A DNA stretch of 38,664 bases from a virus: the IMG/VR virus record IMGVR_UViG_3300006037_000015, positions 1 to 38,664 of that record; one strand, 5' to 3'. Shown piece after piece: positions 1-38,664 of the stretch (position 1 is the stretch's first letter; each line of letters opens with the position of its first letter). Position numbers and translations under genes: made by a program. The notes below the pieces were generated by a model. That model ran no database searches, was not told the DNA's origin, and was given only the letters and a program-made list of their open reading frames with translations.

Positions 1-54
1 AACCCCCGTAAGCGGATAGACAATCCGCAGTAATAACCTCTATACGAACAGACC
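1..54 (-). tRNA. tRNA-Asp(GUC), 3' end cut by window edge
   Basis: The minus strand shows a 7-nt acceptor half (54-48), a D arm and an anticodon arm GCGGA-TTGTCTA-TCCGC with anticodon GTC. The T stem is just beginning when the window ends, so the T loop and CCA end cannot be seen. It is the most promoter-distal visible member of the tRNA array and a diverged second copy of the Asp tRNA at 233-307. Confidence 0.8.
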
Positions 55-60
55 TAAAAC

Positions 61-136
61 TGGTACCCTCACCTGGACTCGAACCAGGGACCTACGCCTT
101 ATCAAGGCGGTGCTCTACCAACTGAGCTATAAGGGT
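61..136 (-). tRNA. tRNA-Ile(GAU)
   Basis: A full cloverleaf can be drawn. Acceptor ACCCTTA pairs with TGAGGGT and is followed by discriminator A and an encoded CCA. The anticodon loop is TTGATAA (anticodon GAT) and the T loop is TTCGAGT. Only 3 nt separate it from the next tRNA, so it must be processed from a multi-tRNA transcript. Confidence 0.93.
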
Positions 137-139
137 ATT

Positions 140-223
140 TGGTGCGAGAGGCGGGATTCGAACCCGCAAGCCGTTAAGCGGCAGATTTTAAGTCTGCTGT
201 GTATACCGTTCCACCACTCTCGC
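140..223 (-). tRNA. tRNA-Leu(UAA)
   Basis: An 84-nt class II tRNA with a long variable arm. Acceptor GCGAGAG pairs perfectly with CTCTCGC, CCA is encoded, the anticodon loop is CTTAAAA (anticodon TAA) and the T loop is TTCGAAT. The UAA-Leu isoacceptor reads A/T-rich codons, which suits this AT-rich phage. Confidence 0.95.
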
Positions 224-232
224 AAACTAAAC

Positions 233-307
233 TGGCGCGACATGGGAGAATCGAACTCCCGTCTTCGGATAGACAATCCGAGATAATGACCATTATATGA
301 ATGCCGC
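233..307 (-). tRNA. tRNA-Asp(GUC)
   Basis: A 75-nt tRNA. Acceptor GCGGCAT pairs with ATGTCGC (one G-U), followed by discriminator G and encoded CCA. The anticodon loop is TTGTCTA (anticodon GTC). It has the same anticodon as the truncated tRNA at 1-54, but the acceptor and D arm sequences differ. Confidence 0.95.
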
Positions 308-414
308 TAAATCTATTCCCGGTCGGAACTGCACCGACGATATACTGTGAGCATCTACACAGCCTTGTTAATTCATAGTCCACAGGATTTGCATTAGGAC
401 ATTGACGAGAAATT
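308..414 (-). other. spacer in tRNA array with two hairpins, no tRNA recognised
   Basis: This 107-nt stretch between tRNA-Asp and tRNA-Glu has no T-loop consensus. On the minus strand it contains a CTGTG...CACAG hairpin directly followed by a GTCGG-TGCAGTT-CCGAC hairpin, a geometry loosely like an anticodon arm plus T arm. It could be a decayed tRNA, a processing spacer or a small RNA. A minus-strand reading frame crosses it, but its start lies inside tRNA-Glu and no ribosome binding site is visible. Confidence 0.4.
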
Positions 415-489
415 TGGTAACGCATAGCGGAGTCGAACCGCTCTACCCAGGATGAAAACCTGGTATCCTAACCGATAGATGAATGCGTC
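415..489 (-). tRNA. tRNA-Glu(UUC), copy 1
   Basis: Acceptor GACGCAT pairs with ATGCGTT (first pair G-U), followed by A and encoded CCA. Anticodon arm CCAGG-TTTTCAT-CCTGG gives anticodon TTC and the T loop is TTCGACT. It is one of two UUC-Glu tRNAs in the array; the other is at 895-969. Confidence 0.95.
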
Positions 490-661
490 ATTGTAGGGAT
501 AGGCTTCTCACCTAATGGACACATGATGTTACGACCAAGTGTTGAGTCGTCTACAGAGCTACTGTAAAATTTAATGTAAGGCTATGCGAGCTCATCTGCA
601 TACTTAGGCTTTTTGTCTTCTCCTGCCCGGGCAGTTACGACTGTAGCGTCACCTTAAAACT
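490..661 (-). other. 172-nt structured spacer in tRNA array
   Basis: No tRNA or convincing ORF is seen. The stretch contains a perfect 12-bp palindrome CTGCCCGGGCAG (about 629-640), a TATGC...GCATA hairpin and a TACAG...CTGTA hairpin. It is much longer than the 3-10 nt gaps elsewhere in the array, so it may hold a small RNA or a remnant of lost tRNAs. Function unknown. Confidence 0.4.
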
Positions 662-735
662 TGGAGCGGGATATCAGAATCGAACTGATGACGGAAGATT
701 GGAAATCTACAGTTTTACCATTAAACTAATCCCGC
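662..735 (-). tRNA. tRNA-Gly(UCC)
   Basis: Acceptor GCGGGAT pairs perfectly with ATCCCGC, followed by discriminator T and encoded CCA. The anticodon loop is TTTCCAA (anticodon TCC) and the T loop is TTCGATT. It complements the Gly(GCC) tRNA at 1208-1281. Confidence 0.94.
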
Positions 736-743
736 ATAACTCT

Positions 744-818
744 TGGTGGAGGCCGAGGGAATCGAACCCTTCTAGACAGCATACTTGCAAGGCAAACCCG
801 TAACCCATTACTGCCCCC
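744..818 (-). tRNA. degenerate tRNA, Ala(UGC) or Cys(GCA)
   Basis: The 3' half is clearly tRNA: T arm with loop TTCGATT, acceptor GGCCTCC, A, encoded CCA. The 5' acceptor GGGGGCA pairs with one mismatch. The D arm is short (GTAA-TGGG-TTAC) and the anticodon stem is poor: TTTGC-CTTGCAA-GTATG gives anticodon TGC with a T-T mismatch. Reading the loop one base later gives GCA, and the stretch before the T arm resembles tRNA-Cys. Identity is unresolved; it may be a decaying gene. Confidence 0.6.
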
Positions 819-820
819 AT

Positions 821-899
821 TACCATATTAAAGCACACTCACTTTAACGTGACGCCCCCTCCGAGGACGGTCGCTGATCAAATGCACTTTAATATGGTA
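821..899. repeat. 13-bp perfect inverted repeat between two tRNAs
   Basis: TACCATATTAAAG (821-833) is matched perfectly by its reverse complement at 887-899. The right arm overlaps the CCA end of tRNA-Glu copy 2 (895-897), and the left arm lies just outside the 5' end of the degenerate tRNA. The inter-tRNA spacer in the precursor RNA would therefore fold into a closed hairpin that includes the CCA of one tRNA. Confidence 0.75.
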
Positions 900-969
900 C
901 TGCTACGGGGAGTCGAACCCCGCTTACCAGGTTGAAAACCTAGTGTCCTAACCGATAGACGATAGCAGT
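895..969 (-). tRNA. tRNA-Glu(UUC), copy 2
   Basis: Acceptor ACTGCTA pairs perfectly with TAGCAGT, followed by A and encoded CCA. Anticodon arm CTAGG-TTTTCAA-CCTGG gives anticodon TTC and the T loop is TTCGACT. It is the first tRNA downstream of the tandem promoters and boxA. Confidence 0.95.
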
Positions 970-980
970 AAAAATATCAC

Positions 981-997
981 TAAATTGTTAAAGAACT
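981..997 (-). promoter_or_regulatory. boxA-like antitermination element
   Basis: The minus strand reads GTTCTTTAACAATTTA, nearly the boxA core of proteobacterial rRNA leaders (TGCTCTTTAACA in E. coli, TTCTTTAA forms in betaproteobacteria). It lies between the proximal promoter and the first tRNA, where boxA works in rrn operons. Known role of boxA: binding NusB/S10 to make RNA polymerase resistant to termination. That it does so here is inference. Confidence 0.65.
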
Positions 998-1034
998 TGT
1001 TGCAGCTAACTCTATCATTTGCTGCTAAGTGTTT

Positions 1035-1063
1035 ATTATACGACTATTACGTCATCTTGTCAA
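1035..1063 (-). promoter_or_regulatory. sigma70 promoter, proximal, for the tRNA array
   Basis: Perfect -35 TTGACA (1063-1058) and perfect -10 TATAAT (1040-1035) with a 17-bp spacer on the minus strand. Transcription would start near 1028 and run through boxA into tRNA-Glu. Confidence 0.92.
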
Positions 1064-1082
1064 CACTTTTTTAAATTTCTTT

Positions 1083-1195
1083 GTTGTATTTCTACAACAC
1101 TTACTTTTAACCTCTTACTGTATTGCTACAGTATGTGACTATTATATGGCATTTCTACCATCTTGTCAACAACTATTTTGTTGTATTTCTACAAC
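1083..1195. repeat. four small palindromes with core TATTTCTA around tRNA promoters
   Basis: GTTGTATTTCTACAAC occurs identically at 1083-1098 and 1180-1195. CTGTATTGCTACAG (1118-1131) has the same layout, and 1146-1161 (ATGGCATTTCTACCAT) has it with one arm mismatch. The two 16-mers lie 11-20 bp upstream of the two -35 boxes, a position suited to an activator or repressor. Operator function is inference. Confidence 0.6.
1141..1169 (-). promoter_or_regulatory. sigma70 promoter, distal, for the tRNA array
   Basis: A second perfect TTGACA (1169-1164), 17-bp spacer, TATAAT (1146-1141). The sequence shared with the 1035-1063 promoter (CTTGTCAACA, GACTATTA) suggests a tandem duplication. Confidence 0.92.
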
Positions 1196-1207
1196 ACTTT
1201 TAAAACT

Positions 1208-1281
1208 TGGTGCGGGGTAAGGGAATCGAACCCTTAACTAAACGTTGGCAACGTTTGATTATACCACTTAACTAACCACGC
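1208..1281 (-). tRNA. tRNA-Gly(GCC)
   Basis: Anticodon arm AAACG-TTGCCAA-CGTTT gives anticodon GCC. The T loop is TTCGATT and CCA is encoded. Acceptor GCGTGGT against ACCCCGC has one mismatch. It lies upstream of the two tandem promoters and just after a terminator, so its transcript would come from the promoter at 1416-1444 by readthrough. Confidence 0.92.
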
Positions 1282-1292
1282 ATACTACAAAA

Positions 1293-1322
1293 ACAAAAAC
1301 CCCGGAGTGTTTAGTTCCGGGG
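1293..1322 (-). terminator. Rho-independent terminator
   Basis: On the minus strand CCCCGGA pairs with TCCGGGG (arms 1316-1322 and 1300-1306), followed by TTTTTGTTTTTG. It would end transcripts from the promoter at 1416-1444, or from the oxygenase gene, before tRNA-Gly. Confidence 0.85.
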
Positions 1323-1409
1323 CTTAATCTTACAAGACATGTAGAATTAAACCACCGGAGTATCCTCCGCGGCGTTTCCTGTCGTACCTAATAAGTTTGT
1401 TTTTAGCAT
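1293..1409 (-). ncRNA. candidate phage small RNA (~115 nt)
   Basis: A consensus promoter (1416-1444) and a strong terminator (1300-1322) frame a stretch with no usable ORF. Three stem-loops are visible: CGGAG-GATA-CTCCG near 1356-1369, an imperfect TAAT/TACA stem near 1327-1349, and the terminator. It matches no RNA family I recognise. It could instead be an attenuating leader for tRNA-Gly(GCC) just downstream. Confidence 0.5.
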
Positions 1410-1415
1410 TATACT

Positions 1416-1444
1416 ATTATATATCCATTGAATGAAAAAGTCAA
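1416..1444 (-). promoter_or_regulatory. sigma70 promoter downstream of the oxygenase gene
   Basis: TTGACT (1444-1439), 17-bp spacer, TATAAT (1421-1416). It begins just after the stop codon of the upstream gene and would start RNA near 1409, supporting an independent small transcript. Confidence 0.85.
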
Positions 1445-1462
1445 CCGTTATGGCGAAATAAA

Positions 1463-2005
1463 TTAAGATTTTTCTAAAATCATTTTAAATGAGTCTCGAC
1501 ATTCCTCAAACGTTCCGCCTACCCCCCAGCTTGCAATGATTCTGGTATCAGTTGCATTGTATCGCTTTACATCATGTGCCACATCATTTCGTATCAACGC
1601 AGGGCGTGTTAATGCAAAGCGATACACTTCCTTTATTTCCCCACTGACACGGTAATGCCTCTCATCTGCTTTATACACTTTTTCAAGCTCTCCGGTAACC
1701 GGTTCATAGTAAATTGTCTGACTTGTTTCGTTGCAGTCTTGGATGGGAATATTAAACGCAGCAAGTCTATGCCCGTCAATATGTAAAGGAATGTATCCGT
1801 TTGGCGGAGTATGATAAATGTTTAACCAATTACCAAGAAACGGAAATTTGGCTCTAACAGCAGTTAGGTACTCGTCTGTGTCAGTATCAATCCGTACATA
1901 TCCTTTTTCAACAAACTCATGTTTTAATTTTGTCATAACTAAGTTATGAATGTATGGTACATCTAAAAAATCAGGTGTTTCATATACGTAGAAGTTATCA
2001 ATCAT
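1463..2005 (-). CDS. 2OG-Fe(II) oxygenase-like protein (Asp/Asn hydroxylase type)
   Basis: A 180-aa protein with the facial-triad pattern of 2-oxoglutarate/Fe(II) dioxygenases: HxD at H75/D77 in PLHIDGHR, a distal His near 144 in DVAHDV and an Arg near 155 (TRIIASW) placed to bind 2OG. The spacing resembles the aspartyl/asparaginyl beta-hydroxylase group, which many T4-like marine phages carry. The substrate is unknown. ATG is preceded by a late-type element and no Shine-Dalgarno. The gene is divergent from the methyltransferase at 2028. Confidence 0.7.
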   Translation of the reverse strand: MIDNFYVYETPDFLDVPYIHNLVMTKLKHEFVEKGYVRIDTDTDEYLTAVRAKFPFLGNWLNIYHTPPNGYIPLHIDGHRLAAFNIPIQDCNETSQTIYYEPVTGELEKVYKADERHYRVSGEIKEVYRFALTRPALIRNDVAHDVKRYNATDTRIIASWGVGGTFEECRDSFKMILEKS

Positions 2006-2010
2006 ACTAT

Positions 2011-2017
2011 TATTTAT
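2011..2017 (-). promoter_or_regulatory. late-type promoter element ATAAATA
   Basis: The minus strand reads CTCCGATAAATAATAG, sharing the 14-mer CTCCGATAAATAAT with the site at 3461-3467. The element ends 5 nt before the ATG at 2005, which lacks a Shine-Dalgarno. Confidence 0.6.
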
Positions 2018-2027
2018 CGGAGATTAA

Positions 2028-2828
2028 ATGGACTATTCCTGGCGCAATTTAAATAACATTAATCAACATGTTTTAAAACTAGGCATGCTGAGTCCACCAG
2101 AAGATGTGATTGCATCGTGGTTATTGTTTGGCAGCTTATCTAAAATTGATAAGTTTTTAGAACTTGGATCATATATTGGCGGAGGGCTCGGGATATTTAA
2201 CGAAGCACTGATTGAAACTGGCCATGATGGGGTAGAGTTTACAGGAGTTGATCACTTAGACTTTATTGGAGCAAAAACAACAGGTGCCTGGTACACTGAT
2301 CACTTTAACCGCTGCCTCGGTGCCGACGAGTTTGTTTCTCTTACTACGCTGACCACTGCCATTGATGCTGAATCGTGGATCAAAGAACGTACATTACGAC
2401 TGACTGACAATTCTATAAAGTTGCAGTGTGTTAAAGAAGAAGCACAATTGGATCGTAATGTGCAGTATGATGTTATCCATCATGACTATGGTGATGGCGT
2501 CGCTGATAATTTAGCAACTATTCGCAATTGTTTACCACTACTCAATGACGGTGGCGTTTACATAGTCGACGACTGGTGCACCGGTGCCCCGTTGCGCACT
2601 TGGGCAACTGTAATTGCTCAACAAGAAGGTCTATTATATCCAGTGATGTGGGGCAAAAATAAGGTATTTTTTGCAAAGTCTGCTGTACGAGCGCAAGAGC
2701 TTGTTAAGCTAATACAATCTAATCCAGAATGCAATCAGAGACTATTTAAACCAATGCCAGGTTCAGATTTCTTTGGGACAAATTACAGAACTATCAGAAT
2801 GCATTGGCAAGCTATGCAGTGGAGCTAA
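2028..2828 (+). CDS. class I SAM-dependent methyltransferase
   Basis: A 266-aa protein with the Rossmann methyltransferase pattern: motif I FLELGSYIGGGLG near residues 43-55, an acidic post-I segment (FTGVDHLDF), YDVIHHDYGDG around 145-155 and LNDGGVYIVDDW as the later strand. It resembles the Methyltransf_24 group; the substrate cannot be told. It is one of only three plus-strand genes, has a good GGAG ribosome site 5 nt before ATG, and its last 17 bases overlap the 3' end of the convergent gene at 2812-3456. Confidence 0.75.
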   Translation: MDYSWRNLNNINQHVLKLGMLSPPEDVIASWLLFGSLSKIDKFLELGSYIGGGLGIFNEALIETGHDGVEFTGVDHLDFIGAKTTGAWYTDHFNRCLGADEFVSLTTLTTAIDAESWIKERTLRLTDNSIKLQCVKEEAQLDRNVQYDVIHHDYGDGVADNLATIRNCLPLLNDGGVYIVDDWCTGAPLRTWATVIAQQEGLLYPVMWGKNKVFFAKSAVRAQELVKLIQSNPECNQRLFKPMPGSDFFGTNYRTIRMHWQAMQWS

Positions 2829-3456
2829 AATATTGTTTAACTTGCTGCCAGGTATTTTCAACTGAGCGTGTTTGTCTATTTAAAATTTGACAACTTACTG
2901 TTATTCTAAATCCAGCACCTTGTACGACATTATGCGGCAGTGCTGTCATTACTAATGCACTTGGCACAGCCGTTGATGTTTTAAAAACTGGCTCTGGACA
3001 TTGCGCCCAGGTACGCTTACCAGCTTGTAGTTCATCAATCCAAGGAAATCGATAATCTAATATATTGCTGCCGCCCAAGTAGCTTGGCTTCCAAGCTTCG
3101 TATCCTGTACCATCGTCTGCATACCAATGAATTTCGCCAGGGGTTTCTGCAAGTTCATAGAAACTTAGTCTAGTGTTGAGCTTCATTGCATCAACATGCA
3201 CATTTACATCTCTTGTTGACCCATTGAGTGCAAACGCACCGTATGCTCCGGCAGCAAGTCCCAATGGACCTAAAAAATCATCTACTAGCTCTTCTAACTC
3301 GGTCAACTGTGGCATTTGATAAAGACCAAGTTGTTTTTTTGTTGAATGTGTACTATGCAATTCTTCAACAAACTGCTGTTGTAATAATATTTTTACAGAC
3401 TGTGGCAGCGTCAGTGTCAATGGTATAAAATAATCTAGATTAGTGTTAACATGCAT
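2812..3456 (-). CDS. 2OG-Fe(II) oxygenase-like protein
   Basis: A 214-aa protein. HVD at 87-89 in VNVHVDAMKLNTR, followed far downstream by LPHNVV (His175) and GFRITVS (Arg184), fits the H-x-D...H...R layout of double-stranded beta-helix dioxygenases. It shares no obvious identity with the oxygenase at 1463-2005. It is in tandem with 3460-3921, and the two flank a late-type element. Substrate unknown; assignment rests on motif spacing only. Confidence 0.55.
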   Translation of the reverse strand: MHVNTNLDYFIPLTLTLPQSVKILLQQQFVEELHSTHSTKKQLGLYQMPQLTELEELVDDFLGPLGLAAGAYGAFALNGSTRDVNVHVDAMKLNTRLSFYELAETPGEIHWYADDGTGYEAWKPSYLGGSNILDYRFPWIDELQAGKRTWAQCPEPVFKTSTAVPSALVMTALPHNVVQGAGFRITVSCQILNRQTRSVENTWQQVKQYFSSTA

Positions 3457-3459
3457 CCA

Positions 3460-3921
3460 TTATTTATCGGAGTCTGCTACCAATTTACACGTGGCCATAA
3501 ATTCATCATAAGCTGCCTGTACCATTGGATGCTCTAACAGCTTGACCGCTTCTGCTTCCATGGCCTTTAAGCCTGCTTCGGTAACTTCTTGAGCACTAGG
3601 CAATTCGATGTAGTAGCGATCGTCCCCAAACGACTTTGCTAATGCACGCCATGCCTTCTTTTGTTTTTCAGTGACGGGCTTGTTATGTGGACGCATTTCA
3701 CTTGCTCGAATCATTGCAGAACTCATTGCATCTTCTGCAAATCTGCCAGCAGCAATCATTGGTGCCAAGGCTGGTTCAATATTGAAGCGACGAGTTTGTC
3801 CACCAGGATAGCTCATTACTAGATGATTACCTTTAGTGAAACCATCCAGCAAGTTGCTGTCGTATTCTGATACTGGAATATACTTTCTTCCAACCTTTTC
3901 GTAATAAATCTTCTTAGTCAT
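3460..3921 (-). CDS. conserved phage hypothetical protein
   Basis: 153 aa, starting MTKKIYYEKVGRKYIPVSEY. A TTG two codons upstream is possible, but the ATG at 3921 has GAG at a suitable distance. The protein is mostly helical in its C-terminal half, with the Lys/Arg-rich EKQKKAWRALAK, and has no signal peptide or membrane segment. It begins 12 nt after the stop of 3933-4514 in an apparent three-gene unit with 4514-4711. No function recognised. Confidence 0.7.
   Translation of the reverse strand: MTKKIYYEKVGRKYIPVSEYDSNLLDGFTKGNHLVMSYPGGQTRRFNIEPALAPMIAAGRFAEDAMSSAMIRASEMRPHNKPVTEKQKKAWRALAKSFGDDRYYIELPSAQEVTEAGLKAMEAEAVKLLEHPMVQAAYDEFMATCKLVADSDK
3461..3467 (-). promoter_or_regulatory. late-type promoter element ATAAATA
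   Basis: The element lies over the last codons and stop of 3460-3921 and ends 4 nt before the ATG at 3456. Its 14-nt context CTCCGATAAATAAT is identical to the site at 2011-2017. Confidence 0.55.
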
Positions 3922-3932
3922 TTGCAACTCAC

Positions 3933-4514
3933 TTAGATAATATAGTCGTCTTCATCTTCGTAAACAATATCACGTGCTTCTGCGTGTTCTTTACACAGTG
4001 TGGTTACCCAACCGCCACCAATGCGCTTACCTGGATTGCCGCATTCTTCGCATGTAACTCCTGACATACTTTCAGCCATGGTGACAAGGCCATTAATGTA
4101 GTCATCGCCGCCACTGTAATAAAATCGCAGTGTACCAAACTTCTCTTTGACCTGGTCTACGGTAACTTGTGGACACGCATCAGGGATAACACGATCGCTA
4201 CCGTTGATAAGTTCTTGCTTACGCTGCTCTTTATACTCGGGATTAAGTACGCCAGTCATCTCTGCTTCGAACATTTCAAAATTGCCTGCTTTACATTGTG
4301 CAATCATTTCGTTGTGCTTGGTAGCAGATTCAATTTGACGTTCGCGCCAATCAATGTGGTGTTGGATATTCCCGCATAGCTGATCGATGATATTGTACCA
4401 TCCGTTGCCTGTTGCAATTCCCCAGCACATACAAGTTTCTTGCATTGATGCATGACGGTTTACAAATAGTTTTGGATATGCTTCGCAAAGTTTTTCGTCT
4501 AATTTCTGATCCAT
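3933..4514 (-). CDS. phage protein with C-terminal CxxC motif
   Basis: 193 aa. The C-terminal half carries the block KEKFGTLRFYYSGGDDYI and the cysteine pair CEECGNPG with a later cysteine, consistent with a small zinc-binding element. I recognise this as a widespread phage hypothetical family without known function. Its ATG overlaps the stop of the upstream gene (TAATG), implying coupled translation. Confidence 0.75.
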   Translation of the reverse strand: MDQKLDEKLCEAYPKLFVNRHASMQETCMCWGIATGNGWYNIIDQLCGNIQHHIDWRERQIESATKHNEMIAQCKAGNFEMFEAEMTGVLNPEYKEQRKQELINGSDRVIPDACPQVTVDQVKEKFGTLRFYYSGGDDYINGLVTMAESMSGVTCEECGNPGKRIGGGWVTTLCKEHAEARDIVYEDEDDYII

Positions 4515-4711
4515 TATTCTTCTCCAAAATGTTTAATAATTAAATTGAGAGCTTCAATTGCTTTTATGTTTCCTGCAACATCTTCGAAGTGCAAATATTC
4601 ACCCTTCTCAAACTGTGCAAGTTCTTTCTTTAAATAACTGCGATAGTCTTTAAGATTTAGCACAGTGATACGATCTGCTGTTTCGCCATCTAGTTCAATT
4701 TTCTTTGACAT
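4514..4711 (-). CDS. small phage hypothetical protein
   Basis: 65 aa, charged, predicted mostly helical (KDYRSYLKKELAQFEKGEYLH). It heads the unit 4711 to 3460 and is coupled by TAATG to the CxxC-motif protein. GGAAG precedes the ATG. No family or function recognised. Confidence 0.7.
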   Translation of the reverse strand: MSKKIELDGETADRITVLNLKDYRSYLKKELAQFEKGEYLHFEDVAGNIKAIEALNLIIKHFGEE

Positions 4712-4722
4712 TGGTAACTTCC

Positions 4723-6819
4723 TTAAAATACGCTACGAACCATCACGCCAACTGCATTACCAGTTAGTCCTGCGACACCTCCTACGTTAAACTGTTTGGC
4801 AATGTTAATGCCTGCATAAGTTGTATTGTTCACGCTTACACTATAACCCATGACCAAATCTGTTTGACGCTTGCTATTAGCAAGGTTAACTCGTTCTGTG
4901 CTGGATACAGGATTTGCAGTCACATCACCATTGGCGTCTTCGGAATAAGTGTAGCTGTTAACTGCTGTTACATCTGCATGACCTTTGCGGATACCAACTG
5001 GACCTTGTACTGCAAAAGTAACTTGGTCTTTGGTCTTACCGCTGAAGAATATTTCTTTCTTGGCCAGGCCCAATTTCCAAGTGTCACTGATAACAGTGGG
5101 ACTCAGTGCCAACATGCTACCATCTGTGTTGTTAGTACGAGTGATACCAAGACCATAACTACCAATTAGATCCACACTGGCTGAGATTGGGGTAGAACCA
5201 CCAACCATTGCATAAGTTGTACCACTATTACCCATACCCAACAATCCAGAACCATAGTTGTTTAAGAAACCGTTTTGTTCTGCCATTGTACCCATTTGTA
5301 CTTGCAGACGACCATCACCATATGCAGTGTCTACTTGAGTTGCAAAACCTGCTTGACTTTGCATAAATGTCACCACAGTGTCTTTGCCGTATGGTGTTGC
5401 AACCTCGTGATAATTGGCAGCGTTCATTGCCAAGTAAGGACTGGTGTATAAACTGTTGGCTGGACTACTGGTACCAATTGCACGAGTAAAGTCTGCTGTA
5501 AAGTTACGATTGATGCCGTCGACTACTTGCACGTTAGCCAACACACTACTCGAACGCAAAGCGTTTGTACTAACTGTACTACCAGTTGCGTTAAGTGTAA
5601 TGCCGCCTACTGCTGTGCCTGATGTTAAAGCTGCCTTGGAGTATTTTACATCAGCATAAGGTTGTGTGGCTTTGTCAAAGTTTACCATGCCTTTACCATA
5701 GATGTTACTATCACCCAATGATGTAGCTGTATTCAACACAACCTGAACCAACTGGCTTGCCTTAAGCTGTGGCCAGGCCTGGTGCATTAATGCAATGCCG
5801 CCACTGACAATAGCAGCCGCTGGGCTTGTGCCGCTGACCCCGCCAGCGCCATCAGTGATACCTTGTTTAATGCCGGCAGTGCTACGAGCCACATCAGGTA
5901 CTGCACCTAAGATAGCTGAGCCAGGAGCAACAACATAAAAGTCTTTAACATAGTATTTGTCTTGACATACATTGTTGACAATCGTTGTGCAAATGCTACC
6001 TGCCTGATTGCTTGTTGGATTCATGACCCAACCACCTTTGCCATTGGCTGCAACATTACCAACAATCAGTACTCGACCGCCCATCAGCAGGTTACCATCA
6101 GCGTCTGTTTGTGTAGCAAATTGGCCAGGAAATTGTGCATAGCCTGTGGCACTGTTACCTGCACTGGCAACAATCACAGCATTTTTAGTAGCTGTTGCAA
6201 AAAGTAAGCTCCTGTCAAATGTCGAGCCGTATAAACTGGCCAAAGAAGTAACTGCTCCGGTCTTTGTATCGTAGTTGGTGTACAAAGGATTGGCTTTATA
6301 AATGCCAGGTGCAATCATTGTTGTGCCAGCTTTGAAGGCAGGGTCGTAAGTGGCGCCAAGACTTAAATTAATTACATTAGCACCTTTAGACTCTGCCCAG
6401 GTCATGGCCTTATATGCCGAAATAATATCCACTGAAGGTGATAGTCCGCCTGCACCAACTTGTGCCAACAAAAGTTTAGCGTCGGGCGCAACACCCACAG
6501 TACCTTTATTGTTGGAAATACCAGCCGCAATACTTGCCATCTGGGTGCCATGCAGGCCCCAGGTCACTGATGAAGCAGGTGAGTAAAAGTTCTTAGAGTC
6601 TAAAACATTGCCTTTGAGGTCAGCATGATTAACGTCAAACCCATTGTCAATGATTGCAATGATTGAGCCTTTGCCTGTAATACCACGGGACCAGGTAGCT
6701 GTCACACCAATGGGTGTAAGGTAGTTTGTTTTTGCCTGGGCTTCTGCGTTGGCAATCTGGGCATGTGCTAGGCCACCGTGTGCAAGTGCAATGGCCAAAA
6801 CTAGAGTTTTAAGTTTCAT
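4723..6819 (-). CDS. secreted subtilisin-like serine protease with beta-rich C-terminal domain
   Basis: 698 aa from the ATG with GAGG 7 nt upstream. A Sec signal peptide is clear (MKLKTLVLAIALAHGGLAHA, cleavage after about residue 20). The S8 catalytic triad is intact: Asp58 (AIIDNGF), His90 (GLHGTQMAS), Ser332 (SGTSPAAA), with oxyanion Asn222 (ASAGNS). Residues from about 420 to the end are Gly/Ser/Thr-rich with alternating hydrophobic strands and end in Phe, as in autotransporter or outer-membrane C-termini. A secreted protease is unusual cargo for a lytic phage; a role in surface remodelling or lysis is speculative. Confidence 0.88.
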   Translation of the reverse strand: MKLKTLVLAIALAHGGLAHAQIANAEAQAKTNYLTPIGVTATWSRGITGKGSIIAIIDNGFDVNHADLKGNVLDSKNFYSPASSVTWGLHGTQMASIAAGISNNKGTVGVAPDAKLLLAQVGAGGLSPSVDIISAYKAMTWAESKGANVINLSLGATYDPAFKAGTTMIAPGIYKANPLYTNYDTKTGAVTSLASLYGSTFDRSLLFATATKNAVIVASAGNSATGYAQFPGQFATQTDADGNLLMGGRVLIVGNVAANGKGGWVMNPTSNQAGSICTTIVNNVCQDKYYVKDFYVVAPGSAILGAVPDVARSTAGIKQGITDGAGGVSGTSPAAAIVSGGIALMHQAWPQLKASQLVQVVLNTATSLGDSNIYGKGMVNFDKATQPYADVKYSKAALTSGTAVGGITLNATGSTVSTNALRSSSVLANVQVVDGINRNFTADFTRAIGTSSPANSLYTSPYLAMNAANYHEVATPYGKDTVVTFMQSQAGFATQVDTAYGDGRLQVQMGTMAEQNGFLNNYGSGLLGMGNSGTTYAMVGGSTPISASVDLIGSYGLGITRTNNTDGSMLALSPTVISDTWKLGLAKKEIFFSGKTKDQVTFAVQGPVGIRKGHADVTAVNSYTYSEDANGDVTANPVSSTERVNLANSKRQTDLVMGYSVSVNNTTYAGINIAKQFNVGGVAGLTGNAVGVMVRSVF

Positions 6820-6832
6820 GTCAGTCCTCTTA

Positions 6833-7225
6833 TTAAACTGTTTCAACGATATAAGGCTTGTCCCACTTACCAATGTTAACATCAATGTACCAGCCCACAT
6901 CAAAGTAATCAGATTGACTATCACTGTTATCGTGATTGCCGTTGTTCAGCGCAGGGATGACTTCGCTCAAGAACTTCTTGGCTTTGCCATCAAAGTGGCT
7001 TTGGTAGTGATAAGGATTAACTTGAATGCCAAACTTTTTAGCATCGTTACGAGATTCAGTAGTATCACCGTAGTCACTGATAAAGTCAATTTTTCCAGAC
7101 TTGACGTTCAGTACAAGAGTGCTATGATGACGAACTGCAATACTAGCCTTAACGCCATACTTTTTACAAATAGCCTTGATCTTAGGTGTCAACTTTGATT
7201 TCAAATCTTGGGAAACGTATGCCAT
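6833..7225 (-). CDS. LPD29-domain-like protein
   Basis: 130 aa, with MAYVSQDLK at the start and ASIAVRHHSTLVLNVKSG in the middle, which I associate with the LPD29 domain found alone in phages and in large polyvalent phage proteins. Function unknown. The start has AGGA 7 nt upstream. It sits behind its own perfect sigma70 promoter, and its leader is a near-copy of the one at 7463-7528, suggesting high early expression. Confidence 0.75.
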   Translation of the reverse strand: MAYVSQDLKSKLTPKIKAICKKYGVKASIAVRHHSTLVLNVKSGKIDFISDYGDTTESRNDAKKFGIQVNPYHYQSHFDGKAKKFLSEVIPALNNGNHDNSDSQSDYFDVGWYIDVNIGKWDKPYIVETV

Positions 7226-7257
7226 TTTAAGTCCTATTTGTTGCTGTCTATGTGTAT

Positions 7258-7286
7258 ATTATAGCGTACTTTGGGCCAGTTGTCAA
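7258..7286 (-). promoter_or_regulatory. sigma70 promoter of the LPD29-like gene
   Basis: TTGACA (7286-7281), 17-bp spacer, TATAAT (7263-7258), all perfect. The -35 lies only a few bases past the stop codon of the 57-aa gene. Confidence 0.92.
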
Positions 7287-7291
7287 CCGTT

Positions 7292-7465
7292 TTATGCAGG
7301 GGCAAACATAGCGGCACCTTGGGTCATAATAACCTGATATGCTTCCATGGTTTTTTGTGGTTGAGCAAGGGGATTCTTTTGAATAAACTGCATTGTTTCC
7401 AGGAATCCCAGGCCCAAAAACTCTGATTCTTTTTGGATCTGGGAAATTGCTGTTGCGATTTTCAT
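7292..7465 (-). CDS. 57-aa small protein, unknown
   Basis: It begins MKIATAISQIQKESEFLGL and ends with Pro-Ala, then TAA at 7294-7292. It has AGGA 7 nt before ATG and a perfect promoter in the duplicated cassette, so it is very likely expressed. The sequence is amphipathic and helical, with neither signal peptide nor membrane span. It may be an early host-takeover peptide, but nothing beyond context supports that. Confidence 0.75.
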   Translation of the reverse strand: MKIATAISQIQKESEFLGLGFLETMQFIQKNPLAQPQKTMEAYQVIMTQGAAMFAPA

Positions 7466-7497
7466 TTTAAGTCCTATTTGTTGCTGTCTATGTGTAT

Positions 7498-7526
7498 ATT
7501 ATAACGCACTCTGAGCCTGTTGTCAA
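7498..7526 (-). promoter_or_regulatory. sigma70 promoter of the 57-aa gene
   Basis: TTGACA (7526-7521), 17-bp spacer, TATAAT (7503-7498). Second copy of the promoter cassette. Confidence 0.92.
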
Positions 7527-7551
7527 CCGTTTTTGTGTTGTATTTTAGCCA

Positions 7552-7576
7552 CAAAAAAGCCCGCAAAAAGCGGGCT
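7552..7576 (-). terminator. Rho-independent terminator
   Basis: AGCCCGC-TTTTT-GCGGGCT followed by TTTTTT on the minus strand, directly after the HTH gene at 7602-7880. Confidence 0.93.
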
Positions 7577-7601
7577 AATTTTGTCTAATTTTTAAGCAGA
7601 A

Positions 7602-7880
7602 TTAAACAGTAATGCCCAAAGATTGTGCTTTGTATGCAAGTGCAACCATCTTACGTGATGCAAGACCGTGTTTGTATTCAGTTACCTGAACACCATTGCC
7701 AGCTTTGCGTGACTTTGCATAAACGGCAAAACCACGTTGACGAATCGTGGAGATTGTTGCTGTTGGGTTCTTGATGCCGAAACGGTTAGTGATAGCAGCT
7801 TCAGTCAATGTTTCACCATTGAGAACCAAGGCTTGAAACAATTTGTATTGTTTAGTAGTTTCGTCGAATTTCTTTAACAT
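7602..7880 (-). CDS. small helix-turn-helix DNA-binding protein
   Basis: 92 aa. ETLTEAAITNRFGIKNPTAT looks like a helix-turn-helix (residues about 23-42), followed by a winged segment (STIRQRGFAVYAKSRKAG). Ribosome site AAAGGAAA. It is a monocistronic unit with its own promoter and terminator, and an 11-bp palindrome overlaps the promoter's -35, so autoregulation is plausible. The targets are unknown. Confidence 0.75.
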   Translation of the reverse strand: MLKKFDETTKQYKLFQALVLNGETLTEAAITNRFGIKNPTATISTIRQRGFAVYAKSRKAGNGVQVTEYKHGLASRKMVALAYKAQSLGITV

Positions 7881-7930
7881 TTAAGTTTCCTTTGAATTAT
7901 ACACTTAGCTTGTGCTGTAGTGGTATAGTA

Positions 7931-7959
7931 AGTATAACAGCTTTAAAGCAGAAAGTCTA
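7931..7959 (-). promoter_or_regulatory. extended -10 promoter of the HTH gene
   Basis: TAGACT (-35, 7959-7954), 17-bp spacer, TGTTATACT (extended -10, ending at 7931). The -35 forms one arm of the palindrome at 7954-7982. Confidence 0.6.
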
Positions 7960-7982
7960 TATGGTTCATGTCCATATAGACT
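7954..7982. repeat. 11-bp inverted repeat, operator or terminator
   Basis: AGTCTATATGG, 7-nt loop, CCATATAGACT, perfect. It overlaps the -35 of the HTH gene and follows the stop codon of 8005-8256. It lacks a good T-run on the minus strand, which favours an operator over a terminator. Confidence 0.65.
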
Positions 7983-8004
7983 TCTTTTGGCTATCTTAGT
8001 TTAA

Positions 8005-8256
8005 TTATTTTGTGGTAATGAAACTGTACAGTTCGTTTGCCTTTTCTTTGATAGCCATTGGCGTTGGAAATGCAGGATAGGTCGGTGCAGTTGGTAAATT
8101 TGTTTGACCTGCACGTTCTGCAAACTGTGCTGTCATTTCCCAGTTCTGCCGCATTGCATCCCGATTTGCAAAATAGTCTTGCTCGGCCATTTCTTTGGCC
8201 ATCTTAAGAACTTCTAGTCGGATCATGTAGCCATTGGCTGCGGTTGTTGTACTCAT
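8005..8256 (-). CDS. small conserved phage protein
   Basis: 83 aa. MIRLEVLKMAKEMAEQDYFA is a helix I recognise from a family of small hypothetical proteins in T4-like cyanophages; the Pro-rich middle (TAPTYPAFPTP) precedes a C-terminal helix. AGGAG lies 5 nt before ATG. It is monocistronic between a terminator (8330-8351) and the palindrome at 7954. Function unknown. Confidence 0.75.
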   Translation of the reverse strand: MSTTTAANGYMIRLEVLKMAKEMAEQDYFANRDAMRQNWEMTAQFAERAGQTNLPTAPTYPAFPTPMAIKEKANELYSFITTK

Positions 8257-8306
8257 AAAATCTCCTGTGTGTTGAGTGTGTTATAAGACTGTTGTCTTAC
8301 ATTGTA

Positions 8307-8315
8307 ATTATAACA
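8307..8315 (-). promoter_or_regulatory. extended -10 promoter of 8005-8256
   Basis: The minus strand reads TGTTATAAT, a perfect extended -10, with no good -35 because the upstream sequence is the terminator stem. Start near 8300 leaves a ~45-nt leader. Confidence 0.55.
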
Positions 8316-8324
8316 CATCGCTCA

Positions 8325-8351
8325 CAAGAAAGCCACCGATTAAGGTGGCTT
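8325..8351 (-). terminator. Rho-independent terminator of the beta-barrel gene
   Basis: AAGCCACC-TTAATC-GGTGGCTT followed by TCTTGT on the minus strand, 19 nt after the stop codon of 8370-8921. Confidence 0.8.
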
Positions 8352-8369
8352 CGGCAATCTAAGTTTAAA

Positions 8370-8921
8370 TTAGAATGAACGTGCGTAGTTCAGTGCCACA
8401 ACCTTCTGTGTAGCGTCACCTGTTACATGATCATAACGAACACCAATGGTATCAACTTTGGTCAATGCGTAAGATACACCAACTCGTGCTGTGCGTGTTG
8501 TGTCAGCAATGCTGTCATTGAATGCAGAGCGTAGACGGTAACCAACTTTTGCAGTTAGGCCGGTGCTACCAATAGGTGCAGATAGACCTGGTTCAACTGA
8601 GTAATAGCCGTAGTTACCGCTTGACTTCAATGCAGTACCAAGAGCAACTGTTGAATAACCACTGACTGGTCCAAATAATGCTGTAGTAGCAGTTAAGCCA
8701 GTTTCTAGACGGGTTGAAACGGCATTGGTGCCATCAGTTTGTGTAGTCGAAACTTGCACATGCCCTGCGACAGATTTTGTGATATTTTCACGTACTGTGA
8801 TGTTAGCGTTACGCTGACCTGCTGCACCGTCGTTGTCAACAGATTGACCTTCAAGTGTTACTGTGCCTGCAAATACTGAACCGCTAATCACTAGGGCTAG
8901 AACTGATAAAATTTTCTTCAT
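8370..8921 (-). CDS. exported small outer-membrane beta-barrel protein
   Basis: 183 aa with a signal peptide (MKKILSVLALVISGSVFAG, cleavage near residue 18). The mature chain is a run of amphipathic beta-strands (TVTLEGQ, HVQVSTTQT, STRLETGL, TAKVGYRLR, TARVGVSYAL, TIGVRYD, KVVALNYARSF) and ends in Phe, the usual BAM signal. The size suits an 8-stranded barrel. AAAGGAAA precedes ATG. Possible roles are superinfection exclusion by altering the host surface, or resistance; neither is shown. Confidence 0.8.
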   Translation of the reverse strand: MKKILSVLALVISGSVFAGTVTLEGQSVDNDGAAGQRNANITVRENITKSVAGHVQVSTTQTDGTNAVSTRLETGLTATTALFGPVSGYSTVALGTALKSSGNYGYYSVEPGLSAPIGSTGLTAKVGYRLRSAFNDSIADTTRTARVGVSYALTKVDTIGVRYDHVTGDATQKVVALNYARSF

Positions 8922-8940
8922 TTGTAATTTCCTTTATATG

Positions 8941-9030
8941 CAACGACATTCGTTGTATGTTTAGTTATTACGTATGTATGGTAAGTGTTTACCATTATTA
9001 GAACAATAGAAAATTATTTCTATTGTTCTA
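8941..9030. repeat. three inverted repeats upstream of the beta-barrel gene
   Basis: CAACGA-CAT-TCGTTG (8941-8955), TGGTAA-GTGT-TTACCA (8979-8994) and a 14-bp perfect arm pair TAGAACAATAGAAA / TTTCTATTGTTCTA (8999-9012, 9017-9030). The largest may terminate the upstream gene at 9055; the smaller two look like operators. No consensus promoter is evident here. Confidence 0.65.
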
Positions 9031-9054
9031 AATTTTAACCTATTTGTTTCTAAA

Positions 9055-9381
9055 TTAGACTAAGGAAGTAGAAGTACTACTTGGTCCATCAACAGTACCT
9101 GTTTCGGTCTGGTAAGCAGAGCGTACAGAAAGAAAGTCAGTGATTGCCATTGGATCAGCTTTAAATTCCTGGAATGCAGCTTCGTCAATCCATTGTGTGT
9201 GCGATGTCTCAGTCAATGAATCAACTGACATTTCAGTGTAGTGATTGATAACTTTACCTGTATCAATGTAAGTTTGTTTAAAATAAGATTTAAACTCTGG
9301 TGTAATTTGCGGTGCGTCTGGTGAAGACAAGAAAGGCACATCCACTGATGTACGTGTTGATGTTTTTGTTACTGTGAACAT
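9055..9381 (-). CDS. small phage protein, paralog of 11755-12054
   Basis: 108 aa. The core, PEFKSYFKQTYIDTGKVINH then SVDSLTETSHTQWIDEAAFQEF, aligns with KLYFKETFIDTKKFIKVEAT then SADGLTMTTVSTWATRADFLE in 11755-12054. The shared N-terminus MFxxxKxSxRxSxxxPF supports duplication. AGGA precedes ATG. An ATAAATA element lies about 100 nt upstream. Possibly a virion accessory protein; function unknown. Confidence 0.75.
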   Translation of the reverse strand: MFTVTKTSTRTSVDVPFLSSPDAPQITPEFKSYFKQTYIDTGKVINHYTEMSVDSLTETSHTQWIDEAAFQEFKADPMAITDFLSVRSAYQTETGTVDGPSSTSTSLV

Positions 9382-9462
9382 AGTATTTTCCTAATATTAT
9401 TTGTATTCAGTACATCTTGTACCGATCTGTATATTTACCTACTCAGTGGGCAAAGTATATTG

Positions 9463-9490
9463 CAATAGCAGCTATTGTGACTGTATTTAT
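9463..9490 (-). promoter_or_regulatory. late-type element ATAAATA with adjacent palindrome
   Basis: ATAAATA at 9490-9484 on the minus strand, followed by the 15-bp palindrome CAATAGCAGCTATTG (9463-9477). It would give the gene at 9381 a ~95-nt leader with a normal Shine-Dalgarno. Confidence 0.45.
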
Positions 9491-9515
9491 TCAAAATCTA
9501 AAGTTTTTTCAGCTG

Positions 9516-10523
9516 TTAACTAGGCAGCATTGCAGCCTTTATTGACGCCATTTGTTCTTTTGCCTTGGTAGATACATTGCAAAAATATTTACCTGGATCT
9601 TCCATTAATAATGGCGCTTGCTTATTGTAGTATTCTTGAAAATTGTACTGTACCCAACTTAGTTGATTATTGTCTAAACTTGTACCTATTAGGCGTTCAA
9701 CCACAGCAAGAAAGTCTGGTAAGTTGTTGTCCATTAATACACTGTAAGGCATAATCACACAATCGTCAGTCAGACATTCTCTAAAAGAAGGACCAATGCA
9801 AAGTTGAGTTCGATTTCCAGACTCCGGAGCAGCTATAAAACTTGCTATGGTAGAGTAATTTAGATAATCAAAATTCATTTTTTTAGCAGGGTCTACTAGA
9901 TATTCCTGGTCATAGAATTTCAGCATTATGATAATTGCAACAAACTTCACAATAGGTCTAAATTTAGCGTCAAGATAGTTATTTGTAATATCAGTTGCAC
10001 TGTCTACCCCCAGAAAAGAAATTAATATCTGCTGTAGTATCATTAGCCAACGTTCTAAATAAGGATCACAGTTAAAAAAAACAAACCCCATTGGGTCTAA
10101 TCTATTTTTAAGTTCCTGTTGAATCACAACTGCTAATTTCTCTTTGTCACTTTCAGTGGTCACTGCTAATATTTTACAATTGGGAAACAATTTCTTGTAC
10201 AACTGAATATTTGTAAAATCATGGGTCCATGACACCTTGACATCGGTGTCACTTCCATGTTTTGCTTCTATTTCTGTTCTATAAAATTTTAATTTTTCTT
10301 CAAAATTATCAAACTTTGGTATGCTGTATCTTGTTCCGCATGACATGATGTCAGAAAAATCTAACTTGGACGTAGAATTTGAATGTGCATTACCAGTGGA
10401 TGATAATGCAATATTGTTAAATGTCCCAGCAACTATATTCAACACCACACTTGAAATAAAGTTTCCACCGGCACCGGCCGGAAACACTATAAAAATATGC
10501 GGGGCATCAAATATAGTTGACAT
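9516..10523 (-). CDS. sulfotransferase-like P-loop protein
   Basis: 335 aa. FPAGAGGNFISSVV (residues 14-27) matches the 5'-phosphosulfate-binding loop style of sulfotransferases and related phage P-loop enzymes. WTHDF and LFPNCKILAVTT follow as expected for a central beta-sheet. The acceptor is unknown; virion or host glycan modification is a guess. It starts 2 nt after the stop of the cupin gene at 10526 and has no visible Shine-Dalgarno, so translation is probably coupled. Confidence 0.55.
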   Translation of the reverse strand: MSTIFDAPHIFIVFPAGAGGNFISSVVLNIVAGTFNNIALSSTGNAHSNSTSKLDFSDIMSCGTRYSIPKFDNFEEKLKFYRTEIEAKHGSDTDVKVSWTHDFTNIQLYKKLFPNCKILAVTTESDKEKLAVVIQQELKNRLDPMGFVFFNCDPYLERWLMILQQILISFLGVDSATDITNNYLDAKFRPIVKFVAIIIMLKFYDQEYLVDPAKKMNFDYLNYSTIASFIAAPESGNRTQLCIGPSFRECLTDDCVIMPYSVLMDNNLPDFLAVVERLIGTSLDNNQLSWVQYNFQEYYNKQAPLLMEDPGKYFCNVSTKAKEQMASIKAAMLPS

Positions 10524-10525
10524 AA

Positions 10526-11101
10526 TTATTCTGAGTCAGACATTTTTCTAGTAATATCTGCATAATTTTCTACAATATAAGCATCAGGATTAAATCGTCG
10601 AATCACTGCTTCATGCTTGGGACCTGCTGTTGGTCCTTTCCACTGTGATGCAATAGTAGTTGGATCTCTAGTAAGCCAATGTTGAACAGCAAGCAAGGGG
10701 AAGCCGCGTATTTCTGCTTCTAACTTCATACCTGACCCGTGTGATTCTCCATTGTGCAATATCTCGCTGGCACGTGGGCCACCAGGTGTACCAGTTCGTA
10801 TTTTTATTACTTCAACGCCCGGGTGTTCGTGCGACGGTACACCAGGCTGCGGATGTATTAGATATAACTCAACTTGGAATCTTCCTTTTCTAAATAAGCA
10901 TATAGCAGTGGCATCATCAGACATGAATACTTCGGGAAATTGCGGGAAGATAAGTGGCATTTTTGCAGCCATCCACCAATCACAGAATGCTTGCACATTC
11001 TCCCAGGTGTCGGGAATCTCAAAGTTAGAGAAGGGGTCGGCCATTTGCACAAACGGCTTCTTTATAAAATTTGGATCATCATTGTATCTGTTAATAGTCA
11101 T
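10526..11101 (-). CDS. cupin-fold protein A
   Basis: 191 aa from the ATG preceded by AAGAAAG (an ATG 27 nt upstream has no ribosome site). The cupin motif SHEHPGVEV gives His91, His93 and Glu97, with a further His near 121 (GESHGSG), a metal-binding H-x-H-x3-E...H set. It is a tandem paralog of 11159-11752; both share CLFRKGxxQVE, HPGxEVI, QWKG and PDAxVxxYAD blocks. Reaction unknown. Confidence 0.65.
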   Translation of the reverse strand: MTINRYNDDPNFIKKPFVQMADPFSNFEIPDTWENVQAFCDWWMAAKMPLIFPQFPEVFMSDDATAICLFRKGRFQVELYLIHPQPGVPSHEHPGVEVIKIRTGTPGGPRASEILHNGESHGSGMKLEAEIRGFPLLAVQHWLTRDPTTIASQWKGPTAGPKHEAVIRRFNPDAYIVENYADITRKMSDSE

Positions 11102-11158
11102 ATTATTTCTTTCTTGAGGGTACCTCATTGTAATGTAGTTAGGCAGGATTGCACCAGT

Positions 11159-11752
11159 TTATACCGGTTCGCCTTTGGTATTTATTGAAACATCAGCGTA
11201 ACCCGGTTGCACAAATGCATCTGGTTTATGAGCCTTGATTAGATTTTCTTGATGTGGTCCTTGCAATTCACCTTTCCATTGTACGGCTGCACTGGTCATT
11301 TCTTCCTGATTATCCCAGCGTTGAAATGCAAGTGTTACGAATCCGTTACCAACGACTTGGCCAGTATCACCACCGTGAGATTGCCCTGACAATAATTTTT
11401 TAGCTGTTCTTCCCCATAGTGTTGATGTATTTGTGTCAGCTCTTGGAGTCATGCTGCCACCACCTAACGCCATTGTAATTACTTCCATTCCCGGATGACT
11501 GTGTTTTCTAATAGTCATTCTAGGATACTCTAGATAAAATTCAACCTGATAGTTACCTTTTCTAAATAAACAAACTGCCACTGCATCATCGCTACGAATT
11601 ACTTCTGCATCCCAAGGGATCATCATTGGCATTTTTGATGACGTATACCAATCAACAAAATCTTCTAGTGTTGCCCAATCATCGGGGATGTCTAATGCTG
11701 CAAAATATTCGTTTGCATCTATATGCTTCCAGGTTAGTTTGTCTAAGTTCAT
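11159..11752 (-). CDS. cupin-fold protein B
   Basis: 197 aa. KHSHPGMEV supplies His84, His86 and Glu90, with His126 in GQSHGG. It is a clear duplicate of the neighbouring cupin A, with the Trp-rich N-terminus (DDWATLEDFVDWY) also conserved. GAGGA lies 6 nt before ATG. It follows 11755-12054 with almost no gap. The conserved metal set suggests an oxygenase or isomerase-type cupin, possibly acting with the nearby PP-loop and sulfotransferase-like enzymes. Confidence 0.65.
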   Translation of the reverse strand: MNLDKLTWKHIDANEYFAALDIPDDWATLEDFVDWYTSSKMPMMIPWDAEVIRSDDAVAVCLFRKGNYQVEFYLEYPRMTIRKHSHPGMEVITMALGGGSMTPRADTNTSTLWGRTAKKLLSGQSHGGDTGQVVGNGFVTLAFQRWDNQEEMTSAAVQWKGELQGPHQENLIKAHKPDAFVQPGYADVSINTKGEPV

Positions 11753-11754
11753 AG

Positions 11755-12054
11755 TTATTCCTCTGTAGTAACGTCATTTTCAATGTCGTTTTCAATATCA
11801 TATACCCTTGTTGGGATGATAACTGTCGTCGAGACAATGTGATCTGTAATACATTCTAAGAAATCAGCCCGTGTTGCCCAAGTTGAAACAGTAGTCATAG
11901 TCAGACCATCAGCTGATAGAGTTGCTTCAACTTTGATAAATTTCTTAGTGTCTATAAATGTTTCCTTGAAATACAATTTATAACTTGCATCAACTACTTG
12001 GAAAAATGGCAACTCAGTTGATTTTCTTTTTGATTTTTTAATTATTTTAAACAT
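11755..12054 (-). CDS. small phage protein, paralog of 9055-9381
   Basis: 99 aa. It shares the YFKETFIDTKKF and SADGLTMT segments with 9055-9381 and ends in an acidic tail (IENDIENDVTTEE). ATG is preceded by CATAAGTA 5 nt upstream and no Shine-Dalgarno, suggesting a leaderless late transcript. Function unknown. Confidence 0.7.
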   Translation of the reverse strand: MFKIIKKSKRKSTELPFFQVVDASYKLYFKETFIDTKKFIKVEATLSADGLTMTTVSTWATRADFLECITDHIVSTTVIIPTRVYDIENDIENDVTTEE

Positions 12055-12059
12055 ACTTT

Positions 12060-12067
12060 TACTTATG
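12060..12067 (-). promoter_or_regulatory. late-type element CATAAGTA
   Basis: Ends 5 nt before the ATG at 12054, which has no Shine-Dalgarno. Confidence 0.6.
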
Positions 12068-13265
12068 CTGACATTTGATCTAAATTAGCAGTTGGAATTA
12101 AATAGTACTTGGATCTACATACTGCTACTGTATCAGCACTTCTCATCAGTTTAGGATCGATCTTTTCTAAATATGATTTCCAATGGTATTCCCAGGCCTG
12201 CTGTGATTTATTAAACGTAGGCAATGTTGTAAGGATATTGTCCCAGGCTCTAACCCCCAGCTGTAGGTTATCTAATTGTGAAAAGGGCTTGGCTGCTTGG
12301 AATTTGTTAAAATCCCAATTTGGATAGCACACGAGCTTGACTATTTCACAAATTTCTTCATATTCTGCGTAAAGCTGCTGATAAGTTTTTTGGGCAAAGC
12401 CAGATTCATTGGCTCGTCGAATTTTTTTCCCACGCACAAGATGTAACTTCTCTGGATGATTAGTATACCATTTTGCAACTTTGTATGCTTGTAAAATTGC
12501 CAGCTCTGGAAATTTTGGCGTGATATAAAAGTATTCAGTTCCGTCGGGATTATCTGGATTTGCATGGGCCATGCATGCAGTATCAACAAAACTCATGTAC
12601 CATTTGTCCTTGGCACCCAATGTGACCTGAGCTTTATCTACTCCAAATATACTAGCAACTTTTTTACCAGCAAGTGCTAGTGTACCTTCTGTTGGACTGA
12701 AAGTGTGTTGTTTTTGAGCTCGGGCAATGCTAGGTAAATTACTAACAGCATTTGCAAACAAGTCATCATTATAAAACTTATCAGTGACTGTAGTGGTCCA
12801 ATCAGCGATTTCAATTTTAATTTCAGGATGGTGTTGGCCTAACCATTCTAAATCCTTTTTAAGGACCAGATCCCATTCGCTATGAAAATTTGCATTGCTT
12901 TTGTCTATTGCATTTGGGATGTATAAGCCCCGATCCATTAAACGTTCGGGCCATTGCACAAAAATATGATCTAGCTTGATATTATTTTTTAAAAACGTGT
13001 GCAATATATTGTGACTATCGCTACCGCCGCTGTAGTTCAGGATCAGATAGTCATATGACTCCCGAAGTTGGATTGCACGTTGTTTATACAGTTCTTCAAC
13101 TGACAAATGGTATAACCCAAAGGTGCTGTTGGCCTTTGTAAATACCTCATCGTAAAACCACCAATTAACTTCGGCTTTTTTTTCAGTGGCTCGCAATAAA
13201 GCATATACTTTATTTTCAATAATTTCACCGTCGACTATGTAATATCCATTGAGGTAGTTGTTCAT
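12063..13265 (-). CDS. PP-loop ATP pyrophosphatase, asparagine-synthetase-like
   Basis: 400 aa. NYSGGSDSHN (PP-loop at residues 79-84) is the signature of N-type ATP pyrophosphatases, which adenylate a substrate before amidation or thiolation (asparagine synthase, QueC, tRNA thiolation families). No glutaminase domain is present; residues 1-70 are a short N-terminal extension. Substrate unknown; neighbours suggest small-molecule or surface modification. ATG follows CATAAGTA by 5 nt, with no Shine-Dalgarno. Confidence 0.65.
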   Translation of the reverse strand: MNNYLNGYYIVDGEIIENKVYALLRATEKKAEVNWWFYDEVFTKANSTFGLYHLSVEELYKQRAIQLRESYDYLILNYSGGSDSHNILHTFLKNNIKLDHIFVQWPERLMDRGLYIPNAIDKSNANFHSEWDLVLKKDLEWLGQHHPEIKIEIADWTTTVTDKFYNDDLFANAVSNLPSIARAQKQHTFSPTEGTLALAGKKVASIFGVDKAQVTLGAKDKWYMSFVDTACMAHANPDNPDGTEYFYITPKFPELAILQAYKVAKWYTNHPEKLHLVRGKKIRRANESGFAQKTYQQLYAEYEEICEIVKLVCYPNWDFNKFQAAKPFSQLDNLQLGVRAWDNILTTLPTFNKSQQAWEYHWKSYLEKIDPKLMRSADTVAVCRSKYYLIPTANLDQMSA

Positions 13266-13270
13266 TGCAC

Positions 13271-13278
13271 TACTTATG
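13271..13278 (-). promoter_or_regulatory. late-type element CATAAGTA
   Basis: Ends 5 nt before the ATG at 13265 of the PP-loop gene. Confidence 0.6.
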
Positions 13279-13304
13279 AACTACTTAAAGAGTGCAGTAT
13301 ACCT

Positions 13305-13511
13305 TTAAGTGCCCCAGATTGCTAGTTGGGTTCTGGTGTTGACACAAAACTTACGCATAACGGCACTTACATGTACTTTGACTGTGCTCTCACTGATACT
13401 CAATATTCTGGCAATTTGCTTGTTGCTAATGCCTCGAGTAGCAATTAAATTGTATACGTCACGCTGTTTAGATGTTAATTCAGCAAAATTATTTTTAACC
13501 TGTTGTTGCAA
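13305..13511 (-). CDS. LuxR/GerE-type HTH regulator, minimal
   Basis: 68 aa that is only a LuxR C-terminal DNA-binding domain: LTSKQRDVYNLIATRGISNK, then IARILSISESTVKVHVSAVMRKF. No receiver or sensor domain. The start is TTG with a strong AGGAG 7 nt upstream. It resembles the HTH of the larger regulator at 13570-14286, so one likely arose from the other. Its promoter contains a GTTGTA/TACAAC inverted repeat. Confidence 0.8.
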   Translation of the reverse strand: MQQQVKNNFAELTSKQRDVYNLIATRGISNKQIARILSISESTVKVHVSAVMRKFCVNTRTQLAIWGT

Positions 13512-13525
13512 TTGAGTGCTCCTTT

Positions 13526-13560
13526 GTTGTATATTATAGTTACAACTGATTGCAATTCAA
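13526..13560 (-). promoter_or_regulatory. sigma70 promoter with overlapping inverted repeat
   Basis: TTGAAT (13560-13555), 16-bp spacer, TATAAT (13538-13533). The -10 lies between GTTGTA (13526-13531) and TACAAC (13541-13546), the same arms as the palindromes at the tRNA promoters. Confidence 0.7.
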
Positions 13561-13569
13561 CTACCTGCA

Positions 13570-14286
13570 CTATAGTCTAGGCTGTTTATCCATAATAATC
13601 AGTTGACTACGATGTTGAGCATTGTATTTTTTTAGTACAATACCAATGTGCAATTTGACTGTACTTTCGCTAATACCTAAACGTTTAGCAATCTGATGAT
13701 TTGTCATTCCATGAGTACAGATCATTTGGTAAATCTGCTCTTGTCTAAATGTCAATGCTATTCCCATAGTATTGGGTGTTGCCAATTTTATTTTTTTATC
13801 TACCACAGCATTCAAAGACCAGTGAGATGGATCCTTCTTACTGAGATATATACTTTCTTGGGCAGCGTCAATTCCATGCCACTTTGGCGAAAGAGAGCAG
13901 CCAACAAATCCTGCTTGTACTAGGCTTTCATAGTGTGTATTACTAATACTATCTCCAACAGTGCCAGTGATCAGACATTCTTTAGGTTTTTCGGCAAGTC
14001 TGTTAGCAGTTATTTTCAAAGTTAACTTGAGCAAATCGTACGCGTCTTTAAAGTTTAAATTTCTTTCTATTAGCCCATTGTAACCAACTATTACTGTATC
14101 TGGAATCTCGCTGTAGCTTGTTATTGCGTTTAACCGTTGCATAAACTGTTCTATATCTTTGCTTACACTAACAGTTGCAGGTTGCTTGGCCATAAATCCG
14201 ACTATGTCTTTTTTCTGCTTTAACGTTAAAGGTACCCCGTTTAACGGCTTTAAAAATCCTGGTGAAATTATTGCTGTTCTGTTCAT
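13570..14286 (-). CDS. LuxR-family regulator with degenerate N-terminal domain
   Basis: 238 aa. The C-terminal 60 residues are a LuxR HTH (LTFRQEQIYQMICTHGMTNH, then IAKRLGISESTVKLH). The N-terminal ~170 residues have alternating beta/alpha segments like a receiver (PDTVIVGYNG, ECLITGTVGD, FVGCSLS), but I cannot find the usual Asp/Lys set. Its ATG overlaps the TGA of the Bug-type gene (ATGA), so the two are translationally coupled and probably work together. Confidence 0.75.
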   Translation of the reverse strand: MNRTAIISPGFLKPLNGVPLTLKQKKDIVGFMAKQPATVSVSKDIEQFMQRLNAITSYSEIPDTVIVGYNGLIERNLNFKDAYDLLKLTLKITANRLAEKPKECLITGTVGDSISNTHYESLVQAGFVGCSLSPKWHGIDAAQESIYLSKKDPSHWSLNAVVDKKIKLATPNTMGIALTFRQEQIYQMICTHGMTNHQIAKRLGISESTVKLHIGIVLKKYNAQHRSQLIIMDKQPRL

Positions 14287-15137
14287 TGCTGTTTATACTT
14301 CATTATAACGTTATCCAAACTTTTTGGTCCGGTACTGGTGTAGCGTTCAACGCTAATTTCGTTTAAGAGCCGTTTAAAATCGTTATCATTCATCAATCCT
14401 TGCACAAACTTGTTCCAGAAAATATTTGATTCGTTTGGAGAGTGTACAGGCAAAAATAATGCTGTACCATTGGCTTTAGTTAACATTTTTTGTTTTGTTG
14501 ATTCATCAATATCCACAATAGTCAAATGTCCAATGGCCGCTAATGATTCTGCTGCACGTGGTAAAATAAATCCCAAATCTACGTCACCATTGATAATACT
14601 TGAATGGAATCCAGTTGATATTGAAAACGGAACTTTATAAATTTTGTTTACATCTAAGTAGCTGGCTTTGACTAAATTGTCGATTTGATGCAGTTGCGCA
14701 GATGACGCATGAGCCCATGTCAACTTACCACTAGTTTCTTGTTCTTGTTTAACAATATCGTCGATATTTCTAATTTTACTTTTCTTGCTAGCAACAAGGG
14801 TTAATGCAGTTTTAGTCAATGGTGTTACGTTATCAAATTCTTTGGAATTTGCCGATTCTACATAGTCACTGAGCGTTGCCAGTAAAAGAGTATCACCATC
14901 TGGCTTTGCTTTACTAGCATAGCTTATTCCAATCTTACCGGCTGCACCAGGTTTAAACACAGGTATCATGTTTATATTCTGTTTCGAAGCATAGGCTTCC
15001 ATATAATTAAAAACAGTAGCCAATCCACTGGCTGATGAGTTTGGTATAACAACCTTGATAATTTTATTTTCTGCCGTGTACGCAGCATGAGCAACTGAAC
15101 AAATAGATACTGCTAGTAATACTAAAAACTTTTTCAT
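14283..15137 (-). CDS. Bug/TctC-type periplasmic solute-binding protein
   Basis: 284 aa from the ATG with AAGGA 8 nt upstream. Signal peptide MKKFLVLLAVSICSVAHA. The segment FKPGAAGKIGISYASKAKPD followed by GDTLLLAT is the ligand-loop signature of the tripartite tricarboxylate transporter binding proteins (PGxGGxxG...AxxxPDGxTLL). Known members bind carboxylates in the periplasm and are greatly expanded in Burkholderiales. No TctA/TctB partner is in view, so it would use host transporters or act as a sensor. Sigma70 promoter upstream. Confidence 0.85.
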   Translation of the reverse strand: MKKFLVLLAVSICSVAHAAYTAENKIIKVVIPNSSASGLATVFNYMEAYASKQNINMIPVFKPGAAGKIGISYASKAKPDGDTLLLATLSDYVESANSKEFDNVTPLTKTALTLVASKKSKIRNIDDIVKQEQETSGKLTWAHASSAQLHQIDNLVKASYLDVNKIYKVPFSISTGFHSSIINGDVDLGFILPRAAESLAAIGHLTIVDIDESTKQKMLTKANGTALFLPVHSPNESNIFWNKFVQGLMNDNDFKRLLNEISVERYTSTGPKSLDNVIMKYKQQ

Positions 15138-15172
15138 CAATGCAATCCTTGTAAATTTTAAATGAATAATAC

Positions 15173-15201
15173 AATGTAACAGATTTGCTAAGTGTTGTCA
15201 A
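15173..15201 (-). promoter_or_regulatory. sigma70 promoter of the Bug-type gene
   Basis: TTGACA (15201-15196), 17-bp spacer, TACATT with a TGT extension (15178-15173). It lies just downstream of the tmRNA terminator, so the Bug and LuxR genes form a separate transcription unit. Confidence 0.75.
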
Positions 15202-15242
15202 CAGAAACTGTTTCCAAATTGAAAATTACAAATCGCTGAGCC

Positions 15243-15269
15243 AAAAGGAAAGCACCCGAAGGTGCTTTC
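15243..15269 (-). terminator. Rho-independent terminator of the tmRNA
   Basis: GAAAGCACC-TTCG-GGTGCTTTC followed by CTTTT on the minus strand: a 9-bp stem closed by a UUCG tetraloop. Confidence 0.93.
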
Positions 15270-15595
15270 TTGTTATTTTCTGTTACGAGGTATAACTACC
15301 CTAAGCAGTGTTTAGGCTGCTAATGCGTAACTTTCGTCATTTGCATTTATTTTTGTTTTGCTTCTACGACCAGGTTACCCCAATCCTAACGGCTTCTACA
15401 TTGCCGAGCGATAGAACACATACTTGATACCCAATCGAGAACCAGTTTGGGCCCATTATAAAACACACTACAGTACGACCACAACATACAAAAGACCTGG
15501 AAGTCAAAATGCTGTGCAGTAATATGCTTTATGGTGGACCCACCGAGATTCGAACTCGGTTCTTGAATATTTTTCAGTCCCTACTTTACGCTGTT
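15270..15595 (-). ncRNA. ssrA: circularly permuted (two-piece) tmRNA
   Basis: Minus-strand order is permuted. The acceptor piece comes first: GTAAAGTAGGGACTG, then a T arm with loop TTCGAAT, TGGGTCC, A and CCA ending at 15532. A 77-nt intervening segment (15531-15455) follows, then the 5' piece from 15454 (GGGCCCA, pairing with TGGGTCC over 7 bp), the TGG..TTCTCGATTGGG D-like region, a pseudoknot region and the tag frame. The tag at 15344-15315 reads ANDESYALAA with stop TAA (15314-15312). Helix 5 (TAGCAG/CTGCTTA) is conserved. tmRNA rescues stalled ribosomes with SmpB, encoded immediately upstream. The 5' boundary is inferred from a late-type element. Confidence 0.93.
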
Positions 15596-15600
15596 CAATT

Positions 15601-15608
15601 TACTTATG
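15601..15608 (-). promoter_or_regulatory. late-type element CATAAGTA before the tmRNA
   Basis: CATAAGTA overlaps the smpB stop codon. By the spacing seen at other genes, RNA would begin near 15595, just ahead of the acceptor piece. Confidence 0.5.
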
Positions 15609-16029
15609 CTAACTTTTGGCTTTTGACAATCTTTCGTGTTTCTAACTCGATATCACGCTTCTTATCAGTTTCTCGCTTGTCGTATTCTTTCTTACCACGA
15701 GCAACACCAATTGATAACTTAAACTTCCCATTCTTATTATACAATTTTAACGGGATAAGTGTCAAGCCTTTTTCCCTTGTTTTGCCAACAAGACGATTTA
15801 TTTCTTTACGATGTAGCAATAGCTTGCGAGTACGTTGTTGCTCATTCGCAGATGAGCCTATACTTGCTCCAATCAAAAATACATCGCTGTCAAGGACCTT
15901 ACAGTGTGATCCTACTATGGCGCACACTTTGTTGGCAATGGCTTTTACTTCCCACGACTCTAGCATAATACCACACTCGTACTCTTCGAGTATTTCGTAA
16001 TCGTAGTAGGCTTTTTTATTTTCGAACAT
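15604..16029 (-). CDS. smpB: SsrA-binding protein SmpB
   Basis: 141 aa, slightly shorter than the usual ~150-160. Family blocks are in order: YDYEILEEYECGIMLESWEV, RTRKLLLHRKEI, the beta-strand LIPLKLYNKNGKFKLSIGVA, then RGKKEYDKRE and a basic C-terminal tail (KKRDIELETRKIVKSQKLA) which in known SmpB enters the mRNA channel. It binds tmRNA and delivers it to stalled ribosomes. Its stop is 9 nt from the predicted start of the tmRNA. It has its own sigma70 promoter with the -10 inside a perfect palindrome. Phage-encoded SmpB is rare. Confidence 0.95.
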   Translation of the reverse strand: MFENKKAYYDYEILEEYECGIMLESWEVKAIANKVCAIVGSHCKVLDSDVFLIGASIGSSANEQQRTRKLLLHRKEINRLVGKTREKGLTLIPLKLYNKNGKFKLSIGVARGKKEYDKRETDKKRDIELETRKIVKSQKLA

Positions 16030-16030
16030 A

Positions 16031-16065
16031 TGCTATATTATAGCATCAGAACACTAATCTGTCAA
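16031..16065 (-). promoter_or_regulatory. sigma70 promoter of smpB with palindromic -10
   Basis: TTGACA (16065-16060), 17-bp spacer, TATAAT (16042-16037). The -10 is centred in TGCTATATTATAGCA (16031-16045), a perfect inverted repeat that ends right at the start codon region. Confidence 0.88.
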
Positions 16066-16069
16066 TGGT

Positions 16070-17626
16070 TTAAGAAAGCTGTTCAGCTGATATTTGTTTC
16101 GATACTATTTCATCGAAATAACGTTTTCTCCACTCTTTAGCTACTATGTTTGCAGCCTGCAAGAAGGGAATGTCAGTTTCATATATACGTGCAACATCGC
16201 TAATAGGGTACCCAAGTGTACCGTATGCCAACAGTGTCCATTCGTTTAGTCGATTGTGTTCGCGACGGCCGTGTGTTAATGTTCGTTCAAGTCTTGCACA
16301 AGCCATTCTATCGCTTAGATTAGTATTGTTTGAATTTTCCCATTTTGGTACAGGATCTTCCTTTGATATAATGTTAATAACTTTATAACCATATTTGGCA
16401 GCATCTGTTTCAAACTCGCTTACATACTTGCCAGTTTTACCAATATCTCGAATGAATAGTGCTTTGAAGCTTGCACTTTGGATGTCAATACGTTTCGCCC
16501 ATTCAAAACTTTCCATTACTGATTCAGCTGTTTCTGGAGTTAGTCCAATTATAAAACTTAAGAAAATACTTACGTCGTCGCCCCAAATTTCTTTGCGAAG
16601 CTTTTCGATAAATGGCTTTGCATGTGGACCACCATTCCAACCCTTCCCAACGACTTTGGCTGCTTCTGGATGCATACTTTCAATTCCAAAAAATGCAGCT
16701 TTCAATCCAGCTTCCTTTAACCATACAGCAGTTTCTGGTCTGGACCAGACCAAGTCAACACGTATGTATGCGCTAAACTCAAGTTTAAATGGCAATGTCA
16801 ATGCCATGTCTCTAAATTCTTTTACTTTATCTGGATCATCATTAAATGTGTCATCTAGCATGAAGTAGCGTGTAATGCCCCATTTTTCGTAGTTACGTCT
16901 AATTTCGTGCTCAACATGCTCAAATCTACGAACTGCTTCGCCTTTCTTTTTACCAATTTCTGGGTAAGAGCAAAATTTACATTTAAAAATACAACCGCGT
17001 GCTGTTTCCAATGGTAGTGTTTCGCCGGGTTGTACGCCATCATCATCGTGCCAGGTAAAATCATCTGTTTGAATATTGTACGGCGCATCTAACCCAGGCC
17101 AACTTAATAAAAAGAATCCAGGTGCCTGTTCTTTAAACATTGGAACTGGACTATTGTTTGTTATAAAATTATGCAAATTAACTGCATGTCCTTCGGCATA
17201 TCCGGCAAAGCCGTAATCAAAGTTTTTCAAATCATCTGCAGCCAATGAATCGGCCATTACTCCGCCAATAACCCGCTTAATAGATGGGTATAGTTCTTTA
17301 ATAGTTCCAAATGCATTGTCAATTTCAGCATTGATACCAGCTCTGCGTTGTCGTCTCAAAATTGTTGTAGTGCCGTCGGCGTTCTTAATAGGTGTTTCGA
17401 TTGTTTCAGCCATGAATGTACTGCTAAATCCTATCCAGGCAGTATCATCTGTAATGAAAAGTTTTAACAAGTCAACCAGTTCTGTGCGTGTATGCTTGTC
17501 AATGAAGTCGATTACTTTTACAGATATACCTGCTTTCCGTAATGTGTGTGCGACTTTATACGACCCTATTGATCGCATAGGGGCAGCACCGCTGCGCCAG
17601 ACTCCGTTTAAAAGAATTACTTGCAT
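16070..17626 (-). CDS. radical SAM enzyme with N-terminal B12-binding-like domain
   Basis: 518 aa. The radical SAM cluster motif is Cys212-x3-Cys216-x2-Cys219 (GCIFKCKFC). The first ~180 residues have the layout of a B12-binding (Rossmann) domain as in class B radical SAM enzymes (MQVILLNGVW..., VIGGVMADS, DYGFAGYAEGHAV). EFSAYIRVD and KAAFFGIES match later barrel strands of B12/radical SAM proteins. Likely a methyltransferase or C-C/C-S bond enzyme; substrate unknown. A TATAAATA late element lies ~55 nt upstream of ATG. Confidence 0.85.
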   Translation of the reverse strand: MQVILLNGVWRSGAAPMRSIGSYKVAHTLRKAGISVKVIDFIDKHTRTELVDLLKLFITDDTAWIGFSSTFMAETIETPIKNADGTTTILRRQRRAGINAEIDNAFGTIKELYPSIKRVIGGVMADSLAADDLKNFDYGFAGYAEGHAVNLHNFITNNSPVPMFKEQAPGFFLLSWPGLDAPYNIQTDDFTWHDDDGVQPGETLPLETARGCIFKCKFCSYPEIGKKKGEAVRRFEHVEHEIRRNYEKWGITRYFMLDDTFNDDPDKVKEFRDMALTLPFKLEFSAYIRVDLVWSRPETAVWLKEAGLKAAFFGIESMHPEAAKVVGKGWNGGPHAKPFIEKLRKEIWGDDVSIFLSFIIGLTPETAESVMESFEWAKRIDIQSASFKALFIRDIGKTGKYVSEFETDAAKYGYKVINIISKEDPVPKWENSNNTNLSDRMACARLERTLTHGRREHNRLNEWTLLAYGTLGYPISDVARIYETDIPFLQAANIVAKEWRKRYFDEIVSKQISAEQLS

Positions 17627-17681
17627 ATTGTTTATTGTGTATCGTTAGAGAGTAAACTAATGTTACTATGTTTATTAAATG

Positions 17682-17689
17682 TATTTATA
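17682..17689 (-). promoter_or_regulatory. T4-late-consensus element TATAAATA
   Basis: An exact match to the T4 late promoter -10 (TATAAATA), just downstream of the small gene at 17685-17870 and ~55 nt upstream of the radical SAM ATG. Confidence 0.65.
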
Positions 17690-17870
17690 ATACGGCTGTG
17701 TCTAGCTTTTGCCAGCTGTTCTTACCTTCGGTTGCGTACCCAACATACTCTTCGCCAGTTTCCATATCAGTTAATTTGTACTTTGCAGGACACTTGGTGT
17801 ATACTTCTAGTGTAACTGCTTTATCCAATTCTTGTACTACTTGATTATTTTGTAGTGTTCGTGTTTTCAT
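17685..17870 (-). CDS. small hypothetical protein
   Basis: 61 aa (MKTRTLQNNQVVQELDKAVT...). The core TLEVYTKCPAKYKLTDMETG then EEYVGYATEG looks like a small beta-rich domain. No clear Shine-Dalgarno; it overlaps the end of the 54-aa gene by 26 nt, so reinitiation is likely. An in-frame ATG 57 nt upstream would lengthen it but lies well inside that neighbour. Function unknown. Confidence 0.6.
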   Translation of the reverse strand: MKTRTLQNNQVVQELDKAVTLEVYTKCPAKYKLTDMETGEEYVGYATEGKNSWQKLDTAVL

Positions 17871-18009
17871 GTCGTTGTTGTATTTTGTTAGAAACGTAAT
17901 CAGTGAAGAACATTGGAAATACTCCATGTATCAATGATGCAGCAGCAAGCGACCATGCAAATCGCAAGTGTTCAAAATAAGTCATTTTAATGTCATCAAG
18001 ATGTTTCAT
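17845..18009 (-). CDS. DUF6356-like 54-aa protein
   Basis: MKHLDDIKMTYFEHLRFAWS then LAAASLIHGVFPMFFTDYVS. The MTYFEHLRFAWSLA...IHGxxP..FT pattern is that of a small phage/bacterial family (DUF6356) with an amphipathic or membrane-associated helix. The start A is shared with the stop of 18009-19775 (TAATG); MTYFEHLRF (start 17985) is an alternative start. Function unknown. Confidence 0.7.
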   Translation of the reverse strand: MKHLDDIKMTYFEHLRFAWSLAAASLIHGVFPMFFTDYVSNKIQQRHENTNTTK

Positions 18010-19775
18010 TAAATAAACTTTAGTAGGCCAAATACAGATCCATCTTTGTTGCTGTATGCAAGATAGTCTACATTGGGCTCGTTATATCTGATGCTTGAAC
18101 CGAACCAGTGATTGGTTCGATCTTCATCAGTTACGCTAACCCAGCTTCCAGTGCCATCATTTGCAACTGCATCAACTACCCAACGTTGTGCAAGACAAGT
18201 TACAGTATTATACCACCATACTGATTCAGTTGGTGTAGTTGGTGCAGTTTTTCCAGAATACACGCGGTTTTCGGCTGCAAAGTAAAGTGTAGTACCGGTA
18301 GGAAAACTTACTTTACGTTCTAGTGCATACGTATCATCAAATGATCCATTTGCATCTTCTAATAGCTCGTATGTTTCTAACCGTGCAAGGCCAAGATTGA
18401 ACGGCACTACATGGCCATTCTCTTTACGTGGCTTTAAATCTGTCCCTACGTGGCATATAAAGCATTCATCTGCTATACCCGATCCGCCAATATTCATAGA
18501 AGGAATACTAAACGTATGATTGTATCCTCTGTGGATTTCAATTGTTGGGCTATCGTCGAGATGCACTGCTTTGCGGCCGTTTACTATTTGCTCGCTTTGT
18601 ACACCTGTTACACCCCAGCATGATTTGCCATCGCGATCGCTAATCCAGTTTATGCTAAAGTTTGTAAGAGGTGGCTTTAATTGTGCATCAGCTGCTGGAT
18701 CACCACCAATTGCTGTAATGTCTCCAGTAATAACTGTTGACGTATATCCAACCAACTTGCCGCAATAGTCATACATTGGATCTTGCTGAGTAAACAGCGG
18801 ATCAACCGGTGTCATTGCTGCAATAGCCATTGCATATACTTCTGGACCCAACATTGCCAACCAAATATTCTCATTACGGATACCGTTTACATCAACTGGA
18901 TAGCTTGCTGTCTTTGACATACTTGTAACTAACATCTGCGCTGTTGCTGTTGCTTGCTTTAAGTTTGGAGTATCACTTGGTGGATAAGGTGGGTTCCATT
19001 GCAATGCAGGTGGCGCATCCATTGTTATAATAGGAACCTGAGTATTAGCCATTGGCGAGCTAATGGGGACAATACCAGCTTGTGCATAAGTTTGTTGTGG
19101 CACATACAACCTGCCTGTTGCTAGATTACGCTTATGTCTAAAATCTGGGAACAATTGTCGATTGATTGATTTGTCCAATGCTTTGCCAACCCCTTGCAAT
19201 TTAGATTTTAATTGAGCTAACTTGGCTGCAGGTATATCTTCCATGCGACTTATGTGCCCTTGGATACTACCAAGTATGCTCGAAGGGTTGTATGTTCCTG
19301 TGTTTATTCCACCGTCACCATTTAAACATACCTGCGGCTTACTTAATCGTCCAAGATCATTTAAGATTGCGTTCATTTCAGCAAACTCTGCATCAATAAC
19401 TTGAGCAATTACATCTGGGATAGGTGGTGCCTTTAACGGAATTGCACAAAGGCCGTCTAGTGCCAATAGACTTTGTACTTCGGCAATGGCTGCATTTACG
19501 CGGGCAAGGGTTTCGGGTATGCCGCACAATGCTTCTGCTGCTTTAAGCTGATCTTTTACATTTTTTAACTCTGCTGCAAGATCAGCAAGACTTGGTACAC
19601 CGGGGAACTGGTCTTGAATAAGTTTATCTAGGTCGATGTTCACGCAAAGTAATGGGCCCTTTAGCATATTGTTTATGCCGCCGAACAACAAGGCACATAT
19701 AATGTCCTTGAGTGGCTTATTTAGAATACCTTTGGTTGCTACACTAACGCCGGGAATGATTGGAATGTCTGCCAT
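18009..19775 (-). CDS. large virion/tail-associated protein, unknown
   Basis: 588 aa. Residues ~70-150 are helical and coiled-coil-like (LADLAAELKNVKDQLKAAEA, EFAEMNAILNDLGRL). The rest is beta-rich with many Pro and Trp, including a C-terminal WWYNTVTCLAQRWV and NHWFGSSIRY. Its position directly beside the M15 peptidase and PAAR genes suggests a tail or baseplate part. The ATG follows CATAAGTA by 4 nt with no Shine-Dalgarno. No family recognised. Confidence 0.6.
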   Translation of the reverse strand: MADIPIIPGVSVATKGILNKPLKDIICALLFGGINNMLKGPLLCVNIDLDKLIQDQFPGVPSLADLAAELKNVKDQLKAAEALCGIPETLARVNAAIAEVQSLLALDGLCAIPLKAPPIPDVIAQVIDAEFAEMNAILNDLGRLSKPQVCLNGDGGINTGTYNPSSILGSIQGHISRMEDIPAAKLAQLKSKLQGVGKALDKSINRQLFPDFRHKRNLATGRLYVPQQTYAQAGIVPISSPMANTQVPIITMDAPPALQWNPPYPPSDTPNLKQATATAQMLVTSMSKTASYPVDVNGIRNENIWLAMLGPEVYAMAIAAMTPVDPLFTQQDPMYDYCGKLVGYTSTVITGDITAIGGDPAADAQLKPPLTNFSINWISDRDGKSCWGVTGVQSEQIVNGRKAVHLDDSPTIEIHRGYNHTFSIPSMNIGGSGIADECFICHVGTDLKPRKENGHVVPFNLGLARLETYELLEDANGSFDDTYALERKVSFPTGTTLYFAAENRVYSGKTAPTTPTESVWWYNTVTCLAQRWVVDAVANDGTGSWVSVTDEDRTNHWFGSSIRYNEPNVDYLAYSNKDGSVFGLLKFI

Positions 19776-19779
19776 GCTG

Positions 19780-19787
19780 TACTTATG
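19780..19787 (-). promoter_or_regulatory. late-type element CATAAGTA
   Basis: Ends 4 nt before the ATG at 19775, which has no Shine-Dalgarno. Confidence 0.6.
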
Positions 19788-20454
19788 CCCACTTCAAGTC
19801 TGGTGGTAACCGAGATCCAGACTTTCCGCCACCATTCTCATAAGAAGGCTTGCCAGTGCGCGTTACTAAAACTGCAACACTTGCTGGGCTTGCTCCGTTA
19901 TATGCAACGTGGACCCAATTACCTTCAAATATAATTTGACTAAATGGAAGTCCAGATTTTCCAATCCATTTAAACAATGCTTTATTTCCTTCAACACTGC
20001 CAGTAGCAATGTCGGCTGCGCAACCAGTTAAGTGATCAGACTTTGATGCACCTCCAATTTTAGCATTATATGATGCACTTCTATATGCAGAGTTAATGTT
20101 AAACTTAAGGCCGCCAATTATAATTTTGTCAAGTATCTCTTGACAAAGATGCTGCCAACTACATGCAATTGCAGGAGTATCTGGTTTCATCTTCATGTGG
20201 GCAAACCTATAATATTTGCTGCATGCAGTATCCCATAGCTTGTCAGAATACACAGTACAATCTTCTGCAGGCGTGGCCTGTTCTGACGGTGGGCCTGCTG
20301 GGGCTGGATGTACTGCTTCATCTGACCCGGGGCCGCTAGATGCTGCTTCGTCTTCGGCTTGGGCAGCATGCCCATCAGGCGTGTCATCGTAATAAACAAT
20401 GCCGCTTGGGGTCTTTTTTCTTGCTCCGTTGCCAGTTGGTTTTTGTACGCACAT
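19783..20454 (-). CDS. M15-type peptidase, baseplate peptidoglycan hydrolase
   Basis: 223 aa. The C-terminal half is a peptidase M15A domain: SAYRSASYN, SDHLTGCAADI (His141, Asp148) and NWVHVAY (His182) supply the zinc ligands of D-Ala-D-Ala carboxypeptidase/L-Ala-D-Glu endopeptidase types. The first ~65 residues are an Ala/Pro/Asp/Glu-rich linker with no signal peptide. Its place between a large tail protein and the PAAR tip suggests a virion-borne cell-wall enzyme used on entry, though a lysis role is possible. GGGAG precedes ATG. Confidence 0.82.
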   Translation of the reverse strand: MCVQKPTGNGARKKTPSGIVYYDDTPDGHAAQAEDEAASSGPGSDEAVHPAPAGPPSEQATPAEDCTVYSDKLWDTACSKYYRFAHMKMKPDTPAIACSWQHLCQEILDKIIIGGLKFNINSAYRSASYNAKIGGASKSDHLTGCAADIATGSVEGNKALFKWIGKSGLPFSQIIFEGNWVHVAYNGASPASVAVLVTRTGKPSYENGGGKSGSRLPPDLKWA

Positions 20455-20465
20455 AAGTTGAAATC

Positions 20466-20485
20466 TCCCATATATTTATGGGAGA
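20466..20485 (-). promoter_or_regulatory. late-type element CATAAATA inside an 8-bp inverted repeat
   Basis: CTCCCATA (20466-20473) and TATGGGAG (20478-20485) are perfect arms. The minus strand carries CATAAATA at 20481-20474, and GGGAG there also serves as the ribosome site for the ATG at 20454. Confidence 0.6.
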
Positions 20486-20493
20486 CTTGTTTA

Positions 20494-20766
20494 TTATGGC
20501 CCTACAAATACATCTGGACTACCAGCCGCTCGCCCATCGCCGCATGTATCAGCATCACCTTGCCTATTTACAGGAATGCCGCCAATAAACACGGTAGCAC
20601 TACCATTTGCAGTAACTGGGCCACTGTGTTCCCCAGTTCCGTGCCCAGATACACTGCTACCATCAATGACTGCTAATTTGCCGTTGATATAAACAGTGCC
20701 TTGGGCAACACCTTCTACTGTGCCGCCACCGTCATTGGCATCACCTTGACGATGAGCTGCTGGCAT
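20494..20766 (-). CDS. PAAR-domain tail-spike tip protein
   Basis: 90 aa. MPAAHRQGDANDGGG, TVYINGKLAVIDGSSVSGH and TVFIGGIPVNRQGDADTCGD are the repeated Gly-rich turns, His and Cys of PAAR proteins, which cap the central spike of contractile tails with a metal-pinned cone (gp5.4 in T4). It overlaps the upstream gene by TAATG and lies next to the M15 peptidase. Confidence 0.9.
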   Translation of the reverse strand: MPAAHRQGDANDGGGTVEGVAQGTVYINGKLAVIDGSSVSGHGTGEHSGPVTANGSATVFIGGIPVNRQGDADTCGDGRAAGSPDVFVGP

Positions 20767-21080
20767 TACAGTCTAAATCCTGCTGGAGCAACTTGAATAC
20801 CGCTCATTGCTGAACTATATTGATCAGCAAGTTCCTTGTCAGTATTTGCCATACACACTACCAATGCTCGATTGATTTTAAGATTGCGTGTAGTAGCAGG
20901 ATTTACTGTCATCAAATACGGAGTAAGAGCAGGGCCACCTTTGGGTCCAACACTTAGTGTAACTGGACGATCAATTGTGTATGATGTCGAATCATCATTT
21001 TTGTACGTACCAATTAGTTCTTCACCTGAACTCATTTTCAGTGTAACTACATCGCCATCTTTTTTAATATCAAGTAACAT
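20766..21080 (-). CDS. small beta-rich virion-associated protein
   Basis: 104 aa. MLLDIKKDGDVVTLKMSSGE then ELIGTYKNDDSTSYTIDRPV looks like an Sm-like small beta-barrel, followed by helical ANTDKELADQYSSAMSGI. I recognise it as a conserved hypothetical in T4-like phages of marine and freshwater bacteria. Ribosome site AAGGAAA. It is coupled to the PAAR gene, so a tail role is possible. Exact function unknown. Confidence 0.6.
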   Translation of the reverse strand: MLLDIKKDGDVVTLKMSSGEELIGTYKNDDSTSYTIDRPVTLSVGPKGGPALTPYLMTVNPATTRNLKINRALVVCMANTDKELADQYSSAMSGIQVAPAGFRL

Positions 21081-21088
21081 TTTTTTCC

Positions 21089-22189
21089 TTAAAGTTTAAA
21101 TCCAGCAAAAGTATCTTTGCTTACGTCTTGTTTAATACCACCAATAACATAACTTTCAATCTCAGTTTCCTGAGGAGCGACTTGCAAGCCTTTACTGCTG
21201 GTCCAATGCTCAGTCCACGGCAGCGGATTGTCATTTGCACTACGATCATATCGAGCTTCAATGCCTAGGCCTTTTAGCCTACGATTAGCAATGTGTTCGA
21301 CATACTGATGTAACAGCTTTGCATTTAGACCAACGATTGCGCCCTTACTAAACAAATAGTCAGCCCAATCTTTTTCTTCTGCAACAACTTGATCATAAAT
21401 TTCGCCAATGGCACCAATGTTCTCATTTGCGATTTCTTGCATTTCTGGCTCGTCACCTTTGAACCAATTTTTAATAACATGACTTGTGATGCTTAGGTGT
21501 TGACTTTCGTCACGGGCAATAAGACTAATAATCTTTGCAGACCCTTCCATCTTCTTTAACTCGCCAAATGCAAAACTACATGCAAATGACACATAGAAAC
21601 GAAGTGCTTCAAGCGCATTGACATTGACCATGGCCAGGAACAACTTCTTCTTAACATTTCGCAATGTTCCTTTGCCACCGTAAAAGTATTGATTTGCAGT
21701 ATCGATAAACTCGTCATAGCTTTTAGTAACACTCTTGGCACGAGCAAGAATCTTTTCGTCGTCAAGCAAAGTGTCAAACACTTCACTTGGGTTACTGTAG
21801 ATATTCTTAATGATGTGTGTATAACTGCGACTATGGATGTTTTCAAAGAACTGCCAGGCATTCATGCAACCTTCAAGCTCAGGTAATGAACAGTATGGCA
21901 TGAATGCCATTGCTGGTCCACGACCTTGTACACTATCCAGCAAGATTTGATACTTCAGGTTTGCAGTGAAGATAAACTTTTGTTCATCACGGAAGTCAAG
22001 GTAGTCACTACGATCTTTTTGCAGTGACACTTCTTCTGGACGCCAAAAGTATCCAAGCTGTGTTTGCGTTAGCTTATCAAAGATTGGATACTTGAATACA
22101 TCAAATCGCTGAGCATTTAGTGCTTCACCAAAGAACATTGGTTGCTTAGTGAAGTCTACTTTATTAATATTAAAAACTGTTGCTGTCAT
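21089..22189 (-). CDS. nrdB: class Ia ribonucleotide reductase, small subunit
   Basis: 366 aa from the ATG with GAAG upstream; a TTG seven codons earlier is less likely. It holds the diiron-tyrosyl radical cofactor: FFENIHSRSYTHII carries iron-ligand Glu/His and the radical Tyr, and LIARDESQHL the second Glu/His pair. It pairs with NrdA to reduce ribonucleoside diphosphates. The gene lies 8 nt after nrdA, so the two are co-transcribed. Confidence 0.97.
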   Translation of the reverse strand: MTATVFNINKVDFTKQPMFFGEALNAQRFDVFKYPIFDKLTQTQLGYFWRPEEVSLQKDRSDYLDFRDEQKFIFTANLKYQILLDSVQGRGPAMAFMPYCSLPELEGCMNAWQFFENIHSRSYTHIIKNIYSNPSEVFDTLLDDEKILARAKSVTKSYDEFIDTANQYFYGGKGTLRNVKKKLFLAMVNVNALEALRFYVSFACSFAFGELKKMEGSAKIISLIARDESQHLSITSHVIKNWFKGDEPEMQEIANENIGAIGEIYDQVVAEEKDWADYLFSKGAIVGLNAKLLHQYVEHIANRRLKGLGIEARYDRSANDNPLPWTEHWTSSKGLQVAPQETEIESYVIGGIKQDVSKDTFAGFKL

Positions 22190-22197
22190 GTTGTTCT

Positions 22198-24498
22198 TCA
22201 AATTGTGCAAGCCTCACAGGCCTCGGAATCATCTACTTGCTGCAATTGCAATGGGGTTGTTTGGTTAAAGGAAATATTATCCTCATCCTCGCCCTTCATA
22301 TCATATGTATTCTGGTAGTAGCTAGTCTTCCAGCCCAATTTATATGTAGTTAAAAGATCGTTGAACATAACACTCATTGGCACTTCGTTGTTGGGATAGT
22401 GCTTGGGATTGTAACTCCAGTTGCCGCTGATCGCTTGGTCAAAATACTTTTGCATTGCTGCAACAATCTTAACGTATCCACCTTGTACACCTTCCTCAAA
22501 CAAGTATGAGTAGTTGTTTTTCAAACTACCGTACTGTGGGACAATTTGCTTTAGAGGTCCCTTTTTAGACTTTTTAATACTCATTGCTGCACGCGGAGGT
22601 TCGATGCCGTTTGTTTCATTACTGGCAACTGAACTTGATTCACTTGGCATTTGTGCGCTTAGTGTGCTGTGACGCATACCATGTTCGGCAATTTCTCTGC
22701 GCAACAATTCCCAATCGTAGTGCAAGTCTGTACCCAGGAACTCGTCAACATCACGCTTGTATGTGTCAATTGGCAAGATACCTTGCGCATACTTTGTACG
22801 GCTAAAATACTCACACTTGCCTTGCTCTTTGGCTAACTGTACACTTGCTTTAATCAAATAGTATTGAAAAGCTTCTGTTAGTCGATTGACTGACTGCGCT
22901 GCTTCAACGTCACTGTACTTCAAACCCTTCTTAGCAAGGTAGTGTGCAAGGCCAATGTAGCCAATGCCAAGACTACGTCGAGCCTTAGTACTAATCTCTG
23001 CTGCAATAACTGGATAACGTTGATAGTCGATGATCTGATCTAATGCACGTACTGCTAACTCAGTTAAGTTCTTCAAGTCATCAAGCTCGCGTAAATTACC
23101 AACGTTAATTGCACTCAAGATGCACAATGCAATTTCGCCTTCGGTATCATCTAATCCTTGAATAGGATCTGTTGGCAATGTAATTTCCTGGCACAAGTTA
23201 CTCATACGCACCATGTCAGTGAAACTACTGTGACTGTTACAGTGATCAATATTCATGATGTAGATGCGACCAGTCTCAGCACGTTCTTTAAGGATCTCGC
23301 TGAACAATTCCATAGCCTTGACAGTCTTCTTGGAAATCTTAGGATTGTTTTCGTATTTGACATACAATGCATCAAACACTTCGTTATTACCAAATGCCTC
23401 ATACAAGCCCGGAACATCGTGCGGTGAGAACAATGTAATGTCACCATTGGACAACAAACGTTCGTAAAAGATCTTGCTTAACTGAATCGAATAATCAAGT
23501 TTACGTACACGGTTGTCTTCGGTACCTTTGTTATTCTTTAGAACAATAACATCGCCAATCTCTTTATGCCAGATTGGGAAGTGAACAGTGGCCGATCCAC
23601 CACGAACACCATTTTGTGTGCAACTGCGCACAACTGATTCAAACACTTTCAAGAAAGGAATGACACCTGTGTGTGCAACTTCGCCACCACGGATCTTAGA
23701 ATTGATGGCACGAATACGACCCACGTTCAGACCAATACCAGCTCGTTGAGCAATGTAATAACCCACTGCTGAACTACTGTTAAAGATACTAGATAGTGTA
23801 TCATCAACATCAACTAATACACAACTGGCAAACTGACGAATGGGTGTACGCACGCCACTCATTACTGGAGTAGGAATGTTAATTTTAAATGTAGAGATTG
23901 CATCGTAATAACGGCGAATATAGCCTAGGCGTGTTGCCGTTGGATAAGTTGCAAACAATGTTGCAGCAATCATCATGTACATGTATTGCGGTGTTTCGTA
24001 GATGTGGCCATTACTACGGTCTTGCACAAGGTATTTGTCTACTACTTGGCGCATACCAGCATAGGTAAAGTCAAGGTCTCGTTGATGGTTAATATACACA
24101 TCAAGTTGGCGCCAGTCTGATTCGCTGTATTGCTCCAGCAGCTCTGCATCATATACGCCTGCGGCAACGTTAGACTTTACTAAATCATATAACGGCGCAT
24201 AGTCAAATTTGCCAAATACAATTTTGCGTAAGCCATATAATAGCAAACGTGCCGCAGCAAATTGGTAATTTGGTTTGTCTAAACTAATTAAGTCACTTGC
24301 ACTACGTACAAGAATTTCCTGGATATCTGCCGATGTAATGCCGTCGTTAAACTGCAAATCTGCATTCATTTCAATTTGGCTAACGCTAACTCCTGCTAAC
24401 CCCTCGCATGCTTCCTCTACCATTAAATGGATTTTGTTAATATCCAATGGCTCTTTGTGGCCATCTCTTTTTACTACATTGATTACACTTTTATTCAT
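22198..24498 (-). CDS. nrdA: class Ia ribonucleotide reductase, large subunit
   Basis: 766 aa, full length. N-terminal ATP-cone (VVKRDGHKEPLDINKIHLMV). Catalytic features are intact: FASCVLVDVDD and ALCILSAINVG carry the redox pair, SNLCQEITLPT the Asn-Cys-Glu active site, and SYYQNTY the tandem tyrosines that receive the radical. The C-terminus CEACTI provides the shuttle cysteines for thioredoxin or glutaredoxin. It provides deoxynucleotides for phage DNA synthesis. No inteins or introns are seen. Confidence 0.98.
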   Translation of the reverse strand: MNKSVINVVKRDGHKEPLDINKIHLMVEEACEGLAGVSVSQIEMNADLQFNDGITSADIQEILVRSASDLISLDKPNYQFAAARLLLYGLRKIVFGKFDYAPLYDLVKSNVAAGVYDAELLEQYSESDWRQLDVYINHQRDLDFTYAGMRQVVDKYLVQDRSNGHIYETPQYMYMMIAATLFATYPTATRLGYIRRYYDAISTFKINIPTPVMSGVRTPIRQFASCVLVDVDDTLSSIFNSSSAVGYYIAQRAGIGLNVGRIRAINSKIRGGEVAHTGVIPFLKVFESVVRSCTQNGVRGGSATVHFPIWHKEIGDVIVLKNNKGTEDNRVRKLDYSIQLSKIFYERLLSNGDITLFSPHDVPGLYEAFGNNEVFDALYVKYENNPKISKKTVKAMELFSEILKERAETGRIYIMNIDHCNSHSSFTDMVRMSNLCQEITLPTDPIQGLDDTEGEIALCILSAINVGNLRELDDLKNLTELAVRALDQIIDYQRYPVIAAEISTKARRSLGIGYIGLAHYLAKKGLKYSDVEAAQSVNRLTEAFQYYLIKASVQLAKEQGKCEYFSRTKYAQGILPIDTYKRDVDEFLGTDLHYDWELLRREIAEHGMRHSTLSAQMPSESSSVASNETNGIEPPRAAMSIKKSKKGPLKQIVPQYGSLKNNYSYLFEEGVQGGYVKIVAAMQKYFDQAISGNWSYNPKHYPNNEVPMSVMFNDLLTTYKLGWKTSYYQNTYDMKGEDEDNISFNQTTPLQLQQVDDSEACEACTI

Positions 24499-24573
24499 AT
24501 TGTTTTGTTTCCAGTTTAAATTCTAATTGTTATGTCTGACACGTACTTAACCTCTGACCTTGACGCAATAAGT

Positions 24574-25014
24574 TTACACTTTAACCAGTCTTGCGAGGTC
24601 ATTAGCCGTCCAGGTTTGTAAAATTTGCAGATTGGCAGTTTCCGTGTCAATCACTTCTCCGTCGTAATAATTTAATAATTTAGTGTTGTTTACTATTACC
24701 ATTAGTCGCGGAATTTCTTCTACCATTGCTAATACAAGTTCACAATCAATGCTGCTAAGAACAAAGCTGTAGAACATTCCAAGTCCTTGTGCATTTTGAC
24801 AAAACTCACCGCCGCTAATAAGCGACCATGGATCTGGCCAAAGTTCTGTGCGCCAAGGGTCAACCTTTTTGTTTACAAGTGGAACAAACTTCCACCATTC
24901 TGCAACTTCTGTGTACGGATCCGACATTGCTGCTAATTCACTCCGCCATTCGCGCCAGGCGGCCAATTTACTTTGTCGATCCATAAACCAATGTTCTAAT
25001 GTTCTGTTTTTCAC
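24574..25014 (-). CDS. conserved phage protein, unknown
   Basis: 146 aa starting with GTG (KNRTLEHWFMDRQSKLAAWR). Trp-rich N-terminal half (WREWRSEL, EVAEWWKFVP, WPDPWSLISGG), then LVLAMVEEIPRLMVIVNNT. It resembles hypothetical proteins of T4-like cyanophages. The GTG has no Shine-Dalgarno but follows ACTAAGTA by 5 nt, the spacing used by other late-type genes here, which supports this start. Confidence 0.6.
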   Translation of the reverse strand: MKNRTLEHWFMDRQSKLAAWREWRSELAAMSDPYTEVAEWWKFVPLVNKKVDPWRTELWPDPWSLISGGEFCQNAQGLGMFYSFVLSSIDCELVLAMVEEIPRLMVIVNNTKLLNYYDGEVIDTETANLQILQTWTANDLARLVKV

Positions 25015-25019
25015 TGCAA

Positions 25020-25027
25020 TACTTAGT
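25020..25027 (-). promoter_or_regulatory. late-type element ACTAAGTA
   Basis: Ends 5 nt before the GTG at 25014. It overlaps the last codons of the exonuclease gene. Confidence 0.5.
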
Positions 25028-25694
25028 TTAGTTTATAATACTGTTCTACTCGTTGAAGCCATAAATCTGAGTATTTGTCGAACTCAATTCCTTCGATTAC
25101 AAATGTTTTGTATTCCTTGTTTCGATCTACCATGAACAATGCCCCAGTCCTAATTTTAGTACCATGGACTTCGTTGTGCGCAAGGGCGTATGCAGCAGTT
25201 TGAATAAAGTAATCTTGCATCCATTCAGGCTTCTTCATCACCTTTGCTGTCTTGTGATCCATGATTGCTGGCACGCCTTTGTACATCCCAACCAAGTCAG
25301 TTGTGCCTGCGTATAGCCCTGGACAATATAGTTGCACTTCCATGCCCCAAATTTCTGTTACGTCTGGCAAGCCGTGTGTAATAATTTGATCTGCCATTTC
25401 TCGTCCTAGCTTGCGGACATCGTTATTACCAGCAGGGCGTTCAATGCCTTCAAGAAAGTTTTCAACGTGCTTGTGAACTAAGGTACCGAGTCCTGCAGAC
25501 TCGGTTGAGATACGTGTTGCTTCAGCATCTCCTACACGTTTGCGCCATGCAACAAGAAAAGTCTTGTCAGCAGTGGCACTAAGGATGGTTGTTACGCTGG
25601 GTACTTTAGAGCCATCGGGGGTTTGATAGAGCCGACTGGGACCTTCGATCCTGGCTAGCTTTTCGTAGTTGTATAAGGGGTTGAAATTTATCAT
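25023..25694 (-). CDS. PD-(D/E)XK nuclease
   Basis: 223 aa. The catalytic core is visible: GTTDLVG (Asp133) and AIMDHKTAK (Asp146-x-Lys148), preceded by a helix with Glu119 and His74, as in Cas4/RecB-type nucleases that phages use in recombination and DNA processing. The N-terminus LYQTPDGSKVPSVTTILSAT is typical of this phage subgroup. Early-type promoter with an overlapping 12-bp-arm inverted repeat immediately upstream of ATG. Confidence 0.85.
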   Translation of the reverse strand: MINFNPLYNYEKLARIEGPSRLYQTPDGSKVPSVTTILSATADKTFLVAWRKRVGDAEATRISTESAGLGTLVHKHVENFLEGIERPAGNNDVRKLGREMADQIITHGLPDVTEIWGMEVQLYCPGLYAGTTDLVGMYKGVPAIMDHKTAKVMKKPEWMQDYFIQTAAYALAHNEVHGTKIRTGALFMVDRNKEYKTFVIEGIEFDKYSDLWLQRVEQYYKLN

Positions 25695-25699
25695 TATAA

Positions 25700-25731
25700 C
25701 TTATTATACACACTCGTGTATAATAAGTCAA
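25700..25731 (-). promoter_or_regulatory. sigma70 promoter with overlapping operator-like inverted repeat
   Basis: TTGACT (25731-25726), 17-bp spacer, TATAAT (25708-25703). CTTATTATACAC (25700-25711) and GTGTATAATAAG (25716-25727) are perfect 12-bp arms spanning -10 and spacer. Confidence 0.85.
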
Positions 25732-25735
25732 TGAT

Positions 25736-26083
25736 TTACCAGGCTAAAATCCACTGAAAAGTGGTTTGTGTTCCTGGATTGATTTGGCGTTCGATTGTAT
25801 AACCGAGATCTGAAAAGTATTGTATAATTTTGGACATTTGCAATGTCTTTTGGCGGTCGTCACGTGTACCGTTCCAAGCGTTGAAATATTCAGTTGCAAG
25901 CAAATAACCTGATTCGGATATATTCTTTGTCATGGTGCTTGTAGTTGTAATTATTACTTCAACTTCTCCAGCAGCAGCAGCAAGGATAACTTCTTCTTCA
26001 AGGTCGCGGATTTCACGCAATACATAAATGTCTTGTAAAGACTTTAATCGTGCTTCGCTAGCAGTTAACATTACGCGACTCAT
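25736..26083 (-). CDS. hypothetical protein, last gene of a three-gene unit
   Basis: 115 aa. An N-terminal helix (SRVMLTASEARLKSLQDIYV, then LREIRDLEEEVILAAAAGE) is followed by a Thr-rich strand (VEVIITTTSTMT) and a C-terminal FSDLGYTIERQINPGTQTTF. Its ATG overlaps the TGA of 26080-26421 (ATGA). It ends just before the exonuclease promoter. Function unknown; a virion or scaffolding role is possible from context. Confidence 0.65.
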   Translation of the reverse strand: MSRVMLTASEARLKSLQDIYVLREIRDLEEEVILAAAAGEVEVIITTTSTMTKNISESGYLLATEYFNAWNGTRDDRQKTLQMSKIIQYFSDLGYTIERQINPGTQTTFQWILAW

Positions 26084-26421
26084 AATCCTAAATCCTTACG
26101 TGCTTGTTTGGTTGCATCTTTGCTTACAGTTTCCTGATTCTTTAATGCTTGATCTTCAGTGTCAGCTGTTGGAACAGTTGTTAACCTAATATCATTGTTA
26201 TTAACGTCAGCTACTAAATCATTATTCTTTGCTTTGAATGTAGCAATGAGACCTCGTATAGCATCAATTTGATTGCCAGCACTAAATCCCATCTTGTTCA
26301 ACCGCTGAACTAAGTCTGCCATTGGAATTGTTGCTAAACCGTCATTTTGCCCTTTAATAAGCAACATTTTAACGGCGTTAGCAAATCCCTGATCTACGCT
26401 AGATAGTTCAAGCAATATCAC
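26080..26421 (-). CDS. hypothetical protein, middle gene of unit
   Basis: 113 aa beginning with GTG, supported by GGGAG 7 nt upstream. Mainly helical (QGFANAVKMLLIKGQNDGLA; LVQRLNKMGFSAGNQIDAIR) with a charged C-terminus (SKDATKQARKDLGL). It overlaps the 3' end of 26408-27043 by 14 nt. No family recognised. Confidence 0.6.
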   Translation of the reverse strand: MILLELSSVDQGFANAVKMLLIKGQNDGLATIPMADLVQRLNKMGFSAGNQIDAIRGLIATFKAKNNDLVADVNNNDIRLTTVPTADTEDQALKNQETVSKDATKQARKDLGL

Positions 26422-27043
26422 TCTTCATCTCCCGGCCAGTTGGTTCACTTACAGGACCTGCGCTACTTGGAAAAATAGGGGCAGCTGGAACTTCTTCACC
26501 AGGAGCTTGCTGTCCTGCTGGTGCCATCATTGCGCCACCATCAGACAAACCAGTAATAGCTGAATCTAATGCATCTTTAGTTTGCATTAAACTATCAATT
26601 GCACCTTCAAGTGCTGCTTTAACAGTTTGTGCATACTGTTCACCTGCACCATCACCAAATCGTGATTTGATTTGGTCAATCAAAGTAATCATATCGCTAC
26701 CAAGCATATCAGCAACGTCTTCGATCATGCCCTGAAAGTCTTTATTCATGGCGCGGGCTGCAATAATAACTTCAGCTTGTTCAATTTCGCTATCATCCAA
26801 GTCTGCTTCAAAAAGCATTGGATCTACATTTGCCATATCCTCGTATACTTCTTTTTGCAAAATAGCTCGGGCATAGCCTGCGCCACCGTTGCTTGATAAA
26901 GCGTCGATTTCACGGGTAACTCGTGTTAGCTCTTCGCGTAAAGCACGGCCGCCTAATGGCTGTACCTGAATGCTTTCGCGGCGTAACGCACGGCGTGCAG
27001 CTTGAGCCGGTGTTTGTATTGTTGTAATGTCATTAAACTTCAT
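26408..27043 (-). CDS. hypothetical helical protein, first gene of unit
   Basis: 211 aa. The N-terminal region is Arg/Ala-rich (QAARRALRRESIQVQPLGGR), the middle is acidic and helical (DLDDSEIEQAEVIIAARA), and residues ~170-205 are a flexible Pro/Ala/Gly tail. This composition resembles phage core or scaffold proteins, but I recognise no family. GGAG precedes ATG and an ACTAAATA late element lies 17 nt upstream. Confidence 0.6.
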   Translation of the reverse strand: MKFNDITTIQTPAQAARRALRRESIQVQPLGGRALREELTRVTREIDALSSNGGAGYARAILQKEVYEDMANVDPMLFEADLDDSEIEQAEVIIAARAMNKDFQGMIEDVADMLGSDMITLIDQIKSRFGDGAGEQYAQTVKAALEGAIDSLMQTKDALDSAITGLSDGGAMMAPAGQQAPGEEVPAAPIFPSSAGPVSEPTGREMKSDIA

Positions 27044-27060
27044 AGTGTTCTCCAGTAGCT

Positions 27061-27068
27061 TATTTAGT
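27061..27068 (-). promoter_or_regulatory. late-type element ACTAAATA
   Basis: 17 nt upstream of the ATG at 27043. Here the gene has a Shine-Dalgarno (GGAG) between element and start, so the mRNA would carry a normal short leader. Confidence 0.6.
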
Positions 27069-27330
27069 GTTTTGGTTTGTTTAGCTTAGCCACTCTTTTC
27101 GAGATTGGGTTAAACTTTTTAGTTCGCCTCGACTTCATTATGAATCGAGTACGCATCTTTGCTTTGGTTCGTGTGAACCGAATTCGTTTTTTAATATCAA
27201 TTTTTTTGCTGCAACTTGCTGCAGAACTTACTACTCTACCACGTTTACGTCCAGTGGTGCATCTAACTTTTTTTGCTATTCCCTTGCCCTTGCGAGCCCA
27301 TACCAATTTTGCTTCAACTACAATTTGCAT
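27064..27330 (-). CDS. small very basic protein
   Basis: 88 aa, about one third Lys or Arg (VWARKGKGIAKKVRCTTGRK, then RGRVVSSAASCSKK). The RCTTGRKRGRVVSS...C block is shared with a family of small basic proteins I know from T4-like marine phages. Nucleic-acid binding, perhaps packaged with the DNA, is the likely role (inference). It is coupled by TAATG to the upstream membrane protein gene. Confidence 0.75.
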   Translation of the reverse strand: MQIVVEAKLVWARKGKGIAKKVRCTTGRKRGRVVSSAASCSKKIDIKKRIRFTRTKAKMRTRFIMKSRRTKKFNPISKRVAKLNKPKH

Positions 27331-27629
27331 TATTTTGTTAGGTGTGTAATTACATAACCAAGCATTGCAAGTAATCCTACGATTACTGTTGCTGTGGAGG
27401 TTATCATAATCTTAAACTTCTCATCTTTAGCAGTGCTTAATAAATTCTTAATTTCGCTAAGATTTTTTTGATTTTCAGTTTTAAATGATGCAAAGTCAAC
27501 ATGGATATTACCCAGGCGGTCTTCAACCATCGAAATCTTTTCTTGAAGCCTACGATATCGTTCTGCACACAATTCCACGTGCATTTCTAAACTTGTATTT
27601 TCAGCCAATGGGCGTGTGTTATCAGACAT
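27330..27629 (-). CDS. coiled-coil protein with C-terminal membrane anchor (holin/spanin-like?)
   Basis: 99 aa from the ATG with GCGGA 9 nt upstream (an ATG nine bases earlier and a TTG inside the palindrome are alternatives). Helical heptads (AERYRRLQEKISMVEDRLGN) lead to one C-terminal transmembrane helix (IMITSTATVIVGLLAMLGYV) and a short tail ITHLTK. This layout occurs in haemolysin-XhlA-like phage lysis proteins and in some holins. It is the only single-span membrane gene seen near virion genes, so a lysis role is plausible but unproven. Confidence 0.65.
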   Translation of the reverse strand: MSDNTRPLAENTSLEMHVELCAERYRRLQEKISMVEDRLGNIHVDFASFKTENQKNLSEIKNLLSTAKDEKFKIMITSTATVIVGLLAMLGYVITHLTK

Positions 27630-27655
27630 TACATTCATTTCCGCAATATTGTATA

Positions 27656-27745
27656 TTGCAAATCTCGAGATTTGCAAGTTAAAGTGAGTTAAAGTTGAGT
27701 CAAAGTTGAGTATAATGGGAAGTAATACTTCCTACTATACTTATG
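27656..27745 (-). promoter_or_regulatory. regulatory region: 22-bp palindrome, tandem repeats, late-type element
   Basis: Contains a perfect 22-bp palindrome centred on TCGA (27656-27677), three tandem ~11-bp repeats (AGTTAAAGTG, AGTTAAAGTTG, AGTCAAAGTTG; 27677-27708), a GGAAGTAATACTTCC hairpin (27719-27733) and CATAAGTA on the minus strand (27745-27738). All lie ahead of the membrane-anchored gene. Confidence 0.65.
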
Positions 27746-27749
27746 CCAT

Positions 27750-28178
27750 CTAGAAAGAATCGTGTCTAATGTAAAACGTATTTGCGTCTGGACCAGTTGT
27801 AATAGTGTGTCCATTGAGAACTGCCGTCTCGGTTAGTCCAATATTTAATATTTTACCTTGACTATCTACTGCTAGTGTATCTTCTGTCATTTGCCCAATA
27901 CGTTCAGCAATCCATTTTAAACACCATACACGGTGTAGTCCTGTGATATTCTCTCCAAATAAGCCATTTGTAACATCCTGCTGGTCTATGCAGTCAACAC
28001 CAGCAAGCAACGGTTGTCCACGATTAGCAATGATATTCATTAACGAAGCTAAATTTTCACGGCTTTTTCCCGATGCTGGACTAATATCATACAGTGTCCA
28101 AGCTGTAAAGAATTCAGGGTCAGCCCCCATGTGTGCTCCAGGCACCATCCATGATTTTTTATCTTCTCGTTGTTCCAT
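27750..28178 (-). CDS. conserved phage protein, unknown
   Basis: 142 aa. A Trp/Cys-containing core (LHRVWCLKWIAERIGQMTED) and a beta-rich C-terminus (ILNIGLTETAVLNGHTITTG). It resembles hypothetical proteins in T4-like cyanophages. Its ATG overlaps the stop of 28178-28948. It ends near a late-type element for the next unit. Function unknown. Confidence 0.65.
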   Translation of the reverse strand: MEQREDKKSWMVPGAHMGADPEFFTAWTLYDISPASGKSRENLASLMNIIANRGQPLLAGVDCIDQQDVTNGLFGENITGLHRVWCLKWIAERIGQMTEDTLAVDSQGKILNIGLTETAVLNGHTITTGPDANTFYIRHDSF

Positions 28179-28948
28179 TATTTTACCGAATGAATTGCTC
28201 GGCCAAGTGCATATCCAGCAAGTCCAGCAGCACCGGCCTTTGCAATACCAGCCAAGAAACCATTTCCTGATCGTGATCCTACAATTGCCCCTGCTCCGAC
28301 TGCTGCTAATTCTGCATTGCCTGCTTGAGTCATTTCCATACCTTTATTTCTCGCCAATACTTCAAGTACTGGTAACAATTCACTACGCTTACCACGAAGA
28401 TGATAATACTGGAGTAATCTTGTCACACATAACTGTCGTTGTGTAGTTGAAAGATTTTCCCAATCAGTAATCAATCGACGCAGGCTCTTATAGTTACTAA
28501 TATCAATACCCATCTGACCCTCGATGCGGTACATTAATCTAATTGCAGTAATACGGTCGAGTGTTCCGTCGGTGATACCAATTAGGAACTGCTTAACTAA
28601 TTTAGCATTCGTCCGTAGCTGTTTAGCTAGTACTAAGTTCTGATCAGGCGCTTTAAGATTTTGTGCTGTTGGACCAGTGGGATTTAAGATGATGTGTAGG
28701 CCTTGGTAAAGATCAGTTCCGCCAACTCTTGGCAACGTGAAATTACCATACATCATTGTACGATGGGCATAGTCCTGTGCAAACGGTGCTGTTTCAAATT
28801 CTTTACTAAACAAATATAAAGTAAGTAAATTAAGAAAAACACTATCTACTGTGTCACGTAGTGTTAATTGGCTAATACTCGCATTGCGAAACATCTTGCT
28901 TTCATTACAGTTTTCTTTAATAAAACTAAAGCTGTTGTCTTCTTCCAT
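28178..28948 (-). CDS. phage protein with Gly/Ala-rich hydrophobic C-terminus
   Basis: 256 aa. Residues ~1-215 are helical (FLNLLTLYLFSKEFET, LVLAKQLRTNAKLVKQFLIG, ITAIRLMYRIEGQMGIDISN). The last ~45 are hydrophobic and Gly/Ala-rich (AAVGAGAIVGSRSGNGFLAG, then IAKAGAAGLAGYALG), which could insert in a membrane or pack in a virion. GAGG precedes ATG. It lies in the chain 31575 to 27750. Function unknown. Confidence 0.6.
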   Translation of the reverse strand: MEEDNSFSFIKENCNESKMFRNASISQLTLRDTVDSVFLNLLTLYLFSKEFETAPFAQDYAHRTMMYGNFTLPRVGGTDLYQGLHIILNPTGPTAQNLKAPDQNLVLAKQLRTNAKLVKQFLIGITDGTLDRITAIRLMYRIEGQMGIDISNYKSLRRLITDWENLSTTQRQLCVTRLLQYYHLRGKRSELLPVLEVLARNKGMEMTQAGNAELAAVGAGAIVGSRSGNGFLAGIAKAGAAGLAGYALGRAIHSVK

Positions 28949-28949
28949 G

Positions 28950-30128
28950 TTATACCTCTTTCATGAACACTGGTCGGTTCACTAATTTAATCTTACCATG
29001 CGGTGTTGCTGATACAAAACCTTCGTGGCCACCACTTGTTTGCACGCCACTTCCAGCAGTAGCTTTATCTAACTGATCTTTGATTTTATGCTTAATAACA
29101 GTAATACCTGCTACAATGTCCCATGCAGTCTGGAACGGTCTGCTAAATTCCTTTAGGTGCTGTGCCACGTTTGCTTGCTTGTTTGGAGTTAATCCGCTGT
29201 CTGCTACTAACCATTTCATAAATGCACTGGCAACTACTTTACCATTAGTAATTTCTTGTCCTCTACGTGCATTGTAGTTAACAAAGCTCTTAAAGATATC
29301 TGGTAAGTTAGCAATCTTCAATGCTCCAATGGCAAACGGATCTAACATATCATCAATTTGTGCGGCAGCTGGGCTGTTTATGAGTGCTTGCACTTTGTCA
29401 ATATCAGCTGTTGGTAATTTAATTGCAGTGTCAGTTGCAATTTGTGTTTCTGGCCCAAATATAACAAGGCCCGGTGAGTTCTTTAATCCAAGAGCAGTTG
29501 GAGTTGTTGGGGTAGGTTCGCCATCCTTGGATGCTGCTTCATCAGCAGATTCGTATACCCCATGAATTGCAACTCCGGCACGGCTCTTTGCAATTTGTTT
29601 TCCTAAATCAGACTTGATATCAATATTATATACGATTTTGTTTGGTGTAAAACTCACAGCCGACTCAGACTTAGTTAGATCTGTTGGCTTCATCCAGAGC
29701 ATATCTCCCTGAATCATTTTACCAACAAGACTAACAGGGGTAGCACGTTTAAGCAAGTCGTAAATTGCGCCAAACAATGCAGCATACTCTGCGCGGCCTG
29801 CTTGGTCTGGTCGTCTATTGTAAATCATTGCAGTTACTTCAGCTGCTGATGTTGGGCGGCCGTTGTACTTCTTGGCACCAATACCTGCTTTATCAGTAAC
29901 AATGAATGTGCCCTTGTCAATCCATCCAAAGATGACTGCAGGACTGCCGTCCCATTTAATGGTAGTTGTTGTTGCATGATTATCAGCAGCATGGATTAGT
30001 GCTGATAGTGCTCGTTGTGCTCCTTCGATACCGTTCTCGTCAAACATGATATCTTCTGGATGGTCAATCCGAGCTTTAGCTTCAGTAAGCATTGGCTTAC
30101 GTGGTGATGTTATTTCAAAAATTTTCAT
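28950..30128 (-). CDS. DUF6267-like protein with nucleotidyltransferase-like KxDG motif
   Basis: 392 aa. IKWDGSPAVIFG (Lys58-Trp-Asp60-Gly61) looks like motif I of covalent nucleotidyltransferases (DNA/RNA ligase, capping enzyme: KxDG), and IQGDMLWM and a C-terminal GKIKLVNRPVF could be later motifs. I recognise the protein as the DUF6267 family common in T4-like cyanophages and pelagiphages. Ligase-type activity is inference. ATGA overlap with the upstream gene. Confidence 0.65.
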   Translation of the reverse strand: MKIFEITSPRKPMLTEAKARIDHPEDIMFDENGIEGAQRALSALIHAADNHATTTTIKWDGSPAVIFGWIDKGTFIVTDKAGIGAKKYNGRPTSAAEVTAMIYNRRPDQAGRAEYAALFGAIYDLLKRATPVSLVGKMIQGDMLWMKPTDLTKSESAVSFTPNKIVYNIDIKSDLGKQIAKSRAGVAIHGVYESADEAASKDGEPTPTTPTALGLKNSPGLVIFGPETQIATDTAIKLPTADIDKVQALINSPAAAQIDDMLDPFAIGALKIANLPDIFKSFVNYNARRGQEITNGKVVASAFMKWLVADSGLTPNKQANVAQHLKEFSRPFQTAWDIVAGITVIKHKIKDQLDKATAGSGVQTSGGHEGFVSATPHGKIKLVNRPVFMKEV

Positions 30129-31327
30129 GGTGTAGGGTGTGCGGTGTCATATGCAGCTCTTGCTTTATCATATACGTCTTTCATTTGGGCAGCAGTAAGA
30201 TTGGGAGTAGTAGCCAATGCATTACGTAATGCTGTCTCTCCTGCATCGTGTGAATCTGCTAACGATTGAATTTCTTCTTCTGCATCTGGTGGTGTGCCAA
30301 CTGGTGCAGGTGGCTTGCCAGGTGTAGGTTGAGTACCAATATTTAAATTGTCAAGTGCTGAAAGTGTGCTGTCTGCCCATGCTCTATACAATTCATAAGA
30401 TTTTGGTCTGCCTGGTGTCTGCTCAGTTGCAGCAAGAGCTAACCATTCCTTGAACTGTGCAGTTATCATTGGCATTAGTGCTGCTACTACTGCATTGACT
30501 ACGGCAGCATCAAGACCAGCTGTATGACTTCCTAGCAATCGTGTAACTAATGCTGGTTGAATAATTTCTGGTGGATTGGCTGCGGCTGCGGTAAGTTGAT
30601 CAGCAGCAGGTGTTAAAAACTTATTTTTAATGTTACCAATTAATGTAACGACCAATGTTTCAAGATTATCACGCAGTCTCTCATTTGGCTTTAAAGATAG
30701 TAATGCTGGTGAATTATCAAGGAATAGCAACTTGTCAATCTCTGCGCCAACAGTGTTGAACTGTTCAACGGCTGCATCATCAAACTCAGTTTCAGCATCT
30801 TGCTGTTGAGTCTGGATAAAAATAATTGTGCCAGCGACGATTAGTGACACTGTTTTAATTGCTTCTGCAAACGGTACACCAATGCTGGCTGTTCCAGTTC
30901 CTCCAGCAACTGCATCAAATATTAACTTAACAGTAGCATCGTCACCAGGATCGCCATTAAGAACAATTTTAAAAATGTCTTGTTTATTAGATCGAATGGT
31001 TTGTGTTATTAACTGCGGACTAACTTCGATGCCATCTTTAGATGCAATCTGTGATCCAACATTGGCCGCTTGTTTGTAAATTTCACCAATAGGCATAGGC
31101 ACTGTACCAGCTTGGATAGCATTAAGCGAATTGCCAACTCTACGTGTCATTTGCGGTGTTACTGAATTTGCAATAGCATCAGCAAACTTATTAAGAGCTG
31201 CATTGTTTCCTTGCAACGCACGGATTATGCCAGTTGCGCCATCGTCTCCGGCTATGTCTTGAATTTTAGAAATTAAGTTATCTAAAAATCCTTCGTCAAG
31301 CTGTCGATTTACTTCATTAATTTTCAC
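30125..31327 (-). CDS. large hypothetical protein, probably virion-associated
   Basis: 400 aa with a GTG start (KINEVNRQLDEGFLDNLISK); AAGGA is 9 nt upstream and the GTG overlaps the previous TGA. Ala-rich and helical throughout, with a hydrophobic stretch near residues 165-178 (VSLIVAGTIIFIQT) and a Pro-rich linker (TPGKPPAPVGTPPD) before the C-terminal helix. The N-terminal MKIxE...LDEGF resembles neighbours in T4-like cyanophage virion clusters. Function unknown. Confidence 0.6.
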   Translation of the reverse strand: MKINEVNRQLDEGFLDNLISKIQDIAGDDGATGIIRALQGNNAALNKFADAIANSVTPQMTRRVGNSLNAIQAGTVPMPIGEIYKQAANVGSQIASKDGIEVSPQLITQTIRSNKQDIFKIVLNGDPGDDATVKLIFDAVAGGTGTASIGVPFAEAIKTVSLIVAGTIIFIQTQQQDAETEFDDAAVEQFNTVGAEIDKLLFLDNSPALLSLKPNERLRDNLETLVVTLIGNIKNKFLTPAADQLTAAAANPPEIIQPALVTRLLGSHTAGLDAAVVNAVVAALMPMITAQFKEWLALAATEQTPGRPKSYELYRAWADSTLSALDNLNIGTQPTPGKPPAPVGTPPDAEEEIQSLADSHDAGETALRNALATTPNLTAAQMKDVYDKARAAYDTAHPTP

Positions 31328-31575
31328 TGTTCATTTTCCTTTATTGAGCGTACTCCGCGTGTAAACTTGGCAGGGTCACCATTTTTAATTGCTAACTGCA
31401 ATCTACGGATAAGCTCATCTGCTTGGTGTTCAGGATAGTTAGTTTGTATGACCTCAATGAGGTTAATTACACGGGCAATAGCCTGTGTCGCTAGGCCTTC
31501 GACAAGCAAATGTTTGTCTTGACGTGGCACTAAGCCAGTAATTTCTTCGAGGATGCTACGAGTTTGTTTACGCAT
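31324..31575 (-). CDS. small helical phage protein
   Basis: 83 aa. RSILEEITGLVPRQDKHLLV then QAIARVINLIEVI suggests a two-helix protein with a basic C-terminus. The ATG follows a CTAAATA element by 8 nt and lacks a Shine-Dalgarno. It is the first gene of the minus-strand unit running to 27750 and shares a bidirectional element with the plus-strand gene at 31620. Confidence 0.6.
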   Translation of the reverse strand: MRKQTRSILEEITGLVPRQDKHLLVEGLATQAIARVINLIEVIQTNYPEHQADELIRRLQLAIKNGDPAKFTRGVRSIKENEQ

Positions 31576-31583
31576 GATTAATA

Positions 31584-31597
31584 TATTTAGCTAAATA
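31584..31597. promoter_or_regulatory. bidirectional late-type promoter palindrome
   Basis: TATTTAGCTAAATA is a perfect 14-bp palindrome made of two back-to-back CTAAATA elements: one reads minus toward 31575, the other plus toward 31620. Confidence 0.7.
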
Positions 31598-31619
31598 ATG
31601 TTAATAGGAGATACTGAAA

Positions 31620-32075
31620 ATGCAACTTTCATCAGCAGCACAAGATTTTAGAACTTTGGCAAATAAGCTACAGCAAATTAGCGAATACGACACGCATTCT
31701 GCTACACAGGAACCAGACCATGAAATTACTGATAGCGAACTAAGTCGTTTAAAGATTGCGCTAAGACCGCTGGTAAGCGATTCGATGCAGAGTCGCTTTA
31801 TGCAAGTATTGAACAAGATGGTAAGCGGGCAACCAATTACGTTTGCAGAGTCTAAACTCCTAACTGCTGCTTTTGTTAGTATGGCTGACATTATTGCTTC
31901 GGATAGTTCATTAATTTCTCGATTACGCAAGGACATTGTAGATTATAACGATGATGCCGAATCTAATACCGAAGAACCTGTTGACGACTACAGCCCAAAG
32001 CTAGCCCCATCTGATTTTGACAATGAGCCAGAAGAAGAAGTTGAGCCAGAAGCTGAGCCATATCTACCAAAGTAA
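31620..32075 (+). CDS. acidic helical phage protein (scaffold-like?)
   Basis: 151 aa. The first ~105 residues are helical (SSAAQDFRTLANKLQQISEY; KSxDSxxSRFMQV-type core), and the tail is strongly acidic (EEPVDDY...NEPEEEVEPEAEPYLPK). AGGAG 9 nt before ATG. A plus-strand gene served by the bidirectional element. It resembles small acidic proteins near prohead genes of cyanophages; a scaffolding role is a guess. It converges with the helicase gene. Confidence 0.65.
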   Translation: MQLSSAAQDFRTLANKLQQISEYDTHSATQEPDHEITDSELSRLKIALRPLVSDSMQSRFMQVLNKMVSGQPITFAESKLLTAAFVSMADIIASDSSLISRLRKDIVDYNDDAESNTEEPVDDYSPKLAPSDFDNEPEEEVEPEAEPYLPK

Positions 32076-33545
32076 TTATTCTTCTCGGCTAACAATGCCT
32101 CTTAAGAACTCTCGGCTTGCAGTTGTTGCGCCTTGTGTACTCGGAGGCGTTTTTACAGGGGCAGTTTCTTGCGAGGCGCCTGAATTATTTGCTGGCACAT
32201 CCCATGCATGAGCACCAGTTGGCTTTTCCCATGCATTTGTCCCCATAGTACTGCGAGATTTAAGTTTGTCATATACATCACTTGCACGAACAGTAGTTGA
32301 TACCGTATCACCATCTAAGTCACTGATACGCAATGTATCTGGATTGAAGCTTAAATCGATCTTCTGCCCAACTGCACTACTTGAACGAGTTTTCATAAAC
32401 TGTAATTGAACCATACAACGTTCGCGCATTGTTGGAGTAGAAAAGATACCAAATACGTTATCAGCAGTTTGAATCTTACTCAAACCACCAGCAATCATTG
32501 AGTGATCAAACTCTACGCTTTCAACTGCACTACGATTTAACTGTGATGCTGTTGCCAACAATAGCTGCTCTGCAACAACTAAGTTTCGCAATTCTTCTGC
32601 AACAAGTTTATCCTTAACAAACATATCGCTAACGCTAATCTTCTGCCCTGCTGGCATCATCAAGTCAAGGTAGTCAACTAGGATAGCATCAATTTTAATT
32701 TTACGCTGAGTCTGAAACTCTCTAATCCATGATAGCAAATCATTTGGTGTTACACCATTTGTCAACTGCACAATTTGTAGTACGCCAGCTTTCTTACCAG
32801 CCATACGTACCTTAAGGTCAACGTCTTCTAATTTCTTAAACACTTCACGAGTAGGTGTGTCTGAGATCATTGCATCCATACGCATTGCACATAGCCCTTC
32901 AGACAGTTCCAATGAGAAGTATACTGTATTCAATCCCGACTTAGCCCAATTCAAGCCCAAGTTCTGTAAGAATAAACTCTTGCCTGCGCCAGATGCTCCT
33001 GCAAAGATGTTCAACTCGCCTCTATTGAAACCACCATATAGCTTATCATCGAGTGTCTTCCATCCTGTGCTCAACTGCCCGTTGTTATCTTTTAGTGCAG
33101 TCAATCGGCCAGCTGGGTCAGCAAAGTAATCTGTACCAAATGTCTTTGGCAATCCAACTTGAACAGCATCTTTGATCAGCTTTTCTACTGCACCGTACTC
33201 GTTCTTGTCCAGCATATCTGCACTTTGCAGAATTGCCTTTTCCAATGCTTTATGTCTTGCAAAGCCTTCAAACTCAGTTAGAAACCATGCGCTGTGTTCT
33301 TCTGCCTGTGCTTGTAAGTGTGACAGGTCTGTATTTGTTGTAGCCTTAACTTGTACAATGTCTGGAATGTTTCCGTGTTCACTTACATAAGTTTTGATAA
33401 ACTCTGCTGCACTTCTTAGTCTACGATCAAAGTGTTCAGGATCTAAAACGTTTTGGCATCGTGCTGCCAAATCTCTATTACTAACCATAAAATCCAGAAA
33501 TAGTTTCTGTAGTTCATATCCGTATTCTTTTACTTCATTTGCCAT
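32076..33545 (-). CDS. replicative DNA helicase, T4 gp41 / DnaB type
   Basis: 489 aa from the ATG with GGGGA 8 nt upstream (a TTG five codons earlier is less likely). RecA-fold helicase: Walker A GASGAGKS (about 183-190), VYFSLEL, Walker B AILVDYLDLM, ATASQLNRS (sensor) and IAGGLSKIQTADNV. An N-terminal helical domain precedes it as in DnaB/gp41. It unwinds the fork and works with the primase encoded upstream. C-terminal ~70 residues are Pro/Ser/Thr-rich. Confidence 0.95.
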   Translation of the reverse strand: MANEVKEYGYELQKLFLDFMVSNRDLAARCQNVLDPEHFDRRLRSAAEFIKTYVSEHGNIPDIVQVKATTNTDLSHLQAQAEEHSAWFLTEFEGFARHKALEKAILQSADMLDKNEYGAVEKLIKDAVQVGLPKTFGTDYFADPAGRLTALKDNNGQLSTGWKTLDDKLYGGFNRGELNIFAGASGAGKSLFLQNLGLNWAKSGLNTVYFSLELSEGLCAMRMDAMISDTPTREVFKKLEDVDLKVRMAGKKAGVLQIVQLTNGVTPNDLLSWIREFQTQRKIKIDAILVDYLDLMMPAGQKISVSDMFVKDKLVAEELRNLVVAEQLLLATASQLNRSAVESVEFDHSMIAGGLSKIQTADNVFGIFSTPTMRERCMVQLQFMKTRSSSAVGQKIDLSFNPDTLRISDLDGDTVSTTVRASDVYDKLKSRSTMGTNAWEKPTGAHAWDVPANNSGASQETAPVKTPPSTQGATTASREFLRGIVSREE

Positions 33546-33742
33546 TAATTGTTTCCCCAACGTAATGCTGCCATTGCAGCGTCTTCTTGTTTTGTAAAGT
33601 TATATATCAAGCAGTCTTCTATTAGTGTAGTCGTATAACGGTCTCCTGGAAGACCGTATTCTTCAAGCACCCATATACAAGATTCGTTCCACCATTCCTC
33701 ATTATCCTGGCCGAGCTTCCAAACTATTTTTACTTTATACAC
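33545..33742 (-). CDS. small conserved protein between primase and helicase
   Basis: 65 aa, GTG start with AAGG upstream; overlaps the primase stop and, by TAATG, the helicase start. The sequence (VWKLGQDNEEWWNESCIWVL; EEYGLPGDRYTTTLIEDCLI) is compact and Trp-rich. I recall similar small genes in the same place in T4-like cyanophages. Function unknown; coupling suggests the replication complex. Confidence 0.7.
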   Translation of the reverse strand: MYKVKIVWKLGQDNEEWWNESCIWVLEEYGLPGDRYTTTLIEDCLIYNFTKQEDAAMAALRWGNN

Positions 33743-34703
33743 ACCACCGCCTTGCCATTAGTTTAATCTTCAACGGGCTAGTCTCAATTGCTTCTAGCAC
33801 ACTTTGCAGTGTAGCAGCACGACCAAATTGCTGTGCTGCTTGATTAGCATCTTTTATCTCTGGTGGCCATTCTGGGAAGCTGACACTCCAGCCTAATTCA
33901 GCAGCCTGCAATGCCAACTTTAGCCCAGCATGATCTCTATCAGCAAGCACTACTGGTTCGTTATCAATGTCCTCAATTATCTTTGCCTGTTCGGGACTAA
34001 TCTCATTTGTCATAATGGCAACACCATCAAGCGATAACGCATCGTACTCGCCCTCAGTTACTACTGTATATTTTCTTTGACTGCTTTGATGCTCGAGATT
34101 AAAGACATAGCTCGGTGGACGACTTGCGATCATCTTTGCAGTCTTTTTATCTGGTACATCGCCTATCCAGCGGGCACTATATCCAATTAGTTTTCCATTG
34201 TCCATATAAGGAAGAATAACACGATATTCCATTCCTTGTATCGGGCTAGAACTTGTATACCAGTCAGTTAGTTCAAGCACTCCTCTGCTGTCAAGATATT
34301 CTGCTGCTTCAATATTAAGATCTCGAACTGTCCATGGCCATTGTATTTCTGGCCAGTCTGGTTTCTTAAACGGCTCTTCAATTATAGTATCATCTACAAC
34401 TACTTGGTCCCATAATTGGATCTTCAACCGTTGAATTTCACCTTCATCGATTCCAAGCTCACGCATTAGTTTGATTAGTTTGATACCAAGTTTTTGACCT
34501 GGGCGCCATCCAGTGGTAAAACCGCAGTTAAAGCAGTGATACCCAATACGATCTGTTTCAAATTTGAAGCCGCCGCGCCGTTTGGTGTCGTGGCTTCTTT
34601 GTCCGTTCTGCATGCAAACTGGACAGTTCATTGTCAGCCAACCATTTGAGGTTGACTTTAATGCGGGCAGATGTGCCCTAAGAATGTTTTCGACTAAACT
34701 CAT
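33735..34703 (-). CDS. DNA primase, T4 gp61 type
   Basis: 322 aa. N-terminal zinc-binding domain with Cys27/Cys30 (CPVC) and Cys57/Cys60 (CFNC), then a TOPRIM catalytic domain: VVTEGEYDALS (acidic Glu) and PVVLADRDHAGL (DxD-type). It makes RNA primers and acts with the helicase downstream. The promoter is early-type with a palindrome covering the -10. Confidence 0.94.
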   Translation of the reverse strand: MSLVENILRAHLPALKSTSNGWLTMNCPVCMQNGQRSHDTKRRGGFKFETDRIGYHCFNCGFTTGWRPGQKLGIKLIKLMRELGIDEGEIQRLKIQLWDQVVVDDTIIEEPFKKPDWPEIQWPWTVRDLNIEAAEYLDSRGVLELTDWYTSSSPIQGMEYRVILPYMDNGKLIGYSARWIGDVPDKKTAKMIASRPPSYVFNLEHQSSQRKYTVVTEGEYDALSLDGVAIMTNEISPEQAKIIEDIDNEPVVLADRDHAGLKLALQAAELGWSVSFPEWPPEIKDANQAAQQFGRAATLQSVLEAIETSPLKIKLMARRWCV

Positions 34704-34704
34704 A

Positions 34705-34739
34705 TAGTGTATTATACACTACTGAATACATAAAGTCAA
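34705..34739 (-). promoter_or_regulatory. sigma70 promoter of the primase with palindromic -10
   Basis: TTGACT (34739-34734), 17-bp spacer, TATAAT (34716-34711). TAGTGTATTATACACTA (34705-34721) is a perfect inverted repeat covering the -10. It shares TATTATACAC with the exonuclease promoter. Confidence 0.85.
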
Positions 34740-34744
34740 ATTGC

Positions 34745-35542
34745 TTACACTCGAATTATAACTTTATTCAATGTGCCAGCGTTTGAAGGACTATCAGATT
34801 TGACCACCCGAACCCAACGAACACCACCGTAATAGTTGTATGGATCTATACCTGTAAAGCCGCGGAGATCAAGTGTTGTCACTGCATAGTCCTGCGCCTT
34901 TAAGTTTGCCCACAATGTGGAACCAGTTATGTTCTCGTCCATTGTACCCTGTACTATAATTGTACCAGTGTAATTTGTAGCGTACAATCCAATTGTAAAC
35001 AGACTTGATTCTTTTTTATAATATGACGGGCCGTTGAATGCACTTGATACAAATAAATTATTTGATGATGTCCATTCTATGATTGTATTTGAGCTGCGGC
35101 TGGTTGGTATAGGTGCATCCATCACTTCAACATCAAATACACCTTGCATTGCTCGGTTCCAGGTCAAAGCAAGTTCAAGTCCATCTTCGTTTATCATAGT
35201 TGCACCAACTGCATAGATTCCAGATCCAAGTGTCATTAAATCTCGTGCAAATACTGTAACACGGGCTTGACCATTTTCTGCTACAGTTGGCATTGCTCTA
35301 CGACGAAATATAGTAGCGCCTGTTTCCCTATCCCACATTGTGATAGTCAATTCGCGGCGCAGTAGACTAACTGGACGACGATCTGACCCGGTGATAGTAA
35401 GATCTAATAGATTGTCTACACCTTTAAACCAAGTGATGCGTTGATCAGTATAGCTAGGTGCATGACGTGTTGCGCTTGGTCCCGTGCCTGCGCCGGAGTA
35501 GTTTAACGTTGCTGTTGGGATGCTTGAGTTTAAAGTGGCCAT
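34745..35542 (-). CDS. beta-rich virion structural protein
   Basis: 265 aa from the second ATG (MATLNSSIPTATLNYSGAGT). Immunoglobulin-like strands are suggested by RRELTITMWDRETGATIFRR, FDVEVMDAP and TIIVQGTMDENITGSTLWA. Similar proteins occur in T4-like cyanophage virions. CTAAATA ends 5 nt before this ATG; an ATG two codons earlier would overlap the element, which favours 35542. No Shine-Dalgarno at usual distance. Confidence 0.65.
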   Translation of the reverse strand: MATLNSSIPTATLNYSGAGTGPSATRHAPSYTDQRITWFKGVDNLLDLTITGSDRRPVSLLRRELTITMWDRETGATIFRRRAMPTVAENGQARVTVFARDLMTLGSGIYAVGATMINEDGLELALTWNRAMQGVFDVEVMDAPIPTSRSSNTIIEWTSSNNLFVSSAFNGPSYYKKESSLFTIGLYATNYTGTIIVQGTMDENITGSTLWANLKAQDYAVTTLDLRGFTGIDPYNYYGGVRWVRVVKSDSPSNAGTLNKVIIRV

Positions 35543-35547
35543 AAACA

Positions 35548-35554
35548 TATTTAG
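35548..35554 (-). promoter_or_regulatory. late-type element CTAAATA
   Basis: Ends 5 nt before the ATG at 35542 of the structural gene. Confidence 0.6.
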
Positions 35555-35577
35555 CAAACCCTCCAGATTATAAAATG

Positions 35578-35584
35578 CTAAGTA
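35578..35584 (+). promoter_or_regulatory. late-type element CTAAGTA (plus strand)
   Basis: 8 nt before the ATG at 35593; it would lie inside the gene if the ATG at 35575 were used. Confidence 0.45.
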
Positions 35585-35592
35585 CTTGCACG

Positions 35593-35967
35593 ATGGATAG
35601 TAAAGTTAAAGAATTCTTAGAACGTTTCCCTTTTATGAGCTTAATTCGCTACGGCGAGCATGAACTTGTTGGGATTATACAAAATAGTGATAATGTAGTT
35701 GTCACTATGTATGTGTACAACCTGCTTAAATCCGATAACGACAAACTTGCGTTAATTGAGCAAGGTGATGAATGGTGGTGGGGTAGCAATCGCTTAATCC
35801 CAATTAACATTGTGCTCAAGGAACAAATGCGCAGGTTTACGTATGCACTAAAAACTTACAGTACCAAGGACTTTGAAGTACTGTACGGTTATCAAACCAG
35901 CTTAAATAATGTCATTACTAAACGTACTAAACGTCGCCAAATTAGCCTTGTAAGAAAGCTAAGTTAA
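35593..35967 (+). CDS. conserved phage protein, unknown
   Basis: 124 aa (MDSKVKEFLERFPFMSLIRY). An in-frame ATG at 35575 would add six residues, but neither start has a Shine-Dalgarno and the late-type element favours 35593. The beta-rich middle has HELVGIIQNSDNVVVTMYVY and DEWWWGSNRLIPINIVL, followed by a basic C-terminus (KRTKRRQISLVRKLS). I recognise similar small proteins in T4-like marine phages. Its end overlaps the convergent gene at 35964 by 4 nt. Confidence 0.7.
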   Translation: MDSKVKEFLERFPFMSLIRYGEHELVGIIQNSDNVVVTMYVYNLLKSDNDKLALIEQGDEWWWGSNRLIPINIVLKEQMRRFTYALKTYSTKDFEVLYGYQTSLNNVITKRTKRRQISLVRKLS

Positions 35968-36548
35968 GATCCCTGGCATAGCTGCTCGCAGATTAGATTC
36001 ATCTGCGCTACAATAGCAACTGCATACGCTGTTGCGTGACTTTTCTTAAAGAAGTAATCACCATTCTCTGGTGTAGTCCAAACTTCGCGCATAACTGTGT
36101 CCCATGGTTTTCCAATTAGATAACGTTTTGCTGGCCGAATCATTCCAAGCACTGCTGCAAGTTGCTCAATAGATGTTGGCTTTACTTGACGAAGAATTGA
36201 ACCATGTCCATTGATGTGAAATAATAGATTACTAAATTCTTCCTGCTCTAGCAAATCCCACAATGGTTCTTGATTTGCCAATTGATCCAATTGTGCTTTA
36301 CTACCAATGCCTTGATACAAACTTACATTTAACAAGTCAACTTTGAAAAATCCAAGTTCTTCTGCTTGTTGATAATCCACATCACACCAGCCAGTATATG
36401 GATTAGTTGGAACTGGGTGAAAGTAAACCCCAGTCTTGTGTTTTTGTCGTGTCCCAGTTTGCGAATTTTGCATTGCTGGTACGTGCGGAAGCAAACGGAG
36501 AACTTGCTCCCTGTCTGCAAAGTCAATATCTACGTCAGGTAGGTTCAT
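35964..36548 (-). CDS. DnaE-type (family C) DNA polymerase III alpha fragment
   Basis: 194 aa. MNLPDVDIDFADREQVLRLL matches the PDIDIDF catalytic palm motif of bacterial DNA polymerase III alpha, and ELGFFKVDLLNVSLYQGI matches its K-x-D-(F/L)-LG block. FHINGHGSILRQVKPTSIEQ and FFKKSHATAYAVAIVAQM also resemble DnaE stretches. The full protein exceeds 1100 aa, so only a palm-like part is present; PHP, fingers and clamp-binding regions are missing. Similar short genes exist in T4-like cyanophages. Polymerase activity is unlikely; role unknown. Confidence 0.75.
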   Translation of the reverse strand: MNLPDVDIDFADREQVLRLLPHVPAMQNSQTGTRQKHKTGVYFHPVPTNPYTGWCDVDYQQAEELGFFKVDLLNVSLYQGIGSKAQLDQLANQEPLWDLLEQEEFSNLLFHINGHGSILRQVKPTSIEQLAAVLGMIRPAKRYLIGKPWDTVMREVWTTPENGDYFFKKSHATAYAVAIVAQMNLICEQLCQGS

Positions 36549-36748
36549 AGTTTACTTTTGCTTTTAACAAGTTCGATTAGAATAGTCTGTTGTTGGTGAA
36601 GAGCATGCACTTCAAGTGTCATTTCATCTAATTTTTCCAACACTGTTGCAAGCCGCTTTTCTAAGTCGGCGTACTGATTGCCAGCGATAACGTTGTGTTT
36701 ATCCACTGTACTTCTGCTGTTTGATTTTTTAGCTTGTTTTTCCACCAT
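36545..36748 (-). CDS. small coiled-coil protein
   Basis: 67 aa. Basic N-terminus (VEKQAKKSNSRSTVDKHN) followed by a heptad-like helix (YADLEKRLATVLEKLDEM, TLEVHALHQQQTILIELVKS). It overlaps the end of the zinc-finger gene by 88 nt in another frame and the next gene by 4 nt. No Shine-Dalgarno stands out. Function unknown. Confidence 0.6.
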   Translation of the reverse strand: MVEKQAKKSNSRSTVDKHNVIAGNQYADLEKRLATVLEKLDEMTLEVHALHQQQTILIELVKSKSKL

Positions 36749-37350
36749 TTTGTGTCCACATGTTCTGCTACCTTGTCAAGTTGTCCCGGTTCCATTCTGT
36801 CTAATAAACGCTGGGCTGCATCGGTTGAAAATATAATCCAAGGACTAATACGTCCCATTACTATCATATTCATCGCCGTCGAAGGTGCCACTTTAACAAA
36901 GAATTCTTGCCAATTGTTATTGGTAGTCTCTCCCCACTCTGCCATTACAATTATTGTTCTCTCCAATGCACGTTCTGCTGTTTCTTTTTTTGCAGCTTCT
37001 TGCACATATAGTTTATATGTCCCGGGCTTTTGCCAATCAGATAATCGTACTCCCATTTTAAAAAGCCAGTTAGTAAACTTTTCACTTTCTAACGGTCGAA
37101 GTTCAATTAGGTAATTAGCAAATTTTACAAATCCAATGTAGTCAACACTCCTTATAAAATCGTCAGATGTTTTTTCCTTCTTGGTGTTTGGGCTCACATA
37201 CTTAATGAAGTCAGTCCACACATTAAAACCTATCCGACTTGCAGGATCATCCTTGTTCATCCATCTGCGTTTTTTTTCGCACATGTGACTGCTCAAGGTT
37301 CTTTCGCGAGAAAATGACTTATTGCAAAAGCGACATTGATAATCCGTCAT
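36661..37350 (-). CDS. N-terminal C2H2-like zinc-finger protein
   Basis: 229 aa from the ATG just after the stop of 37352-37843. The finger YQCRFCNKSFSRERTLSSHM followed by Cys is C-x2-C...H-x-C. The remainder is helical (TSDDFIRSVDYIGFVKFANY; KKETAERALERTIIVMAEWG). I know this family from T4-like cyanophages, encoded among replication genes; function unknown, nucleic-acid binding likely. Confidence 0.8.
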   Translation of the reverse strand: MTDYQCRFCNKSFSRERTLSSHMCEKKRRWMNKDDPASRIGFNVWTDFIKYVSPNTKKEKTSDDFIRSVDYIGFVKFANYLIELRPLESEKFTNWLFKMGVRLSDWQKPGTYKLYVQEAAKKETAERALERTIIVMAEWGETTNNNWQEFFVKVAPSTAMNMIVMGRISPWIIFSTDAAQRLLDRMEPGQLDKVAEHVDTKWWKNKLKNQTAEVQWINTTLSLAISTPT

Positions 37351-37351
37351 A

Positions 37352-37843
37352 CTATTTAAACAACTCTTTAAGATCTTTATTACCCATGTTTTTGGCAACT
37401 GCAATATCAGCTAACTCATCGTCGCCATTGAGCATGCGAAACAACTCAATCTCGTCATCACGCAATGCTGGGAACTGTTCAAGCAACCAAGCAGTTAGCT
37501 TATCTTTTTTAGCACCTTTAGGCGGAATAAACTCATGCCGTTGCTTTGTACCAAGGCCGCATAGTGCAAGTACTCGCCAACGCAATTCATCATGTTCACT
37601 TTTAGTTGCTACATAATCAAGATTGCATAGTTCATTGACTGTGACCAAATAATATTCTTGTATGTCCCGTGTGCCTTGCACTTGACTTGCCCATCGCTGT
37701 GCCATATATGTACTCAACGATTTTAACTCGTCTGGCTCAAGTTTACTGTAGTATTCGCCTTTACGCAAATCTACTGCTGCCATTACTTGCTCGATTGGCA
37801 GCTTGTATGCGGCCGTAGCCGGGGTTTTCTTTTTAGTAGCCAT
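37352..37843 (-). CDS. sliding-clamp-loader small subunit, gp62-like
   Basis: 163 aa. The pattern YSKLEPDELKSLSTYMAQRW, then YYLVTVNELCNLDY and a C-terminal LTAWLLEQFPALRDDEIELF is like T4 gp62 relatives in cyanophages, though longer. In T4, gp62 stabilises the gp44 ATPase that loads the gp45 clamp. Position in the replication block agrees. Sequence support is moderate; a conserved hypothetical is the alternative. Confidence 0.55.
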   Translation of the reverse strand: MATKKKTPATAAYKLPIEQVMAAVDLRKGEYYSKLEPDELKSLSTYMAQRWASQVQGTRDIQEYYLVTVNELCNLDYVATKSEHDELRWRVLALCGLGTKQRHEFIPPKGAKKDKLTAWLLEQFPALRDDEIELFRMLNGDDELADIAVAKNMGNKDLKELFK

Positions 37844-37852
37844 AGCTATATT

Positions 37853-38359
37853 TTAAAACCAAATTTTGTTTAAGTCAAGTACTTCTGGAATTTTATTTGT
37901 TTCTTTTACAAAGAATGCACACATTGGTTCGCTACCTGTTGCCAATGGGACCGCAAGTATGTGACCAAACTTTAACTTAGGTACAAACCACTTTACTTCT
38001 TGGTAGATGTTTACTACTTCTACCTTGTGCCACTCTGGTCTGTAGCCATTGATCGGATTAAACACGTAGGTACTAAAGCCTCGATCATTTAAGCTCATGA
38101 CATTGATAATTTCCGGTTCGCCGTGATCTGGTTCGCCAATAATAAGTGACCAATCAAGCGGTACTTTAACTTCAACTTTGCCAATACGTAATACTGCTGC
38201 TGGGCAAGAAAAACTCTCAAGGAATACCAATGGCACAAAGATGTAATCTACTTCAGCTGGGTTTGAGTAATCTAATACACCGTAGCGCAAGTCCTCATCA
38301 ATCTCTTCTGGTAATCTGTCGAGATCATACGATTTATTATCGACTGTGAGGATGTTCAT
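37853..38359 (-). CDS. conserved phage protein next to uvsW
   Basis: 168 aa, beta-rich (YIFVPLVFLESFSCPAAVLR, IGKVEVKVPLDWSLIIGEPD) with a C-terminal CAFFVKETNKIPEVLDLNKI. Its ATG overlaps the TGA of the uvsW-like gene (ATGA). I recall proteins of this type beside uvsW in T4-like cyanophages. Function unknown. Confidence 0.7.
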   Translation of the reverse strand: MNILTVDNKSYDLDRLPEEIDEDLRYGVLDYSNPAEVDYIFVPLVFLESFSCPAAVLRIGKVEVKVPLDWSLIIGEPDHGEPEIINVMSLNDRGFSTYVFNPINGYRPEWHKVEVVNIYQEVKWFVPKLKFGHILAVPLATGSEPMCAFFVKETNKIPEVLDLNKIWF

Positions 38360-38664
38360 TTATATGTAACCTTTTCTGTTTGATATGGGTAGCTGGCATC
38401 TGTGTAAAATTGTTTACGTTTTGCCAAGTGTCGTTTTGCAAATTTTGCAGTACTGGTTATATCCCAGATTTGGACAAAGTCCTTGTCCTGCGCTTTTCTA
38501 ATGCCGCGGCCAATTGATTGGATAACACGGACAAAGCTCTTTCCGGGTTCCATAAGAACCAGATTAAAAATACGAGGGATATTAATACCCACAGCGGCCA
38601 CACCGTAAGTCGCCACAATAACCTTGTTAGTTGCCGTTGTAACCTCATCATATTCTTCTTTTCT
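38356..38664 (-). CDS. uvsW: UvsW-type DNA/RNA helicase, C-terminal part
   Basis: The last 102 residues are visible; the gene continues beyond the window edge with no stop. VIVATYGVAAVGINIPRIFN matches helicase motif V and SFVRVIQSIGRGIRKAQDKD motif VI of SF2 helicases, and the tail AKFAKRHLAKRKQFYTDASY then PYQTEKV matches T4 UvsW. Known role: branch migration, R-loop unwinding and the switch from origin to recombination-dependent replication. Confidence 0.92.
   Translation of the reverse strand, partial: RKEEYDEVTTATNKVIVATYGVAAVGINIPRIFNLVLMEPGKSFVRVIQSIGRGIRKAQDKDFVQIWDITSTAKFAKRHLAKRKQFYTDASYPYQTEKVTYK

Follow-up and report, generated by a model that had tools for sequence, protein, structure and literature searches.

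A T4-like phage carries smpB next to a circularly permuted tmRNA gene

The DNA analysed here, hereafter the window, is a stretch of 38,664 nucleotides that corresponds to positions 1 to 38,664 of the IMG/VR virus record IMGVR_UViG_3300006037_000015. In the window, a gene for the SsrA-binding protein SmpB is followed closely by a gene for a two-piece tmRNA, and this module is embedded among the genes of a T4-like phage. We found that the two partners of this split-RNA trans-translation system are kept together in related phages of up to 385 kb, that both are under selection and that they have apparently been exchanged among these phages. Judged from its sequence, the module is real, conserved and very probably functional, and we consider it likely that it would serve a T4-like phage as a self-contained trans-translation module for ribosome rescue in the infected cell.

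Structure of the smpB gene and the tmRNA gene

The whole module lies on the minus strand, and the span given for it by the sequence-only reading (15243-16065) also takes in a promoter at 16065-16037. The smpB gene (15604..16029, minus strand; stop codon at 15606-15604) encodes a protein of 141 amino acids. The sequence-only reading had called this protein SmpB, and the profile searches bear this out: it matches Pfam PF01668 with 150 bits (cut-off 27) and scores above both NCBIfam equivalog cut-offs (NF003843, 155.1 against 130; TIGR00086, 139.9 against 119.1). An AlphaFold model of the protein (pLDDT 72) matched 20 SmpB chains, including structures of SmpB with tmRNA on the ribosome, and no other fold at E ≤ 0.001. 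The phage SmpB retains RGKKEYDKR, an instance of the GKK-x-x-DKR motif, and a conserved C-terminal tail that ends in RKIVKSQKLA. Its internal loop is six or seven residues shorter (NITPMAVASTHVVCDPT in E. coli vs SIGSSANEQQ in the phage), and this deletion, with the SmpB of E. coli, Neisseria, Variovorax and Lak as the reference, is common to all eight members of the phage clade described below.

The Rfam beta_tmRNA model RF01850 matches the permuted tmRNA gene end to end (15248..15639, minus strand, read from 15639 to 15248) with 103.6 bits, an E value of 1.3e-30 and a gathering score of 84. The general permuted model RF04321 scores 85.2 bits (gathering 47) over 15592..15312, and ARAGORN independently called a tmRNA* at 15624-15221 with the tag ANDESYALAA. 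A chance match is excluded by the E value together with the comparisons with relatives given below. The RNA is of the betaproteobacterial type, and its permuted order and its pairing with SmpB in one module are as the sequence-only reading had described them. That reading had placed the tmRNA 9 nt after smpB; the close spacing stands, and the distance is about 10 nt, with the exact figure hinging on the mature 5′ end.

The acceptor piece (15532..15592, minus strand; 5′ end predicted) contains the T arm, the 3′ acceptor strand UGGGUCC and an ACCA end, with CCA finishing at 15532. It is followed by an intervening segment of 77 nt (15455..15531, minus strand), which is predicted from the sequence to be lost during maturation. 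The coding piece (15271..15454, minus strand; 3′ end predicted) begins at G1, position 15454, and carries GGGCCCA, a D-loop-like region, the resume site, the tag and the 3′ region. The tag reading frame assigned by ARAGORN, ANDESYALAA followed by UAA, occupies 15312..15344 on the minus strand. GGGCCCA and TGGGTCC form all seven pairs of the acceptor stem, the alanine identity pair G3-U70 among them, and the T stem has all five of its pairs. Direct reading of the bases confirmed the CCA, the T arm, the 77-nt spacer, the 7-bp acceptor complement and the tag. The RNA had also been described as complete with its terminator: a terminator-like hairpin, GAAAGCACC-UUCG-GGUGCUUUC, is present at 15248..15269 on the minus strand (read from 15269 to 15248), and the tmRNA of one relative (L004) ends in the same hairpin, but the U-tract that follows it in the window (CTTTTGGC) is weak.

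Phage context, relatives and selection

As had been proposed, the module lies in phage DNA and not in a bacterial chromosome. The contig encodes DnaB, primase, helicase, exonuclease and virion-protein families (PHROGs), and its NrdA is 69% identical to those of T4-like cyanophages (cyanomyophages) and the pelagiphage Mosig. Three viral contigs (G002, G003, G004) are syntenic with the window around the module, with phage genes on both sides, and two large relatives of 369 and 385 kb (G009, G015) encode the T4-type capsid protein Gp23.

The neighbouring genes include some unusual phage cargo. Downstream of the tmRNA, 13570-15140 encodes a LuxR-type regulator together with a protein that weakly resembles the tricarboxylate receptor TctC. 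On the other side, a Radical SAM protein (16070-17626; 80% identity in G002) adjoins smpB and is closest to B12-binding P-methyltransferase families, with scores below the cut-offs. Farther away are a 733-amino-acid protein (4723-6924; relative at 46% in G003), in which a subtilase domain (PF00082, 116.7 bits) is joined to a long, unclassified C-terminal region, and a 400-amino-acid protein (12063-13265) that has no Pfam match and contains an SGGSDS motif resembling PP-loop ATPases.

Our scans of viral records found seven further IMG/VR lineages whose SmpB is 65-96% identical to that of the window; most of the records are fragments. Together with the window they form one SmpB clade (support 100/99), separate from the bacterial and remaining viral sequences sampled, in a tree whose bacterial sampling was limited and included no Burkholderiales chromosome. 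A link to Burkholderiales, raised by the sequence-only reading, is made plausible by the RNA model, but in the tree the phage SmpB stands apart from the beta and gamma sequences that were sampled. One scan of genome contigs returned Phycisphaerae SmpB only, at 33-35%, and the tmRNA gave short matches only when it was searched as DNA against phages and plasmids.

A permuted tmRNA is present in all seven lineages (L002, L003, L004 (= L005), L006, L035 (= L036), L037 and the 385-kb record of L076). It lies less than 40 nt downstream of smpB in L004, L006 and L035, about 0.1 kb away in L037, 0.4 kb away in L003 and about 2.2 kb away in L002, where several small ORFs intervene. In the 385-kb record (L076; G015) the two genes are about 14 kb apart, indicating that tight physical coupling of smpB and tmRNA is not required. 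In this lineage a tRNA-Gln follows smpB, and the tmRNA 14 kb off was found by a search of the whole record. The L035 tmRNA scores only 37 bits, under the gathering score, but its acceptor and T stems are complete, ARAGORN calls it and the conserved region downstream is present. None of the 13 contigs with a more distant viral SmpB, each searched whole, contained a permuted tmRNA. Two further contigs (L130, L133) picked up by a D-loop pattern scan were rejected as chance matches; they have no Rfam or ARAGORN tmRNA, and the matching stretches are GC-rich and coding-like. A scan for the acceptor piece, with a pattern that was too strict, gave no match. The 385-kb T4-like phage contig also carries many tRNAs and, a few kb from smpB, a GOLLD RNA (RF02032, 212 bits; L076:5866-6284).

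Both partners show the marks of selection. In an alignment built by hand from the two pieces, a procedure that favours pairing, all 12 acceptor- and T-stem pairs are formed in each of the eight distinct phage tmRNAs. Eight of the 12 pairs vary on both sides, G1-C72, G2-C71 and G3-U70 are invariant, and the encoded CCA, like G3-U70, is found in all eight RNAs. Changes on both sides of a pair occupy 29 cells, compared with 10.3 in shuffles (none of 500 shuffles reached 29), and the pairing falls to 34-66% when the partner strand is shifted along. For smpB, dN/dS is 0.05-0.09 (NG86) or 0.11-0.16 (YN00) among the pairs with estimable dS; it is not estimable against the distant members because dS is saturated. 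In addition, one contig (G001) is close to the window in the DNA of the module, with 92.7% identity for SmpB and 83.8% for the tmRNA, while the other proteins common to the two are only 26-51% identical, much as in G007, whose SmpB protein has 70% identity to that of the window. This pattern is best read as an apparent exchange of the module between phages, although the position of smpB close to the end of the G001 contig leaves some chance of an assembly join.

These data also bear on whether the module is unselected, either as passive cargo or as a piece of host DNA that the phage or the assembly has picked up. The genes smpB and ssrA often adjoin integration sites, and in the phage collection many of the records with smpB resemble prophage or chromosome pieces. 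However, the flanking phage genes, the synteny with G002, G003 and G004 and the Gp23 genes of G009 and G015, together with the strongly supported separate SmpB clade, the low dN/dS and the covarying stems, already contradict such an origin, which we regard as extremely improbable. An assembly artefact or captured host DNA in particular is rejected on the strength of the synteny, the separate clade and the selection.

Expression signals, tags and a possible role in infection

A σ70 promoter with a full consensus match (12/12; TTGACA-N17-TATAAT with an extended −10 TG; 16037..16065, minus strand) ends 7 nt upstream of the smpB ATG. The smpB promoters of L003 (12/12) and L004 (11/12) are 5 nt from the ATG, and L035 has, by eye, a weaker promoter of like arrangement. 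Since transcription from such a promoter would start at or next to the ATG, a leaderless smpB message is predicted, with the promoter placement kept in at least three contigs (the window, L003 and L004). A second promoter-like site, TTGACA-N18-TATAAT (12/12), lies inside smpB (15736..15765, minus strand) and is a candidate for a separate tmRNA promoter, but it may be due to chance because it is not conserved in L002, L003 and L004. These three contigs have another perfect promoter directly upstream of the tmRNA, which the window lacks. The window contains six perfect promoter sites, all on the minus strand. Because the promoters are of the host type, the module may be expressed early. Two perfect σ70 promoters (1063, 1169) lie within a row of seven tRNA genes at 61-1281.

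The data above establish the gene content, the architecture of the RNA, the selection on both partners and their co-inheritance. From these features we infer how the module would be transcribed, how its RNA would be processed and charged, and what its activity, timing and benefit would be. Host RNA polymerase would transcribe smpB and the downstream permuted ssrA from the strong σ70 promoter, probably early in infection, and host tRNA-processing enzymes would cut the precursor into the acceptor and coding pieces, which would pair as a tRNA-like body. The host AlaRS, recognizing G3-U70, would charge the two-piece tmRNA with alanine. The phage SmpB would then bind the charged tmRNA, and EF-Tu would bring the complex to ribosomes that have stalled on a broken or non-stop mRNA; there the tmRNA would free the ribosome and append ANDESYALAA, a degradation tag of the ClpXP type. 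By supplying both partners, the phage could keep ribosomes available to itself when much mRNA is being broken, be it by the decay of host RNA, by defences or toxins that cleave mRNA, or by nucleases of the phage. A precedent for phage growth that depends on trans-translation is λimmP22, which infects E. coli without smpB or ssrA ~10^4-fold more poorly (PMC2862035). A tmRNA and an SmpB are probably encoded by the host as well, which leaves the need for a second set unexplained and counts against ribosome rescue as the role. The small cassette offers a means of testing whether ribosome rescue contributes to phage fitness, for instance when the host defends itself by cleaving mRNA.

The tags differ within the clade. 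Those of the window, L002, L003, L004 and L037 have 10-12 amino acids and the canonical ALAA end; the short tags comprise ANDESYALAA, which is identical in the window and L002, ANDETPYALAA, ANDSQFALAA and ANDSFYTEALAA. Three tags are longer: ATAYTTSVSQLDLSALDDVEEAIAA in L006 (25 amino acids, ending in EEAIAA; L006:5708-5785), ANNVSTEFASFDLSAFADAEVAFA in L112 (24 amino acids, ending in EVAFA; L112:1459-1533) and ANANVTSGVKMTVAKGFRFGGSKVAATEAAFA in L035 (32 amino acids, ending in AAFA; L035:4688-4786). In all three, the stop codon is 9-15 nt ahead of the conserved GGG(G)(C/U)AG element; the ends of the long tags are probably real because the same spacing is found in most members with short tags. 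The L006 and L112 tags share the core D-L-S-A-x-x-D-x-E-x-A, and the codon differences between them are mostly synonymous.

This divergence, including the shared core, would suit a phage pair that acts chiefly by putting a phage-chosen tag on nascent proteins and so altering their fate, through a different protease, escape from ClpXP or the recycling of host proteins. According to a 2014 review, ALAA is highly conserved in bacterial tags except in Mycoplasma, where tags end in AFA and ClpXP is missing (PMC3985003), so that the AFA ends seen here are otherwise given for bacteria without this protease. However, five of the phage tags keep the canonical end, and we regard redirection of tagging as the main role as unlikely. 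The sequence-only reading had raised it for the window, whose ordinary ALAA tag, for which ClpXP is expected, does not support the idea; it rests on L035, L006 and L112, where the tags are clearly altered. Within one clade, the series from canonical ALAA to long AFA ends forms a natural experiment on the purpose of the tag during infection.

Ribosome rescue, our preferred reading, might also take a more specialized form, which we consider rather unlikely: the phages may have rebuilt the pair for infection as an orthogonal one, in which the loop-deleted SmpB, made from a leaderless message, would be specific to the two-piece tmRNA of the phage and some tags would steer their products off ClpXP. 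Such a pair would work when host translation is damaged, with the steering done by the long tags that end in AFA or IAA.

Comparison with known phage and plasmid systems

Each half of the module is known in viruses, and the adjacent two-piece pairing and the odd tags of the relatives appear not to have been known before. We found no paper on an adjacent pair of SmpB and two-piece tmRNA, within an incomplete coverage of the literature. Huge phages with both tmRNA and SmpB have been published (PMC7162821). Like the window phage, Lak-A2 and Lak-B5 have tmRNA and SmpB in one genome, but their tmRNAs are one-piece (RF00023) and far from smpB, and their SmpB, 34-37% identical to that of the window, belongs to another clade. 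No tmRNA above the cut-off was found in phages of 634, 642 and 735 kb. Two-piece tmRNAs have been reported in the methylophage Melnitz and the pelagiphage Mosig, and 53 of 133 unique phage tmRNA structures were predicted to be two-piece (PMC9004378). Both are aquatic T4-like myophages and have a permuted tmRNA in common with the window (RF04321, 93.6 bits in Mosig), whereas the tmRNA of Mosig is of the alpha type (RF01849) and Mosig has no SmpB. Among 50,697 phage records, 66 matched in an SmpB search, all below 60% identity and none above 45% among the matches listed; the organism counts of this search named no Pelagibacter, Methylophilales or Synechococcus phage.

The mycobacteriophage DS6A encodes a TLD-only tmRNA that was proposed to block host trans-translation (PMC4131195; PMC11915505). 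Both DS6A and the window thus have a phage-encoded tmRNA-like RNA, and that of DS6A has no tag frame and is thought to be inhibitory, whereas the window RNA is complete. With this precedent, the phage RNA or SmpB could be a decoy that competes with and blocks host trans-translation, and the divergent, loop-deleted SmpB could poison complexes. However, the full tag frame with its stop, the resume-site context and G3-U70 are kept in all lineages, as is the SmpB tail. Because a decoy needs neither the tag frame nor the tail, their retention counts against a decoy, which seems very unlikely to us.

A bacterial counterpart is plasmid 2 of Variovorax sp. SRS16, which like the window has smpB and a permuted tmRNA that matches RF01850 (109.7 vs 103.6 bits). 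In contrast to the window, the plasmid tmRNA is upstream of smpB, its tag is ANESNFRLAA and its SmpB, 39% identical to that of L037, is without the loop deletion. On this plasmid (NZ_LR594667.1, 801 kb; L057:1447-1947 and L111:1435-1780) the tmRNA lies directly upstream of smpB, and plasmids of three other Variovorax strains carry a similar smpB.
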